DNA from: an uncultured Cohaesibacter sp.
Lineage (GTDB): Bacteria > Pseudomonadota > Alphaproteobacteria > Rhizobiales > Cohaesibacteraceae
DNA: 64,000 nucleotides
NCBI RefSeq assembly: GCF_963666525.1
Contig: NZ_OY762905.1
Coordinates: 4,071,501-4,135,500 of the forward strand
Direction: 5' to 3'
Shown: positions 1-64,000 of the stretch, in pieces
Layout of the letters: each line of letters begins with the position of its first letter
How positions within the stretch are numbered: the first letter of the stretch is position 1
Made by a program: the position numbers and the translations under genes
The notes under the pieces: generated by a model
Seen by the model: only the letters and a program-made list of their open reading frames with translations
Database searches by the model: none
What the model was told of the DNA's origin: nothing

Positions 1-775
1 GGGTCAGAATTCTGGCCTGGACCGATGACGTTCGCGCGGCGAGCGGGTCGGTGATCGCAACGCCGAGGCCAGATGCTGCCAGCGTGCAGCCATTGGCCAG
101 CGATGCTTCGATCGGGTTGTTGATGGCGAGATTGACTGCGGTGATCTCCTTGTCGAGAGACAGGCGCAGGGGAGAGGTTCTGCCCGGCAGGATGAGGCGC
201 TGTCCCGCCAATTGCTCGAGACGGACGCTTTGCTGATCGGCCAGCGGGTGGTTGGTGGCAACCACCGCAACGGCATTGCCGCGCCCGAGCAGAACGCTGT
301 CGAGGCTTGTGGGGTCATACTCACTGCAGATCAGACCAAAATCATAGTGCCTGAGGCTGACCAGATCGAGCACGCGCTCGGTGCTTTCGGTGTCGAAGAT
401 GATGCTGAGTCGCGGATGGGCGGCCAGAACCTCGGGAACCACTGTTGCCGCGCAGACCTTGTTGAGCGAACTGACCGTTCCCAACCGGATGAACCCTTCC
501 GTGGCGGCATTGATGTCCTGTGCAACGCGGGAGATGTGATCGAGGCCGACGAAAACCCGCTCCACTTCGTGGAACAGTTGCGACGCCTGTACTCGCGGGG
601 CGAGGCGGCCCCGCACCCGATCAAACAGAGCAAAACCGATTTCGGTCTCCAGATCCCGGATCAGTCGGCTGACAGCAGGCTGGGTGATGTTGAGGTTGGC
701 GGCCGCAGCACTGATCGAACCGGCAATCATGACGGCCCGAAAGGCTTCGATCTGGCGTTGTTGAAGGTGATGCAT
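1..775 (-). CDS. LysR-family transcriptional regulator, 3' end cut by window edge
   Basis: The reverse strand is open from an ATG at 775 to the window edge (258 codons, no stop). The N-terminus is a LysR winged helix-turn-helix: residues about 3-60 include SAAAANLNITQPAVSR and a typical recognition helix. The rest is the start of the periplasmic-binding-like effector domain. A usual LysR protein has about 300 residues, so roughly 40 are missing. It faces the ABC/nucleoside hydrolase operon across 136 bp, the standard arrangement for a LysR protein controlling its divergent neighbour. The effector is unknown; a nucleoside or its product is an inference. Confidence 0.9.
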   Translation of the reverse strand, partial: MHHLQQRQIEAFRAVMIAGSISAAAANLNITQPAVSRLIRDLETEIGFALFDRVRGRLAPRVQASQLFHEVERVFVGLDHISRVAQDINAATEGFIRLGTVSSLNKVCAATVVPEVLAAHPRLSIIFDTESTERVLDLVSLRHYDFGLICSEYDPTSLDSVLLGRGNAVAVVATNHPLADQQSVRLEQLAGQRLILPGRTSPLRLSLDKEITAVNLAINNPIEASLANGCTLAASGLGVAITDPLAARTSSVQARILT

Positions 776-840
776 AGAAAGTAGAATATAACATTTTGGC
801 ATAGGTCGGCAAGAAAATTTGAATTGTGTTCTGATCTTTC

Positions 841-855
841 ACAGCGCTACGCTGT
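841..855. promoter_or_regulatory. Perfect inverted repeat in the LysR/ABC divergent promoter region
   Basis: ACAGCG-CTA-CGCTGT is a perfect 6-bp inverted repeat with a 3-bp spacer. It lies about 57 bp before the solute-binding protein start and 66 bp before the LysR start. The position suits an operator in a divergent LysR promoter. It does not have the classic T-N11-A LysR-box form, so the link to this LysR protein is inferred. Confidence 0.4.
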
Positions 856-911
856 TGCTACCTGGAAACTGAGACGCGCATCAAACAAGACCAGAACTGG
901 GAGGAAATCTT

Positions 912-2477
912 ATGATATCGAAATCATCCGTCGCGATGACGCTTGCCGCTGGCCTGCTGTCAACCTGTCTTGCCGCCCCCGCAGCCTTTGCAGCCGATCT
1001 GAAAATCGGTATTGCCGGCTCTCCGACGTCAATGGACCCGCAATTCTATGTGATCGGCACCAACAGTGCCATGGCCCGCAATATCTTTGATGGACTGGTC
1101 AATCAGGACGACCGCCAGCAGTTGCAGCCTGCGCTGGCAACCGAATGGAAGGCCGTCGACGATACCACCTGGCAGTTCAAACTGCGCGAAGGTGTTAAGT
1201 TCCACGATGGTTCTGATCTGGACTCGGCAGACGTCGTCTCCTCCATCGAACGCGTGAAGCTGGCTTCTGAAAACAGCCCCAGCTCCTTCATGCCTTATGT
1301 CAAGGGCATCAGCTCGGTTACGGCCATCGACCCGATGACGGTTGAGTTCAAGACCGAAACCGCCATGCCGTTGCTGCCCAACAACCTGTCACGCATCGCC
1401 ATCCTGCCATCGGAAGAGGGCACGACCCCGAGCTCCGAACTGAACGCTGGCAAGGGCGTCATTGGCACCGGGCCATATAAATTCGTCAGCTGGATTCCGG
1501 ACAGCACCATCGAGCTGAGCCGCAATGATGGCTACTGGGGCAAGGCTCCTGAATGGGACAATGTCACCTTCAAGGTCTTTGCAGACAGCTCTGCCCGTGT
1601 TGCATCCCTGCTTTCGGGCGATGTCGACATGATCGAGCAGGTTCCTCCGGCGAACATCGGTACACTGGAAACCAACAAGGGTACGGCCATCGTCACCAAC
1701 AGCTCGAACCGCGTCATGTATCTGCACATGGACCAGGATCGTGACGAGTCGCCATTCGCCAAGGGCCCCAATGGTGAAAACCCGCTCAAGGACGTTCGCG
1801 TTCGCCACGGTCTTTCCCTTGCCATCAACCGTCAGGCAATCATCGATCGCATCATGGACAAGCAGGGGGTTCCTGCCGGTCAGCTGGTGCCGGATGGCTA
1901 TGCCGGTTATGTCGAAAGCCTGAAGCCGGATCCGTATGATCCCAAGAAGGCCAAGGAACTGTTTGCCGAAGCTGGCTATCCGAACGGCTTCGACCTGACC
2001 TTCCATGCATCCAACGACCGTTATCCGAATGACAGCCTTGTGGCTCAGGCCATCGGCCAGATGTTCACCCGCGCCGGTATCAACACCAAGATCGTCACCC
2101 TGCCAAAGAGTGTCTATTTCTCCCGCGCCTCCAAGCTGGAATTCAGCTTCATCATGGGCGGCGCAGCGGTCGAAACCGGTGAAGCCTCCGGTGTGCTTGG
2201 TCCACTTCTGGAAACCTACAGCCCCAATTCCGGCGCCGGTAACCGTGGTCGTTACAGCTCTGCAGCCTTTGACGAAGCGCTCCAGCGCGGTCGCTCGCTT
2301 CTGGATGCAGATGCCCGCAACAAGGCGCTTCAGGAAGCGATGAAAATCGCCATGGATGACATGGGTGTGATCCCGGTCTTCTTCCTGGCCCATACCTGGG
2401 GTCTGAAAGACAGCCTCAGCTATAATGGTCGGACCGACGGATACACGTTGGCCGAAAACGTTCACGCCGCTAAGTAG
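912..2477 (+). CDS. ABC transporter solute-binding protein, peptide/nickel (family 5) type
   Basis: This 521-residue protein is the periplasmic receptor of an ABC importer. Residues 1-27 form a Sec signal peptide (basic start, hydrophobic core, AAFA-A cleavage region). The mature part follows the DppA/OppA family, including GLVNQ and LATEWKAVDDTTWQFKLREG early and the long two-lobe fold. GGGAGGA lies 7 nt before the ATG and supports this start. It heads a same-strand block with permeases, ATPases, two nucleoside hydrolases and ribokinase. The ligand is therefore probably a nucleoside or nucleoside-like compound rather than a peptide; that is inference from neighbours only. Confidence 0.93.
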   Translation: MISKSSVAMTLAAGLLSTCLAAPAAFAADLKIGIAGSPTSMDPQFYVIGTNSAMARNIFDGLVNQDDRQQLQPALATEWKAVDDTTWQFKLREGVKFHDGSDLDSADVVSSIERVKLASENSPSSFMPYVKGISSVTAIDPMTVEFKTETAMPLLPNNLSRIAILPSEEGTTPSSELNAGKGVIGTGPYKFVSWIPDSTIELSRNDGYWGKAPEWDNVTFKVFADSSARVASLLSGDVDMIEQVPPANIGTLETNKGTAIVTNSSNRVMYLHMDQDRDESPFAKGPNGENPLKDVRVRHGLSLAINRQAIIDRIMDKQGVPAGQLVPDGYAGYVESLKPDPYDPKKAKELFAEAGYPNGFDLTFHASNDRYPNDSLVAQAIGQMFTRAGINTKIVTLPKSVYFSRASKLEFSFIMGGAAVETGEASGVLGPLLETYSPNSGAGNRGRYSSAAFDEALQRGRSLLDADARNKALQEAMKIAMDDMGVIPVFFLAHTWGLKDSLSYNGRTDGYTLAENVHAAK

Positions 2478-2517
2478 CAGCGCACAAGCAAGACCCCGCA
2501 GACCACTATCAAGAGCC

Positions 2518-2557
2518 AAAGGGCGAAGCGATGACTCCCAGTCACCGCTTCGCCTTA
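2518..2557 (+). promoter_or_regulatory. Intercistronic stem-loop after the binding-protein gene
   Basis: GGCGAAGCG and CGCTTCGCC form a long stem, continued after an A/C mismatch by TGACT-CCC-AGTCA. No T-run follows, so it is not a classical terminator. Hairpins at this place in ABC operons often protect the binding-protein mRNA from 3' decay or partly end transcription, giving more binding protein than membrane components. That role is inferred here. Confidence 0.6.
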
Positions 2558-2573
2558 ACAGAAAGATTGTGCC

Positions 2574-3551
2574 ATGACCGCAGCGGTTTCCCCGACCAAT
2601 CCCAAATCTGTCATCATCGATTGCGATCCTGGTGTAGACGACACACTGGCCATCCTCTTCGCGCTTGGTTCTCCTGAACTGGACGTCAAGGCGATCACCA
2701 CCGTTTGTGGCAATGTTCCGCTGGAAGTCTGTACGAAGAATGCGCTCAAGGTGCTGGAGCTGGCTGGTCGCACCGACGTGCCGGTCCATCCCGGCTGTGA
2801 CCGCCCGATGATCGGCGAACCGATCTTTGGCAAGTTTCACGGTGCCGGAGGGCTGGGCAAGCTCGTGCTGCCCGAGCCTGTCACCAAACCGCAGTCGCTG
2901 CATGCCGTCGAGAAAATGGCAGAGCTGCTCCGGGCGGCAAAAGCCGACCAGACGACACTGACCATCTGCACCCTTGGGCCGATGACCAATCTGGCCGTGC
3001 TGATCAAGCTCTATCCGGATCTGCTGTCGGCCATTGACCGGGTTGTCTCCATGGGCGGAGCCTACCGGATTGCCGGCAACCGCACCCTGACATCCGAATT
3101 CAACATGCTGGCAGACCCGCACGCTGCCAGTATCGTCTATTCCGCCGGTCTCAACTATGTGGCCCTGCCGCTGGATGCGACCCATCAGGCGATGACATCC
3201 CCTGAACGCATTGCGTGGTTCGAAGGTGGCAAGCCCGGCTCTCCGCTGGCCGCTACCCATGAACTGCTGAGTGGCTGGGCACGCAACGATCCCAAACGCT
3301 ACGGCTCGGACGGTGGCCCCATGCACGATCCGCTGGTGACCGTCTATCTGGTCGCGCCACAGCTGTTCCAGAGCGAGCTGGCCCGCGTGTTTGTCGAATG
3401 CGACAGCAAACTGTGCTATGGCCAGACTGTGGCCGACTGGTACGAACAGTCCGGTGAGGTGCCCAATGCACAGATTGTGCAGAAGGTTTACGCAGACGGC
3501 GTCTTTTCGATTTTGAGTGAGCGGATTCGCTCGCTATCCCAATCAGGGTGA
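2574..3551 (+). CDS. Nucleoside hydrolase (IunH/RihA family), copy 1
   Basis: This 325-residue enzyme should split the N-glycosidic bond of ribonucleosides to give ribose and free base in the cytoplasm. The family metal-binding signature near the N-terminus is intact (IDCDPGVDD, residues about 15-23). The EFNMLADPHAA ribose-binding segment and the late MHDP motif carrying the catalytic His-Asp are also present. Length is normal for the family (about 310-330). The second copy starts 4 bp after its stop, so the two are translationally linked. Base preference cannot be read from the sequence. Confidence 0.93.
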   Translation: MTAAVSPTNPKSVIIDCDPGVDDTLAILFALGSPELDVKAITTVCGNVPLEVCTKNALKVLELAGRTDVPVHPGCDRPMIGEPIFGKFHGAGGLGKLVLPEPVTKPQSLHAVEKMAELLRAAKADQTTLTICTLGPMTNLAVLIKLYPDLLSAIDRVVSMGGAYRIAGNRTLTSEFNMLADPHAASIVYSAGLNYVALPLDATHQAMTSPERIAWFEGGKPGSPLAATHELLSGWARNDPKRYGSDGGPMHDPLVTVYLVAPQLFQSELARVFVECDSKLCYGQTVADWYEQSGEVPNAQIVQKVYADGVFSILSERIRSLSQSG

Positions 3552-3555
3552 CGTG

Positions 3556-4605
3556 ATGAGCAAACGGATATTTCTCTCTTGCGACCCCGGCATCGACGAC
3601 ATGGCCGCCATTCTTTTTGCGCTGGCAGACAGGGATGTCGAACTGCTGGGCGTTGGTGCCGTTGCAGGCAACGTGTCCGTCGAAACAGCCTGGACAAATG
3701 CCCGCTTTGCCTGCGATCTGGCAGGCGCTGCGGCAACACCATGTTATGCCGGTTCAAGCGGGCCGCTGTTGCGCGATCAAATCTTTGGTGCTCACAAGGC
3801 GCTAGGGGTGTTCCGGGATCATCTGTCTGATCTGGAAGATAGCCTTCCCGAGGCCCGGTTGATCGCCATTGCTCCGGCACAGACTGCGGCGGTCGCCATG
3901 GCCCATGCCATTACCGACGCAGCGGTAACGAAGCGACCGCTGACCCTTGTTGCCACCGGCCCGCTGACCGACGTGGCTTTGGCAATCCGGCTTGCCGGGT
4001 CAGAGGCTTGCGCAGACGGGATCGCCACCATTGTTGCCATGGGCGGTGCCTTCAGAGCACTGGGTAACCGGGCCCCCTATGCTGAAATGAACATGTTGAG
4101 CGATCCACACGCAGCCCGCATGGTGGCCGAAAGCGGCTTGCCGCTGGTGCTGTTCCCGCTGGACGTGACGTGGCAATGCCGCCTCACCGGGCAGGATCTT
4201 GATCGCATCGAGTGCGAAGCGGGCCTCATCGGCCAGATCTTCGCACGGCTGTTCCGTGCCAGTGACCGGGAAAATCCGGTGCTTTACGGTGGCCCCGGCG
4301 GCCCGGTGCACGATCTGTTGACCGTCATCTGGCTGGTTGCTCCGGAGCTGTTCATTCTGCGACGTGCGCGGATATCCGTCTCCACCGGGCACGAGCTTGC
4401 CGGCCATACCAGTCGCCAGTTGCCCAAGGCGAAGGAGCGCGACAATGCGGGTTGCAAGCTGCCCCATTGCATCGCTGACGGCGTGGAAAGCGATGCCGTC
4501 CGTGCGCTATTCCTTGACCGTCTGAAAACCTTCTCCCGGGCGAGTGACAGCAACAATTCCGACCAAACCCGGATAACAACAAACAGGGAGGAAGACCCGC
4601 AATGA
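3556..4605 (+). CDS. Nucleoside hydrolase (IunH/RihA family), copy 2, diverged
   Basis: I place the start at the ATG at 3556, 4 bp after copy 1, rather than at an upstream in-frame codon inside copy 1; this gives 349 residues. The fold markers are present: FLSCDPGIDD, an EMNMLSDPHAA ribose-binding segment and a late VHD motif. The first Asp of the usual D-x-D-P-G-x-D-D signature is Ser here, while the other Asp residues remain. The protein is only moderately similar to copy 1, so this is not a recent duplication. It may act on a different nucleoside or hydrolyse an N-glycoside analogue. Its stop overlaps the next start (ATGA). Confidence 0.9.
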   Translation: MSKRIFLSCDPGIDDMAAILFALADRDVELLGVGAVAGNVSVETAWTNARFACDLAGAAATPCYAGSSGPLLRDQIFGAHKALGVFRDHLSDLEDSLPEARLIAIAPAQTAAVAMAHAITDAAVTKRPLTLVATGPLTDVALAIRLAGSEACADGIATIVAMGGAFRALGNRAPYAEMNMLSDPHAARMVAESGLPLVLFPLDVTWQCRLTGQDLDRIECEAGLIGQIFARLFRASDRENPVLYGGPGGPVHDLLTVIWLVAPELFILRRARISVSTGHELAGHTSRQLPKAKERDNAGCKLPHCIADGVESDAVRALFLDRLKTFSRASDSNNSDQTRITTNREEDPQ

Positions 4606-5579
4606 CTGCCTATCTTCTTCGCCGTGGAGGACAGACCATCCTCACCTTGCTGGTGATGTCGATCCTGGTCTTCGTTGGCGTCTATCTGGTTGGCAACCCG
4701 GTTGATGTGATGATCTCTGCCACTGCAACGCCGCAGGAACGAGCTGATCTGATCATGCGACTGGGGCTCGATCAGCCGGTCTGGGTCCAGTATTGGCACT
4801 TCCTCAAGGGAGCACTGTCCGGCGATCTGGGGAACTCCTTCCTCTATAACCGTCCGGCGCTGGGGCTTATCTTCGAACGCATGCCCGCAACGCTGGAACT
4901 GGCCTTCAGTGCCCTGTTCATGGGGCTGGTCGTCGGCATTCCCCTTGGCGTGGTTGCAGGTCTGAGACCTTCCCGGCCGGAATCCCGCGGCATCATGGCC
5001 TTCTCGATCCTCGGCTTCTCGCTGCCCACCTTCTGGGTCGGCCTGATGATGATCCTTCTGTTTGCCGTCAAGCTCGACATCCTGCCTGCCTCGGGCAGGG
5101 GGGAAACCGTTGATGTGTTGGGTGTGCCGGTGAGCTTCCTCACCCTTGACGGCCTGTCCCACATCTTCCTGCCAGCACTCAATCTGGCGCTGTTCAAGAT
5201 TTCACTGGTCATCCGCCTGACCCGCGCAGGTGTCTCCGAAGCGCTGCAGTCCGAATATGTTCGCTTTGCCCGCGCCAAGGGCGTCAGCGAATGGCGCGTC
5301 GTCTTCCTGCATGTGCTGAAAAACACCCTGATCCCGCTGATCACCGTGGTCGGCCTGGAACTCGGGGCGCTTATCGCCTTTGCCGTGGTCACCGAAACCA
5401 TCTTCTCCTGGCCGGGCATGGGCAAGCTGATCATTGATGCCATCACGACGCTCGACCGTCCTGTTATCCTCGCCTATCTGATGATCACGGTGCTGATGTT
5501 TACAGTGATCAACCTGATCGTGGATCTGGCTTACACGCTTGTTGACCCACGCGTCAAAATCGACGGGGGATCCGAATGA
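4602..5579 (+). CDS. ABC transporter permease, DppB type
   Basis: This 325-residue inner-membrane permease has an N-terminal transmembrane helix, a periplasmic stretch containing the family LGLDQPVWVQYWHFLKG-type motif, and about five further helices. The cytoplasmic coupling segment (YVRFARAKGVSEWRVVFLHVLKN) is typical of DppB/OppB. GGGAGGAA precedes the ATG, which overlaps the stop of the upstream hydrolase. It should pair with the next permease to form the channel for the binding protein at 912. Confidence 0.93.
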   Translation: MTAYLLRRGGQTILTLLVMSILVFVGVYLVGNPVDVMISATATPQERADLIMRLGLDQPVWVQYWHFLKGALSGDLGNSFLYNRPALGLIFERMPATLELAFSALFMGLVVGIPLGVVAGLRPSRPESRGIMAFSILGFSLPTFWVGLMMILLFAVKLDILPASGRGETVDVLGVPVSFLTLDGLSHIFLPALNLALFKISLVIRLTRAGVSEALQSEYVRFARAKGVSEWRVVFLHVLKNTLIPLITVVGLELGALIAFAVVTETIFSWPGMGKLIIDAITTLDRPVILAYLMITVLMFTVINLIVDLAYTLVDPRVKIDGGSE

Positions 5580-6541
5580 CCGACCTGACCACCGAAATGA
5601 ACAAAGGCACCATTCCGCCCGAACTCGCAGCCGAGATTGCTGCTGCCAACAGCTTTCCGCCAGAGCCGCCAGCGCGTCCCGTTCGCCGAGCCATCAGGCG
5701 CGTGATGACCGATCCGCTGGGTCTCGTCGGCGCACTGATCGTCGTGCTGTTGCTGCTTGCGGCCCTGTTCGCCCACTGGATCGCACCGCAGAACCCCTAT
5801 GATCTCGCCGTGCTCGACATCATGGACAACCGGTTGTCCCCGGGATCGGAGAGCTTCTCCGGCATGACCTACTGGCTGGGCACCGACGATCAGGGACGCG
5901 ATCTTTTCAGCGCCATTCTCTATGGTCTCAGAACCAGTATCTTCGTCGGCATCGCCTCGGCGGGCATCGCGCTGGTCATCGGTTCTGTGATGGGGCTTGT
6001 CAGCGCCTATTTCGGTGGCCGCATCGACACGCTGGTGATGCGTCTGGTTGATATCCAGCTGAGCTTCCCGCCCATTCTGGTTGCTCTCATCCTGCTGGCC
6101 ATTCTGGGTCAGGGCGTTGACAAGATCATCGTCGCGCTGGTTGTCACCCAATGGGCTTACTACGCTCGAACCGTGCGTGGGGCCGCTCTGGTGGAACGCG
6201 GCCGAACCTATGTGGATGCAGCCCGCTGTCTGGCACTGCCCTCCCGCATGGTGACCCTCAACCACATCCTGCCAAACTGCCTGCCGCCGCTGATCGTTGT
6301 GGCCACCATGCGCGTCGCCTATGCCGTCAGTCTGGAAGCGACGCTATCCTTCCTTGGCATCGGCCTGCCGGTGACCGAGCCGTCCCTCGGGCTGCTGATT
6401 TCGAACGGCAACAAATACATGCTGTCCGGCGACTGGTGGATTTCGGTATTCCCCGGCGTTGCCCTGCTCTTGCTGATCGTTGGCATCAACCTCGTCGGCG
6501 ACCGTCTGCGCGATGTGCTCAATCCGAAGTTCAAGGACTAG
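5576..6541 (+). CDS. ABC transporter permease, DppC type
   Basis: This 321-residue permease starts in an ATGA overlap with the DppB-type gene. It has the DppC layout: a cytoplasmic N-terminal arm, a first helix near residue 50, the LGTDDQGRDLFSAILYG signature near residue 100, and a late coupling loop followed by ATLSFLGIGLP. It is the second half of the transmembrane channel. Confidence 0.93.
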   Translation: MTDLTTEMNKGTIPPELAAEIAAANSFPPEPPARPVRRAIRRVMTDPLGLVGALIVVLLLLAALFAHWIAPQNPYDLAVLDIMDNRLSPGSESFSGMTYWLGTDDQGRDLFSAILYGLRTSIFVGIASAGIALVIGSVMGLVSAYFGGRIDTLVMRLVDIQLSFPPILVALILLAILGQGVDKIIVALVVTQWAYYARTVRGAALVERGRTYVDAARCLALPSRMVTLNHILPNCLPPLIVVATMRVAYAVSLEATLSFLGIGLPVTEPSLGLLISNGNKYMLSGDWWISVFPGVALLLLIVGINLVGDRLRDVLNPKFKD

Positions 6542-6545
6542 ACCC

Positions 6546-7553
6546 ATGATGACAAGCATGACTGGCAGATCAGACTATACCCTTGAATTGCGCGGTCTGG
6601 AGACCGTGTTTGATGGCGACAAGGGCGCCATTGCCGCTGTCCGCAATGTCAATCTGGCGATCAAGCCGGGTGAAATCGTAGGTTTGGTGGGCGAATCCGG
6701 CTCCGGCAAATCGGTGACAGGCCTGTCCATCATGGGCCTCATCGATCGGCCGGGCCGGGTCTCGAAAGGTGAGATCCTGCTCAATGGCGAGGATCTGCGC
6801 AAGGTGCCCGCCAAGCGCCTCAGGGCACTGCGCGGTGACCGCATGGCGATGATCTTTCAGGATCCCATGATGACCCTCAATCCGGTTCTGCGCATCGACA
6901 CGCAGATGATGGAGGCCATCACCGCCCACGATCCCAAGATCGACAAGACCATTGCCCGCAACCGCTGTCGCGACGCCCTCGGCATGGTCGGCATCCCCGA
7001 CCCCGAAGAAAGGCTCTATGCCTATCCGCACCAGTTCTCCGGCGGCATGCGCCAGCGCGTGGCCATTGCCATTGCAATGCTCAACAACCCGGACCTGATC
7101 ATCGCCGACGAGCCGACCACAGCGCTCGATGTGACCATTCAGGCCCAGATCATTGCCGAGATGCAGAAACTCTGCAAGGAACGCGGCACGGCGCTCATCT
7201 GGATCACCCACGACCTCACCGTGGTTGCCGAGCTGACCCAGCGTGTCTATGTGATGTATGCCGGCTCAGTCGTTGAAGAGGGGCCGCTGGATGACGTTCT
7301 GGACCGGCCGCTGCATCCTTATACGCAGGGGCTCATCCGCTCCATTCCGTCGGACAATACACCCGGTGCCCGTCTGTTCCAGATTCCGGGAATGACGCCC
7401 CCCATCGACCGCATGCCGAAGGGATGCCGGTTCCATCCTCGCTGCCCCTATGTCCAGCTCGATTGTCTCAATGACGTTGAACTGGTCGGGCAGGGCACTG
7501 GACGTCATGTCCGTTGTGTGCATCCGATCAGTCAGGGAGAACAAACCTCATGA
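6546..7553 (+). CDS. ABC transporter ATP-binding protein, DppD type
   Basis: The start is taken at the ATG at 6546, 5 bp after the permease stop, rather than at an upstream codon inside the permease; this gives 335 residues. Walker A is GESGSGKS (about 49-56), the signature is FSGGMRQRV, and Walker B is [12 protein letters not shown]. The C-terminus has the oligopeptide-type Cys-containing segment (CRFHPRCPY). It powers the importer together with the next ATPase. Confidence 0.94.
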
Positions 7554-8590
7554 TCTCCAATCCCCAGACCGAACTGGCAACCGCAGACGATCAGCGGGCT
7601 CCCTTGCTGGAAATCGACCATGTCACCCGGCGCTTCGAGCGCAAGCCCGACTTCGCCGCCAAACTGGCCGCCCGACTTGGTGCGCCAATCAATCGCCGCA
7701 CCGTGCATGCGGTTGATGACGCATCCTTTGCCATCCATCGCCGTGAAGTGGTGGGGCTTGTGGGCGAATCCGGTTGTGGCAAGTCCACTCTTGGCCGGAT
7801 CGTTGCCGGTATCGACAACCCGACCGAGGGCCGCATTCTCTACAATGGAGATGATGTCGCTCATGTCTCGTCGGAAGAGGCAAGACGGTTTCAGCTCAAG
7901 ATCCAGATGATCTTTCAGGATCCGCTGGATTCTCTCAATCCGCGCTATCGTATCGGCAAGGCAGTATCGGAAGCGGCTCGCTATCACAAGGTCGTCCCGG
8001 AAGCGGAGATGACCGCACACATCGAGAAGGTGCTGCTGCAGTGCGGTGTCGATCCGACCACCCAGAACCGCTTCCCGCACCAGTTCTCCGGTGGTCAGCG
8101 CCAGCGTATCGGTATCGCCCGTGCCCTTGCCGTGCGGCCCGAGCTGGTTGTCTGCGATGAGGCCGTGGCCTCGCTCGATGTCTCCATTCAGGCGCAGATC
8201 ATCAACCTGTTCATGGACTTGCGCGATGAATATGATCTGGCCTACCTGTTTGTCAGCCATGACATCGGCGTGGTTCGCCACATCTCCGACCGGGTCGTGG
8301 TGATGTATCTGGGCCGGATTGTCGAGCAGGGCACAACGGCAGACCTGTTTGCCAGGCCCAACCATCCCTACACCCAGGCGCTGCTGGGGCAGGTGCCGAG
8401 TCTCAAGCGGCGGCACTCTTCGTTCCACACCATCAAGGGTGAAATTCCCTCACCACTGAAGCCGCCCTCCGGATGTCATTTCCATCCCCGCTGCCCGCAT
8501 GCTATGGACATATGCAAGCAGGCAAGGCCACCGCTCAAGGAGGTCGCGTCCGGGCACATGTCCGCCTGCCATCTCAATGACAAGGGCTGA
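7550..8590 (+). CDS. ABC transporter ATP-binding protein, DppF type
   Basis: This 346-residue ATPase starts in an ATGA overlap with the DppD-type gene and is preceded by AGGGAGA. Walker A is GESGCGKST, the signature [10 protein letters not shown], and Walker B LVVCDEAVASLD. The C-terminal CHFHPRCPHAMDIC segment marks the oligopeptide-type subfamily. It is the second ATPase of the importer that begins at 912. Confidence 0.94.
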   Translation: MISNPQTELATADDQRAPLLEIDHVTRRFERKPDFAAKLAARLGAPINRRTVHAVDDASFAIHRREVVGLVGESGCGKSTLGRIVAGIDNPTEGRILYNGDDVAHVSSEEARRFQLKIQMIFQDPLDSLNPRYRIGKAVSEAARYHKVVPEAEMTAHIEKVLLQCGVDPTTQNRFPHQFSGGQRQRIGIARALAVRPELVVCDEAVASLDVSIQAQIINLFMDLRDEYDLAYLFVSHDIGVVRHISDRVVVMYLGRIVEQGTTADLFARPNHPYTQALLGQVPSLKRRHSSFHTIKGEIPSPLKPPSGCHFHPRCPHAMDICKQARPPLKEVASGHMSACHLNDKG

Positions 8591-8614
8591 CGCGGAAAAA
8601 AGGGAGCAGCACAG

Positions 8615-9499
8615 ATGATTACGGTTTTCGGATCCATAAATCTCGACATGGTGATCCGGGTTGCGGATTTCCCGCGCCCCGGCGAGACCATTCCCACCAA
8701 GGGCTTTGCCATGTCTGCCGGAGGCAAGGGCGCCAATCAGGCCCTTGCCGTGCGGCGCGCCGGAGGGGATGTGCGCATGGTTGGTCTTACGGGCGGCGAC
8801 AGCCACGCCGATCTGGCGCTGGCGCTTCTGAAGGACGCCGGGGTGGATCTCTCCCGCACCGGGGTTTGCAGCGAAAGCACCGGCCTTGCCTTCATTCAGG
8901 TCGAGGATAGCGGCGAAAATACCATCGCCATCGTCAAGGGAGCCAATGGCGAGGTTTCTGTTGCAACCGCCGAAGCGACGCTGGCCGATCTGTCCGAAGC
9001 CGATATCCTTTTGCTGCAGCAGGAAATTCCACTTGCGGCCATCGACAAGGCCATTGATCTTGCCAAAAGAGCCGGGGCGAAAAGCGTGCTCAATACCGCG
9101 CCGTTCCAGACCGACTATATCGCCCTCGCCAGCAAGGTGGATGTCGTCATCTCAAACGAAACCGAGTTTGACGCCTTGATGCCGGGTTCGAGCCCAAGGG
9201 CGGAGAGAGCCAGAGCCTTTGCCGATGAGAAGAACCGTCTGCTGATCGTCACCCTCGGAGCCGACGGAGCCATGGTGGTCGAGCCGGGCAGGGAGCCTGT
9301 GGTCGTGCCGTCGCCAAAACTGGAAACGGTTGTCGACACCACTGGTGCAGGCGACACCTTCTGCGGCTATTTCTGCAAGATGCTGGCCGATGGTGCCGAT
9401 CCTGTCGCTGCGACCAAAATGGCGGTGAAGGCAGCAAGTCTGGCCTGCTGCAAGAATGGCGCCCAGCCGTCCATCCCGCTTGCATCGGAAATTGAATAA
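8615..9499 (+). CDS. rbsK: Ribokinase (PfkB family)
   Basis: This 294-residue PfkB-family sugar kinase fits ribokinase. The N-terminus has [20 protein letters not shown] and the substrate loop [16 protein letters not shown]. The C-terminus has the anion hole and catalytic Asp motif [13 protein letters not shown]. It should phosphorylate ribose released by the two hydrolases to ribose 5-phosphate. AGGGAG precedes the ATG, and it lies 24 bp after the ATPase in the same operon. Another PfkB sugar cannot be excluded, but the context favours ribose. Confidence 0.9.
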
Positions 9500-9508
9500 C
9501 AGAGGAGG

Positions 9509-9534
9509 CGGACCAGATCTGCGCATTTGGTCCG
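9509..9534 (+). other. Short intercistronic hairpin between ribokinase and aldolase genes
   Basis: CGGACCA and TGGTCCG form a perfect 7-bp stem with a 12-nt loop. No T-run follows, so it more likely marks an mRNA processing or stability point than a terminator. Confidence 0.4.
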
Positions 9535-9561
9535 GGCATGCCTTTTAAGAGGAATTCGATC

Positions 9562-10443
9562 ATGTCTTTTCGCGGTGTCTTTCCCTATCTCGTCTCACCG
9601 GTCACCCCTGACGGCGTGGTAATGAAGGGTGTTTTGACCGATCTGGTGGATCATCTCATTGATGCCGGGGTGCACGGGTTGACCCCGCTCGGCAGCACCG
9701 GTGAATTCGCCTATCTCTCGCAGGATCAGCGCAACGCAGTGGTTGATACCGTCATCAAGGCGGCAGGGGGCAGGGTGCCCGTCATCGCCGGGGTCGCCTC
9801 GACCTCGACGGCAGACGCCGTTGCCCAGACCCGCCACATGATCAATGCCGGAGCGGACGGCATTCTTGCCATTCTGGAAGCCTATTTCCCGGTGAATGAA
9901 GCGGGCGTCGAGAGCTATTTCACCGAAATCGCCAAGGCCGCCGAGGGCAGGCCGGTGGTGCTCTACACCAACCCGCAGTTCCAGCGCTCCGATCTGACGC
10001 TGCCGGTCATCGAACGGCTGAGCCATATCAAGAATATCCGCTACATCAAGGACGCCTCCACCAACACCGGTCGGTTGCTCTCCATCATCGAGCGCACCCG
10101 TGGCCGCATGGAGGTCTTTTCTGCCTCGGCCCATATTCCTGCCTGCGTCATGATGATTGGCGGTGTCGGCTGGATGGCCGGCCCGGCCTGCATCGTGCCA
10201 AAGCAGAGCATCGCCCTTTATGAGGCCGCCCAGAAGGGCGACTGGGAAAAGGCCATGGACCTGCAGCGACCACTCTGGCGGATCAACGAGATCTTCGCCA
10301 AATACTCCATTGCCGGCTGCATCAAGGCTGCGCTCGATCTGCAGGGCTTCAAGGTGGGCAACCCGGTTGCCCCGCAGATGCCTCTGGGCGAAAGTGCCCG
10401 TGCGGAAATCGCCGCCGTGTTGCGCGAGGTTGGCGCGCTCTGA
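9562..10443 (+). CDS. Dihydrodipicolinate synthase/N-acetylneuraminate lyase (DapA) family protein
   Basis: This 293-residue (beta/alpha)8 class I aldolase starts at the ATG at 9562, behind AAGAGGA. The family residues are visible: GSTGEF near the N-terminus, the catalytic Tyr in VLYTNP, and the Schiff-base Lys in YIKDAS. It lacks the context of lysine biosynthesis and sits last in the nucleoside operon. I read it as a catabolic 2-oxo-acid aldolase or hydratase of unknown substrate. Members of this family cannot be assigned a substrate from motifs alone. Confidence 0.88.
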
Positions 10444-10830
10444 ACGGAGCGCCTCTCGCCGATTTGCTACGTCTGGCAAGGCCTGCAACCGATGAGCAAG
10501 CCGGTCTTCCGCTGGCCGCTTCCTGCAATCCGGCCATGCGGCATATCCCGTGACTGAAAGGCTGGAGCCCGGCAGCAGAATGGTCTATGCTCCCACCCGA
10601 TCAAATTGACTTGAATGCCTTCCTTGCTGGCGTGTCTTCCTGCCTCTGCGGGTCTTTCTGCCGGTTCGCTTCCCTTCTGGAGCGTACCCGCGCTCAGACC
10701 CGGATCACCGGATGTTCGATCATTGTCGTGAAGCCAATCCGCGGATCGGCCACAAGGCTACGCTCATGGGAGATGTTCATTTGCCCTTGCCCGCCCCTTC
10801 GGACGAGTGGATCAGAATGAAGAGAAAGAC
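10444..10830. other. Gene-free interval before the dehydrogenase gene
   Basis: The 387 bp hold no convincing gene. One 77-codon open frame has no family features and no good ribosome site. I found no strong terminator or clear -35/-10 pair, although a promoter for the dehydrogenase is likely because the distance is too long for simple readthrough. Confidence 0.5.
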
Positions 10831-11820
10831 ATGAACAGGAATAAACTGGTTGTTGTTGGCGTCGGTCACGTAGGGTCCTACGTGCTGGCAGATGCCATGA
10901 AGACGGGATTGTTTGCCGAAATCGGCGTCATCGATATTTTGCAGAACGTCGCCTACGGCGAGGCATTGGATCAGGCTCAGGCGACGGCCCTGACCTATAT
11001 GAACAATGTCGACGTCAAAGCTGGCGGCTATGAACAGTGCGCTGATGCAGACGTGATCGTCATCGCCGCTGGCGGCAGCGTTCTGCCCGACCCGGACAAC
11101 CCCAAGGCCGAACCTGACCGTACCCTGCTGACCAAGTCAAACTGCGAGGTCATCCGGCAGGTGATGACTGGGATTACCGAATATACCAAAGAGGCCATCG
11201 TCATCCTCATCACCAACCCGCTCGACACCATGGTCTATATCGCCGAAAACGAGTTCGGCTACCCCAAGGGGCGGGTGTTTGGCACGGGCACCATGCTGGA
11301 CTCTGCACGGCTGCGCAAGCTGATCGCAGATACCTATGCCATCGACCCCAAATCGGTTTCCGGCTACATGATGGGCGAGCACGGCAGTACGGCCTTTCCG
11401 GTGCTCAGCCACGTCAGCATTGGTGGCATTCCGTTTGCTGAAGTGGATGACTATCTTTCTGCCAGCAAGGACATCTCCAGCCCGGAACTGGTAAAGACCA
11501 GCATTGTCTCTGCAGCCTACGAGGTTCTGAACGGCAAGGGTTGGACCAACGCCGGTGTCGCTCAGGCCGCCATCACCATGGCCAAGGCGGTTTTGCTTGA
11601 CGAGCGCAGCATCTATCCGGCCTGCACCACCCTGCGCGGCCAATATGGCCACGACGGTGACGTTGCGCTGAGCATGCCGTGCATCATCGGTCGGGAAGGC
11701 ATCATCAAGCAGGTGCCGGTTTCGCTCAATGAATGGGAAAGCACGAAGCTTGATGAGTCGATAGCCTTCATCAAGGCAACCATGGTTGACGCCGGAACAG
11801 GCCCGCACAAGGCAAAGTGA
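10831..11820 (+). CDS. L-lactate/malate dehydrogenase family protein
   Basis: This 329-residue NAD-dependent 2-hydroxyacid dehydrogenase starts at the ATG behind GAAGAGAAAG. The nucleotide-binding GVGHVGSYV motif is at the N-terminus. The conserved ITNPLDTM, the substrate-binding Arg segment (TMLDSARLR) and the catalytic His in GEHGST follow. The pattern is closer to L-lactate or L-2-hydroxyisocaproate dehydrogenase than to malate dehydrogenase, but substrate choice is uncertain. It is co-directional with the nucleoside cluster; a metabolic link is possible but not shown. Confidence 0.88.
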   Translation: MNRNKLVVVGVGHVGSYVLADAMKTGLFAEIGVIDILQNVAYGEALDQAQATALTYMNNVDVKAGGYEQCADADVIVIAAGGSVLPDPDNPKAEPDRTLLTKSNCEVIRQVMTGITEYTKEAIVILITNPLDTMVYIAENEFGYPKGRVFGTGTMLDSARLRKLIADTYAIDPKSVSGYMMGEHGSTAFPVLSHVSIGGIPFAEVDDYLSASKDISSPELVKTSIVSAAYEVLNGKGWTNAGVAQAAITMAKAVLLDERSIYPACTTLRGQYGHDGDVALSMPCIIGREGIIKQVPVSLNEWESTKLDESIAFIKATMVDAGTGPHKAK

Positions 11821-11852
11821 GCCTCGGGACCCTTCGGTTTTCATGGAGAAAC

Positions 11853-11886
11853 AATGCGGGCTGACGGTCGTCGGTCCGCATTTTCT
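11853..11886 (+). terminator. Rho-independent terminator after the dehydrogenase gene
   Basis: AATGCGG pairs with CCGCATT, and CTGAC/GTCGG extends the stem with one wobble pair. TTTTCT follows. It begins 33 bp after the dehydrogenase stop. Confidence 0.75.
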
Positions 11887-11970
11887 ATGCCTGATGAGGG
11901 CTGATGTTCACGATAAGACCATGCGTCCGCGTATCCAGCGTATTCTGCCAACCCGACGAAGCCGGCAAAG

Positions 11971-12579
11971 CTAGTTGCTGGTGGCTTTGGAAGCCAGGTC
12001 CGTATGCTCTGCCAGTTCCTTACGCCAGCGCCCGGCTTCGAAGGCCTTCTCTGCCAGATGGGCCTTGCGTCGATGCTGATAGGAACGGGCGGCCTGACGG
12101 GTCAGGTAATAGAACAGCAGGGAAACGGCGACGCCTACAGGGACGGCACCAACTGCCATGATCTTGATGGTCGGCAGAATCGCGGAAAGCGACTGCGACA
12201 GCAGACCGTGCTTCAGGGCATGGATCTGGTGATGCAGGATCGGTTGGCCGAGGATCATGCACCCCGTGGAATAGGTGGCACTCCAGATGAAGGGGAACGA
12301 AAGCGGATTGCCCACAGCCGTTCCGACTGCCGCAGCGAGCATGTTGCCGCCGATTGCAAAGGCAATGGCCCAGGCGATGATGAAGTGAAATCCGAGAAAC
12401 GGCGTGAAAGAGGCAAACACCCCTGAGGCCACCCCGGCCGCGATGGCATAGGGAGAACCGGTCAGGCGCAGAACGCGCTTGATATAATACACACCCGATC
12501 GCTTCCAACTTCGACGTGGCCACAGGAAAACACGGACACGTTCAGCAAGTTTGGGTTTGTTCTTCCGACCAAAAATCAC
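11971..12579 (-). CDS. DUF2062 domain membrane protein
   Basis: This 202-residue protein starts at a GTG. It matches the DUF2062 family: a basic N-terminus, a segment with SPYAIAAGVASGVFASFTPFLGFH, then GGNMLAAAVGTAVGNPLSFPFIW. About three or four hydrophobic segments are visible, and the C-terminal tail is charged and probably cytoplasmic. The family is widespread in Proteobacteria with no settled function. It stands alone, convergent with the dehydrogenase. Confidence 0.85.
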   Translation of the reverse strand: MIFGRKNKPKLAERVRVFLWPRRSWKRSGVYYIKRVLRLTGSPYAIAAGVASGVFASFTPFLGFHFIIAWAIAFAIGGNMLAAAVGTAVGNPLSFPFIWSATYSTGCMILGQPILHHQIHALKHGLLSQSLSAILPTIKIMAVGAVPVGVAVSLLFYYLTRQAARSYQHRRKAHLAEKAFEAGRWRKELAEHTDLASKATSN

Positions 12580-13009
12580 GGTTTCACGTCTCTTTCTTCT
12601 TGTTTACAAAACCGAAGTGCCACTGGCGATGGGAGCTGCTCCTCACGATCCGTGAGGCACGTCTCTGCATAGCACAGAAAGTCACTATTTTCTTTTAAAA
12701 GACAAAAAATAATTTTGTTTTTTATGTCTCGGTTCCAAGAAGGGACACACTATATCAAACGATATAGGACCTGTTGTCTCTCCAGAAAAGGGCCTTTTCA
12801 AGGCCATCACCTTGGAAGTTCCTCCGCCTTAGGGTTTAAGCCCCATTTGGAATGCTTGCAATCTCTTTTACGGTAGTCTGCGCCAAATGGTGAATATTTC
12901 TGGATTGCTTCTGATATCACCGGCCAGAAAGGCGGAAAAGTAGGTAATCGAAGCATGAGATTTCAGTTTCTGTTATAAGTGACGACATACAAGATCAGGT
13001 GAAAACAGT
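12580..13009. other. A+T-rich intergenic region with two hairpins
   Basis: No coding frame is convincing. CTATATC-AAAC-GATATAG (12750-12767) and GGCCTT-TTC-AAGGCC (12791-12805) are perfect inverted repeats. The region lies between divergent genes, so it should contain both promoters. The hairpins could be operators or part of a small RNA; nothing decides between these. Confidence 0.4.
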
Positions 13010-13603
13010 TTGGATTATTTCAATAAAGGAGAGGGTGAGAAGCAGGCCGCTTTTGCGGCGAAAAGAGATCTGCTCTTCCGCCCATTCGTGCGCTTTCTTG
13101 CCGCCAAAGGTGTGACTCCGACGATGCTCAGTTTCGTTGGCGGCCTGTTCGCGATCTTCGCCGTCGCCATGCCCGCCGATTATTGGAATCTCGCTGCTGC
13201 GGGATTTGTGCTCTACGTCCTCATGGATGGACTGGATGGGCCGCTGGCCCGTCTGACCCGTGAAGACAGTGCGGGAGGATCGTTGGTTGACATTTTTACC
13301 GACCAGTTTGGCGTGGTGCTGGTCGCCCTCGGGGCCATCTTCTGGCTTGATGCCGACATACTGGCCAACATCCTGTTTGCCTTCTTCTACGGCCACACCG
13401 TCTATCTGATGGTCATCTGCAATCTCATCGGGGCTCAGATGCCCTTTATCCTGCGGGTCAAGTATCTCTATTTCATCATCTATATCGTGGCGCTCTACGT
13501 TCAGAGCAGCCTGCTGATCAACGTCTTCGCCGTGCTGTTTCTGGCCTACTATCTGTTCTATTTCTTTGCCCTTTTCCGGCGGGTCTTCAAAGGCATGCGA
13601 TGA
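13010..13603 (+). CDS. CDP-alcohol phosphatidyltransferase family membrane protein
   Basis: This 197-residue protein starts at a TTG with AGGTGA 7 nt upstream. It carries the complete family motif D-x2-DG-x2-AR-x8-G-x3-D-x3-D (Asp73, Asp76-Gly77, Ala80-Arg81, Gly90, Asp94, Asp98). Several hydrophobic helices surround it. Such enzymes transfer a phosphoalcohol from a CDP-activated donor at the inner membrane, usually in phospholipid synthesis. The substrates are not known here. A PHP-type phosphoesterase follows on the same strand, suggesting a shared pathway. Confidence 0.85.
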   Translation: MDYFNKGEGEKQAAFAAKRDLLFRPFVRFLAAKGVTPTMLSFVGGLFAIFAVAMPADYWNLAAAGFVLYVLMDGLDGPLARLTREDSAGGSLVDIFTDQFGVVLVALGAIFWLDADILANILFAFFYGHTVYLMVICNLIGAQMPFILRVKYLYFIIYIVALYVQSSLLINVFAVLFLAYYLFYFFALFRRVFKGMR

Positions 13604-13807
13604 CAAGGGACCGGGGCACCACTGCGTGCCGCGCGAAAAGTCTGGTATCTGGCGAGCGCTTTTGCTAGAATTGTTCAACGAAGCAGGCAGACAGGCAGGT
13701 CGCCGCTGTACGACCGAGCAGCCACATGGCCGTGCTGGCCGAACAGTATGCTTCCTGCAAGACCGTCACCGCATCAAGGGCATGCATGAGGAGAGGAGCC
13801 GCCTTGA

Positions 13808-14692
13808 ATGGGCGTATATGAGCCAGACAGCCCGGTCGTTATCGACACGCATTTTCATGCCAATGTCTTTCGGCGCAATCATGCACGGCGCAGACGGATC
13901 GCTTCCCATCTTGCTCAGCGTGTGAGGCATCTTCACGGCCTGTGCTCGACCGAACATGCCTACAAGAAGCCGCTGGAGGCCTATGATTTCCTGTGCGACA
14001 TGGCCCGTCATCACGGCCTGTCGCTGCATGTGGTGCCGGGTGTCGAGAATATTTCGCGGGAAGGGGTCGAGGTGATCCAGTTGTGTCCGAGCCGTCAGGC
14101 GCTCGTGCATGCTCTGGAAGAATTCCCGGCTTTCTCGTGGTCCATCCATGACGCGATCACCATGCAGTCCGACGAGTGCATCACCATTCTTCCGCATCCC
14201 TTCTCGCCAAGCACCACGGGCATTGTCACCGGTCTGGGTCTGGAAAAGGCCTGCGCGCTGTTGCCCCATTTCGACTATATCGAAATGTCGAACGGCTCAT
14301 TTCTTGAAGTGCCCCTCGACGCGCTGCCCAGAACGAAGTTCAAGGATCAGCTTGAAAAGACAGCCCGCTTCCCGGAAGCGCTGGTGCCTGCCGGAGTGGG
14401 GCGCAGTTTCGGCTCCGATGCCCACCGTCCTCGCGACATCAATCTCTTCAGTGCCATACAGAAGAGCCAAGACGAGAGCTTCTTCGATGCGCTGACAAGG
14501 CGCCAGACCCTGAGACCGATCATGCGCACCATCGCCGACTTCAGGGCCGTCGGAAAAATTTCACGCGGACTGCTGACCTCAAGCATCGAGTATATGCAGA
14601 AGCAGGACTACAAGCTGCTGTATCCGCAAAGTCAAAACCCCGACAGGCTCAAGTCGCTGACCCGAAGCGCAAGAATGCTTTTTATTGATTGA
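13808..14692 (+). CDS. PHP-domain metal-dependent phosphoesterase-like protein
   Basis: This 294-residue protein starts behind GAGGAGAGGAG. It shows the PHP metal-binding pattern: D-x-H-x-H near residues 13-17 (DTHFHAN), CSTEHAY, a mid GVEN Glu, an ILPHPF His and a late GSDAHRP. These residues normally bind two or three metal ions for phosphate ester or pyrophosphate hydrolysis. It follows the CDP-alcohol phosphatidyltransferase gene by 204 bp on the same strand. The substrate is unknown. Confidence 0.82.
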   Translation: MGVYEPDSPVVIDTHFHANVFRRNHARRRRIASHLAQRVRHLHGLCSTEHAYKKPLEAYDFLCDMARHHGLSLHVVPGVENISREGVEVIQLCPSRQALVHALEEFPAFSWSIHDAITMQSDECITILPHPFSPSTTGIVTGLGLEKACALLPHFDYIEMSNGSFLEVPLDALPRTKFKDQLEKTARFPEALVPAGVGRSFGSDAHRPRDINLFSAIQKSQDESFFDALTRRQTLRPIMRTIADFRAVGKISRGLLTSSIEYMQKQDYKLLYPQSQNPDRLKSLTRSARMLFID

Positions 14693-14725
14693 ACCTGTCT
14701 GCCCGCGAACAGGTCACTTGAATGC

Positions 14726-14760
14726 AAAAGGCCCGGCAGGATCACTGCCGGGCCTTTTCT
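14726..14760. terminator. Strong bidirectional terminator
   Basis: A perfect 14-bp stem (AAAAGGCCCGGCAG paired with CTGCCGGGCCTTTT) has a 5-nt loop and T-runs at both ends. It sits between the convergent PHP-protein and sugar-binding protein genes and should end both transcripts. Confidence 0.93.
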
Positions 14761-14801
14761 GTTACTTTGTCGCATCAGGGGAAAGACTCCCCGGCGCCAG
14801 A

Positions 14802-16085
14802 CTATTTTTTCAGGTCTTCCAGAATTTCGGCCATGCCGTCATGGATTTCAACGGCGGCCTCTTCTGCACTCATTTCGCCGTAAGCGAACATTTCAAGCGC
14901 ATCGCCATAGACTTCGATGATCTTCGGATGATCGAAGAAAGCGGAAATGGCCGGACCGGTGGAGTCCAGAACAAGCTGGTGAGCCTTCAGCAGAACCGGT
15001 TCGATGGCACCCTTTTCCATCAGATAGTTGAGCGCAACCTTGGAGGCTGGAATGCCGCGGGTCGTGCCAAGGATCTCGGCAGCGCCGGTATCGTTGAGCA
15101 GGCAGTTCATGACTTCAGCGGCAGCCTGCGGGTTCTTCGAGTGCTTGGAGATCGAGAACAGCATGGAAGGTTTGCGGAACACACCGTCGTTGGTCGCATC
15201 GGCATTCTTCAGGATCGGGGTCGGAACCAGGTTCTGACCTTCCTTCAGAGGATCTGCGATCTTGTGATAGGTGGTATCCCACTGATAGGTGCCGGCGATA
15301 TGGCCGTCAGCCCACTTCGGGTTTTCGTGCAGCGGCATGTTCCCGCCGGCTGCAGCAACGGTCTTCCACGGAACGATCACGCCATTGTCAGCAAAGCGGC
15401 CATACATTTCGAGGCCCGCCTTGAAATCCTCGACCGAATAGTTGAGATCGAGAGTGTCCGGGTCGATCATGGTCTTGCCGGTCTTTTGCGTCAGATAGGC
15501 CATGATCAGGCCACGCGCATCAAGGCCCTTGGACTCAAGTCCCGTTGCTTCATAAGGATAGTAGTCGTCGCCGAGTTTTTCCTTGAAAACTTTCGCTGCT
15601 GCTTCCAGTTCATCCCAGCTTGTCGGCAGGGCAACTCCGGCCTTTTCGAAGGTGGTCGTGTTGAACCATGGCACGCGACCGGTAATGGAAAGCGGCAGAC
15701 CCTGAAGCTTGCCAGCAACAGTGGTGGAGGCCAGTTCGGTGTCAGACCACTGGGTGAGGTCGATGACGTCCTTGAAAGTGTTCAGATCGGCAAAGCCGTT
15801 GCCGTCCTTGGAGAACAGCGGCAGCCATGGCCAGTTGATCTGCATGATGTCGGCTTCGGTGCCACCAGCCAACTGGGTGGTCACCTTGGTCAGATGTCCG
15901 TTCCATGATGTGAATTCCGGCGCGATGGTGTGGCCAAGCTTGTCACCGCAGTAGGTCAGGGCCTTCTGGGTTGCTTCGTGGCGGCTGTTGCCACCCCACC
16001 AGGACATGCGCAGATCTGCAGCATTGGCAACCGAAAGACTGGTGGCGGCCATCAGCGCGGCCAAAATCGTCTTCTTGAATTTCAC
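14802..16085 (-). CDS. ABC sugar solute-binding protein, resembles oligogalacturonide-binding TogB
   Basis: I place the start at a GTG at 16085 behind AAGGGAGGG; this gives 427 residues with a signal peptide ending near NA-ADL. The mature protein is a family 1 sugar-binding protein. The opening LRMSWWGGNSRHEATQKAL and the segment SWNGHLTKVTTQLAGGTEAD strongly recall TogB. No permease or ATPase gene is adjacent, so it is an orphan receptor that must share a membrane complex encoded elsewhere or serve in sensing. The ligand is inferred. Confidence 0.85.
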   Translation of the reverse strand: MKFKKTILAALMAATSLSVANAADLRMSWWGGNSRHEATQKALTYCGDKLGHTIAPEFTSWNGHLTKVTTQLAGGTEADIMQINWPWLPLFSKDGNGFADLNTFKDVIDLTQWSDTELASTTVAGKLQGLPLSITGRVPWFNTTTFEKAGVALPTSWDELEAAAKVFKEKLGDDYYPYEATGLESKGLDARGLIMAYLTQKTGKTMIDPDTLDLNYSVEDFKAGLEMYGRFADNGVIVPWKTVAAAGGNMPLHENPKWADGHIAGTYQWDTTYHKIADPLKEGQNLVPTPILKNADATNDGVFRKPSMLFSISKHSKNPQAAAEVMNCLLNDTGAAEILGTTRGIPASKVALNYLMEKGAIEPVLLKAHQLVLDSTGPAISAFFDHPKIIEVYGDALEMFAYGEMSAEEAAVEIHDGMAEILEDLKK

Positions 16086-17006
16086 AGGACCCTCCCTTGG
16101 GTAAACAGTCATATGTGTTTGGTGCGCCTGCAAGCTGTCAGACCGGACGGGCTAATGCCGGCGCGAACGAATTGAAATTCTTTGTCTTATGGATGACGTG
16201 AAACCGCCAGTCATGCCCTATCCTCCTGATAGGCAACCCGACTGCCTCTCCTCAAGAGCATGCCCGGAAGTGACCGAAACCCTGTCACCTGACATGCTAT
16301 ACCCGCCATTCATTTCCTCGGACCGGCTGTGAGACCAGGCTCCAGCCCTTATTCAAATTCTTGAAAATATTATACAAAAGATACGGCTGATGAACATGGA
16401 TGAACCTGTAATTTCGGAGCCGTGAAATTCTACGATTCTGTCCATGACTATCAGGTCGATCCGCTCAAAAATACCCTCGACAGGGCAATGAGCACTCAAG
16501 GGAAGCCCTTACCTTCGCTTTTCTGCAATGGCTACGCTGGGGTAGATCAAGCCATATTCCAACGGCTCTGCTGCCGCAAATATGGAGTATTGCGTGAGAG
16601 GCGTGTTTCGCACCTCTTGAGAATAGATAAAAAAAAGCGTCACTGTGAACAGCGACGCTTCAAGTTGTCAGTAGCACCGAGCTACATGAAAATTGTGAAA
16701 GCCTGGGGACGTTGGCATTCAGTTTTATTTATTTCAAAAACCTATGCTTTTGTTGTTGAAGCCATTATGGAAAAGGCGATGACCTCTTCACATCGTTGCT
16801 GGCTCTTTTGTTGCTTTTACTGAGCTGTCCTCAGGTTATTGTCTGTATATGTGGGCCGCCGGACAGGATTTGCGTGATCTGGATGGCCGTAAAAGGCTTC
16901 CTGCAATTGTCTCTGTCTCATGCCCTTTCTTCGTGTTTGCGTTTTCGACCGGGTTTCAATCAGTCATTCGGATTGGAAAATCTGTGGTTAAACGGATGTT
17001 CCGGTA
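16086..17006. other. Long gene-free interval between binding-protein gene and luxI
   Basis: About 920 bp contain no gene I can support. A 133-codon plus-strand frame has atypical Cys/Trp/Lys-rich content and no family features. The left part should hold the binding-protein promoter. The only clear element is the hairpin at 16629-16662. The rest could be decayed sequence or a small RNA. Confidence 0.5.
16629..16662 (-). terminator. Rho-independent terminator downstream of luxI
   Basis: On the minus strand GAAGCGTCGCTG pairs with CAGTGACGCTT around a TTCA loop (one mismatch), followed by a run of eight T. It lies about 350 bp after the luxI stop. The long 3' region between them suggests an extended untranslated end or an unrecognised small transcript. 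Confidence 0.8.
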
Positions 17007-17675
17007 TCAAGCAGCAAGATCTATCGGGTCCGGATGGCGGCCGTTTTTGTGATAAAGCGTAGATGAGATGCCAAGCTTGGATTGCATCCGGCTCAACACA
17101 GCATCGGAGACCTCGAACATGCCGCAGCAGACCGGGCGTTTTCCGTAGCCATCCGCGCGGCCCAATTCATGGACATCAACGCCGGCACGGCGATAGATCA
17201 GCTTCATCTGCGGCTCGTAGTTGGAAATCATGGTGTGAATGCCATGATCGAGCGCACATTCGCACAGAGCCAGGAACATCAGACTGAAGGCCCGGCCCGG
17301 GTCGACGCTGGGATAGTCGCGAGCCAGAGCATCCTGATCGATACACATCCGGGTGCCTTCCCAGATGCCTGGTGCGGACAGGGAAAGCTCAACGGGGAAC
17401 GTCCGGCGGAAGACATCATAAAGCAGGGTCGGGCCGGTTGTTGGCATCAGACGCATCGAGCCATAAAGCACCGTGCGCTCTTCGTCGCACCATACCAGAT
17501 AGACAGGCATCTTCTCGTCATAGAAATCACGTTCACGGCCATTTTCGACTGACACATCCCACTCGAGCTGGTCGGCGAAAACCTCCTTGCGGAGTTTGAA
17601 CATGCGATCCATCAAAACTGGATATTTGTGATATTCATGGGCTTGTAGTGTCACAAACATCTTCTTTTGCTCCAT
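17007..17675 (-). CDS. luxI: Acyl-homoserine lactone synthase (LuxI family)
   Basis: This protein of up to 222 residues should make an N-acyl-homoserine lactone from S-adenosylmethionine and an acyl carrier. The invariant LuxI residues are present: Arg in LRKEVF, Trp in LEWDV, Asp-Asp/Glu in FYDEKMPVYLV, Arg in GSMRLMPTTGPTLL, and the Glu-Arg pair in WEGTRMCID. The ATG at 17660 (Met6) has GGAG 9 nt upstream and may be the true start; the ATG at 17675 has no good ribosome site. It follows luxR on the same strand, 135 bp away, with tandem repeats in that gap. Confidence 0.94.
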   Translation of the reverse strand: MEQKKMFVTLQAHEYHKYPVLMDRMFKLRKEVFADQLEWDVSVENGRERDFYDEKMPVYLVWCDEERTVLYGSMRLMPTTGPTLLYDVFRRTFPVELSLSAPGIWEGTRMCIDQDALARDYPSVDPGRAFSLMFLALCECALDHGIHTMISNYEPQMKLIYRRAGVDVHELGRADGYGKRPVCCGMFEVSDAVLSRMQSKLGISSTLYHKNGRHPDPIDLAA

Positions 17676-17723
17676 CGGTAAAACTGATGAAGCTACAATG
17701 TTTCAAAAAGCCCGGGTTGAAAA

Positions 17724-17751
17724 TTCGCATAAATGGGTTCGCACAAATGTG
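17724..17751 (-). promoter_or_regulatory. Tandem 14-bp direct repeat upstream of luxI
   Basis: TTCGCATAAATGGG is followed directly by TTCGCACAAATGTG (12 of 14 identical). Read on the luxI strand, the copies give CATTTATGCGAA and CATTTGTGCGAA, 49-76 bp before the first luxI ATG. The same CAT-A/T-TGTGCGA core forms the palindrome upstream of luxR at 18608. This makes it a candidate LuxR-binding element. Confidence 0.55.
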
Positions 17752-17810
17752 GTATTGCACGTTGCGAGGACAAGCTCTGTCGAGGGGGGAAGTGGCGTGG
17801 CGGAGTGTGT

Positions 17811-18548
17811 CTAGAGATCGATGAGATTGAGCTTCAGGGCCTTGGCAACGGCCTGAGACATGTTTGCGCAGTTCAGCTTGTAGCGGGCTGATCGCATGTA
17901 GGTGCGTACCGTGTGTTCGGAAATGCCGATGATGGCGCTGATTTCCTTGTAGTCCTTGCCTTGGGCTGACCAGTGAAGCGTTTCAAGTTCGCGCGGGCTG
18001 AGGATCGGCACCGGATCCTCGTCGCCAAACAGTTCTATGATCGCCTTCTTGTGCAGGACATGCGCCAGATCCATCCAGTCCGGACGGAAGGATTGCACCA
18101 CCTTGGTCCAATTTCGCTCGCCTGGTTTGGAGTTGACTGACAGCAGAGCTCGACGCCCCACCTTGTCCGTAATCGGGATGGAATAGCCGAATTCCCCCAT
18201 TCCTTGAGCGTGGAACTCAACCATCATCTTCATGGCTTCTTCGGTGGGTTCCAACTCGGACCAGTCAAACGGCAGGCTGCGGCGCATGCCTTCCTTGATC
18301 ACGGGATCAACGGTGACATAGCTGCGTGTGAGGTAAATGGCGATCCATTCCGGCGGGTAGGTCGTTCTCACGAATGGAGAGTCGATATGCAGGTCGCCTT
18401 TGATCGTCTGGGCTAGATGATAGGTGACATGTCCGAGGCTGTAGCCGTCCCGCAATGTGAAAACTGCCTTTTCGACATTTTCAGCATTCTGTATTTCCCG
18501 GAAAATAGTTTCTTGCAGCAGACTAAATCGGTCTGTCATGTCGCTCAT
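17811..18548 (-). CDS. luxR: LuxR-family quorum-sensing transcriptional regulator
   Basis: This 245-residue protein has an N-terminal autoinducer-binding domain (residues about 15-165), with the conserved Trp, Tyr and Asp-Pro pattern in PPEWIAIYLTRSYVTVDPV. The C-terminal GerE-type helix-turn-helix spans about 180-240 (LSPRELETLHWSAQGKDY, then ISEHTVRTYM). It should bind the lactone made by the neighbouring LuxI and act on promoters in response to cell density. A near-perfect 18-bp palindrome lies 60-77 bp upstream and suggests autoregulation. Confidence 0.95.
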   Translation of the reverse strand: MSDMTDRFSLLQETIFREIQNAENVEKAVFTLRDGYSLGHVTYHLAQTIKGDLHIDSPFVRTTYPPEWIAIYLTRSYVTVDPVIKEGMRRSLPFDWSELEPTEEAMKMMVEFHAQGMGEFGYSIPITDKVGRRALLSVNSKPGERNWTKVVQSFRPDWMDLAHVLHKKAIIELFGDEDPVPILSPRELETLHWSAQGKDYKEISAIIGISEHTVRTYMRSARYKLNCANMSQAVAKALKLNLIDL

Positions 18549-18607
18549 ATGATACTCGCCATCACCAACCTAACTAATCGCAAAATGAACGACATTGCGC
18601 AAGTCTT

Positions 18608-18625
18608 CTCGTACATATGTGCGAG
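18608..18625. promoter_or_regulatory. Lux-box-like palindrome upstream of luxR
   Basis: CTCGTACATATGTGCGAG is an 18-bp inverted repeat with one mismatched pair, centred 68 bp before the luxR ATG. Its half-site matches the tandem repeats before luxI at 11 of 13 positions (ACATATGTGCGAG against ACATTTGTGCGAA). Size and placement fit a LuxR-type operator. Confidence 0.65.
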
Positions 18626-19044
18626 GGAGCGGTATCAATGAGAGAAATGTCAGGTGCTTTGAACACCTTTAGTATAGTGGATTGAGATTTTTTGTTGTGA
18701 TTTGTCTAAAACTTGGAGTTTTGGTCATCTGTAATGACATTTATTGGTGGAAATGCCGCGGGTCTTTCCGCTGAAATGACGGATAAGCCAACAAATGAAC
18801 GGCATAGATGGTGATTCCCTCCAACCAAGCGGTAGGCATCCGCAAGCGGGTGATGTCCTTCCTTGCAAGCATCCCATACAAGTGATGCCTGATTTGTATC
18901 CGGAAATGTCGACGGATGGTGTGTGGCGGCGCTTCGTCAGCGGAAAACAGCAAATGGCAATGAGATGAAACCCCTGTGCAAAACTGTTCTGCACACGCCT
19001 AGGTCTGCGCTGTTCCTCGCCTGTTAGGGCAAAAGGACAAAGTA

Positions 19045-19065
19045 AGCGGCGAAATCTCCGCCGCT
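19045..19065 (-). terminator. Possible terminator after the GGDEF-EAL gene
   Basis: A perfect 7-bp G+C-rich stem (AGCGGCG/CGCCGCT) with a 7-nt loop lies 33 bp after the stop. There is no good T-run on the minus strand, so termination is uncertain. Confidence 0.4.
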
Positions 19066-19097
19066 CAGAATCACCGAATGTTATGTGTCGCCACGCT

Positions 19098-21164
19098 TTA
19101 TGCCCAGATGACTTCTGAATCGAGAGTCGCTGGCAAACGCGACTTCATCATGAGCTGATGGCTCGATGTCATCAATTCCTGCAGTTTCTCCAGTGGTACC
19201 GGGCGTGAATAGAGGAAGCCCTGATACTGATCACAATGGTTCATCCGCAACCAGGCCAGCTGATCGATCGTTTCCACGCCCTCGGCAACAGCCGAAATCC
19301 CGATCAGTCGACAGAGCGACAGAATGAGATTGATGACCGAGCTTTGTTCTTCGATCATGTTGACGAAGGAGCGGTCCACCTTGAGACTGGTGATCGGGTA
19401 TTCCTGAATATAGGCAAGGTTCGAATAGCCGGTGCCGAAATCATCGACCGCAATCGAGAAACCGGCGCGACACAGATCCATCAACACGGACTTGGCGTCA
19501 AAGGTTTCGCCCATCAACATGCTTTCCGTGATTTCGATCTCGATGCAATCGGCTGGGCACTGGGTTTTTGCCAGGCCAGCCTTCAGCCGGTTGACAAAAT
19601 CGCTGCGCTCGAACTGTCTGGGCGAAATATTGATGGAAATCGGAATGTTGTAACCATTGCGGGACAAGGTCCGCTGGTCGCGCCCAGCTCGATCGACGAT
19701 CCAGTCGCCGACCTTGTGAATGAGGCCGGTGTCTTCCAGTGCGCCGATGAACTCGCCCGGAAAGACCAGCCCGCGTTCCGGATGCTGCCAGCGCATCAGC
19801 GCTTCGGCACTTACCACCTTCTGGGTCTGGCAATCGACCCTTGGCTGATAGTAGAGCACGAATTCGCCATTCTCGACGGCCCGTGCCAGATCCTTCTCCA
19901 GCGAGCGCTTGGCCAGTGCTGCCTGTTGCAACGCAGGCCGGTAGAACCGGTAGGTGTTGCGGCCGCTGTCCTTGGCGTCATGCAAGGCCAGATCGCAATG
20001 GCGCAGCAGAGTTGGCAGATCGCTGCCATGTTCTGGGAACAGCACCAGCCCGATGCTGGCATTGGCACTCAGAATATGGTCGCCGACGCAGCACTCCGAA
20101 TTGATCGCCGCCAACAGGGTCTGGCAGCAGACGTCCAGCTCGGCGGTAGACCGGAAGGAGCGAACGATCACGAATTCGTCGCCACCAAGTCGGGCAATAT
20201 GGTCGTCCTCATCAAGGCTGAGCTGCAACAGCGAGGCAACATGCTTGAGCAAAGCGTCGCCGGTCGGATGTCCCAGCGTCTCGTTGATCGACTTGAAGTG
20301 GTCGAGCCCGACCACCATGAACACAAGGCGCTCATTGCCGCGGAAAGCCAGCTCAATCATTTCGGGATAATGAGAATTGACGTAGTTGCGGTTATGCAGC
20401 CCGGTCAGCATGTCGTAATGAGCGAGGTAGCGGACGCGGTTTTCCTTTTCCTTCAGCTCCGTGACATCGGATTCTGTAAGGATGCAGGCTGCCTGACCGG
20501 TCGGGCCGTCAAAGCAGCGGCGTCCGGTGATCTCATGCCAGCGCTTTCCCTTGTCGGTCTGCACTTCGCAGATCTTGGTGACCGAGCGGCCCTTTCGGAT
20601 GCCCCGGACAAACTTGTCATAGTCGGACCGTTTGACGAAGCGTCCACGCAGAGTGAGCATGGCATCGCCATAGGTTTCCAGCGCGGCCGGGTTCTTGTAG
20701 AGCGGCTCGCCGTCCATGTCATAAAGGGAAATGCAGATCGGAATATGATTGAGCGCCTCGGCGCTCCTGATCTGTTCGGGCAAACGATTACTATCCGGAT
20801 TGGCCTCAAACCGCAGACCGATCCGTCCGTCGGGCAGGGGATGCCCGGAAATCTGAACCTGATAGGCGCAGGGCTTGCCTTCGGGATAGAGGGTCCACAA
20901 CTCCTTGAAGGTCTGGCCGGATTCATGGGACGCTGTACGATAGTGCTCAAGGCGTGAGGCTACCGTGTTGCTGATGTCGGCTTCGAAATTCCGCGAATAG
21001 AGCTCTTCAAGCGATTCTGCTTGCCAGAGTTTCCGTGCGGCATCATTCGCCCATACCAGTCGCGATTGATCCAGGTCCATCACCCATAGAGGCATGGATA
21101 GAGACATCAGGTCCGATTCACTAAAAATTTTCTTGTCGCTTCTTTCCAGGGGGACTCGCGTCAT
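19098..21164 (-). CDS. PAS-GGDEF-EAL cyclic-di-GMP signalling protein
   Basis: This 688-residue protein has two N-terminal PAS-like regions (about 20-115 and 135-235), a GGDEF domain and an EAL domain. The diguanylate cyclase signature RLGGDEF is intact near residue 326. The upstream inhibitory RxxD site is absent (DEDD at that place). The phosphodiesterase domain keeps EALMRW, EITESML, DDFGTGYS, the KVDRSF Lys and EGVET, so it is probably active. No transmembrane helix is evident, making it a cytoplasmic enzyme. It may act mainly as a phosphodiesterase or switch between activities. It lies next to the quorum-sensing genes on the same strand. Confidence 0.94.
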   Translation of the reverse strand: MTRVPLERSDKKIFSESDLMSLSMPLWVMDLDQSRLVWANDAARKLWQAESLEELYSRNFEADISNTVASRLEHYRTASHESGQTFKELWTLYPEGKPCAYQVQISGHPLPDGRIGLRFEANPDSNRLPEQIRSAEALNHIPICISLYDMDGEPLYKNPAALETYGDAMLTLRGRFVKRSDYDKFVRGIRKGRSVTKICEVQTDKGKRWHEITGRRCFDGPTGQAACILTESDVTELKEKENRVRYLAHYDMLTGLHNRNYVNSHYPEMIELAFRGNERLVFMVVGLDHFKSINETLGHPTGDALLKHVASLLQLSLDEDDHIARLGGDEFVIVRSFRSTAELDVCCQTLLAAINSECCVGDHILSANASIGLVLFPEHGSDLPTLLRHCDLALHDAKDSGRNTYRFYRPALQQAALAKRSLEKDLARAVENGEFVLYYQPRVDCQTQKVVSAEALMRWQHPERGLVFPGEFIGALEDTGLIHKVGDWIVDRAGRDQRTLSRNGYNIPISINISPRQFERSDFVNRLKAGLAKTQCPADCIEIEITESMLMGETFDAKSVLMDLCRAGFSIAVDDFGTGYSNLAYIQEYPITSLKVDRSFVNMIEEQSSVINLILSLCRLIGISAVAEGVETIDQLAWLRMNHCDQYQGFLYSRPVPLEKLQELMTSSHQLMMKSRLPATLDSEVIWA

Positions 21165-21572
21165 GAGTTATTTCCCAACGATTTCTTGCTTTTGGTCTGG
21201 ATCTTTAGGAGTTCGGTGCCTGATTTGAGACTGCTGTCCAAGTTTGTTTTGGCTCGTTTGGCTCAATCTTTGTTTTGCTAATTGCAGTCCTGTGTTTGCC
21301 TTGGTTTAGACAATTAAACAATATCACAAGTAAATAATAATTTAAGTTGCAATTGACAAATAACATACATCGACAAGCCAATGAGATGTTTCTAATTTTT
21401 TGTTCCTTAGAAATTGTCAGAAATAACGATATTTGGAGATGGTGACTAAAATATTCATGGTTAGAATATTGGAGATATTGCCATGATTTGGCTATCTATT
21501 GGCTGGAAAATCCATTTTCTTTAATGGATCGTTAGGGATGAGGTCGCAAATGGTCTGCCATTTTGAAAAATT
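21165..21572. other. A+T-rich intergenic region
   Basis: These 408 bp are clearly richer in A+T than the genes on either side and contain no supported open frame. They should hold the promoter of the GGDEF-EAL gene. No specific site stands out. Confidence 0.5.
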
Positions 21573-22082
21573 TTAGAATTTGCTAATATGAGACCAATTC
21601 ATGATATCCACGTCCACAGAATAACCACTCAAAGATGCTTTTTGTCGGTTATTCACAACTGCTCCGTGCTTTTGGTAGAAGCGCCGAGCACCCTCATTGA
21701 TTGCAAGAACTGTCAAAGAAGCTGTGGTATCTCCTTGCGCAAGCAATGTGCTGAAAGCTTCCTGAAGCAGGCGGGCGCCGATTCCATGCCCTGTAAGAGC
21801 CGGAACACAATGTAGATTGTCGATGAAGGGCAGGGGGCGGCACCATATGGATATGAAACCCAGGAGCTGCTTGTTTTGTTCAGCCTCGGCGACGAGGACA
21901 ACATCTCGCTTGCCGATCTTGCGGTGCTCCCACTCATCCCGGATATCGTCATGCAGCCGCTCCCGCACATAGTGGGGAGGCAGAACGGTGCGGTAGGTCG
22001 CAGCCCAACTGTCCGCCTGCAAATGGGCAATGCCTTTCAAGTCCGAGCGAAATGCTGAGCGGATCAAATAGGGCGGGAGCAT
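21573..22082 (-). CDS. GNAT-family N-acetyltransferase
   Basis: This 169-residue protein fits a single GNAT domain. It has an N-terminal IRSAFRSDLKGIAHLQADSW segment and a central beta-strand with LLGFISIWCRPLPFIDNLHCVP. The acetyl-CoA loop (LTGHGIGARLLQEAF) and a late NEGARRFYQKHGA motif follow. The acceptor is unknown. It follows a LysR gene on the same strand by 80 bp and might be co-transcribed with it. Confidence 0.87.
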   Translation of the reverse strand: MLPPYLIRSAFRSDLKGIAHLQADSWAATYRTVLPPHYVRERLHDDIRDEWEHRKIGKRDVVLVAEAEQNKQLLGFISIWCRPLPFIDNLHCVPALTGHGIGARLLQEAFSTLLAQGDTTASLTVLAINEGARRFYQKHGAVVNNRQKASLSGYSVDVDIMNWSHISKF

Positions 22083-22162
22083 CGGTGTAACCTGATGTCA
22101 GAACCGGATGATGGCTTCGAACCTTGCATCACGCCCTACTTCACATTTGGTGATCCGGGCGA

Positions 22163-23206
22163 TCAGGCGAGGGCATTGGCTGCCTCTGCAAGTGCCGTTC
22201 CATGGTTGTCTGAACGGGCGATGGCGGCATCATCCGGAACAGACGGTTTCCTTGCGGCCTTGGCCTGCCGTTCCAGAACTTTCTTGCAGACATCGCTGGT
22301 GACCGGCAGATCCCGCGCAACCGACTTGATCAGCTCTCGGAACCATTTGTGCCGCGGCGAATGGCGGTTGCGAATGTGCCAGACCATGAAAAACTCGCTG
22401 GCTTCCAGCTCCAGCGGCGGCTCGATCCAGGCCAGTTCACGGAAGATGGAATCCGCAAGGCGGGACGGTGCTGTGGCCAGCATGTTGGTGCCGCGCACGA
22501 CCATTGCGACTGACGAGAAGGTTGGCCCCAGATAGGAGACGTTGCGCGTACGTCCCAGTTCGGCAAGCGCCTTGTCAACCGAGGTGCTTTCACTGGTGTC
22601 CCACGACAGAATGGCATGGTCGGCACTGGTGTAGTCATCGAGACTGACAGGAGCCTCCCGCACGGACGGATCATAATAGGTGATCATGCGGTCGCCGCCG
22701 ATCTTGCTGACGACAAGGTCCGTCGAATCCTGCGGCGCATAGGGGCAGAGTTCAAGATCGGTAAAGCCGCGTTCCAGTGGGTCGGGCGCCGCCAGATTGA
22801 GCTGATAGGTCTTGAGCGAACAATGGGGCGCTTCCTGCTTCAGCCGCTCGAAGATGGCCGGGACCAGCAGATCGTGCTCATAATCGTTGCAGACGATGGA
22901 GAAACGGTCCCGCGAATTGAGCGGATCGAAGACGGCCTGACTGTAGAGGCCTTCGATTCCCTTGAGAACCACATCGATGTCGCCCATCATGGTTTCAACC
23001 CGTTCTGTGGGCACCATGGATCGGCCGACCTTGAGAAACAGAGGATCTCCGAGCATGCCGCGCAGTCTGTCCAGCGAATGGCTGACAGAGGACTGTGTGA
23101 CACCCAGCAATCTTGCGGCTTCCGTGACAGAACGGTGCTCATGGATCAGCTTGATCATGTAGAGCGAGCGTCCGTCCAGGGAGAGGTAATCGATATTCTT
23201 CATCAT
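22163..23206 (-). CDS. LysR-family transcriptional regulator
   Basis: This 347-residue protein has a LysR helix-turn-helix (RSVTEAARLLGVTQSSVSHSLDRLRGMLGDPLFLKVGRSM, residues about 27-67; only part quoted per motif) followed by an effector domain of the NodD/NahR-like branch. It diverges from a flavodoxin-family gene across 148 bp, so that gene is its likely target. The C-terminus is somewhat longer than usual and ends in a low-complexity Ala-rich tail. Confidence 0.92.
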   Translation of the reverse strand: MMKNIDYLSLDGRSLYMIKLIHEHRSVTEAARLLGVTQSSVSHSLDRLRGMLGDPLFLKVGRSMVPTERVETMMGDIDVVLKGIEGLYSQAVFDPLNSRDRFSIVCNDYEHDLLVPAIFERLKQEAPHCSLKTYQLNLAAPDPLERGFTDLELCPYAPQDSTDLVVSKIGGDRMITYYDPSVREAPVSLDDYTSADHAILSWDTSESTSVDKALAELGRTRNVSYLGPTFSSVAMVVRGTNMLATAPSRLADSIFRELAWIEPPLELEASEFFMVWHIRNRHSPRHKWFRELIKSVARDLPVTSDVCKKVLERQAKAARKPSVPDDAAIARSDNHGTALAEAANALA

Positions 23207-23354
23207 AGCTATTAATATAATGCATTTGAATTCATTTTATCAATTCCTATTTTCACGCCTGTATGAACAAAACCCAGGTGTCAAGTATTTCTCGTGGTGA
23301 GCAATTTGAAGACCTTGCCCTTCGTGTAAGGGCCAAAAACAGAAGGAAGAATAA

Positions 23355-23942
23355 ATGACTGATGTCCGCGCAGCGTCCGTCGTCGTCCTGTATCACAGTG
23401 GATACGGACACACCGAGGCCATCGCCAAATCCGTTGCAAAGGGTGCCGAGTCCGTTGGCAACGTGACCGTAACGCAGATCAAGGCCGACAACGAAAACCT
23501 CGACTGGGAAAGCCTGGCGGCAGCTGATGCGATCGTCTTCGGAAGCCCGACCTATATGGGGTCCGTATCTGCCCAGTTCAAAGGTTTCATGGATGCCAGC
23601 TCCAAGGTTTGGGCTGCCATGGGCTGGAAAGACAAGCTCGCCGGTGGTTTTACCGTGTCTGCTTCCCAGTCTGGTGACAAGCTCAACACCCTGATCCAGC
23701 TGTCCGTCTTTGCCGCTCAGCATGGCATGCAGTGGGTCTCCACCGGCACCTTGCCTGGCAACAACAATTCCCAGGGCTCTGTTGAAGACGTCAACCGTCT
23801 GGGCTCGACCCTCGGTCTGATGGCTCAGGCCAACGCGGACCAGGGTGCTGACGTTGCTCCTCCTGCAACCGACCACCGTACTGCGGAACTCTTCGGCGCC
23901 CGTATCGCTGAAGCTGCAAAGCGCTGGAACAGCATCGGCTAA
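23355..23942 (+). CDS. Flavodoxin-family NAD(P)H-dependent oxidoreductase (WrbA-like)
   Basis: This 195-residue protein has the flavodoxin fold. The FMN phosphate loop is YHSGYGHTEAIAKSV, followed by DAIVFGSPTYMGSVSAQFKGFMD and a middle segment AAQHGMQWVSTG. The pattern is closest to WrbA-type quinone reductases. AAGGAAG lies before the ATG. The divergent LysR regulator suggests induction by a quinone or other redox-active compound, which is inference. Confidence 0.88.
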   Translation: MTDVRAASVVVLYHSGYGHTEAIAKSVAKGAESVGNVTVTQIKADNENLDWESLAAADAIVFGSPTYMGSVSAQFKGFMDASSKVWAAMGWKDKLAGGFTVSASQSGDKLNTLIQLSVFAAQHGMQWVSTGTLPGNNNSQGSVEDVNRLGSTLGLMAQANADQGADVAPPATDHRTAELFGARIAEAAKRWNSIG

Positions 23943-23986
23943 GCCTGTTTCACCCTCAAGGGGTTTGGAACTTTCAAAAAAGTCGA

Positions 23987-24016
23987 GCAGAGGGCCAAAT
24001 GGCTCTCTGCTTTTTT
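23987..24016 (+). terminator. Rho-independent terminator after the flavodoxin gene
   Basis: GCAGAGGGCC pairs with GGCTCTCTGC around AAAT (one wobble pair), followed by TTTTTT. It starts 45 bp after the stop. Confidence 0.92.
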
Positions 24017-24205
24017 GTGAGCATGACAACCGGGACAATTGAGATTGCACGCGATCGGCTCTAAGCTGCATTACCAGAGTTGGACTCGGCACAAATACTG
24101 ATGGGGGATGGCTGATGGCGTTTCAGCCTCGGGAATGGTCCGATCTGACCTTCATTCTCCCCACTCTGACGGCCCGGTCTTGAATGCAGTGAGCGAAAGT
24201 GGGCG

Positions 24206-25087
24206 ATGTCAGGAATTTACAAATTCAAAACTTCCCGTCTGGCCCCTTGGGCGCTCTGGTTCGCCCGGCTTTGCATACCGGTTGCCATCCTGTCCTTCCT
24301 GTTGATGCGTTTTGGCGGGTTGCACCCGTCGATTGCGATCTATTGCTTTGCCGTTTCGGTGCTGCTGGCCTTGCTGTCCATTTTGACCAGTTGGGCCGCC
24401 TTTCATGCCATCTGGTTTGAAGGCTATCAGGGTGGAAAATGGCTGTGGGGGGCCTTTGTGCGGTCCATGCTGCTGCTGCTGCCTTCAGCTGCTGCAGCCT
24501 TCTTCTATTTTACTCTGCCTCCCTTTTCAGATCTGTCTACCAATCCCATCGAGCCGCCGGAATTCGTTGCTGCCTGGCAAATGCGTGCCGACGCGGACAA
24601 CAGTCTCGCGATCGCATCGCTCGAGACCCGCGAAGCCCAGACGTTGGCCTATCCGGCCCTCAAGAGCCAGGTCTATGATCAGCCGATCGCCCTCATGCAG
24701 CTGGCTCTGGCTGATGAACTGCAGAAGAGCAAATGGCAGATCCTGAGAAGCGAGGAGCAGAAGGCCGATGGGGACAGCGCCTATTATGAGGCCTACACCC
24801 GCTCGGTCATCACCGGCTTGCGCTATGTTGTTGTCATTCGGTTGAGCCCGACTGGCGAAGAGGAAACGACCCTCGACATGCGCTCTGCCTCGCTGTGGGG
24901 TACGCATGATTTCGGGATGAATGCCCGCCGGATCGAGGGGTTTATCGAGGGGATCAACGAGCGCATGAGTTCCAACGTCCAGCGCTACGAGTTGCAGCTG
25001 GAAGAAATCGAACGCTTGCGTCGCCTTCAGATGGGGCCATTGCCCAAACCCAAACCGAAAAATCTGGGCGGCCCGGCCGTAGGGTGA
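24206..25087 (+). CDS. DUF1499 domain membrane protein
   Basis: This 293-residue protein has three N-terminal hydrophobic segments (about 15-35, 45-65 and 85-105). A soluble part follows, ending in the DUF1499 signature: TLDMRSASLWGTHDFGMNARRIEGF at about 230-255 (read as two adjoining motifs, TLDMRSASLWGTHDFG and MNARRIEGF). The family is common in Proteobacteria and has no assigned activity. A Pro/Lys-rich tail follows. It is convergent with the hydrolase at 25122. Confidence 0.85.
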   Translation: MSGIYKFKTSRLAPWALWFARLCIPVAILSFLLMRFGGLHPSIAIYCFAVSVLLALLSILTSWAAFHAIWFEGYQGGKWLWGAFVRSMLLLLPSAAAAFFYFTLPPFSDLSTNPIEPPEFVAAWQMRADADNSLAIASLETREAQTLAYPALKSQVYDQPIALMQLALADELQKSKWQILRSEEQKADGDSAYYEAYTRSVITGLRYVVVIRLSPTGEEETTLDMRSASLWGTHDFGMNARRIEGFIEGINERMSSNVQRYELQLEEIERLRRLQMGPLPKPKPKNLGGPAVG

Positions 25088-25121
25088 TGCCCACTCCAAG
25101 CTCAATCCGTATGTGGACTGA

Positions 25122-26042
25122 TCAGAAGCGGTCGATTAGGCGATAGCGGGCGTCGAGCGTCGGCTCCGCATCGAGGCAGCGGACAAGACCCCGCGCTACC
25201 AGATATTCCATTTGAGCAAACATCGACAGGGCTGCCGCACCATGCAGGGATGGATCGACGTCCCGATAGATCGAGGCGACCATGGCATCAATTGTTTCCT
25301 GTCCGGCTTCAAGATGAGCAACCAGCGCCTGCTCGCGGCGTTCCCTGTGAGTTTTGAGCCCGGCCAGAAATGGCTGCGGATCGCTGATGGTGCCGCCGTG
25401 TCCCGGCCAATAGACGCGGTCGTTGCGTAGCATGAGCCGGTTGAGGCTGGCCATGTAGGCGGCCATCGAGCCATCCGGCGGGGCCACGATGCTGGTCGAC
25501 CATGCCATGACGTGATCGCCGCAAAACAGGCCGCTGCCATCGGCAAACGCAAAGGCCAGATGGTTGACCGTATGCCCCGGAGTATGCACCACCTCCAGAG
25601 CCCAGCTATCTCCCTCGATGAGATCTCCATCGCTGAGGACGCGATCTATGTCCAGCTCAACATCGCCTTCGGCATCGAGAGCATTGATCTCCTGCGCATG
25701 CAGGGCACGGGTAGGCCGATGTGGTCCTTCTGCAAGGATCGGTGCGCCGCAGCGCGCCTTGAGCAGGCGGGCACCCGGAGAATGATCCGCGTGGGTGTGA
25801 GTGATCAGAATGTGGCTGATGGTCTCCCCTGAAGTGGCGCGGAGCAGGGCATCTATATGGTCTGGGTCGGCTGGGCCTGGATCGATGACCGCCACTGTTC
25901 CTCGACCAACAATATAGCTGTTGGTTCCGTGAAAGGTGAAAGGGCTGGGGTTGTTGCAGGTAACGCGTCTGACGTTGTCGCCCAATGCGATGGCTTCGCC
26001 GTAATGGGGGGTAAAATCCCGTTCAAATTGAAGCTCTGCCAT
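25122..26042 (-). CDS. Metallo-beta-lactamase-fold hydrolase
   Basis: I start it at the ATG at 26042 (306 residues). The frame extends about 40 codons further upstream, but that part is Ser/Pro/Arg-rich and looks non-coding. The zinc-binding motifs HTHADHS, TPGHTVNH, FCGDHV and PGHGG are all present. The layout (GTNSYIVGRGTVAVIDPGP, C-terminal helical extension) resembles LACTB2-type hydrolases. The substrate could be a thioester, lactone or RNA; nothing here decides. A role in degrading acyl-homoserine lactones is possible but not supported by context. Confidence 0.88.
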   Translation of the reverse strand: MAELQFERDFTPHYGEAIALGDNVRRVTCNNPSPFTFHGTNSYIVGRGTVAVIDPGPADPDHIDALLRATSGETISHILITHTHADHSPGARLLKARCGAPILAEGPHRPTRALHAQEINALDAEGDVELDIDRVLSDGDLIEGDSWALEVVHTPGHTVNHLAFAFADGSGLFCGDHVMAWSTSIVAPPDGSMAAYMASLNRLMLRNDRVYWPGHGGTISDPQPFLAGLKTHRERREQALVAHLEAGQETIDAMVASIYRDVDPSLHGAAALSMFAQMEYLVARGLVRCLDAEPTLDARYRLIDRF

Positions 26043-26528
26043 GGCTGAAGTCCCGATGAATGGAGAGGCGCTACAGGGAAAACCTGACAGGGCCGGAGAG
26101 CGAAGTATACGCGAATAACAAGGCTGACTCAAAGGCGACAGGCCTCTGCTCCTGTGAGTCGACATGACCTTCCTGGTCTCGCGCTTTCTATTGCTGCAAC
26201 TTTATATTTATTTTGAGTATATTTGTATAATTCGTGTGTCAATACTGTTGATGCAAACAATATCGATTTTGAAGTGTTAATTGTGTAGTAATTTCAAATA
26301 TAAGTAATATTGAATTGTTTCTGGATGGGGTGTGCTGCCAGCGATGCGTCGCTCTCAAAGAGAGCCGGTTTTGGAAGGGTCTATCCGATAAAAATGTATA
26401 ATTTCCGTCGTTTATCATATGTTAACTGGAAACGATAGAAACTAGAAATGGTCAATATTACCAATCTTAGGGTTGTGAATATTGTCTGATATGTACAGTA
26501 TTTCCTTAGTAAAAAGGTTTTTGCTCAG
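26043..26528. other. A+T-rich divergent intergenic region
   Basis: The 486 bp between the hydrolase and the PAS-protein gene are strongly A+T-rich from about 26190 to 26520. They contain no supported gene. Both promoters should lie here, but no site stands out. Confidence 0.5.
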
Positions 26529-27080
26529 ATGTCTGCTGAACAGTCTGTAACAGGTGTAGAAAGATTTTTTGGTGAAGACGATATCATCGTCAGCAAAACC
26601 GATCTGTCGGGCCGCCTGACCTATGCAAACAAGATTTTCCTGGACATCTCGGGGTATACCGAAAAGGAAGTCCTGGGCCAGCAACACAGCCTCATTCGCC
26701 ATCCCTATATGCCTCGTACGATTTTCAAGCTGTTGTGGGAGACGATCGAGAGCGGCAATGAGATTTTCGCCTACGTGAACAACCGCTGCAAGAATGGCGA
26801 CCATTATTGGGTCTATGCCCATGTGACGCCCAGCTGGGGGCTCGATGGCAAGGTGAACGGCTACCATTCCAATCGCCGCGTGCCGGATCAGGATATTCTC
26901 AAGCAGCATGTCATTCCTCTCTATGACAAGATTCGGGCAGCCGAGAAATCGGTGGCCAACCGAAAGGATGGCCTTAAGGCCGGCGTGGAAGTGGTCGAAT
27001 CTCTGCTTGCTGAAAGAGGCCAGAAATATGACGAGTTCATCGCCACGCTTGGGCAGAGGCAGCGTCGCGGTTTCCGCTGA
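26529..27080 (+). CDS. Aer-like single-PAS sensor protein
   Basis: This 183-residue protein is a PAS domain (about residues 18-120) with the Aer-type pattern: IIVSKTDLSGRLTYANKIF, then SGYTEKEVLGQQHSLIRHP and PRTIFKLLWETI. Aer PAS domains bind FAD and sense redox or oxygen. A predicted helical tail follows with no transmembrane or signalling domain. The chemoreceptor gene starts 52 bp later. The two together look like an Aer receptor split into two polypeptides. Confidence 0.87.
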   Translation: MSAEQSVTGVERFFGEDDIIVSKTDLSGRLTYANKIFLDISGYTEKEVLGQQHSLIRHPYMPRTIFKLLWETIESGNEIFAYVNNRCKNGDHYWVYAHVTPSWGLDGKVNGYHSNRRVPDQDILKQHVIPLYDKIRAAEKSVANRKDGLKAGVEVVESLLAERGQKYDEFIATLGQRQRRGFR

Positions 27081-27132
27081 TTGATCCGCTGGGGCAAGTC
27101 ATCAAGATAGAGTGTTTCGGGGGAGATACCTG

Positions 27133-28293
27133 ATGGTTTTCAGAAAGAAATCAGCATCCATTCGCAAAGCGATGGAAGTCTGCAAGGCGGTCGCAAATGG
27201 TGATTTCTCCGTGCGTATCACCAATATTCACGACAAGGGCGAGTTGGGTCAGTTGATGCATTCCATCAACGACATGATCGACCGCTCCGACGCCTATATC
27301 CGCGAGTCCAAGGCCTGTCTCGATTATGTCGCCCGCAACCAGCATTTTCGCCTGATCGCGGAAAAGGGTATGGTTGGCGACTTCAAACAGGCGGCCGAGA
27401 GCATCAACCGTGCCACATGGAAGATCAAGCAGCGCCATGATCGCTTTGACGAGATGGGCACGAAGTTCGAGCATCAGCTTGAGGATATCGTGTCCAACAT
27501 GACGGACATGATCGCCAATTTGCGGAATGCCTCACAAAAGGTGTCCACCGCCTCCCACGGGGCGCAAGAACAGTCCCTGCTGGTTGCTGCCGGAGCAGAA
27601 CAGGCCTCAGCCAACATGCAGTCGGTTTCCGAAGCGGTAGAGCAGCTGACCGAGTCCATCGCGGAAATCAATACTCAGGTGGTCAACAGCAGCAGCATCG
27701 CCCGTATGTCGGTTGAAAAATCCCACGACATGAGTGGTGAAATCTCCAGTCTGGCGACGGCATCCCAGCAGATCAGTGAAGTGGTTTCGCTCATTTCCGA
27801 TATTGCTGCCCAAACGAATCTGTTGGCTCTTAACGCCACCATCGAGGCTGCGCGTGCCGGAGAGGCGGGCAAGGGCTTTGCCATCGTGGCGCAGGAAGTC
27901 AAGAACCTGTCGGCCCAAACCGCAGAGGCAACCGAACAGATCAGCGGTCAGATCAACGGTTTGCAGCAGGCAACCGATCGGGCCGTGAAGGCCAATGACG
28001 AAATATCGAACACAATCGAAAAGGTCAGCGAGATCTCGGCAGCCATTGCCGCCGCTGTGGAAGAGCAGAGTGCAGCCACCCAAGAGATCTCCTCCAACAT
28101 CGAGGAAGCTGCTGTCGGCACCAAGGATGTGAGCCAGGGTGTTGCCGAAGTGAACGAAGCAACATCCGTGACCGAGAGCACCGCCAAGGAAGTGATGCTG
28201 GTTTCCGAGAAGCTCGGCCATCAGGAAGGAAGCCTGGTCGATCTGCGTCAGGAACTGGTCAAGTTCCTTCTTGAAGTGCGCAAGGTGGGCTGA
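27133..28293 (+). CDS. Soluble methyl-accepting chemotaxis protein
   Basis: The start is the ATG at 27133 behind GGGGGAGA (386 residues), not the GTG seven codons upstream that contains the ribosome site. The N-terminus is a HAMP-like segment (about 10-65) with [19 protein letters not shown]. No transmembrane helix precedes it. The C-terminal signalling domain has the conserved hairpin tip ([20 protein letters not shown], then [15 protein letters not shown]). It should signal through CheW/CheA from the cytoplasm. Its sensory input may be the PAS protein encoded just upstream. Confidence 0.93.
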
Positions 28294-28365
28294 GGCCAAT
28301 TGGCGGATGCCCGGACCTTCGGATCAAATTCAATGACTGTCTCTCCCAAGACTGTCGCGATGAAG

Positions 28366-28394
28366 AAAAGGCGGCTCTGTTCGAGAGCCGCCTT
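28366..28394. terminator. Bidirectional terminator between chemoreceptor and pgm genes
   Basis: AAGGCGGCTCT and AGAGCCGCCTT form a perfect 11-bp stem with a 5-nt loop. The T-rich tail is better on the minus strand (TTTTCTTC), so it mainly serves pgm, but it separates two convergent genes. Confidence 0.85.
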
Positions 28395-28433
28395 CCGCGT
28401 ATCTGGGGTATTTTTCAAGTCCTGAGGCGTTGA

Positions 28434-30587
<2,154 letters not shown>

Positions 30588-31481
30588 TCACACGCGCGCA
30601 CGACGGCTGTTGAGCAGAATGCCCAGCGCAATGAAGGCAATGCCCATCAGGTGGTAGCCTTCCAGTCGCTCGCCCAGAAAGAAGAAAGCAAGGAAAGCCA
30701 CCCAGACCGGCATCAGGTGAATAGTGACGCCCGCCTTGGACGGTCCGATGAGGCCAACCCCCTTGTTCCAGCTGAAATAGGCCAGCAGCGAGGCGATGAA
30801 TGTCACATAGACGATGGCGGCCAGATTCGTCGGTGTCAGGGTCACTGCCTGATAGGTGAGGGTTTCCCAAATATAGAGGGGCAGCAGGATCAGAGCCCCG
30901 AGACCGGTGATGACCATCAGCATGACAAGCGGGTCAAGCGTCACCGGGCGCATTTTGACCGTGATGGAGTAGAGTGCCCAGACAATGGCTGCCCCGACCA
31001 TCCAGATGTCGCCGCCAGTGAACTTGAGATGGAACAGGGTTCTGACATCGCCCGCCGTGATCACCACCACCACGCCGAAGAAGGAAACCAGAATGCCCGC
31101 GATCTGGGCGAGGCCGAGCTTTTCCTTGAGAATGAACACCGACAACAGCGCCATGATGGCCGGGCAGGTTGCCAGAATGAGGGTGGAGTTGATGGCCGTG
31201 GTGCTGTGCAGGGCCTGATATTGCAGGGGGTTGAATGCGGCGATCCCCGTAGCCGACATGGCCAACAGAAGCTTCCAGTGCTTGCGGATCACCGGCCAGT
31301 TGGCTTTGAGCCGCGGAGCGGTGATGACCAGCAGGATGAGACAGCAGAAAAACCAGCGCCAGAAGGAAAGGCCGAGCGGCGGCAGATCACCGCGAACGGC
31401 CCGACCGATCACCACATTGCCACCCCAGCAAAGAGTGGCCAGAGCGAGCAGAACATAGGCGACAGCAGTATTGTTTTTCAT
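30588..31481 (-). CDS. DMT-superfamily (EamA) transporter
   Basis: This 297-residue protein has about ten hydrophobic helices arranged as two EamA repeats. It starts AYVLLALATLCWGGNVVIGRA, the usual family opening (read as AYVLLALATLCWGGNVV plus IGRA). The second repeat is at about 150-285 and ends in GERLEGYHLMGIAFIALG. Such proteins export metabolites or amino acids. It is divergent from the DJ-1/PfpI gene, 134 bp apart; the substrate is unknown. Confidence 0.9.
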   Translation of the reverse strand: MKNNTAVAYVLLALATLCWGGNVVIGRAVRGDLPPLGLSFWRWFFCCLILLVITAPRLKANWPVIRKHWKLLLAMSATGIAAFNPLQYQALHSTTAINSTLILATCPAIMALLSVFILKEKLGLAQIAGILVSFFGVVVVITAGDVRTLFHLKFTGGDIWMVGAAIVWALYSITVKMRPVTLDPLVMLMVITGLGALILLPLYIWETLTYQAVTLTPTNLAAIVYVTFIASLLAYFSWNKGVGLIGPSKAGVTIHLMPVWVAFLAFFFLGERLEGYHLMGIAFIALGILLNSRRARV

Positions 31482-31615
31482 AATATCGGCTTTACGGGAA
31501 GGAGATTGGTAAGGAATGCCAGTTCATGGCATAATTTTCTGTCTCTTGAAAGAAGGAATCTCTCTATACTGGTTGGCAAAAGTCAAAAACAACAGCAAGT
31601 CGTGGAGCCGAGCCA

Positions 31616-32230
31616 ATGAGCAAGTCAATTGGGATCCTTATATTTGACGATGTCGAAGAGCTGGATTTCGTTGGGCCATGGGAAGTCTTTACCATGGCCA
31701 ACATGGCCGCCGAAAAAATGCATCTGTCCGCCGCCTTCGAGATGTCCCTGATTGCGCCGAGCATGGAGCCGGTGCGGTGTGCCAAGGGAATGCGTGTGCT
31801 GCCGGACAAGGTGATGGCCGAGGTGGCTCGTCAGGATGTGATACTTGTGCCCGGCGGGATGGGGACCCGCCGAGAGGTGAACAATCCGGAAATGCTCGAA
31901 TGGATCTCGATTGTTGGCGGTCGGGCTGACTGGATCACCAGCGTCTGTACCGGATCGCTGCTGCTGACGGCGGCCGGTTTGACCCGCGGCAAGAAGATCA
32001 CAACCCATCATGGCGCCGTCGATCTGTTGCGCAATCGTCCCGAGGCGCCCGATGTCCGACCCGAATATCGCTATATCCGCGATGGCAATCTGGTGACCAG
32101 CGCCGGCGTGTCAGCCGGAATCGACATGAGCCTGTGGCTGGTTGGTGAATGGCACGGCGCCGATTTTGCCCGTGCCGTGCAGAAGGCCATGCAATATGAC
32201 CCGATGCCGCCTTATGGCGCGCTGACCTGA
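31616..32230 (+). CDS. DJ-1/PfpI family protein
   Basis: This 204-residue protein has a class I glutamine amidotransferase-like fold. The nucleophile elbow is SVCTGSLLL, with the active-site His region ITTHHGAVDLL and an acidic residue in the early DDVEELDFVGPWEVF. The pattern is close to the isonitrile hydratase (InhA) and AraC-associated PfpI group. The exact reaction is not certain. Its last 19 bp overlap the end of the convergent MATE gene. Confidence 0.88.
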   Translation: MSKSIGILIFDDVEELDFVGPWEVFTMANMAAEKMHLSAAFEMSLIAPSMEPVRCAKGMRVLPDKVMAEVARQDVILVPGGMGTRREVNNPEMLEWISIVGGRADWITSVCTGSLLLTAAGLTRGKKITTHHGAVDLLRNRPEAPDVRPEYRYIRDGNLVTSAGVSAGIDMSLWLVGEWHGADFARAVQKAMQYDPMPPYGALT

Positions 32231-33612
32231 GCGCGCATAAGCCTTCTCAGGCGCAGCCACATGATGGCTAGCCGCAGCATTTCCTCCAGAATGAGGATGC
32301 CATAGGCAATATAGAGCGACAGCTCGAAGACATGGGTGACAATCATCAGCAGTGGGACGCCAAAGCCCCATTGCAGCCCCACCTGCACCCAGAACACCCA
32401 TTTAGGCCGGTCTGTGGCCCTCAGAATGGCCCCGATGGTAACCGATACCGTGCGGACCAGTACCAGCACCCCGCCGTAGGGAATGAGCAGCAGAAAATTG
32501 ATCCGTACCCAGTCCGATATGTGCCAGGAGAGCGCGTCGGCAACGAGTGTCACCCCGACAAACAGCAACGCAAGGCGTGGTGCCAGATAGCGTAGTGCCC
32601 GCATGACGGACCGGATGGCCTGCCGCAAGGTTTCGCTGCCTGGCTCCAGGTCGGCACAGGTGAGGGTGGCCGACATGGCAACCGATCGGCCCAGAACGTT
32701 GGCAACCGACAGCCACGGAGTCATCAGGGCCAGCGCCGCAAAGGTCAGATAGGGCTGTTGGGCAAACAGCAGCTGGTAGGCCTGCGCACCGACAATCAGC
32801 GCCGCCACATTGAGGGTTACCGGCAGCAACACATGACGCGGCAGAAGCGGCTCCTCGCCCTGTCCCTCATGGCCCGGAGAGGTGGTTGCGGAGGGGGCTC
32901 GCCCGGATGGTTGTGGCACGGGCAGGGCATAAGCCGCCCGCATGTCGCCAGCCAGCAGCACGACCAGATAGACGAGCCGGGCGCTCTGACTGATGAGCGT
33001 TGCGATGGCTGCCCCCTTGATGCCCAGTTCCGGTGCGCCGAACCAGCCATAGATCAACAATGCATTGAGAATGATATTGAGCGGCAGCTCGATGGCAAAG
33101 CCCTTCAGCTCGCGTGGTGCCTGTCGCTTGACGTCGAAGTTGATGGTCAGCAGATAGGCGGCAAAGCCGAGTGGCGGTGCATAGACCATCAGCTCCAGAT
33201 AGCGCTTGGCGGCAAAGCCGATGCCCGAGGTCGTGGCAAGCCGGTCGACGAGGAAATTGATGTTGAAGCGGAACAGCAGGACGAGGATGATGCTCATCCC
33301 AAGACCCAGAGCCAGCATACCCAGCAGACGGCGATAAAACAGGCGCATGTCTCCCGCACCAAAGGCGCGAGTCAGAAGGATCTGTGCGCCCGAGCCCAGC
33401 CCGAACAGCAGCGCCATGAAAACCCCGTAAAGCCCGGCGCAAAGCCCCAGTCCGGCCAGTGTTTCATCTCCGATCGGGCCCACCATGTTGGCATCGATCA
33501 GGATGGCCGAGGTGGAAAACAGTCCGGACAGAGAAAGAAATCCTGCAAGTTTCAGGATGGACGGTGTCTCTCTTTCGAGCAGGACCGGCTTTGGCAATGG
33601 GCTGTCTGGCAC
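32212..33612 (-). CDS. MATE-family multidrug efflux transporter
   Basis: This 466-residue membrane protein has about twelve hydrophobic helices in two halves, joined by a hydrophilic Pro/Ser-rich loop (about residues 230-260). The first half has ILIDANMVGPIGDETLAGLG, the usual MATE opening. It should export cationic compounds using a Na+ or H+ gradient. The start is a GTG without a clear ribosome site, so the first codon is uncertain. The convergent DJ-1/PfpI gene overlaps its end by 19 bp. Confidence 0.87.
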   Translation of the reverse strand: MPDSPLPKPVLLERETPSILKLAGFLSLSGLFSTSAILIDANMVGPIGDETLAGLGLCAGLYGVFMALLFGLGSGAQILLTRAFGAGDMRLFYRRLLGMLALGLGMSIILVLLFRFNINFLVDRLATTSGIGFAAKRYLELMVYAPPLGFAAYLLTINFDVKRQAPRELKGFAIELPLNIILNALLIYGWFGAPELGIKGAAIATLISQSARLVYLVVLLAGDMRAAYALPVPQPSGRAPSATTSPGHEGQGEEPLLPRHVLLPVTLNVAALIVGAQAYQLLFAQQPYLTFAALALMTPWLSVANVLGRSVAMSATLTCADLEPGSETLRQAIRSVMRALRYLAPRLALLFVGVTLVADALSWHISDWVRINFLLLIPYGGVLVLVRTVSVTIGAILRATDRPKWVFWVQVGLQWGFGVPLLMIVTHVFELSLYIAYGILILEEMLRLAIMWLRLRRLMRAQVSAP

Positions 33613-33720
33613 GGGGATAATGGGATCTTCTATTTGCGAATGGTTTGCGTTGCCCGGACATTAGGCTAAATTGGTCGCAAAGCCAATCCGGAACCTTGTA
33701 GCCCGAAAGATCGTCATCCC

Positions 33721-33912
33721 GTGTCCGACCTCGTTATTTCCAATCCCTACGTGGGGATCGCCATTCTTGTTGTCTTTGTTCTGTCCGGCAAAGTGTTTCG
33801 TGACAACTGGAAACAGAAGGGCGAGACATGGAAGCGAAATTGCTGGCTTTCCGGCATCGTGGCCACCCTCTGCTTTCTGGCCATGGCCTTCATTCCCTTC
33901 ATGCCGCACTGA
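33721..33912 (+). CDS. Small two-helix membrane protein, unknown function
   Basis: This 63-residue frame starts at a GTG. It encodes two hydrophobic segments (about 9-24 and 42-60) joined by a charged loop (FRDNWKQKGETWKRN). The hydrophobicity pattern looks like a real small membrane protein. It is divergent from the MATE gene, and no homologue is recognised. A 108-codon frame overlaps it but looks like a shadow. Confidence 0.55.
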   Translation: MSDLVISNPYVGIAILVVFVLSGKVFRDNWKQKGETWKRNCWLSGIVATLCFLAMAFIPFMPH

Positions 33913-34240
33913 CCTGTGTGTTGCCTTGGCCGCTGTTGGCCAGAAGCCTCTGATCGAATGGGCGGCTGATCGCTCATGCAAACCGACTCTGCCCTGATGG
34001 ATCCGCTGCGGTTGCTGTGGAAAGGGGATGTCTTGAGGTGAGAGACGGAAAAGAGCAGAACGGCACGTGGGCCGTTCTGCTTGCAGGTAGGTTATGTCAA
34101 ACGAACCTGACTTGCTTGTAACAGCAAGATCTTTCCAAAAGGTGCCATGGTCCCCGTAGATGAGCTCTCGGCACCCGGTATTCGATCCCTGCCAACACGG
34201 TCAGGATGACGCCGTGGAGATCGGGCAGGGCGAAGATGGC
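33913..34240. other. Intergenic region downstream of nqrM
   Basis: No gene is supported in these 328 bp. The only clear element is the hairpin at 34054-34081. Confidence 0.5.
34054..34081 (-). terminator. Likely terminator of the apbE-nqrM transcript
   Basis: AGCAGAACGGC and GCCGTTCTGCT form a perfect 11-bp stem with a 6-nt loop. On the minus strand CTTTTCC follows. It lies 160 bp past the nqrM stop. Confidence 0.65.
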
Positions 34241-34501
34241 CTATTCGGCAGCGTTCATCGCGGCTTCCCGCTCGGCTTTCTCACGTGCTGCCTTCTTGCG
34301 TGGGCATTCCCCGTTGAGGCGTTCCTTGAGGGGGCTGTTCTTGTCAACCGGCGAGCCACAGATCAGGCAATGGTCGGCGTCGGAAATGGCATTGAGCCCG
34401 CCACAGGATCCCGCGATCGGTTTGCGCTTGAACATGACGCCGATGGACATGCCGACAACGACGATCAGAAAAGCTGCGAATACAATAACATAGGTTGCCA
34501 T
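34241..34501 (-). CDS. nqrM: Na+-NQR maturation protein NqrM
   Basis: This 86-residue protein starts at the ATG at 34501 behind GGAGG. It has one N-terminal transmembrane helix (TYVIVFAAFLIVVVGMSIGV) followed by the NqrM signature: RKPIAGSCGGLN and a late CLICGSP Cys pair. NqrM is needed in Vibrio to insert iron into the membrane Cys4 site of NqrD/NqrE. It follows apbE by 52 bp on the same strand, and both face the nqrA-F operon. The basic, Ala/Glu-rich tail is ordinary. Confidence 0.9.
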   Translation of the reverse strand: MATYVIVFAAFLIVVVGMSIGVMFKRKPIAGSCGGLNAISDADHCLICGSPVDKNSPLKERLNGECPRKKAAREKAEREAAMNAAE

Positions 34502-34553
34502 CTTTAAAACCTCCATGCTGACTTTGGCACCGTCTGTGCCTGACAGCCATTGA

Positions 34554-35594
34554 TTATTTTTCAGCCGCCATCAGAGCATCAAAGGCTTTGCTGCTAGATG
34601 TGACAAATCCGCTTTCCTCGCGGCGAATGAAATAGGCAGGAATGTCCAGCTTGTCCGCCAGAGCCCGTCCCTCTTTTTCGCCCAGCACGAGAAGTGCGGT
34701 TGCCCAGCCATCGGCGCGCATGCCATTTGGCGCCAGCACCGTGACCGAAGCGAGATTGTGCGTGACCGGCTTGCCGGTCGTGGGATCGATGATGTGAGAC
34801 ATCCGCTGTCCCGCATCATTGAAGTAGAAGTTGCGGTAATCTCCAGATGTTGCGATACCCATATCGCGCACCGGAAGAACCAGTTGAACCGAGCGTCCGG
34901 CCTCATCTGGCTTTTCAACGCCGATCTGCCACGGCTGGCCCATTTCATTCAGGCCATGCACCATGAGGTCGCCGCCTATCTCTACGAGATAATTCGTAAT
35001 GCCGTGCTTCGCAAGGGTACGGCTGATCAAATCTGCACTATATCCCTTTGCAATGGCACCCAGAGTGATGGTGACGCCTGGTTTGTTCTTGCGCACCATC
35101 GGCGGATTGTCCTTGACCTCGAGCAATTCGGTCTGGCCCACATTGGCCATGGCTTCGGCGACCTGCTCCGCAGTCGGCGGGTTCTTGTTGTCGGCCGGGC
35201 CAAATCCCCAGAGGTCGACAAGGGGGGAAACGGTGATATCGAATCGGCCACCACTCAGCTTGTGAATGGTCTGCGCTTCGGCCAGAACTTCGTGAAACCT
35301 GTCAGAAGTGCTTAACCAGCTAGTTGAAGAGCTGTGGTTAAAGATGGAGATTTCCGACTCATCTTTCCAGTTCGACAGAGCCTCGTTGGCCTCATCAAGC
35401 GTTTTCTTGATGTCATTATAGAGAGTCTCGTCATCCACCTTGCCGCGCACATTGAGCGCCTTGATGGTGTAGCTGGTGCCCATCGTGTTGCCACGGAGCT
35501 GATATTCGTCACTTTTCTTGGAAGGAAGAAGGTCACATCCGGCAAGAGCGAACAGACCGATAGCGAGCAGGGCGAGCCTGAAGAGCGAACGCAA
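34554..35594 (-). CDS. apbE: FAD:protein FMN transferase, lipoprotein (ApbE)
   Basis: This 346-residue protein starts at a TTG behind GAGG. A lipoprotein signal ends in LAGC (Cys20), placing it on the periplasmic face. The ApbE motifs are GNTMGTSYTI, FDITVSPLVDLWGFG, LGAIAKGYSADL, EIGGDLMVHG and the late metal-binding SHIIDPTTGKPV. It attaches FMN through a phosphodiester bond to Thr in NqrB and NqrC, both of which keep the target Thr in this operon. It is divergent from nqrA and co-directional with nqrM. Confidence 0.94.
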   Translation of the reverse strand: MRSLFRLALLAIGLFALAGCDLLPSKKSDEYQLRGNTMGTSYTIKALNVRGKVDDETLYNDIKKTLDEANEALSNWKDESEISIFNHSSSTSWLSTSDRFHEVLAEAQTIHKLSGGRFDITVSPLVDLWGFGPADNKNPPTAEQVAEAMANVGQTELLEVKDNPPMVRKNKPGVTITLGAIAKGYSADLISRTLAKHGITNYLVEIGGDLMVHGLNEMGQPWQIGVEKPDEAGRSVQLVLPVRDMGIATSGDYRNFYFNDAGQRMSHIIDPTTGKPVTHNLASVTVLAPNGMRADGWATALLVLGEKEGRALADKLDIPAYFIRREESGFVTSSSKAFDALMAAEK

Positions 35595-35928
35595 TGGAAA
35601 ACCTCAATGCTGTTTCGACCGAGTACAGCCTTGAAAGGGGCTGAACATAAATATACCGCCCAAAAAGGAGGCATGTCGCGTTAGTTGGTCCCTTCTTTGA
35701 CAGAAGTCAAGGTCTTTTTGATCAGTTTGCAGGATGAGAGGGTGGGCTAACGGGGGAAATTTATTTCATTTTATCCATTCAAATTGCTACCAATGGCAAA
35801 AGCCATCCATCTGGGTGCAAATTGACTTGAATTGTTTGATTTCCATCGTTAGCAAGAGGGGGGTTGTTAGGACAACACCGTACATTGGCGCGAGGGGCGC
35901 CGTAAAACTCATTCAGTCAAGGTATGCT
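35595..35928. promoter_or_regulatory. Divergent promoter region of apbE-nqrM and nqrA-F
   Basis: These 334 bp separate the accessory genes from nqrA. TTGACT at 35823 could be a -35 element, but no good -10 follows at 17 bp. Small hairpins ATGGC-AAAA-GCCAT (about 35794-35807) and GTTGT-TAGG-ACAAC are present. An in-frame extension of nqrA to 35734 has no family sequence and I treat it as leader. Confidence 0.45.
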
Positions 35929-37278
35929 ATGAAGCTAAAAAAAGGATTGGATCTGCCGATAACAGGCGCTCCTGTCCAGACCATTCATGAGGGGCCAAAG
36001 ATAACCAAGGTGGCTGTGAATGGTCGGGACTTCATCGGCCTGAAGCCCAAGATGCTGGTTGCGGAAGGGGACAAGGTCAAGAAGGGTCAACCTCTCTTCT
36101 TGCACAAAGCTTCCGAAGAAGTGCTCTATGTGGCTCCAGGTGGCGGGACCGTTTCGGCGATCAATCGCGGGGCACGCCGTGTGCTCGAGACCATCGTGAT
36201 CGCGCTGGATGAGGTGGAAGAAGAAATCACCTTTGAGTCGACACCTGCAGAACAGCTCAGCGCCCTCCCGCGCGAGAATGTCCAGAAGCGGCTCTATGAA
36301 AGTGGTCAGTGGACCTATCTCAAGACAAGGCCTTATTCTTATGTGCCTTTGCAGGGTACCGTCCCTCATTCCATCTTTGTCACCGCGATGGACACCAACC
36401 CGCTCGCTGCCGATCCCGCCGTTATCATCGGTGAGAACGCTGCAGGGTTCAGCGCTGGTGTCGATGTGCTTTCCAATCTGACAGACGGCCACGTATTCGT
36501 CTGCCATTCGCCGGACGCAAAGATGCCCGGTGTCACGACCGAGAAGGCGGTTTTCGAAACCTTCTCCGGTCCGCATCCTGCCGGTCTGGCAGGGACACAC
36601 ATCCATTTTCTCGATCCCGTAACCGCAGGAAAGACCGTCTGGTCCATCAACTATGCGGATGTGATTGCCATCGGCAACCTCTTCCTGACGGGCAAGATCG
36701 ATACGGATCGCACGATTGCCATCTGTGGTCCGCTGGCAACCAAGCCGCGTCTGGTCAAGACTCGCGTCGGGGCCTCCACGGATGAACTGACCGCCGGTGA
36801 AATCGAAATCGGTATCGACTGTCGTGTCGTTTCCGGGTCCGTTCTCTCCGGCAAGACGACTGAAGGCACATTTGCCTATCTGACCCGTTCTGCCACGCAG
36901 CTGACCCTGATGGAAGAAGACACCAAACAGCGCGTTCTTGGTTGGGGCTATCCTTCCATGAACTACTGGTCCTTCACCAACGTTCATCTGTCTGCCCTGT
37001 TCGGCGCCGGCAAGAAATTTGCTTTCGGCACCAACCTGCGCGGTGGCCGTCGTGCCATGGTGCCGTTTGGCAGCTATGAAGGCGTGGTTCCTCTGGATGT
37101 GTTGCCGACCCAGTTGCTCAAGGCATTGCTGACGCTGGACACCGATCTGGCACAGAAACTGGGCGCTCTGGAACTGGATGAAGAAGATCTGGCACTCTGC
37201 ACCTTCATCTGTCACTCGAAATATGAGTATGGCGAAGCGCTGCGAGCCAACCTCGTCAAAATCGAAAAAGAGGGCTAA
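35929..37278 (+). CDS. nqrA: Na+-translocating NADH:quinone reductase subunit A
   Basis: This 449-residue subunit starts at the ATG at 35929 (AAGG 7 nt upstream). The N-terminus MKLKKGLDLPITG and the segment GRDFIGLKPKMLVAEGD are characteristic of NqrA. It has no transmembrane helix and is a peripheral cytoplasmic subunit linked to quinone binding. It is first of six nqr genes on the same strand, in the canonical order A-B-C-D-E-F. Confidence 0.96.
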   Translation: MKLKKGLDLPITGAPVQTIHEGPKITKVAVNGRDFIGLKPKMLVAEGDKVKKGQPLFLHKASEEVLYVAPGGGTVSAINRGARRVLETIVIALDEVEEEITFESTPAEQLSALPRENVQKRLYESGQWTYLKTRPYSYVPLQGTVPHSIFVTAMDTNPLAADPAVIIGENAAGFSAGVDVLSNLTDGHVFVCHSPDAKMPGVTTEKAVFETFSGPHPAGLAGTHIHFLDPVTAGKTVWSINYADVIAIGNLFLTGKIDTDRTIAICGPLATKPRLVKTRVGASTDELTAGEIEIGIDCRVVSGSVLSGKTTEGTFAYLTRSATQLTLMEEDTKQRVLGWGYPSMNYWSFTNVHLSALFGAGKKFAFGTNLRGGRRAMVPFGSYEGVVPLDVLPTQLLKALLTLDTDLAQKLGALELDEEDLALCTFICHSKYEYGEALRANLVKIEKEG

Positions 37279-37281
37279 GCC

Positions 37282-38490
37282 TTGGGTCTGCGCAATTTCT
37301 TCGACAGCATTGAGCCGCATTTCCATAAAGGCGGTAAGCTGCATCGGTATTTCGCCCTTTACGAAATGGTGGAATCCTTCATCTATACGCCAAGGATGGT
37401 GACCCGTGCCGCGCCTCACGCGCGTGACGACATCGACCTGAAGCGTGTCATGTCCTATGTGGTGATCGCCACATTCCCCTGTGTTCTGATGGCTCTTTAC
37501 AATACCGGCTATCAGACCAACTCTGCCATTGCCAGCATGGGCTTGTCCGAGGTCGCCGGATGGCGCGCCTGGGTGATCAACCTGCTTGGTATCGGCTTTG
37601 ATCCGAACAGCATCTTCGCCAATCTGGTGCATGGTCTGCTCTACTTCCTGCCGATCTACATCTTCACGCTGGCCGCAGGCGGCATCGTGGAAGTGATCTT
37701 CGCCATCGTGCGCGGGCATGAGATCAACGAAGGCTTCTTCGTGACCTCCATGCTCTATGCCCTGATTGTTCCTGCCTCCACCCCGCTCTGGATGGTCTCT
37801 ATCGGCATCATCTTCGGCGTTCTTATGGGCAAGGAAGTCTTCGGCGGCACCGGCAAGAACTTCCTCAACCCCGCTCTGGTTGGTCGTGCCTTCCTCTACT
37901 TCGCCTATCCGGCAGCCATGTCCGGTGATGCGATCTGGACCCCGGTTGACGGCTTCACCGGCGCTACCGCGCTGGGTGCTGCTGCTCTGCACGGAACACA
38001 GGCACTGAACGACATGGGCCTGACCTGGTGGGATGCCTTCTTTGGCATCATGCAGGGTTCCATGGGTGAAACGTCGGCTCTGGCCTGCCTCATCGGCGGC
38101 GTCGTTCTGGTCTATACTCGCATCGCCAACTGGCGTCTGATCGCTGGCTGTGTTGCCGGTACTGTCGTTTTCTCGGCAATGTTCAACCTGATCGGCTCTG
38201 ACACCAACCCGATGTTTGCCATGCCTTTCTGGTGGCACATGGTGCTTGGTGGCTGGGCATTCGGTCTGGTCTTCATGGTCACGGAACCCGTTTCTGCTGC
38301 CCAGACCAACCCGGGTCGTTTCTGGTACGGTTTCCTGATCGGCTTCATGGTCATCATGATCCGCGTGGTAAACCCGGCTTTCCCGGAAGGCATGATGCTC
38401 GCGATCCTGTTCGGCAACATCTTTGCGCCGCTCATCGACTTCTTCGTCGTGCGCGCCAACATCAAGCGGAGGGCTGCTCGCAATGCCTGA
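37282..38490 (+). CDS. nqrB: Na+-translocating NADH:quinone reductase subunit B
   Basis: This 402-residue subunit starts at a TTG with GAGGG upstream, 3 bp after nqrA. About ten transmembrane helices form part of the Na+ channel. The covalent FMN site is in GFTGATALG (Thr229). Riboflavin and a second quinone site are also expected from the family. It is typical in length (about 400-415). Confidence 0.96.
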   Translation: MGLRNFFDSIEPHFHKGGKLHRYFALYEMVESFIYTPRMVTRAAPHARDDIDLKRVMSYVVIATFPCVLMALYNTGYQTNSAIASMGLSEVAGWRAWVINLLGIGFDPNSIFANLVHGLLYFLPIYIFTLAAGGIVEVIFAIVRGHEINEGFFVTSMLYALIVPASTPLWMVSIGIIFGVLMGKEVFGGTGKNFLNPALVGRAFLYFAYPAAMSGDAIWTPVDGFTGATALGAAALHGTQALNDMGLTWWDAFFGIMQGSMGETSALACLIGGVVLVYTRIANWRLIAGCVAGTVVFSAMFNLIGSDTNPMFAMPFWWHMVLGGWAFGLVFMVTEPVSAAQTNPGRFWYGFLIGFMVIMIRVVNPAFPEGMMLAILFGNIFAPLIDFFVVRANIKRRAARNA

Positions 38491-39298
38491 GGCAACAGAT
38501 AAGAAACTTGGTCCATGGGGACGTTTCCTGGCGATGCCAGCAGACAATCCTGTGAAGACGGTTATCGTCGCTGTCGCTCTTTGTCTGTTCTGTTCCATGA
38601 TCGTGTCCGCAGCCGCCGTGGCTCTGAGACCCGTTCAGGCAGAAAACAAGGTCCTCGACAAGCGTCGTAATATTCTCGAGGTCGCTGGCCTTTATCAGCC
38701 GGGTGTCAACATCAACAAGACCTTCAACGAGAAGATCGAGGCTCGCCTCGTGGACATCGAGACCGGCAAATTCTCTGATGCTGCCGATCCCGCCACCTAT
38801 GACCAGCGCAGCGCCGCTAAGGATCCTGCCCAGTCGATCAAACCGGCAGAAGACATCGCCGGCATCGGCCGTCAGGCCAAACTGGCATCGGTCTATCTGA
38901 TCCGTGATGACGCTGGTGCAATCGACAAGATCATCCTGCCGGTTCATGGCTATGGTCTGTGGTCCACGATGTACGGCTTTGTCGCTCTCAAGGCTGACGG
39001 TAACGAAGTTGCCGGCTTCCAGTTCTATGAACAGGGCGAAACTCCGGGTCTTGGTGCCGAGGTCGACAATCCCCGCTGGAGAGCGCTCTGGCCGGGCAAG
39101 AAGGTCTATGGCGATGATGGCAGCGTGAAAATCTCTGTTGCCAAAGGAGCTCCGACAGCAGCCACCGCTGACTATCATATCGACAGTCTGGCCGGTGCGA
39201 CGCTGACCAGCCGTGGTGTCGACAACCTGATCCATTTCTGGATGGGTGACCAGGGCTTCAAGCGCTTCCTTGATAACCTCAAAGAAGGGACTGCCTAA
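38483..39298 (+). CDS. nqrC: Na+-translocating NADH:quinone reductase subunit C
   Basis: This 271-residue subunit starts at the ATG at 38483, overlapping nqrB by 8 bp and preceded by GGAGGG. One N-terminal transmembrane helix (about 20-40) anchors a periplasmic domain. The FMN-carrying motif SLAGATLTS (Thr240) is intact and is the expected ApbE target. Confidence 0.96.
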
Positions 39299-39954
39299 TG
39301 GCTGAGCACAAGAATAGTATGTTGATCGACCCGTTGGTCGATAATAACCCGATCACACTGCAGGTTCTGGGCATCTGTTCCGCTCTTGCTGTGACCTCGT
39401 CCCTGAAAGTGGCATTCGTGATGGCCTTGTCGGTTACGCTGGTAACGGCGTTTTCCAACCTGTTCATCTCGATGATCCGCAACCACATCCCGAACAGCAT
39501 CCGCATCATCGCGCAGATGGTTATCATCGCGTCGCTGGTGATCCTGGTTGACCAGATCCTCCGGGCCTATGCCTTCGAGATTTCGAAAACCCTGTCGGTT
39601 TTCGTCGGTCTGATCATTACCAACTGTATCGTGATGGGCCGTGCAGAAGCCTATGCCATGAAGAACCCGCCGATCGCCAGCTTCCTGGATGGTATCGGGA
39701 ACGGCCTCGGCTATTCCTTCATCCTGCTGCTCGTTGGCATCGTGCGTGAACTGTTCGGTTCAGGCTCGCTGTTCGGCATCACCATCCTGAAGACCGTCAA
39801 CAACGGTGGCTGGTATGTGCCAAACGGCCTGTTGCTGCTGCCACCAAGCGCCTTCTTCATCATCGGCATGATCATCTGGATCTTCCGTACCTGGAAGCCG
39901 GAACAGGTGGAAGCACGTGACTTCTCCATCATTAAACAAGAGGGAGGCCACTAA
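39298..39954 (+). CDS. nqrD: Na+-translocating NADH:quinone reductase subunit D
   Basis: This 218-residue integral membrane subunit overlaps the nqrC stop (TAATG). It has six hydrophobic helices and the conserved [18 protein letters not shown] segment, whose Cys belongs to the Cys4 iron site shared with NqrE. NqrM, encoded at 34241, is required for that site in Vibrio. Confidence 0.96.
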
Positions 39955-39956
39955 GA

Positions 39957-40565
39957 ATGGAAGGTCTCATTTCACTCGCAGTCAAGGCGATCTTTCTTGA
40001 GAACCTTGCCCTGTCCTTCTTCCTTGGCATGTGTACCTTCCTTGCCGTTTCCAAGAAGGTTGAAACTGCAATCGGTCTGGGCATTTCCGTTACGGTCGTT
40101 CAGGCCATCACGGTCCCTGCCAACAACCTGATCCTGCATTTCCTGCTGGCCGATGGCGCCCTGTCATGGCTTGGCATCGAAAACGTGGATCTGACCTTCA
40201 TCGGTCTGATCTCCTATATCGGCGTTATTGCCGCTATCGTTCAGATCCTTGAAATGTTCCTCGACCGCTTTGTTCCGTCGCTTTACAACGCTCTGGGTAT
40301 CTTCCTGCCGCTGATCACGGTGAACTGCGCCATCATGGGTGGCTCGTTGTTCATGGTGGAACGCGACTATACCTTTGCAGAAAGCTCCGTCTACGGCGTG
40401 GCTTCCGGTCTTGGCTGGGCGCTGGCAATCACTGCCATGGCAGGTGTTCGCGAGAAGCTTAAATATTCTGATGTGCCGGCTGGCCTGCAAGGCCTTGGCG
40501 TCACATTCATCACCGCAGGGTTGATGGCCATGGGCTTCATGGCTTTCTCCGGCGTGAAGCTGTAA
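39957..40565 (+). CDS. nqrE: Na+-translocating NADH:quinone reductase subunit E
   Basis: This 202-residue membrane subunit begins 2 bp after nqrD. It is homologous to NqrD in inverted topology, with six helices. [14 protein letters not shown] and [14 protein letters not shown] carry the Cys residues of the iron site. Confidence 0.96.
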
Positions 40566-40578
40566 GGGAGACTAAAAG

Positions 40579-41799
40579 ATGGAAGAGTTTGCCCTTGGCA
40601 TCACGTTCTTTATCCTGATCGTTCTGGCTCTGGTGGCTATCATTCTGTTCGCCCGCAGTCGTCTGGTCTCCACGGGTAATGTGAACATCACCATTAACGG
40701 TGAAAAGACCATTTCCGTTCCTGCCGGTGGCAAGTTGCTTGGTGCATTGGCGAGCCAGAAGATTTTCGTGGCATCTGCCTGTGGCGGTGGTGGTACCTGT
40801 GCTCAGTGCCGGTGTAAGGTCTTTGAAGGCGGCGGGTCCATCCTGCCGACCGAAGAAGCGCACATCACCAAGCGCGAAGCCAAGGAAGGCGATCGCCTTT
40901 CCTGTCAGGTTGCCGTCAAGCAGGACATGAAGATCGAAGTACCTGAAGAGGTCTTCGGCGTCAAGAAATGGGAATGCACGGTGCGGTCCAACGACAACGT
41001 TGCGACCTTCATCAAAAATCTGGTGCTTGAACTGCCTGCAGGTGAACATGTTCACTTCCGCGCCGGTGGTTACATCCAGATTGCTGCTCCGGCTCATCAA
41101 GTTGCCTACAAGGACTTCGATGTTGCTGAGGAATATCGCGAAGACTGGGACAAGTTCAATCTGTGGCAGTATGTCTCCAAGGTTGATGAGCCCATCGAAC
41201 GCGCCTATTCCATGGCCAACTATCCTGAAGAAGAAGGCATTATCATGCTCAACGTACGTGTCGCTTCGCCTCCTCCGGGGCAGCCGAACGTACCTCCGGG
41301 GCAGATGTCCTCCTATATCTTCAACCTGAAGCCAGGTGACAAGGTCACGATTTCCGGCCCGTTCGGCGAGTTCTTCGCCCGCGATACCAAGAAGGAAATG
41401 ATCTTCGTCGGTGGTGGCGCCGGTATGGCTCCGATGCGTTCGCACATCTTCGATCAGCTCAAGCGGATCAAGACCGATCGCAAGATCACCTTCTGGTATG
41501 GTGCCCGTTCCAAGCGCGAAATGTTCTTTGTTGAAGATTTCGACCAGCTGGCAGCCGAAAATCCGAACTTCACTTGGCATGTTGCCTTGTCGGATGCGCT
41601 GCCGGATGACAACTGGACCGGCTACACCGGCTTCATTCACAACGTTCTCTACGAACAGTATCTGCGTGATCATGAAGCACCGGAAGACTGCGAATACTAC
41701 ATGTGCGGTCCTCCGATCATGAACCAGTCCGTGATCAACATGCTGCTCGATCTGGGCGTTGATCGCGAAGATATCATGCTCGACGACTTTGGCGGCTAA
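40579..41799 (+). CDS. nqrF: Na+-translocating NADH:quinone reductase subunit F
   Basis: This 406-residue subunit takes electrons from NADH. An N-terminal transmembrane helix is followed by a 2Fe-2S ferredoxin domain with Cys68, Cys74, Cys77 and Cys109. FAD binding lies in RAYSMANYP, and the NADH domain has [15 protein letters not shown]. The C-terminus [10 protein letters not shown] is typical. It ends the nqr operon, which has a terminator 26 bp later. Confidence 0.96.
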
Positions 41800-41824
41800 C
41801 GCCGGTCCAAGAGAAGAGACAAGG

Positions 41825-41857
41825 AAGGCCGGAGCAGAGATGCTTCGGCCTTTTCTT
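41825..41857 (+). terminator. Rho-independent terminator of the nqr operon
   Basis: AAGGCCGGAGCA pairs with TGCTTCGGCCTT (one wobble) around GAGA, then TTCTTTT. It starts 26 bp after nqrF. Confidence 0.9.
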
Positions 41858-41887
41858 TTGGGCTCCCGGGGAGGGGCTGGCCGCCGA

Positions 41888-42547
41888 TCAAGGCTTGCCA
41901 AGGCCTGCGTTGCATAGAACATCGACTTCATAGACTTCGCCGTCCCGTTGCCATGCTGTGCTCTTGAAGTCCCAGTTGTGGTTCTCTGCCTTCTTGCGCT
42001 TGGCGGCCACGGCATCAAGGCTGATCTTGGCGTAGGCCTTGACGTGACGCGGCTGGCTGAGAACCTGCATCGTGGTCATGCCCTGTTTCTTGAGATTTTG
42101 CAGGTTCAACTCGCACCGTTGTCTCGGGTCAGAGCCGTTCCACTTGACCTTGCTCAGGGGCACATTCTTGGCGATGAAGTCACGGGAGACGGTGCGTTTG
42201 GACCCTGCGCCCACTTCTCGGTTTTCAAGACGCATGGACCATGTATCCGCCGGGCTGCCTTCCCAGTACCGGGCACCGTGGGACATCATGACCTCCATCG
42301 CGACAATCCGTTCGCCGCTGGTGGCCTTGGCGTAAAGGTGCAGGATGAAGTCATGGTGGGTGCTCTTGATCGCCGTGTAGCCGGAGGCATTGGCTGAGAC
42401 CTGAACCTGGGACAGATCAATCCCGGTTGGCTTGATCTCGACTTTTTCGATCCAGTCGGCAGCATTGGCTGCGACCGGCAACAGGGCTGCGCCGCTCAGC
42501 ACAGAAGTGGCGATGAGGGCGGTGAGAATGAATTTCTTGCTGGACAT
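41888..42547 (-). CDS. Secreted protein of unknown function
   Basis: This 219-residue protein has a clear signal peptide (residues 1-29, ending ANA-ADW) and AAGGA before the ATG. The mature part is rich in polar and basic residues, without a motif I recognise. It has two Cys residues (in RQRCELN and DVLCNAG) that could form a disulfide. It is convergent with nqrF and separate from that operon. Confidence 0.75.
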   Translation of the reverse strand: MSSKKFILTALIATSVLSGAALLPVAANAADWIEKVEIKPTGIDLSQVQVSANASGYTAIKSTHHDFILHLYAKATSGERIVAMEVMMSHGARYWEGSPADTWSMRLENREVGAGSKRTVSRDFIAKNVPLSKVKWNGSDPRQRCELNLQNLKKQGMTTMQVLSQPRHVKAYAKISLDAVAAKRKKAENHNWDFKSTAWQRDGEVYEVDVLCNAGLGKP

Positions 42548-42657
42548 TGCAATTCCTTTTCGGTTGCTCGCTATACCCAGTGGACGCGATGCAACCGAAA
42601 AAGGTTCAGGCCAAATTCATTTTTAATTTCGAAGTCGTCTTCCTTATTGAAAAAGGT

Positions 42658-43086
42658 TTATTCATCAAACCGTTCGTAACGCAAAATGCCTGCCAGTCGT
42701 GCTTTGCCGTCATTGTCGCGCGGATGGTTGACACCATCATGAACCGGGATTTCGTCAAAATCGAACGGACTGACACCTTCTATGCAGGCGATGTTGATGC
42801 CGTATTCGTCCGGATTGGAGCGCCGCTTGTGATGAGTGTAGATGCCGCATTTCGAGCAGAAGTAATGCTCCGCCGTCCTAGTGCCGAATTGATAGAGGGT
42901 AAGGAACTCTTTCCCCTCCAGAAACTCGATGCCGTCGAGTGGAGTCGAAACCGCGGCTGCCCCACGCATCCTGCATATGGAACAGGTGCAGCGGCGCGGT
43001 GGCTTGTCGCCTTTGGAAATGCTGACCCTGTATTTCACGCTACCGCAATGGCAGGCCGCATTGTAAGTGTGTCCCGGCTTTATCAA
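42658..43086 (-). CDS. GFA family (glutathione-dependent formaldehyde-activating-like) protein
   Basis: I prefer the TTG at 43086 behind AAAGGAG (142 residues) to the TTG at 43149. The zinc-binding Cys motifs of the GFA/CENP-V fold are present: AACHCGSVKY, RCTCSICRM and FCSKCGIYTHHK. Family members include S-hydroxymethylglutathione synthase, but most are uncharacterised. It is divergent from the GntR regulator. Confidence 0.85.
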   Translation of the reverse strand: MIKPGHTYNAACHCGSVKYRVSISKGDKPPRRCTCSICRMRGAAAVSTPLDGIEFLEGKEFLTLYQFGTRTAEHYFCSKCGIYTHHKRRSNPDEYGINIACIEGVSPFDFDEIPVHDGVNHPRDNDGKARLAGILRYERFDE

Positions 43087-43403
43087 TCCCGGTCTCCTTT
43101 TGTTGGTGAGTTGCTGGCAAAGTCTGCCGACTATGCGGTCCAAAAGCAAGAGACTGCGCGGGGGCGGGCCCGGTACAGATCAACGGTAGCCTTCGGCACT
43201 TGCCGCCATCAGGTTTTGAAGCCATTTCTGGGCGCAGCAGCGAGCCGTTACTCGATGAGTATGAGAACTTGGAAGGACTATCATACGACTTGCATAGTCT
43301 TTGGAAGTTTATCAATTGGGAATATATGCAATTGATGATTGTCAAAAGTGGAATTGATGTAACTCATAGTAGAAGTAAAAAACAATTGTAGAATGATACC
43401 AAG
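43087..43403. other. Divergent intergenic region
   Basis: These 317 bp, A+T-rich after 43260, separate the GFA gene and the GntR gene. They should hold both promoters. No distinct operator is visible. Confidence 0.45.
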
Positions 43404-44177
43404 TTGACGGCTTCATATACTTTGATCCCGGACGCCAGCGGCTGGTCGGGAGTGGCTCACAAAGGAAGCATCAAGCTGGTGAAAAAGAACGGCTATCAGG
43501 ATATCAAGGCTCACATCGCAGCCATGATCCGCAGCAAGCAATGGCCTCCGGGCTTTCTGCTGCCTTCGGAAATGGATCTTGCGGTGCAATTCGATTGCGC
43601 CAGAGCAACGGTCAATCGCGCCTTGACCGAACTGGCAGATGAACAGATCATCGATCGCAAGCGCAAGGCCGGAAGCCGGGTGCGCGATGGCAGCGAGCGG
43701 ATCGTCAATCTGAAATTCCAGTTTCCCTGCCGCGAGGTGACATCTTCTGGCAAGGCCCACAAATATGTTTCGCTGAAGCGGGAAGTTTGTGCCTTTCCTG
43801 AGGCACTACAGCACGAAGGCACTTCTGAGAGGGCTTTGGATGCTCTCAAGCTGGAAGGGGTACATTATTCCAACGACCAGCCATTCCAGTTTGAGCAGAC
43901 CTGGATCTGTCGGGACACCTGCGCCGAGAGCGAAGGGGAGATGCCGGATCATTCGGCGCCCTGCCTGAGGCTGTTGCAGAAAAGCCCATATTTTCATGGC
44001 AGCATGACCATTTCTGTCGCCCGGGCCTCGCAGGAGGAGGCCAGATATCTTGGCGTCAGAACCGGAGATCCGCTGCTGATCAAGGATCTGGTCCTGACCG
44101 AAGGGCACGGCGGGCCGCCGGTTGCCCGCATGCGAATGAGCTATCGGGCCAGCTACACGATTGCTGGCACCTTCTAG
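43404..44177 (+). CDS. GntR/HutC-family transcriptional regulator
   Basis: This protein of up to 257 residues has a GntR winged helix (about 30-95): YQDIKAHIAAMIRSKQWPPG, then LPSEMDLAVQFDCARATVNRAL. A UTRA-type effector domain (about 105-250) follows. The start is uncertain. The TTG at 43404 lacks a ribosome site, and a GTG at 43479 behind AAAGGAAG would begin just before the helix-turn-helix. HutC-type proteins sense small metabolites, often of histidine or sugar catabolism; no such genes are adjacent. The small gene at 44174 overlaps its end. Confidence 0.87.
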   Translation: MTASYTLIPDASGWSGVAHKGSIKLVKKNGYQDIKAHIAAMIRSKQWPPGFLLPSEMDLAVQFDCARATVNRALTELADEQIIDRKRKAGSRVRDGSERIVNLKFQFPCREVTSSGKAHKYVSLKREVCAFPEALQHEGTSERALDALKLEGVHYSNDQPFQFEQTWICRDTCAESEGEMPDHSAPCLRLLQKSPYFHGSMTISVARASQEEARYLGVRTGDPLLIKDLVLTEGHGGPPVARMRMSYRASYTIAGTF

Positions 44178-44422
44178 CAGCAGCTCACCTTGTCTTCGGC
44201 AATGACCTGTTCAATGGCACTCATCAGCACCGGGTAGTCATAAGCAACGGCGCCACTGCGTACGCGGTCGCGTCCGATGCTGTAGGCGAGGATCTGCGTG
44301 TCAAGCTCGGCAAAGGTTGCTTCGACGTCCATTGTGCAGGTGCTAGATGAAATTGCTTCCGCATCCAGTGCGATGGAACGGGCTGCTTCCAGAAGCTCGA
44401 GGTCTTGTACTGCGCTTGCCAT
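44174..44422 (-). CDS. Small acidic protein of unknown function
   Basis: This 82-residue frame has AGGAG 6 nt before its ATG, which supports expression. It is acidic and helical in character and ends in Cys-Cys, with one more Cys in SSSTCTMD. It overlaps the GntR gene by 4 bp tail to tail. I do not recognise the family. Confidence 0.6.
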   Translation of the reverse strand: MASAVQDLELLEAARSIALDAEAISSSTCTMDVEATFAELDTQILAYSIGRDRVRSGAVAYDYPVLMSAIEQVIAEDKVSCC

Positions 44423-44886
44423 TGTATTCTCCTACTTTTGTATAAGAATACTTACTGAATTTTACGGAGAGCGGCATCCGTAAATCAGCGTATTTATTGA
44501 TTTTTGCACTGCAAAATGACCATGTTCGCATCAACGGGAAGACTGCCGGATGTTGGCGCTGTATTTGGTCAGATCAATAAGCCGTTCGCCGCCAGATGGG
44601 CCGCCGAAGCGTTGCTGGGGTGAGGCCCGTCGACAGGATGGAGAGTGAGGCAGGCTTTGCGCTGCGCCAACATTCCGGCAGGTTGACGGCCTGCCCGCCG
44701 CCAGATAGGCCGCCGAAGCCCTGCTGAGGCGACAGGCCTATCGACAGAATAGAGAGCGAGGCGGGCTGAGATATTCTCAACATTCGGGCAGATTGACGGC
44801 AAGCCCGCCGCCAGATAGGCCGCCGAAGCCCTGCTGAGGCGACAGGCCTATCGACAGAATAGAGAGCGAGGCGGGCTGAGATATTC
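44423..44886. other. Repeat-bearing intergenic region downstream of sdaA
   Basis: From 44423 to about 44580 the sequence is ordinary A+T-rich promoter-like DNA of the small gene at 44174. From 44584 it is filled by the tandem repeat described separately. Open frames of 77-114 codons here are artefacts of the repeat. Confidence 0.6.
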
Positions 44887-44912
44887 TCAGCATTCGGGCA
44901 GATTGACGGCAA
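44584..44912 (-). repeat. Three tandem 110-bp repeats carrying the sdaA 3' end
   Basis: Units lie at 44584-44692, 44693-44802 and 44803-44912. Units 2 and 3 differ by about one base. Unit 1 is diverged. The right end of unit 3 (44887-44912) is the last nine codons of sdaA with its stop. The same AVNLPEC-coding stretch recurs at the equivalent place in units 1 and 2. Each of units 2 and 3 also has an internal inverted repeat (ATAGGCC...GGCCTAT). The array therefore looks like tandem duplication of the gene end and its 3' flank. Confidence 0.85.
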
Positions 44913-46302
44913 GCCCACCGAGCGACGTCTCCTTGTATTTCTCGTCCATGTCGCGGCCGGTTTCCCTAAGGGTTTCTATGCAGTTGTCGAGCGGCATGAA
45001 ATGGGAGCCATCGCCATATAGGGCAAGAGAGGCAGCAGACACTGCCTTGATGGCTCCAAGGCCATTGCGCTCTATGCAGGGCACCTGCACAAGGCCCTTG
45101 ACCGGATCGCAGGTCATGCCGAGGTGATGTTCAAGGGCGATCTCGGCGGCATTCTCGATCTGTTCGTTGCTGCCTCCGAGCGCGGCGCAAAGGCCAGCGG
45201 CGGCCATCGCCGCAGCAGACCCGACCTCGGCCTGACATCCGGCCTCAGCCCCCGATATGGAAGCATTGTGCTTGATGAGGCCGCCAATGGCGGCGGCTGT
45301 CAGCAGGAAGGTCGTAATGCCGTCGTCATTGGAACCCGGGCAATGGTCGCGATAATAGCGCAGCACGGAGGGGACGACGCCCGCCGCTCCGTTGGTCGGA
45401 GCCGTGACGACCCGACCGCCGGCGGCATTCTCCTCATTGACCGCCATCGCGTAACAGCTCAGCCAATCATTGACCTGATGCGGCATCGGCATGTTGTTGC
45501 CATGTGTGCCAAGGAGTTGCTGGTGAATATGGCGGGCCCGCCGTTTGACCTGGAGCCCGCCGGGCAGAATTCCATCCCGCGCGAGCCCGCGGTTCATCGC
45601 CGACAGCATCGCTTTCCAGATGCGTTCAATGCCAGCGTCAAGGGCTTCGTGGCTGAGGCTGACTTCTTCATTGGCCCGCTTCATGGCGGCAATGGAAAGG
45701 CCTGAGCGCTGGCCCATCGTCAGCATTTCCGAAGCCGATCCGAAGGGATAGGGATAGCCCGCCTCGGCCTGAGCCTGGTGCAGGGCGTCCGGTTTGTGAC
45801 TGATCTTCTCTTCCATCTCGCTGGCGGTGACGATGAAGCCGCCGCCAATGGAATAGTAGGTCACGGTGGCGAGCTGGCGATTGCCCTCACCGTAGGCGAA
45901 CAGCCGCATGCCGTTGGCGTGGCCAGGCAGGGGCGGGCCATAATCGAAGACCAGATCTTCATCCGGATGGAAGCGCAGGCGTGGAAAGCCCTCCGGTTCA
46001 ATGAATTTCTCCCCGCGCACCCGTGCTTCCTCGGCTTCGGCAGCGTCAGGGTCCAGAGTTTCCGGCCGGTAGCCGATGAGGCCGAGTATGATGGCGCGGT
46101 CGGTCGCGTGGCCCTTGCCGGTAAAAGCCAGCGAACCATGCAGCGAGCACCCCACGCGCCTTACCTGATCGGCGGATACGCCCATGAACCGCCCGGCCCT
46201 GAGGTCGTCCATGAACTGCACCGCCGCATTCATCGGCCCCATGGTGTGTGAGGATGATGGGCCGATGCCGATCTTGAAGATGTCGAAGATGGAAAGGAAC
46301 AT
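44887..46302 (-). CDS. sdaA: L-serine ammonia-lyase (iron-sulfur type)
   Basis: This 471-residue enzyme converts L-serine to pyruvate and ammonia. The N-terminal [20 protein letters not shown] motif (quoted at 20) and the central iron-sulfur region with [20 protein letters not shown] are characteristic. The C-terminus [10 protein letters not shown] is typical of the group. It follows gcvP by 113 bp, with a hairpin between. Together they suggest coupled glycine and serine breakdown. Its 3' end lies within the tandem repeat. Confidence 0.95.
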
Positions 46303-46351
46303 GGCGATGACCTTGGCAGAGTCCGAGAGTGGCAGAGACGATGCGATAGAA

Positions 46352-46383
46352 GAATGGCAGGAAGAGGGGCCTTCCTGCCATTC
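46352..46383 (-). terminator. Terminator or attenuator hairpin between gcvP and sdaA
   Basis: GAATGGCAGGAAG and CTTCCTGCCATTC form a perfect 13-bp stem with a 6-nt loop. On the minus strand TTCTATCG follows, a poor T-run. It lies 33 bp past the gcvP stop and 50 bp before sdaA, so it may set relative expression or end most gcvP transcripts. Confidence 0.7.
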
Positions 46384-46415
46384 TCAACGTCTTTCAGTGC
46401 AGCAACCGGTTGAGG

Positions 46416-49283
46416 TTACTCTCCGTCTTCCTCATAGGCATTCACCGGAGGGCAAGTGCAGATGAGGTGGCGGTCGCCGTAGGCGTTGTCGACGCGGTTG
46501 ACCGGTGGCCAGTATTTGTCGACCTCGAAGGCACCCGCCGGGAAACAACCCTGCTTGCGGGAGTAGGGGCGATCCCACTCGCCAACAAGGTCGCGCACGG
46601 TGTGCGGGGCATTCTTCAGCGGGTTGTTGTCCTTGTCGATCTTGCCGTCCTCGATATCCTGAGCCTCGCGGCGGATGTCGAGCATGGCGGCAATGAAGCG
46701 GTCCAGCTCGGCCTTGGGTTCGGATTCGGTCGGCTCAACCATCAGCGTGCCCGGAACCGGGAAGCTCATGGTTGGCGCGTGGAAGCCGTTGTCCATCAGG
46801 CGCTTGGCAATATCATCAACGGTCACGCCGCAGCTGTCCTTGAGCGGGCGGGTTTCCAGAATGCATTCATGGGCCACCCGACCTGTCTCTGACTTGTAGA
46901 GGATATCATAGGCGCCCTTGAGGCTGGCGGCGATATAGTTGGCGTTGAGGATCGCCACTTTGGTGGCCTGCGTCAGACCGGCGCCCCCCATCAGCAGGCA
47001 ATAGGCCCAGCTGACCGGCAGGATCGATGGCGAGCCGAATGGAGCTGCAGACACCGGACCTATGGCCGCGTTGCGTTCCGGATGGCCGGGCAGGTAAGGG
47101 GCGAGATGCGCCTTGACGCCGATCGGGCCCATGCCCGGACCGCCACCGCCATGGGGAATGCAGAAGGTCTTGTGCAGGTTGAGGTGGCTGACGTCACCGC
47201 CGATATCACCTGGACGGGACAGGCCGACCATGGCGTTCATGTTGGCTCCGTCGATATAGACCTGACCACCATGCTGGTGGGTGATGGCGCAGACGTCCTG
47301 CACCGTTTCCTCGAACACGCCGTGGGTCGAGGGGTAGGTAATCATGCAGGCGGCCAGATTGGCGCTGTGTTTTTCCGCCTTGGCGCGGAAATCCTCAAGA
47401 TCAATGTCGCCATTCTCGGCCGATTTGACGACAACCACGTCCCAGCCGACCATGTGAGCCGATGCCGGATTGGTGCCGTGGGCCGAGGTCGGGATGAGGC
47501 AGACATTGCGATGCCCCTGACCATTGGCAATATGGTAGTTGCGAATGGTGATGAGACCGGCATATTCGCCCTGTGCCCCGGAGTTCGGCTGCTGGGAAAT
47601 GGCGTCATAGCCGGTGACCAGACAGAGCTTGCTGTTGAGATCCTCGATCATTTCCTTGTAGCCCAGCGCCTGATCGTCCGGCACGAACGGGTGCAGGTTG
47701 GCAAATTCCGGCCAGGTGATGGGGATCATCTCTATGGTCGCGTTGAGCTTCATCGTGCAGGAGCCAAGCGGGATCATCGCCCGGTCGAGTGCCAGATCGC
47801 GGTCGGCCAGACGCCGCATATAGCGGGTGATCTCGGCCTCGGCGCGGTTGAGATGGAAGATCGGATGGGTCAGATAGTCGGTCGTGCGCAGGTTGGCGGT
47901 TGGCAGTCGATAGGGGATGTCCTGCTCGCGCTCATGCTCGAATGCGCCATAAGTCAGCTCGCCGCCAAAACTCTTCCAGACCGCTTCCACGGTTTCCGGA
48001 CGGGTCTGCTCGTCAAGGCTGATGCCGATCTTGCTGGTACCGACCTTGCGCAGGTTGATGCCATTGGCAACGGCAGCATTGAGGATAACACCCTGCAGCG
48101 CGCCGACTTCAACGGTGATGGTGTCAAAGAACACATCCGGCTCTGGCTTGAAGCCGAGCTTTTCGAGGCCGTCGACCAGACGCACGGTCTTGCGGTGGAC
48201 GTATTGCGCAATCGCCTTGATGCCGTCCGGACCATGATAGACCGCATACATCGAGGCGATGACCGCGAGAAGAGCCTGCGCGGTGCAGACGTTGGAGTTG
48301 GCCTTCTCGCGGCGGATATGCTGTTCGCGGGTCTGAAGGGCAAGGCGATAGGCCTTGCGGCCATGGCTGTCGATGGTCACGCCGATGATACGGCCTGGCA
48401 TCGAGCGCTTGAATTCGTCGCGGCAGGACATGTAGGCAGCGTGCGGGCCGCCGTAGCCAAGAGGCACACCGAAGCGCTGGGTAGAGCCGACAGCGATATC
48501 CGCGCCCATTTCGCCCGGGGATTTGAGCAGCGCCAGCGCCAGCGGATCAGCAATCACGATGCCGAGTGCCTTGTTGTCATGCAGAGCTTTCATCAGGCCG
48601 GTAAAGTCGCGCACATGGCCGTGCGTGCCTGGATACTGGAAGATTGCACCGAACACCTCTGAGACGTCCAGCTCTTCCGGCGCAGCAACCTTGACCTCAA
48701 TGCCAAGCGGTTCGGCGCGGGTCTGGATCACGGCTATATTCTGCGGGTGGCAGTTTTCGTCGACGAAGAAGACATTCGCCTTGGACTTGGAAGCCCGCTG
48801 CGCCATGGTCATGGCCTCGGCTGCGGCGGTGGCTTCATCCAGCAGGGATGCGTTGGCGATTTCAAGACCGGTGAGGTCGGAGACCATGGTCTGGAAGTTG
48901 AGCAAGGCCTCAAGGCGACCCTGACTGATCTCTGGCTGATAAGGCGTATAGGCAGTGTACCATGCCGGGTTTTCGAGAATGTTCCTGAGGATCACCGGTG
49001 GCGTTGTGGTGCCATAATAGCCCTGACCGATCAGTGAGGTCAGCAGCTTGTTCTTGGAGGCAACTTGGCGCATGTGATGCAGGGTGTCACCCTCGGTCAG
49101 TGCGCCGCCAAAGCGCAACGGCTCCTTCTGGCGGATGGAGGCGGGAACCGTCGCATCGATCAGTTCGTCGAGGGTGGTAAAACCGATGACTTTGAGCATC
49201 TCGGCCATCTCGGAGGGAGACGGACCGATATGGCGTCGGTTGGCAAAATCATAGGCTTCATAATCGGTCAGTTTGAAGGTCAT
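46416..49283 (-). CDS. gcvP: Glycine dehydrogenase (decarboxylating), P-protein
   Basis: I place the start at the ATG at 49283 behind GAGGAG (955 residues). It is a full-length single-chain P-protein with both halves. The PLP-binding Lys705 is in [16 protein letters not shown]. The N-terminal half begins with [10 protein letters not shown]. It decarboxylates glycine and passes the aminomethyl group to H-protein. The genes gcvT and gcvH, often upstream in the same operon, are not in this window. A divergent XRE-cupin regulator lies next to its promoter. Confidence 0.95.
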
Positions 49284-49591
49284 CGCCTGCTCCTCAATCC
49301 TTGTTCCTGCCTTGTCCATGTCGTTCGCTGTCACGCCCCGGATGGTGACAGGCTCGGCATGAAATTCAAGGAAAATAATTCGGCAAGGGCCTTACAGGAA
49401 ACAGACGTCAAGCCCGGAAAGCTGCCGATTCTCGCGTAATGTCATTATGAAGTTTCTTATAGGGGAATTTTCCCCTATATGCAATAATGATGCTTAGGCC
49501 TGTCAAAATCTATCAAGAGAAGGTTTTTGACCTTGGGCGAGATTCATGCGAATTTGTCGGCAAATTGGCCGTAAAGGGAAAGGAAACGGGG
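49284..49591. promoter_or_regulatory. Divergent gcvP/XRE-regulator promoter region
   Basis: It holds a palindrome at 49459-49478 and a hairpin in the gcvP leader (CTGTCAC/GTGACAG, 49328-49351). I looked for a glycine riboswitch in the gcvP leader and did not find its conserved core. An in-frame extension of the regulator to 49487 passes through this region. Confidence 0.5.
49459..49478. promoter_or_regulatory. Perfect 20-bp palindrome, candidate operator
   Basis: ATAGGGGAATTTTCCCCTAT consists of 9-bp arms (ATAGGGGAA/TTCCCCTAT) with a 2-bp centre. It lies in the divergent region, 176 bp before the gcvP start and 114 bp before the preferred regulator start. Size and symmetry suit a dimeric XRE-type repressor. 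Confidence 0.65.
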
Positions 49592-50269
49592 ATGGGTGAT
49601 CTGGAGCGTGGGGAGTTTGGCACAATCGAGAGCCTTCAGGATGATACATCCGTCACGGAAGCCGTGCCTGGTGCCCTTGCGCCTGCGGGGGCCACAGCTC
49701 CCATTGCTCCCGGCCTGGACGAGCTTGGCCAGATGGTACGCGAGGCGCGCAAGAAGAAGGGATGGACTCTGGAAGAGACGGGCCGTCATGCAGGTATCGG
49801 CCGGTCGACACTCTCCAAGATCGAGAATGGCCTGACCAGTCCCGGCTTTGATATCGTCCGCCGTCTGACACAATCCCTCGAGTTGGAGACACCAAACCTG
49901 TTCCTGCAAAGCGGCAAGAGCGACCTGACCGGAAGACGGGACGTGACGCGCAAGGGCGAGGGTGAAACCAAGGTCACCGCTACCTACTCCCATGAGCTTC
50001 TGTGCAATGAACTGACCAGCAAGGCGATGCTGCCCTATGTCAGCACCATCAAGGCGCGTGACATTTCCGACTTCGGGGACTGGATCCGCCACCGGGGCGA
50101 GGAATTCATGTTCGTGCTGTCCGGTGAGCTGGAACTGCACACGGAGCATTACCGACCCCTTGCCATGAAAGCCGGGGACAGTGTCTATTATGACAGTTCC
50201 ATGGGCCACTGCTGCGTCACGACCAGCAAGGAAGATGCCGTCGTGCTCTGGGTCAGCCTCGAGCGCTAG
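49592..50269 (+). CDS. XRE-family regulator with C-terminal cupin domain
   Basis: The preferred start is the ATG at 49592 behind AAAGGAAA (225 residues); the frame stays open to an ATG at 49487. The helix-turn-helix (about residues 45-100) has GQMVREARKKKGWTLEETGR and IGRSTLSKIENGLTSPGFD. A cupin domain fills the C-terminal half (RHRGEEFMFVLSGELELHTEHY). Such regulators often sense a small ligand through the cupin. It sits between gcvP (divergent) and a GNAT gene (co-directional), either of which could be a target. Confidence 0.88.
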   Translation: MGDLERGEFGTIESLQDDTSVTEAVPGALAPAGATAPIAPGLDELGQMVREARKKKGWTLEETGRHAGIGRSTLSKIENGLTSPGFDIVRRLTQSLELETPNLFLQSGKSDLTGRRDVTRKGEGETKVTATYSHELLCNELTSKAMLPYVSTIKARDISDFGDWIRHRGEEFMFVLSGELELHTEHYRPLAMKAGDSVYYDSSMGHCCVTTSKEDAVVLWVSLER

Positions 50270-50303
50270 GCCGAAAGCCCCTCATCTGGAAAGGGAAGCC
50301 GTC

Positions 50304-50798
50304 ATGAAAGTCAGAACCGCGAGCATCGATGACGCCACCGCCATTGCCGCGATCTATAATGATGCCGTGCGCAATACGACAGCCATCTGGAATGACGACA
50401 CGGTCTCCGTCGAAAACCGCGCCGACTGGATCGCCACCAAGCTGGCCGATGGCTGGCCATTGCTGGTGATGGACGATGAGGCGGGCCTGTTGGCCGGATA
50501 CGCCACCTTTGGCCCCTGGCGGGCATGGGACGGCTACCGGCATACGGTCGAGCATTCGGTCTATGTCGAGAGGGCTCATCGCGGGCAGGGGATTGGAAAA
50601 GTGCTAATGGTTGCCCTCATCGAAGAGGCGCGCAAACGCGATTTCCATGTTATGGTCGCAGGCATCGAGGCTGGCAACACCGCTTCCATCCGGTTGCACC
50701 AGAGCCTTGGGTTCAGCGACGCCGGGCTGTTGCGCGAAGTCGGGACCAAATTCGGCAAATGGCTCGACCTCGCCTTTCTGCAGCTTAGCCTCGATTAG
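50304..50798 (+). CDS. GNAT acetyltransferase, phosphinothricin/methionine-sulfoximine type
   Basis: I take the ATG at 50304 behind AAGGGAAG (164 residues). The sequence matches the Pat/MddA group: IAAIYNDAVRNTTAIWNDDTV, then GYATFGPWRAWDGYRHTVEHSVYV (each quoted in part) and the acetyl-CoA loop HRGQGIGKVL. These enzymes acetylate methionine sulfoximine, sulfone or phosphinothricin. It follows the XRE-cupin gene by 34 bp and is probably co-transcribed. Confidence 0.9.
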   Translation: MKVRTASIDDATAIAAIYNDAVRNTTAIWNDDTVSVENRADWIATKLADGWPLLVMDDEAGLLAGYATFGPWRAWDGYRHTVEHSVYVERAHRGQGIGKVLMVALIEEARKRDFHVMVAGIEAGNTASIRLHQSLGFSDAGLLREVGTKFGKWLDLAFLQLSLD

Positions 50799-50813
50799 TC
50801 ATCCTAACAGGCC

Positions 50814-51821
50814 CTACCAGTTCGGCATTTCGACAACCATCATGTCGATGTCCCGATCGGGCACGAAATTCTGGGCGCGAAACTCGAACTGTGTCGGTGC
50901 GATCTTCCTGATGCCGTTGATGCAAAGAGTGATCAGGTTGTCCGGCTTCTCCTTGTCGAGGACAAGGCGGAAATCGCCGATCGGACCGAGCCAGTTGTTG
51001 GCGGTCTGCAGGATATAGCGCACTTCCTTGCTGATGGTTTCCGGATGGCCCCCCTTGGCCAGAAGCTTGCGAAACCCGCGAATGAAGCTGTCCTCGATGC
51101 AGAAGCGGTCGACATTGTTCAGCACGCCATATTGTTCGTTGACGATACCACCGCCCACCACCGGTGTGTAACTGTGGTCGAGAACCGTGCGGCTGTTGGC
51201 CGGAAATTCCTGCCACCAGTAATAGGTTGCCTTGACCTTCCAGTTCTTGCCGTACCATTCCTCGCCCGGCGTCCAGTCGATAAGGCCCTGATCGGCCAGC
51301 TGCTTGCGAGAACTCATGGGAATGTTTTCCACCTGGTCATAATAGTCCGGTGAAAAGCGATGCAGTGGCACACCATTGTCGACCAGAAGCTTTGTATAGT
51401 CGCGGCCGTTCATCGTTAGCTTGATTTCCAGATCGGGCGGCACCGGACGCCCGTTGGACAGCACCGTGAAGCCGAGGAAGTTGACCGGATCGCTGTTGTC
51501 GATGCCATAGTTCTCTTCCGGCTCGGCGGAAATTTCCGGCACGGGGAAGGCAACCAGCATGCGCTTGCTTTCGCTCGAATGATTGAAGAACTCGTAGTGA
51601 ATGCGGATCTGGCTGGGGCTGATATAGAGATCTTCCACATCGAGCGAAATATCGGGCGTCTCCACCAGCTCGATGCCACCAGCCTCGATCATCGCGGTGG
51701 AGTCGTTGGCCCGTGCATTTTGTGGTACCACGACACCCGCAACCAGCAGGGCGGACGAAAGAACTGTCGGCACAAGGATGCGTCTGGAAAGGGAACCGAG
51801 AGGAAGAAGGGAACGGAACAT
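50814..51821 (-). CDS. DUF4424-family secreted protein
   Basis: I start it at the ATG at 51821 behind GTGAGG (335 residues). A signal peptide ends near ARA-NDS. The mature start NDSTAMIEAGGIELVETPDI is the DUF4424 pattern, followed by LYISPSQIRIHYEFFN. The family is a periplasmic or outer-surface protein of unknown role. It is convergent with the GNAT gene and follows the DUF533 gene. Confidence 0.85.
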   Translation of the reverse strand: MFRSLLPLGSLSRRILVPTVLSSALLVAGVVVPQNARANDSTAMIEAGGIELVETPDISLDVEDLYISPSQIRIHYEFFNHSSESKRMLVAFPVPEISAEPEENYGIDNSDPVNFLGFTVLSNGRPVPPDLEIKLTMNGRDYTKLLVDNGVPLHRFSPDYYDQVENIPMSSRKQLADQGLIDWTPGEEWYGKNWKVKATYYWWQEFPANSRTVLDHSYTPVVGGGIVNEQYGVLNNVDRFCIEDSFIRGFRKLLAKGGHPETISKEVRYILQTANNWLGPIGDFRLVLDKEKPDNLITLCINGIRKIAPTQFEFRAQNFVPDRDIDMMVVEMPNW

Positions 51822-52073
51822 GGCGGCCTCACTCGAATACAACTACTGAAATGCGTCAGGAGAGGGCCTCCGGAAGAGATTGGCCCCCGGCAATGTATTG
51901 GGGTGAAGTTTAGCGGCAACCGCCGGGGCAAACCAGCCGGTTTGCAAGGTGAACGGGGTCTTTTTCCCCGATGGGGAACAGGAATTTTGTGCGGGCACGT
52001 AAATGTCCTGCGACAGGACGTAAAGGTCTGCTGCGGAACCGGCCTGAAGCAGCCGGCTCCGGGTGTGATCGGT

Positions 52074-52889
52074 TCAGTCCTGTACCGACAGAAGGGTCTG
52101 ATGGATCTGGTCGGTCAGCTCAGGCTCCAGCCCCAGGCGGGCGGCCAGCAAGGTGAGATAGGCCTGCTCGGACGGAGTGTCCGGCTCGATCGCCAGCAAG
52201 GATGCCAGATAGACCTCCATCGCCTGTTCCCGGCTTTGAACTTGCGAAACAAGACTGTCGATATCGAGGGGCTTGTTGAGCTGATCGAGAAGGAAGGCCT
52301 TTTCTTCGGCGCTCAGATCCTCCTGACCGATTTTTTCGAATATCGCCTGCTGTTCGCTGGCGTCGATCTGTCCGTCAGCCTTGGCCGCAGCAATCATTGC
52401 ACTGACCAGCGTCGCCCCGAAGCCGGAAGCCCGCTCGGTCATTTCGTTGACCTCGAAGCCGGAACCCATCGGCACGACCGGAACATGGGTCAGCTTGTTG
52501 TTTTCCCCTTGAGGAACGTGCAGATGAGCCGGGATGGATTGCTCTCCACGCCCCACCTGACCATCAACCACAGGCACACCTGCCTGCTTGCCCTTGTAAT
52601 CGGAATAGGCCTTGTAGGCGAGCCCTGCGACCAGAGCCAGGCCGCCGTAAGTTGCCGCCTTCGTGGCCATTTTGCGCCCCTTCTTGGAGCCCAACATCAA
52701 TCCGGCCAGCCCGCCGGCCAAGGCACCGCCACCAATGCCGCCAGCATTCTGGGAAAGATAGTCCTTGCCCCTTTGCAGCAGGTCGCCGCCACTGGCGCCC
52801 GAGCTGGCGTTGCCGCTCGTCTGGTCGCTGGCCCCCATCGTCCCGGCAGCTCCCAGAAATTCATTGATCAGCTTTGATGCATCGAACAT
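52074..52889 (-). CDS. DUF533-family protein
   Basis: I start it at the ATG at 52889 behind GAGGGGAAC (271 residues). A Gly/Ala-rich segment with GGIGGGALAGGLAGLMLGSKKG may associate with membranes. The C-terminal half is an all-helical TerB-like DUF533 domain with acidic motifs (AAKADGQIDASEQQAIFEKI). The function is unknown. The next gene on this strand is the DUF4424 protein, 252 bp downstream, probably with its own promoter. Confidence 0.85.
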   Translation of the reverse strand: MFDASKLINEFLGAAGTMGASDQTSGNASSGASGGDLLQRGKDYLSQNAGGIGGGALAGGLAGLMLGSKKGRKMATKAATYGGLALVAGLAYKAYSDYKGKQAGVPVVDGQVGRGEQSIPAHLHVPQGENNKLTHVPVVPMGSGFEVNEMTERASGFGATLVSAMIAAAKADGQIDASEQQAIFEKIGQEDLSAEEKAFLLDQLNKPLDIDSLVSQVQSREQAMEVYLASLLAIEPDTPSEQAYLTLLAARLGLEPELTDQIHQTLLSVQD

Positions 52890-53137
52890 CGCGTTCCCCT
52901 CTAGCACTCGTCTGTTTTACGTATCCTTGAGAGATATAGGCGTGGAATTGACGAGGGCAAGTCGGGTTCTTTGTTCGGGCGCACGGATGCATGATCGGCG
53001 ATATCAAACGAAAGCATTCTTGCGAACTGTGCCAAATAGCTGTAGCCAAGCTTCCAGGCGCCCTCCTGAGGGTGGTGCTACCGGGGCAACTGATTGCCCC
53101 GCAAGCAAAATAGCTTTCAATGGCGTGGTGTATGGCA

Positions 53138-53359
53138 ATGACTTATCTTGACAAATTTCCAACCGCAACCTTGCTGGTGATTGCATTGACCCTTGGCCTT
53201 GCCCCCTTCGTGCCAGAGCCTCATATCTGGGAAAAAATCAAGATGCTGTTGGCCGGCACCCTGACAAGGCCCGTCGACATATTCGATCTGTTGTTTCACG
53301 GCATTCCCTGGATATTGCTCGCGCTGAAACTGACAAGGCAGGCAACCAGACCAAACTAG
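53138..53359 (+). CDS. Small conserved two-helix membrane protein
   Basis: This protein of about 73 residues (ATG at 53138; in-frame ATGs also at 53120 and 53132) has two hydrophobic segments. I recognise the pattern, roughly FPTATLLVIALTLGLAPF, PEPHIWEKIKMLLAGTLTRP and DIFDLLFHGIPWILLALKL, as a short protein found widely in Proteobacteria. It is sometimes labelled RND transporter although far too small for that. The function is unknown. Confidence 0.75.
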   Translation: MTYLDKFPTATLLVIALTLGLAPFVPEPHIWEKIKMLLAGTLTRPVDIFDLLFHGIPWILLALKLTRQATRPN

Positions 53360-53932
53360 GCCTCTTCACCTCGTCCCTTTCTGACCTGTGGTGTCTACGC
53401 GCAGTGCCAATGCGTTCCTCATCAGGGCCATGATGAGAACTACGTAGAAGGAAGAAATTCGGCTTGTGCATTGATTCTCAAGGTAAAAAGTTACTTATAG
53501 GGCGCTGTGGAATAGTCTGACATTTGCGCCGAAAATGCACAGATTGATTCCCCCATTCGTTCAAATATTAATTATTTCATTCAAATAAAAATTTTGGCCA
53601 ATCCGAGACGAAATCCCAATTTATTACGATTCCAGTGTGCTCAACCCGGCAGGGCGGGAATGAATTGTAGAAATGGTTAAAAGTTTAACCTGTAAAATTT
53701 TTTCCATTGAGTACTACTACTTTAAAGAAAGAAATAAGCAGCTGTCTAAACGCCTTGGTTGCGAGAAGAGATGCCTTTTGAACGAAGGATCGACCGGGTT
53801 TGAGCGGTTTTGTCAGTTTTTCCATATTCCTGATTGCTAAATTCCAAATCGCTGCATCCGTGCTCAAAACTTGTCATCTTGGCGTCATTTGTGATCCACT
53901 ATTTTTGCAAAGCGACTAGTGGGTGATGGGAA
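53360..53932. other. A+T-rich intergenic region before the phosphonate-locus LysR gene
   Basis: No gene is supported in 573 bp. An imperfect hairpin (GTTCCTCATCA/TGATGAGAAC, about 53413-53440) follows the small membrane protein gene. The stretch 53520-53720 is strongly A+T-rich. A 60-codon minus-strand frame has no supporting features. Confidence 0.45.
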
Positions 53933-54802
53933 ATGAAATTATCAATCAATCAGATGCGAGCAGTGGAGGCCGTTGTTCGCACTGGCAGCTTCTCTGCCGC
54001 AGCAAAGGAGTTGGGTATCTCCCAGCCTTCCGTCTCCAACCATCTTTCGGCGTTGGAGAAGCATTATCGGACACAGCTGGTTCATCGCAACGGGCGACAG
54101 GCTGAGGCCACTGAAACCTGTAGGGAAATTCTCTCCCGCATCCGCTCGGTTCTCGCCATGACAGATGAGATCGAACACGCTCTTGAAGGAAGGCGGCGCA
54201 TGCAGGCCGGGTCTTTGCGTCTTGGCTATTCTACCTACCAGTTTGCCATGCCGATCCTGTCGACTTTCATGACGAAATTTCCCGACGTGGAGATCGAGGC
54301 CCGCGCCATGGCCTCCAACGACCTGTTGCCCCTTCTGGAAGACGGCAAGTTCGACGTTGTCTTTATCACGGCAAAGGAACCACCGCAGGGGCTCTACGTT
54401 CAGAAGATCCGCACCGAACCGATTGTCGTGGTCGTTCCCGAAGGTCATCCGCTCAGTGAGCGCCAGACGGCAAGCTGGAAGGATGTCGCCAGCTACCCGC
54501 TGGTGCAGCGTGAGAACAGCTCCGGAACCCGCCGGGTGTTCGAGAAAGCAGCGCTGAATGCCGGTATCAGACTGAATACGGTGCTGGCGCTTGGTTCCTG
54601 GGGGGCAATCGTTTCCACAATCAACGCCGGAATGGGCATTGGTGTCGCAATGGCAGGTGAGGTGTTGCCGTCGAACAATCTGGTCCCCATCCCGATCGAT
54701 GACGAGGCACTCAACGTCTCGCACTATCTCGCTTGCCTGCCGGAAATGCAGCACGTTTCGGCGATCCGGGCCATGTTCGATGCGGTCCACGCCTTGCAGT
54801 GA
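53933..54802 (+). CDS. LysR-family transcriptional regulator, likely controls the phosphonate locus
   Basis: This 289-residue protein has a LysR helix-turn-helix (MRAVEAVVRTGSFSAAAKEL, then ISQPSVSNHLSALEKHY). The effector domain is of the CysB/PhnR-like type. It is the first gene of the downstream block and is co-directional with the ABC importer, 139 bp apart. A T-N11-A palindrome lies between the two. The inducer could be AEP or a derivative, which is inference. LysR control of phnWX is known in other bacteria. Confidence 0.92.
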   Translation: MKLSINQMRAVEAVVRTGSFSAAAKELGISQPSVSNHLSALEKHYRTQLVHRNGRQAEATETCREILSRIRSVLAMTDEIEHALEGRRRMQAGSLRLGYSTYQFAMPILSTFMTKFPDVEIEARAMASNDLLPLLEDGKFDVVFITAKEPPQGLYVQKIRTEPIVVVVPEGHPLSERQTASWKDVASYPLVQRENSSGTRRVFEKAALNAGIRLNTVLALGSWGAIVSTINAGMGIGVAMAGEVLPSNNLVPIPIDDEALNVSHYLACLPEMQHVSAIRAMFDAVHALQ

Positions 54803-54848
54803 AGAACGGGTTGCAGATTGTGTGACCCTTTTATGTCAGGGTTGAAAC

Positions 54849-54865
54849 TATAGCTAAAAGCTATA
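54849..54865. promoter_or_regulatory. LysR-box-like palindrome before the ABC operon
   Basis: TATAGC-TAAAA-GCTATA is a perfect 6-bp inverted repeat with a 5-bp spacer and contains the classic T-N11-A core. It lies 77-93 bp before the binding-protein start, the usual place for a LysR activator site. Confidence 0.6.
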
Positions 54866-54941
54866 AAAGTCTGATGTTCATAAAACTGTTAAATGATCGC
54901 TCTAGGAAGGTCGTGCTCGATCCAAACAGGGAGACCTTCCA

Positions 54942-57008
54942 ATGAGCCCCAAATCCGTATTCCGCGCCGGTGCTGCTGCCGGTGTTGCCTATGTGGCGCT
55001 GAGCGCCTCTGCCTTTGCCGCCTGTCCCGTGGCAACTGTTGCAGACATGAAAGGCCTGACCTCCACCTATCCCGAACAGTTTGAACTGGCTGAATTCCAG
55101 AAGGCCGGCAGCTGCACCTTGTCCTTCACGCAGAATCCGGACATGGCCAGCTTCAACGCCCGCATTCTTGGCAACAAGGATCTGCCTGCCGTTGCCGATC
55201 GTCTGCCCGCCGAGCCGCTGGTTGTCGCGCCTTATGACGCTGTCGGCGTCTATGGCGGCGTGATCACGGGACTGTCCAAGGGCACCGAATCCGGCACCTC
55301 CGACCTTTTGTCCGTCCGTCACGTCAATCTGGTGCGCTATGCCGATGATCTTCAGACCGTCGTACCGAACGTCGCCAAGAGCTGGGAATGGAATGACGAC
55401 TACACCAAGCTGACTTTCACCCTGCGCAAGGGCCACAAATGGTCGGACGGCGAGCCCTTTACGGCGGCGGATATCGAATTCTGGTACAACGACATGATCC
55501 TGAACAAGGACGTGTATGAAAAGACCCCGGGCCGCTGGCTGTTTGCTGGCAAACCGGCAGTCGTCAAGGCTGAGGATGAGCTGACCGTTTCCTTCACTTT
55601 CCCGGTTCCGACGCCGGGCATCCTCAACCGCTTTGCCGTTGATTATGGGCAGGCTTTCCAGCCCAAGCATTTTCTCGCCCAATTCATGCCGAAATACAAC
55701 AAGGACGCCGACAAGCTGGCCCAGTCCATGGGGCTGGAAAATGGGGCCGCTGCAGTCAAGATGTATTACGGCGGATCGGACTGGAAGGACGTTCCGTCGC
55801 CGCTGCTAAAGGATGCGGAAATCGCCACCAAATTTGGCCGCGCCGTGGTGCCGACGCTGGAATCCCACATTGTGGTTGAAGAGAATGCCGAGGGCCGCAA
55901 GCTGGTCGCCAACCCGTATTTCCATATGGTTGACACCGCCGGCAATCAGCTGCCTTACATCCCGGAAATTTCCGAAACCTACGTCAAGGACAAGGAAGTC
56001 CAGAACCTCAAGATCATGAATGGCGAGGTGGTCTGGAAACAGCAGGCCGTGTTCCTTGAAGACTTCCCGCTGCTCAAGGAAAACGAGGCCAAGGGCAATT
56101 ACACGGTTTCCTACGCTCCAACCTTCGGCGAAAACATCTTCTTCTCCTTCAACCGCACCCACAAGGATCCGGTTCTGGCCGAGCTGTTCAATGACATCCG
56201 CTTCGAACGCGCCATGTCGATTGCACTTGACCGTGACGAAATCAACGAGATCGTCTATCTGGGGCAGGGCGTACCCGCTCAGGGCGTACCGGCCGAGCCG
56301 AAGACCGTGTCCTTCGTTTCCGAAGACATCCTCAAGCAGGATATCGCGTTCGATCAGGACCGTGCCAAGGCGCTGCTGGCAGAGATCGGCCTCAAGGACG
56401 CCGACGGTGACGGCACCCTGGAACGCCCGGATGGCAAACCGCTGGTCATCCGCCTGATCTATTCCTCTCAGGGTGTACCGGTGAAGATGATGGAACTGGT
56501 CCGCGATTACTGGTCTGCCGTTGGCGTCCGCATCGATCTCAAGGAAGTCACTTCCGACGAATACCGTGCCGGGGCCAACAACAACGATCTCGACCTGACC
56601 ACCTGGAAATATGATGGCACCTCCGGTCCAGCCATTTCCCAGGACGTGACCGCCTTCATTCCGCCATTCGGAGACGTCTTCAACCCGGGCACCGGTTTCG
56701 CATGGGCCCAGTGGAAGGATAGTGATGGCAAGGAAGGCGTCGAGCCACCTGCCTATGTCAAGGATCTCTACGGTCTTTCCGAGAAATTCCTGCAGGTTTC
56801 CATGGGCTCTGATGAATCCAACAAGCTGGGCGCCGAGATCGTCAAGATCCACGTCGACCACCTGCTGAAAATTGGTACCGTCGGCGATATCGTGGCGCCG
56901 TTCCTTTATCGCAACGACCTGAAAAACGTCAAGCCGATCAAGGCGAAGTCCTACGACTTCTACTGGACCTATCCATACCGCCCACAACAGTGGTTCCTGT
57001 CCAAATAG
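54942..57008 (+). CDS. ABC solute-binding protein, peptide type, long form (phosphonate locus)
   Basis: This 688-residue periplasmic receptor has a signal peptide (about 1-27, ending AFA-ACP) and AGGGAGA before the ATG. The family 5 core is present, with SWEWNDDYTKLTFTLRKGHK and a late DYWSAVGVRIDLKEV. It is about 150 residues longer than typical dipeptide-binding proteins and closer in size to YejA-like receptors. The neighbours encode AEP transaminase, phosphonoacetaldehyde hydrolase and a phosphonate monoester hydrolase. I infer that the ligand is a sizeable AEP conjugate. Confidence 0.92.
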   Translation: MSPKSVFRAGAAAGVAYVALSASAFAACPVATVADMKGLTSTYPEQFELAEFQKAGSCTLSFTQNPDMASFNARILGNKDLPAVADRLPAEPLVVAPYDAVGVYGGVITGLSKGTESGTSDLLSVRHVNLVRYADDLQTVVPNVAKSWEWNDDYTKLTFTLRKGHKWSDGEPFTAADIEFWYNDMILNKDVYEKTPGRWLFAGKPAVVKAEDELTVSFTFPVPTPGILNRFAVDYGQAFQPKHFLAQFMPKYNKDADKLAQSMGLENGAAAVKMYYGGSDWKDVPSPLLKDAEIATKFGRAVVPTLESHIVVEENAEGRKLVANPYFHMVDTAGNQLPYIPEISETYVKDKEVQNLKIMNGEVVWKQQAVFLEDFPLLKENEAKGNYTVSYAPTFGENIFFSFNRTHKDPVLAELFNDIRFERAMSIALDRDEINEIVYLGQGVPAQGVPAEPKTVSFVSEDILKQDIAFDQDRAKALLAEIGLKDADGDGTLERPDGKPLVIRLIYSSQGVPVKMMELVRDYWSAVGVRIDLKEVTSDEYRAGANNNDLDLTTWKYDGTSGPAISQDVTAFIPPFGDVFNPGTGFAWAQWKDSDGKEGVEPPAYVKDLYGLSEKFLQVSMGSDESNKLGAEIVKIHVDHLLKIGTVGDIVAPFLYRNDLKNVKPIKAKSYDFYWTYPYRPQQWFLSK

Positions 57009-57040
57009 GCCTTCAGTCCAAACAGTTCAAACCATTTGGC

Positions 57041-57061
57041 GCGGGGGGAACCCCCTCCCGC
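57041..57061 (+). other. G/C hairpin between binding-protein and permease genes
   Basis: GGGGG-AA-CCCCC with G+C-rich flanks lies in the 98-bp gap after the binding-protein gene. It has no T-run. As at 2518, it may stabilise the binding-protein message. Confidence 0.4.
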
Positions 57062-57106
57062 TCCCTTCCCCTCTTCAACAGGGGGGCTACCGTGTGAGGA
57101 CACGAT

Positions 57107-58102
57107 ATGCTTCGATTCACGCTTGAGCGACTGGTTGGCATGATTGTCACGATGGTGCTTGTTTCCATGATGGTCTTTCTGATCATGGAAATACCACCCG
57201 GCGACTATGCGGACCGCTATGCCTTCCGGAAATATTCCGGCACAGGCATCGCCATCACCGAAGCGGACATCGAGGCAATCCGCCATGACTTCGGCCTCGA
57301 TAAGCCGATGGCGCTACGCTATGTCGACTGGATTGGCAATATCGTCCTGCATGGCGATTTCGGGCAGGCCTTCGCCTTCGAGACCGATGTGACCAAGGTC
57401 ATCGGCGACAAGGCATGGCTGACCATGGCGATCCTGTTCGGGACCTTGCTGCTGACCTATCTGGTCTCGATACCCATCGGCATCTATGCCGCCGTAAGGC
57501 GCGCGTCGGCTGCGGACTACGGCCTGACTGTCTTTTCCTATCTCGGGCTGGCGCTGCCCAACTTTCTGCTGGCGCTGATCATGCTCTATTTTGCCAACCT
57601 GTGGTTTGGCGCCGACATTGGCGGCCTGTTTTCCGCAGGCATGGTCGATGCTTCCTGGTCCTTTGCCAAGGTCTGGGACCTGATAAAGCATCTCTGGCTG
57701 CCTGCCTTCGTGTTGGCATGGTCTGCGGTGGCCTATCAGATCCAGACCATCCGAGCCACCATGTCGGACGAACTCAACAAGCTTTCGGTGACGGCAGCGC
57801 GCGCCCGCGGTGTGCCGGAGACGAGACTGCTGATCAAATATCCTGCCCGCCTTGCCATCAACCCGGTGGTCTCCACCATCGGCTTTGACGTCAACCGCAT
57901 CTTCTCCGAGCTGCCCATCGTTGCGGTGGTGCTGGGGCTCACCGAACTCGGCGAGTTGCTGCTCAACGCCTATCTCGATCTCGACATGTATGTTGCCGGT
58001 GCCATTCTCCTGATGCTGACATTTGTCATCGTGGTCATGAATTTCATCTCGGACATCCTGCTGGCCTGGCTCGATCCGCGCATCAAACTGGGGAACAACT
58101 GA
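57107..58102 (+). CDS. ABC transporter permease, DppB type (phosphonate locus)
   Basis: This 331-residue permease starts behind GAGGA. It has an N-terminal helix, the LGLDKPMALRYVDWIGN-like periplasmic motif (here FGLDKPMALRYVDWIGN), five further helices and the coupling segment VTAARARGVPETRLLIKYP. The next permease starts 2 bp after its stop. Confidence 0.93.
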   Translation: MLRFTLERLVGMIVTMVLVSMMVFLIMEIPPGDYADRYAFRKYSGTGIAITEADIEAIRHDFGLDKPMALRYVDWIGNIVLHGDFGQAFAFETDVTKVIGDKAWLTMAILFGTLLLTYLVSIPIGIYAAVRRASAADYGLTVFSYLGLALPNFLLALIMLYFANLWFGADIGGLFSAGMVDASWSFAKVWDLIKHLWLPAFVLAWSAVAYQIQTIRATMSDELNKLSVTAARARGVPETRLLIKYPARLAINPVVSTIGFDVNRIFSELPIVAVVLGLTELGELLLNAYLDLDMYVAGAILLMLTFVIVVMNFISDILLAWLDPRIKLGNN

Positions 58103-58104
58103 CC

Positions 58105-59280
58105 ATGACAGACATGATTGAAAACAGGGTGCTGCCAACCGCTTCGGGCAAGGTCAGAAAAGAGAGTGCGAAAGCACAGAAAAAACGCCTCAAATATTAT
58201 TCCGCCAGTCAATGGACGCTGATCTGGTGGCGGTTCCGCCGTCATCGCGCTGCCATGGTGGCCGCTACCGTTCTGTTGCTGATGGCGCTGCTTGGTGCCT
58301 TCGCCGAATTCGTCGCGCCCTATGGACCAACCAGCCGAGACACAAAATATCTCGATGGTGCACCGCAGATCCCACTGTTTTGCGATCAGAACGGCTGTTC
58401 CTTGCGCCCCTTCGTGCATGGCGTGACGACGAAACGGGATCCCGTCACCCTGCGGGCCATATCTGTGCCAGACCCGGACAAGCGGGTCTATCTGACGTTC
58501 CTTGCGGAAGGAGAAAAGACCGATCTGCTCGGTTTCATTCCAACCAGCACCCATCTCTTCCTGCTTGATGACAAGCGGGCCAAGCTGCATCTCTGGGGCA
58601 CGGATGATCTGGGGCGGGATGTTTTCTCGCGCACCATCTATGCGACCCGCACTTCGCTCTCCATCGGCGTCATCGGCGTGCTGATCTCCTTCGTGCTGGC
58701 GCTCGTCATCGGTGGCGTGGCCGGATATGCCGGCGGATGGGTAGACAATGTCATCCAGCGCGTGACCGAGGTCATTCGCGTCGTGCCCATCATTCCGCTC
58801 TACATGGGCCTTGCCGCCGCCATGCCCAAGGAATGGTCGACCACCGAGGTTTATTTTGCCATGACGCTTATTTTGGGGTTGTTCGGCTGGCCGACGCTGG
58901 CGCGCCGCATTCGCTCGCAGCTGCTCTCCATCCGCTCCGAGGACTATGTGATCGCGGCCCGACTGGCCGGAGCGCGCCCCTTGCGCATCATATCCCAGCA
59001 TATGCTGCCCAGTTTCACCAGCTTCATCATCGTCGATCTGGTGATCTCTTTTCCCTACATGATCCTCAGCGAGACGGCCCTGTCCTTTGTCGGGCTCGGC
59101 CTGCGCCCGCCAACGGTTTCCTGGGGCGTGCTGCTGCAACAGGCGCAGTCGGTGCGGGTGATAGAGCAAACCCCGTGGCTGTTCATTCCGGCTGTGTTCG
59201 TCGTGCTCGCCGTGCTGGCCTTCACGGTGGTGGGCGATGGCTTGCGCGATGCGGCCGATCCCTATTCGGATGTGCGCTAG
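58105..59280 (+). CDS. ABC transporter permease, DppC type with enlarged periplasmic region (phosphonate locus)
   Basis: At 391 residues this is about 90 longer than a usual DppC. The extra sequence lies between the first helix (about 52-72) and the LWGTDDLGRDVFSRTIY motif near residue 165, in the periplasmic loop. It contains two Cys residues (LFCDQNGCSL). The channel half is otherwise standard, ending in ALSFVGLGLRPPTVSWG. The enlarged loop matches the enlarged binding protein and may help dock it. Confidence 0.92.
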   Translation: MTDMIENRVLPTASGKVRKESAKAQKKRLKYYSASQWTLIWWRFRRHRAAMVAATVLLLMALLGAFAEFVAPYGPTSRDTKYLDGAPQIPLFCDQNGCSLRPFVHGVTTKRDPVTLRAISVPDPDKRVYLTFLAEGEKTDLLGFIPTSTHLFLLDDKRAKLHLWGTDDLGRDVFSRTIYATRTSLSIGVIGVLISFVLALVIGGVAGYAGGWVDNVIQRVTEVIRVVPIIPLYMGLAAAMPKEWSTTEVYFAMTLILGLFGWPTLARRIRSQLLSIRSEDYVIAARLAGARPLRIISQHMLPSFTSFIIVDLVISFPYMILSETALSFVGLGLRPPTVSWGVLLQQAQSVRVIEQTPWLFIPAVFVVLAVLAFTVVGDGLRDAADPYSDVR

Positions 59281-59299
59281 GCACGGGAAGGACAGAGCC

Positions 59300-60301
59300 A
59301 TGTTGAAAGTCGAAAATCTCTCCATTTCCTTCCGCACGGATGAGGGCCTCATCACGCCGGTTGAGGATATCTCGTTTGAAGTGAGGCCGGGGCATACGCT
59401 GGGCATTGTCGGCGAGTCCGGTTCGGGCAAATCCATTTCCACCAAGGCGGTGATGCAGCTTCTGCCCGGCAACGGCATCATCTCCAAGGAAGCGAAGATC
59501 CTCTACACCGACAAATCCGGCAAGGTGCTGGACATCAACAAGCTGGGCAAGAAGGGCCGCGCCATCCGAGCCATTCGCGGCGGCGAGATCGGCATGATCT
59601 TTCAGGAACCAATGGCCTCCTTCTCGCCCGTCTATACCATTGGCAACCAGATGGTCGAGACCATTCGGCTGCACCGCAATGTCGGTCGCAAGGACGCCCG
59701 GCGCATCGCCATCGGGATGCTCGACAAGGTCGGCATCTCGAACCCGGAGGCCCGCATCGATCAGTATCCGCACGAAATGTCCGGCGGCATGCGCCAACGG
59801 GCGATGATCGCGCTGGCATTGTCCGCAGGCCCGGCCCTGTTGATTGCCGACGAACCGACCACTGCGCTCGATGTGACCATTCAGGCGCAAGTGCTCGACC
59901 TTATGCGCAAACTGCAGCGTGATCTCTCCATGGGCATGATCTTCATCACCCACGATCTGGGCGTGATCTCCCATATCGCCGATGACGTCGCGGTGATGTA
60001 TCTGGGCTCCATTGTCGAGCGTGGCCCGACTGACAAGGTCATTCATGAACCCGCCCATCCCTACACGCAAGGCCTGATCAAGGCCCTGCCGAGTGTGGAT
60101 CGCCTGCATGATCGCCTCACGCCTATTCCCGGCGACATCCCTAGCCCCAATGATCGCCCGACTGGCTGCCCGTTCCATACCCGGTGTTCCAAGATGATTG
60201 CGGGCCTTTGTGATCGCCACCAGCCGCAAATGCTGCAGGTGGGAGAGGATCACACGGTCCGTTGCTTCCTGCGTGAAAAACAGGAGAGGGCAACCGCATG
60301 A
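59300..60301 (+). CDS. ABC transporter ATP-binding protein, DppD type (phosphonate locus)
   Basis: The ATG at 59300 behind AAGGA is preferred to an upstream in-frame codon (333 residues). Walker A is GESGSGKS, the signature MSGGMRQRA and Walker [13 protein letters not shown]. The C-terminal [15 protein letters not shown] segment is the oligopeptide type. Its stop overlaps the next start. Confidence 0.94.
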
Positions 60302-61479
60302 GCCCCGATATGACCGACATGAATCTGCCTGACGACCAGACAATCGCCTCATCAAAGGTGCCTGCGGGCGAGCCGGGCGGTGAGTTGCTGATCGAGGTGA
60401 AAAACCTCGAGGTTCGCTTCCCGATCCGCAAGAAGAAGCTCTTCTCGTCCGAAACCGCCTATCTGCGGGCCGTTGATGATGTCAGCTTTGATATCCGCCG
60501 CGGCGAAACCGTCGGGCTGGTGGGGGAATCCGGTTCTGGCAAGACCACCGTTGGCCGCGCCATCCTGAGGGCCATCGACCCGACCGCGGGCGATGTAATC
60601 TTTCACACCCGTGAGCATGACATCTATCTGGGGGAGCTTGAAGGCGAGGAGCTGCGCCACGTCCGCAAGAAGATGGGCATGGTTTTTTCCGAAGGCCCCC
60701 ATTCCATTGCCAACATGACAAGCGACATCCTGCGGGCCTTCCGTCCGCGCATGAGCCTTGTCTTTCAGGATCCCTATTCGTCGCTCAACCCGCGCATGAC
60801 CGTGCGTGATATCATAGCCGAACCGCTGGTTGCCTCGGGCATGATGAAGAACCGCGAAAAGATCGATGAACGGGTGCGCGATATCGCAAGCCGTTGCAAG
60901 CTCAATCTGGAGCATTTGCGCCGCTTCCCCCACGCATTCTCCGGTGGCCAGCGCCAGCGCATCTGCATCGCCCGTGCTCTGGTGACGCGTCCGGATTTCG
61001 TTGTCTGCGACGAGAGCGTCTCGGCGCTCGATGTGTCCATTCAGGCCGAGATCGTCAATCTTCTGAAAGACCTGCAGGAGGAGATGGGCGTCGCCTTCCT
61101 GTTCATTGCCCATGACCTTTCGGTGGTGGCACAGATGTCGCATCGGGTGGCGGTGATGTATGTGGGAAAATTCGTCGAATATGCACCGACCGAAAGCCTG
61201 TTCTATACGCCGCGCCACCCCTACACCCACGCCCTGCTGTCGGCCATTCCGACCATCGACCCGGACGAGACCTTCGATCCGATCCGGCTGGAAGGGGAGA
61301 TCCCCAACCCGCTGGCGGCCCCTTCGGGCTGTCGCTTCCACACCCGTTGCCCCTATGCCACGGAGCAGTGTGCCAGCACGATCCCCGAATGGCAGGAGGT
61401 GGCACCGGAGCATTTTGTCGCCTGCCACAGGGTGGCCGAATTTGATTTCTCCCGGCAGCGCAAGGATGCTCCCGAGTGA
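60298..61479 (+). CDS. ABC transporter ATP-binding protein, DppF type with insertion (phosphonate locus)
   Basis: This 393-residue ATPase starts in an ATGA overlap. Walker A is GESGSGKTT, the signature FSGGQRQRI and Walker [13 protein letters not shown]. About 40 extra residues lie between Walker A and the Q-loop (from [11 protein letters not shown] to [12 protein letters not shown]). The C-terminal [14 protein letters not shown] segment is present. It completes the importer begun at 54942. Confidence 0.93.
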
Positions 61480-61619
61480 GTTTGAAGCGAGTGAGTTTCA
61501 AGCATGAAAGGGGCGGGCAAGCGCAAGGATGCAGAGACATCCATCGGCATACGACCCCTGAAACAAGACAAGAAAACCAGATAACAACAAAAGCAATTTG
61601 AGAAAAAGAGGAACGTCCC

Positions 61620-62834
61620 ATGTCTGAACAGGACACACTGAGCCCGCTCCGGGCTTCCCCATGCGGGCTGCCCGACCCACAACTCGGTGAGCCTTTTCTG
61701 CTCACCCCCGGGCCGTTGACAACATCCTATGTTGTCAAGCAGGCGATGCTGAAGGACTGGGGCAGCTGGGATGACGATTTCCGCACCATGACCGCAGACA
61801 TGCGCCGTTGTCTGCTCGATCTGCTGGGTGATGAAAAGGACGCCTTCGAATGCATCCCGATGCAGGGCTCCGGCTCCTATCTGGTCGAAGCGATGCTCGG
61901 AACCATGGTGCCGAAGGATGGCAAGCTCCTGGTGTTGGCCAACGGTGCCTATGGCCTCAGGGCCGCCAGGACGATGGAAGTGATCGGCAGGGCCTTCCAT
62001 CTGCTGGACAAGGGCGATTATCTGCCGCCACGCGGGGCCGAGGTTGCCGAGATCCTCGCCAATGACCCGGCCATCACCCATGTGCTGGCGATCCATTGCG
62101 AAACCAGTTCGGGCATTCTCAATCCGGTCGCCGAGATTTCCGAGGCCACCTACGCGGCGGGGCGCAAGCTGCTGGTCGATTCCATGTCGGCGTTTGGCGC
62201 CGTGCCGATGGAGCCGGGCACGATCCGCTATGAGGCGCTGGTCTCCTCGGCCAACAAATGCATCGAGGGTGTCCCGGGCTTCGGCTTTGCACTGGTGCGC
62301 CGCAGTGAACTCATCGCCAACAGGGGCAACTGTCATTCCCTCAGCCTTGATCTTCATGCCCAGTGGGAAAGCATGGAGAAAACCGGCCAGTGGCGCTTTA
62401 CACCGCCAACCCATGTGGTCGCCGCCTTCCTTGAAGCCCTCAAGGCCCATCAAACCGAAGGGGGCGTCGCCGCAAGAGGGGCTCGCTATGCCAACAATCG
62501 CGACGTGATGGTGGCCGGTATGCGGGCGCTGGGCTTTGAAACCCTGCTTGACGAGCGCTGGTTGTCGCCGATCATTGTCACTTTCTTCTGTCCGGCCGAT
62601 GAGCGGTTCGAATTCAATCGTTTCTATGGCCTGATGAAAGACAAGGGCTTCATCATCTATCCGGGCAAGTTGACGGTCGTGGACAGCTTCCGCATCGGCT
62701 GCATCGGCCAGATGGACGCCCCCATCATGCGCCGCGTCGTCGCAGCAGCCCGACAGAGCCTTGAGGAAATGGGTGTGACATCGGCTGCCCCGCCCGCAGC
62801 AGCTTTTGAAGAACGCAAGAAACTGAACGCCTGA
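61620..62834 (+). CDS. phnW: 2-aminoethylphosphonate:pyruvate aminotransferase
   Basis: This 404-residue class V aminotransferase starts behind AGAGGAA. PhnW markers are the opening LLTPGPLTTS, then DWGSWDDDF, the substrate loop MQGSGSYLVEA, and PLP-binding Lys213 in SSANKCIEG. It transfers the amino group of AEP to pyruvate to give phosphonoacetaldehyde and alanine. The next gene encodes the enzyme that uses this product. The N-terminus is about 25 residues longer than minimal PhnW. Confidence 0.95.
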   Translation: MSEQDTLSPLRASPCGLPDPQLGEPFLLTPGPLTTSYVVKQAMLKDWGSWDDDFRTMTADMRRCLLDLLGDEKDAFECIPMQGSGSYLVEAMLGTMVPKDGKLLVLANGAYGLRAARTMEVIGRAFHLLDKGDYLPPRGAEVAEILANDPAITHVLAIHCETSSGILNPVAEISEATYAAGRKLLVDSMSAFGAVPMEPGTIRYEALVSSANKCIEGVPGFGFALVRRSELIANRGNCHSLSLDLHAQWESMEKTGQWRFTPPTHVVAAFLEALKAHQTEGGVAARGARYANNRDVMVAGMRALGFETLLDERWLSPIIVTFFCPADERFEFNRFYGLMKDKGFIIYPGKLTVVDSFRIGCIGQMDAPIMRRVVAAARQSLEEMGVTSAAPPAAAFEERKKLNA

Positions 62835-62857
62835 AGGCCACACAGAGGAGAAGACCC

Positions 62858-63631
62858 ATGACAGAGATCAAGGCCGTTGTGTTCGACTGGGCCGGAACGC
62901 TGGTTGACTTTGGCAGCTTTGCGCCAATGGGCGTGTTCGTCAAATGCTTCGAGCAGTTTGGCATCAAGGCCTCCATCGAGCAGGCCCGCGCTCCAATGGG
63001 GCTGCCGAAGTGGGCTCACATTCGCGCCATGATGGACGATGAAGCCATCGCGACCCAGTGGCAGGCCAAATACGGCCATGCCCCGACCGACGCGGATGTC
63101 GACAGCATCTATGAGATCTTCGTGCCGATGAACGAAAAGGTCGCTGCCGACTATGCCGACCTCGTCCCCGGCGCGCTCGAAACCATCGCCTGGCTGCGGG
63201 CACGTGGTATCAGGATCGGCTCGACCACCGGTTATACCCGATCGATCATGGAGCATGTGCTGCCTGTTGTCAAAGCGCAAGGTTTCGAGCCGGACAATCT
63301 CATCTGCGCCGATGACCTCGCCGAAGGGCGCCCCGGCCCGCTCGGCATGTATCAGACCTTTGTGGATCTGGCGGTCTATCCGCCCTCTGCGGTCATCAAG
63401 GTCGACGACACTGTGCCCGGCCTCAAGGAAGGTGTCGCCGCTGGCTGCATCACTGTCGGGCTGGCGCTTTCGGGCAATTTTGTCGGCCGGACGCCGGAAG
63501 AGCTGGCCTCCATGCCGGAAAAGGAAATTGCCAGCTTGCGACAGGCGGCAACCGTGCTACTCAAGGAGGGCGGGGCAGACCATGTCATCGATACGGTGGC
63601 TGATCTGCCAGCCCTCATCGAAACACTCTGA
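62858..63631 (+). CDS. phnX: Phosphonoacetaldehyde hydrolase (phosphonatase)
   Basis: This 257-residue HAD-family enzyme starts behind AGAGGAGA, 23 bp after phnW. The nucleophile motif is FDWAGT (Asp10). The Schiff-base Lys51 is in the cap segment PMGLPKWAHIR, which matches the PhnX pattern. It cleaves the C-P bond of phosphonoacetaldehyde to acetaldehyde and phosphate. Confidence 0.95.
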   Translation: MTEIKAVVFDWAGTLVDFGSFAPMGVFVKCFEQFGIKASIEQARAPMGLPKWAHIRAMMDDEAIATQWQAKYGHAPTDADVDSIYEIFVPMNEKVAADYADLVPGALETIAWLRARGIRIGSTTGYTRSIMEHVLPVVKAQGFEPDNLICADDLAEGRPGPLGMYQTFVDLAVYPPSAVIKVDDTVPGLKEGVAAGCITVGLALSGNFVGRTPEELASMPEKEIASLRQAATVLLKEGGADHVIDTVADLPALIETL

Positions 63632-63655
63632 TCGTCACCGGGGAGAGCCCTCATC

Positions 63656-64000
63656 ATGTCGAGACCGAATATCATTCTCATCACTGCCGATCAGTGGCGT
63701 GGCGACTGTCTGGGCGCCGTCGGGCATCCGACGATCAGGACCCCCAATCTCGATGCGCTGGCCGCCGATGCCGTGCTGTTCCGCAATCACTATTGCACCA
63801 CGGCCCCCTGTTCTCCGGCGCGGGCCTCGCTCTATACGGGCCTTTATCAGATGAACCATCGGGTGGTGCAGAACGGCGCTCCATTGGCCGATGGCCTTGA
63901 TACGCTGGCAAAGGCGGGGCGGCGGGCTGGCTACAGGCCGACCCTGTTCGGCTATACCGACACCGCGCTCGACCCGCGCGTTCTGGCACCGGATGATCCG
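63656..64000 (+). CDS. Sulfatase-fold phosphonate monoester hydrolase, 3' part outside window
   Basis: The frame starts at the ATG at 63656 behind GGGGAGAG and stays open to the window end (115 codons). It begins RPNIILITADQWRGD, the alkaline phosphatase/sulfatase fold with a metal-binding Asp. The formylglycine motif is C-S-P-A-R (Cys52). The following GLYQMNHRVVQN and GYTDTALDPR match what I recall of rhizobial phosphonate monoester hydrolase (PMH) rather than ordinary arylsulfatases. No signal peptide is present, so it acts in the cytoplasm. PMH enzymes hydrolyse phosphonate monoesters and phosphodiesters. The full length is about 510 residues in the family. Confidence 0.85.
   Translation, partial: MSRPNIILITADQWRGDCLGAVGHPTIRTPNLDALAADAVLFRNHYCTTAPCSPARASLYTGLYQMNHRVVQNGAPLADGLDTLAKAGRRAGYRPTLFGYTDTALDPRVLAPDDP

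Follow-up and report, generated by a model that had tools for sequence, protein, structure and literature searches.

Which compound would be carried by an ABC importer that is encoded between a LysR-type regulator and the genes for degradation of 2-aminoethylphosphonate (AEP), with a phosphonate monoester hydrolase (PMH)-family enzyme behind them? Parts of the published literature give the setting. Bacterial phosphonate synthesis largely feeds cell-surface molecules bearing compounds like AEP (PMC6697681) and phosphonates are present in lipids and glycans (PMC8316502), while the AEP importers and pathways in the literature covered begin from the free compound.

Gene content of the locus

The locus lies at the end of a 64,000-nucleotide stretch of a marine Cohaesibacter genome (the window) and contains the following features.

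53933..54802, plus strand: LysR-type regulator; nearest model TIGR03339 (AEP catabolism LysR), under cut-off
54850..54864, no strand: candidate LysR operator ATAGC-N5-GCTAT, 77 nt 5' of the receptor start
54942..57008, plus strand: periplasmic receptor, SBP_bac_5, 688 aa; PF00496 1.1e-55; signal-like N-terminus by inspection
57107..58102, plus strand: permease B, from profile matches
58105..59280, plus strand: permease C, 391 aa, from profile matches
about 59300..60301, plus strand: ATPase D, from profile matches; mechanical ORF from 59237
60298..61479, plus strand: ATPase F, from profile matches
61620..62834, plus strand: PhnW, AEP:pyruvate aminotransferase; NF010006, TIGR02326 and TIGR03301 all above cut-off
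62858..63631, plus strand: PhnX, phosphonoacetaldehyde hydrolase; TIGR01422 331.9 bits, cut-off 220
63656..65224 (window ends at 64000), plus strand: PMH-family hydrolase, 522 aa (L004:11157-12725); sulfatase fold, matches to PMH structures

A sequence-only reading had described a LysR, an importer, phnW, phnX and a PMH-like hydrolase in one direction. All were present: the regulator, a five-gene SBP_bac_5 ABC importer, phnW, phnX and the hydrolase gene are open and on the plus strand. Following the sequence past 64000, a check proposed with that reading, completed the hydrolase at 65224, with its stop 1.2 kb past the window end. For ATPase D, a start at 59300 is likelier than one at 59237 because family matches begin there. 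Genes for a GlpR-like regulator, a UgpCBAE-like importer and a metallophosphoesterase adjoin the cassette. Rfam gave no match at gathering level between 53000 and 64000, and promoter-like and terminator-like sites were no commoner than in shuffled sequence.

The adjacent PhnW and PhnX both exceeded curated cut-offs of the AEP pathway (PhnW, 544.1 bits against NCBIfam model NF010006, cut-off 296). As established in earlier work, these enzymes together convert AEP to phosphonoacetaldehyde and then to acetaldehyde and phosphate. The locus shares with the PhnW-PhnX degradation pathway both enzymes, their order and a LysR, but here a cluster-C type ABC importer comes before them and a PMH-family ester hydrolase after. 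Although the best model for the regulator was the AEP-associated TIGR03339, its score of 209 bits was below the cut-off of 341.1. Among Cohaesibacter loci the ATAGC-N5-GCTAT motif is conserved 5' of the receptor, and two other loci (L149 and L161) have it at equal spacing; LysR probably controls the cassette through this candidate site. A consensus Pho-box pattern occurred at 5 sites in the window, where 5.72 would be expected; no Pho box exceeded chance, and phosphate (Pho) control is therefore not supported.

The explanation that we consider probable is that AEP or N-methyl-AEP enters in esterified form through the cassette's importer, is set free by the PMH and then goes into AEP catabolism. 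We infer what the ligand is, that its ester bond is cut in vivo, how import leads on to hydrolysis and what the regulator does; the course would run as follows. The dedicated SBP_bac_5 importer (receptor, two permeases and two ATPases) would bring in the AEP ester, or in some sister loci an N-methyl-AEP ester. The formylglycine-dependent PMH would cut the P-O-C bond in the cytoplasm, yielding AEP and an alcohol, for which glycerol, a sugar or a lipid head group are candidates. PhnW would then convert the freed AEP to phosphonoacetaldehyde, from which PhnX would release acetaldehyde and phosphate.

Identity of the hydrolase

The hydrolase matched the sulfatase-fold model PF00884 with 183.2 bits and has the fold of the alkaline phosphatase superfamily. 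Its best solved relatives were 4uph (1.3e-171), 2w8s (5.9e-104) and 2vqr (2.3e-99), the latter two of which are phosphonate monoester hydrolases. The CxPxR formylglycine motif is C52-S-P-A-R56, and the residues of the PMH catalytic set are complete (D12, Q13, C52, R56, N73, Y100, H213, D335, H336 and K348). Catalytic residues were conserved in 93 or 94 of the 94 aligned rows, and P54 of the motif in 91. The enzyme thus has the fold, motif and catalytic set in common with the PMH/PDE of Rhizobium leguminosarum (2vqr), 2w8s and 4uph, as well as no signal stretch by inspection, but differs from them in its linkage to AEP genes and in falling below the cut-off of the PehA model NF045661 (465 bits against 900). 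As this cut-off was missed, we assign the hydrolase to the PMH family in the wide sense only.

That the enzyme is instead a sulfatase whose linkage to AEP genes is incidental is very improbable. The fold itself and a weak match to the arylsulfatase model NF010322 (221.8 bits, cut-off 481) would fit such an activity, but PMH structures outscored sulfatases by far, and AEP genes are linked repeatedly to hydrolases of two lineages, including at loci that lack the importer. A candidate formylglycine maturase was found in all 11 cassette-bearing Cohaesibacter genomes, by PF03781 in 8 and by TIGR03942 above cut-off in the other 3; the window's genome has two PF03781 matches and no TIGR03942 match, PF03781 being wider than FGE and also present in 4 of 14 control genomes. 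Searching plasmids with the hydrolase sequence returned two records (52.5% and 40.7%).

Recurrence of the cassette

The collinear cassette was found in 11 of 18 Cohaesibacter genomes, in one of which (G301) the contig stops within the hydrolase, and in further families and orders beyond that of Cohaesibacter. The order receptor-B-C-D-F-(PhnW or TIGR03364 enzyme)-PhnX-hydrolase recurred in Cohaesibacter, Roseibium, Amorphus, Fluviibacterium, Roseovarius and others. What was observed directly comprises the genes and the families they belong to, a gene order that is conserved, linkage that recurs and catalytic residues that are retained, and the cassette is a real unit, more than chance. PhnX was encoded in 10 of 10 order-sample genomes whose receptor reached 60% identity or more, 7 of them from one genus, against 47 of 297 overall. 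Five more loci link a TIGR03364 enzyme and PhnX to a PMH where this importer is lacking.

The sequence-only reading also held that the importer and an intracellular hydrolase serve AEP esters. This idea survived the comparisons, but not as a property of PMH enzymes at large: among 40 PMH loci, which were the closest of 55 with the window's own and G232 excluded and were no random sample, PhnX was in reach in 13 and in none of the other 27, so the PMH family is not tied to AEP.

For the receptor, the best 80 of 298 relatives from a contig scan were kept, so the counts describe nearest relatives, and neighbour genes were assigned by tblastn. The receptor tree was built from 109 loci plus the window, with two outgroup rows; second copies (L131, L132, L134, L142, L155 and L202) and L164, whose receptor is cut at 560 aa, were left out. 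L164 carries PhnW and a hydrolase. Co-occurrence across genomes, also proposed as a check, held in the receptor's own clade (clade A), where AEP genes were found in 29 of 33 loci and a PMH-family hydrolase in 25. The AEP route was PhnW plus PhnX in 22 loci, a TIGR03364 enzyme plus PhnX in 6 and PhnW, PhnA and PhnY in 1. The hydrolase slot held the window-type PMH in 17 of the 25 and, in 8, a lineage sharing 33-36% identity with it, while in L149 and L161 a CehA/McbA PHP metallohydrolase sits after PhnX in the PMH's place. Because pathway and hydrolase parts swap at fixed positions, the proposal of an AEP-ester importer and hydrolase is strengthened. After correction for the tree, co-variation between AEP genes and hydrolase was only moderate (median p of 0.039 one way and 0.070 the other). 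Four clade A loci (L137, L138, L139 and L141, of which L138 and L141 are from MAGs) had no AEP genes in reach, and PhnX was not found in their genomes. PhnX was encoded in 11 of the 22 genomes examined for want of PhnX beside the receptor, and a relative in 8 of the 23 checked for PMH.

Four other clade A loci (L111, L149, L150 and L161) retain the importer and the AEP genes but have no hydrolase of the PMH family in reach, the contig of L150 stopping 4.3 kb after the receptor. These loci, and the need of PhnWX for free AEP, would suit an importer whose cargo is AEP itself or a related aminophosphonate in free form, the PMH then having a side role against other phosphodiesters or phosphonate esters. 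We consider this unlikely, given the frequency of the hydrolase in clade A and its replacement by a metallohydrolase in L149 and L161. Moreover, the AEP importers in the available parts of PMC8316502 and PMC10574752 belong to different types and are reported to take up free phosphonates, and the receptor's nearest solved relatives of known ligand bind sugars.

Receptor, sister clade and precedents

The importer had been called peptide-type, and this held for its parts, an SBP_bac_5 receptor together with Opp-type permeases and ATPases, two of each. It needs qualifying for the receptor itself, which scored below the cut-offs of the curated peptide models (Opp4A, 95.3 against 650; DppA, 44.8 against 1005). 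Its best PDB sequence was the pectin-binding protein SPH1118 (2.3e-79), also the top fold match of the predicted receptor model (pLDDT 84.2, 28-29% identity). As its nearest relative is a pectin-binding cluster-C protein, kinship with Opp/Dpp is no evidence for peptides. Import of AEP-bearing or other phosphono-peptides, which that kinship might suggest, is highly improbable, and with no Opp/Dpp model above cut-off and no peptidase among the cassette genes we set it aside. The uronate-binding Arg57, Arg438, Arg466, Arg496 and Trp594 of SPH1118 (PMC9314435, in the part available) are replaced by L123, Q510, S538, D568 and Y671.

The sister clade has a PMH-family hydrolase in 30 of 58 loci and AEP genes in 16 of 58. 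It pairs PMH-like hydrolases with PhnWAY or, in Ruegeria-type loci, with ethanolamine gamma-glutamylation enzymes, and most sister loci with an IMPase-like phosphatase and ethanolamine gamma-glutamyl enzyme types hold such a hydrolase. Extracts of PMC10132767 describe the ethanolamine gamma-glutamyl pathway; those of PMC10590968 report that PbfD enzymes oxidize N-methyl-AEP and AEP and that PbfD1 is a TIGR03364 member. We tentatively suggest, as a possibility rather short of an even chance, that the receptor family comprises two sister uptake systems for aminoethyl-phosphorus head groups in ester form, one for phosphonate and one for phosphate esters, both with a PMH-family enzyme that cuts the imported aminoethyl-P esters intracellularly. 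The phosphonate version would import AEP or N-methyl-AEP esters, finished by PhnWX, PbfD-PhnX or PhnWAY; the phosphate version would import phosphoethanolamine esters, finished by the IMPase-like phosphatase and the gamma-glutamyl pathway. If so, such cleavage would be the natural role of PMH.

The same sister loci, and the GlpR-like, UgpCBAE-like and metallophosphoesterase genes beside the cassette, would also fit a general module for aminoethyl-phosphorus or glycerophospho-type diesters, phosphate and phosphonate alike, with AEP as one of several cargoes. This is improbable: the pocket residues K556, D568 and K669 hardly vary across 17 rows of clade A, whereas 6 or more of the 7 sister rows lack them, and a narrower ligand is therefore favoured for clade A.

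In the open-licence literature, as far as its texts were available, no description was found of the LysR/importer/phnW/phnX/PMH combination. PbfD clusters resemble some sister loci in that a TIGR03364 enzyme replaces PhnW, but the main text of PMC10590968, in the part available, has no mention of monoester, sulfatase or ABC transporter. According to portions of PMC5649143, a Sulfitobacter PEH was proposed to act on phosphonate esters of marine dissolved organic matter. Release of phosphonates from esters by a PMH relative is the idea common to both; there it is a suggestion in C-P lyase strains, whereas here a conserved cassette has its own importer and AEP-specific enzymes. PhnCDE, PhnSTUV, AepXVW, AepSTU and AepP likewise serve phosphonate uptake, with free phosphonates as ligands in the descriptions available, but the receptor here is an SBP_bac_5 protein outside the PhnS2-type model TIGR03261 (cut-off 392.75 bits), whose one match in the genome lies elsewhere (133.1 bits).

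If uptake and cleavage of AEP esters is the true function, bacterial use of bound AEP would be accounted for by a conserved importer and ester hydrolase placed before AEP catabolism, the PMH enzymes, a long-orphan hydrolase family, would gain a testable class of natural substrate, and the marine phosphorus cycle would gain a step. The receptor clade offers a ready genomic marker. The window's genome also encodes C-P lyase and PhnD-type receptors, and other phosphonate routes therefore exist.

The cassette and its hydrolase

The window (G000:C1:4071501-4135500, where G000 denotes its own genome) lies on a complete chromosome of 5.18 Mb. Re-reading the sequence confirmed the gene set that the sequence-only reading had described.
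53933-64000, + strand: LysR, SBP_bac_5 receptor, permeases B and C, ATPases D and F, PhnW, PhnX and a hydrolase of the phosphonate monoester hydrolase/phosphodiesterase (PMH) family
PhnW and PhnX both passed their curated model cut-offs, and the top model for LysR was TIGR03339, with a score below its cut-off. The importer comprises the receptor, a pair of permeases and two ATPases of the oligo_HPY type. The receptor shares 98% identity with its counterpart in Cohaesibacter haloalkalitolerans JC131, which assigns the window to Cohaesibacter. At another place in the window, G000:C1:4078535-4079886 (about window 7035-8386) is similar in DNA to the cassette ATPases and probably represents another Opp/Dpp-type importer.

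The remainder of the hydrolase beyond 64000 and the following genes, which the earlier reading had proposed to inspect, were recovered from the genome. The full protein has 522 aa and starts MSRPNIILITADQW; inspection of this N-terminus revealed no signal stretch. Its matches to PDB sequences were 4uph (1.3e-171), 2w8s (5.9e-104) and 2vqr (2.3e-99), and it did not attain the cut-off of the PehA model NF045661 (465 vs 900). We take D12, Q13, C52, R56, N73, Y100, H213, D335, H336 and K348 to be the equivalents of the R. leguminosarum PMH catalytic set. Across a family alignment of 94 rows drawn from the loci, D335, H336 and K348 were conserved throughout and the rest of the set in 93; C52 was absent from L118 alone, a split ORF. 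As for formylglycine maturation, a PF03781 match was found in 8 of the 11 cassette-bearing Cohaesibacter genomes, and the other three (G175, G219 and G302) encode a TIGR03942 sulfatase maturase scoring above cut-off.

Distribution and exchange of parts

A receptor at E 1e-60 or better was present in 13 of 18 Cohaesibacter genomes, 11 at a minimum of 80% identity and 2 at 51%. The cassette was collinear in those 11, the contig of G301 stopping within the hydrolase. Eleven genus genomes also belonged to the order sample. The same 7 of them had both the receptor (E 1e-120) and PMH (E 1e-100), and the same 4 had neither. Across the order sample, 10 of 297 genomes encoded a receptor with 60% identity or more, and since 7 of these belong to one genus they are not 10 independent cases. 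PhnX was present in all 10 (47/297 overall) and PMH (E 1e-100) in 9 (54/297 overall; the exception was G100), and 0 of 14 control genomes matched PhnX. Receptor-to-hydrolase order was identical on a Rhodobacteraceae plasmid from sea cucumber gut, with no LysR adjoining.

For a wider receptor sample, a scan of genome contigs gave the best 80 of 298 relatives as named loci. Together with earlier loci these totalled 116, and a FastTree phylogeny was built from 109 of them, the window and two outgroup rows. The window fell in a clade of 33 rows (clade A; local support 100). On the proposed check for co-occurrence of this receptor subfamily with phnW, phnX and PMH, genes for 2-aminoethylphosphonate (AEP) were in reach in 29 of the 33 loci and a PMH-family hydrolase in 25. 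The AEP routes were PhnW with PhnX (22 loci, one with PbfA too), TIGR03364 with PhnX (6) and PhnW with PhnA and PhnY (1). TIGR03364 denotes a PbfD-like enzyme that can stand in place of PhnW, and members in L046, L066 and L111 exceeded its cut-off. In the excerpts of PMC10590968, PbfD enzymes oxidize N-methyl-AEP and AEP to phosphonoacetaldehyde, so the TIGR03364 loci point to N-methyl-AEP cargoes as well. Spacing was nearly constant on the same strand: past the receptor, the PhnW or TIGR03364 gene starts after about 4.0-5.0 kb and the hydrolase gene after about 5.7-7.0 kb (ORF starts were assigned mechanically).

The hydrolase slot held the window-type PMH in 17 of 25 clade A loci and a lineage 33-36% identical to the window hydrolase in 8. 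A CehA/McbA-type PHP metallohydrolase follows PhnX, in the place of PMH, in L149 (9431-10351) and L161 (18362-19285); the two are 74% identical and are a candidate unrelated phosphonate-ester hydrolase. Because the AEP-opening enzyme and the hydrolase are both exchanged while the plan stays constant, the slots (importer, ester hydrolase, AEP route) appear to be functional ones, and this dual exchange is the strongest argument for that reading. No AEP genes were in reach in L137, L138, L139 and L141, and PhnX was found in 0 of their 4 genomes; three carry a 39-43% PMH relative elsewhere. The receptors of L137 and L139 (Ruegeria arenilitoris) and L141 (a Sneathiella MAG) are close relatives (76-78%), with no AEP genes nearby and no genomic PhnX match. 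On the whole tree the AEP label required 15 changes; therefore gains or losses recur.

AEP genes and hydrolase were associated over 110 rows (Fisher p 1.3e-6, kinship ignored). Among independent pairs, 13 differed in AEP genes, with the hydrolase concordant in 7.0 and discordant in 0.8 (median p 0.039); the reverse direction gave 15 pairs, 6.4 vs 0.7 (median p 0.070). Receptor identities correlated with those of PhnX (28 rows, rho 0.66) and of the hydrolase (25 rows, rho 0.56), both above all 2000 permutations, which is to be expected when genes travel as a group.

Our genome comparisons leave the earlier reading well supported as to the module. As to ligand and activity the reading is a proposal: the module would import an AEP ester, cleave it inside the cell and degrade the freed AEP. 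In the parts of the open-licence PMC literature covered, we found no description of the cassette, its importer or its part-swapping, nor one linking a peptide-type importer to PMH and AEP genes, which is no proof of absence. The main text of a 2023 review (PMC10574752) contains neither "monoester" nor "esterified". The idea of ester release is not new, because excerpts of PMC5649143 propose that a PMH relative releases phosphonates from marine polysaccharide esters.

The receptor pocket

The closest solved relative of the receptor is SPH1118 (2.3e-79), described in excerpts of PMC9314435 as a cluster-C protein that binds pectin and whose cleft is large and positively charged. The receptor was modelled with AlphaFold2 on 33 sequences (pLDDT 84.2, pTM 0.83), and the model matched, in order, SPH1118, a putative OppA (5ipw) and MelB, a binder of melibiose, galactinol and raffinose. 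Fifteen SPH1118 ligand-contact residues taken from those excerpts were mapped, letters and numbering agreeing for 15/15; 14 have a window counterpart and S298 aligns to a gap. The uronate-binding Arg57, Arg438, Arg466, Arg496 and Trp594 are replaced by L123, Q510, S538, D568 and Y671, each of which is conserved in at least 16 of 17 clade A rows. K556 and K669, invariant in those rows (17/17), and D568 (16/17) are each lacking in 6 or more of the 7 sister rows. The receptor is therefore no plain pectin binder, nor does its kinship point to peptides. A zwitterionic aminophosphonate would be well accommodated by a pocket containing lysines and an aspartate, as inferred at about 28% alignment identity.

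Surroundings and related loci

ATAGCTAAAAGCTAT lies at 54850-54864, between LysR and the receptor. The pattern ATAG[CT]-N5-[AG]CTAT has an upstream match in 16 of the 116 loci. In 12 Cohaesibacter rows (3 being second copies of a record), L149 and L161 it precedes the called receptor start by 76-79 nt; in L061 and L140 the spacing differs. The following genes lie past the hydrolase in L004, the window's own locus read past its end.
L004:12760-19901 (window 65259-72400): metallophosphoesterase, GlpR-like and UgpCBAE-like genes
The metallophosphoesterase is convergent (SpdA model 132.8 vs 400; top PDB match 2zo9, 8.1e-12) and present in 7 of 10 other distinct Cohaesibacter loci; the GlpR-like regulator and UgpCBAE-like importer next to it all score under curated cut-offs. 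Relatives of UgpB (55%) and UgpA (58%) also flank the AEP cassette of Rhodovulum L161, directly past it and encoded on the other strand. A link to compounds of the glycerol phosphate type is possible but weak. The window's genome also encodes the C-P lyase PhnJ and PhnD-type receptors, and contains no TIGR03261 receptor over cut-off.

PMH itself was found at 55 places in 54 genomes of the order sample, and loci were fetched for 40, the window's own excluded. PhnX was in reach in 13 and the SBP_bac_5 importer in 8. Five (L040, L041, L044, L047 and L069) combine TIGR03364, PhnX and PMH with no importer of this type; L044 has PotD-like and PotI/PotC-like genes close by, both under cut-off. As PhnX was not in reach in 27 of the 40, the PMH family has other uses.

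Sister clade B comprised 58 rows, mostly at about 50% identity, with a PMH-family hydrolase in reach in 30 and AEP genes in 16, of which 11 had PhnW and PhnA. PhnA, PhnY and PbfA exceeded their cut-offs in Marivita L178. Ruegeria conchae L036 encodes an IMPase-family protein (top model histidinol-phosphatase, 245.9 vs cut-off 275.15), a glutamine synthetase-like protein, an aldehyde dehydrogenase, an iron alcohol dehydrogenase and an annotated N-formylglutamate amidohydrolase. L126, L185 and L190 have all five enzyme types as well, L184 and L201 four of them; each of these six loci except L190 has a PMH-family hydrolase in reach. Matched by type and annotation, not sequence, these enzymes resemble the ethanolamine gamma-glutamyl operon of Phaeobacter MED193 (excerpts of PMC10132767), and such loci are most naturally read as candidates for a version of the system that would take up phosphoethanolamine esters.

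The remaining 19 tree rows (Trueperaceae, Chloroflexota and others) had AEP genes in 3. The importer type occurs outside Proteobacteria in a Trueperaceae MAG (L146), where PhnX directly precedes the receptor, and in Chloroflexota MAG loci among L162-L176; in L172 the gene after the ATPases encodes a universal stress protein. A genome of 1.6 Mb (L130, G290:C33) carries a 46% receptor relative; past the ATPases there, the opposite strand encodes PhnX (36%) and a TIGR03364-like protein (38%).
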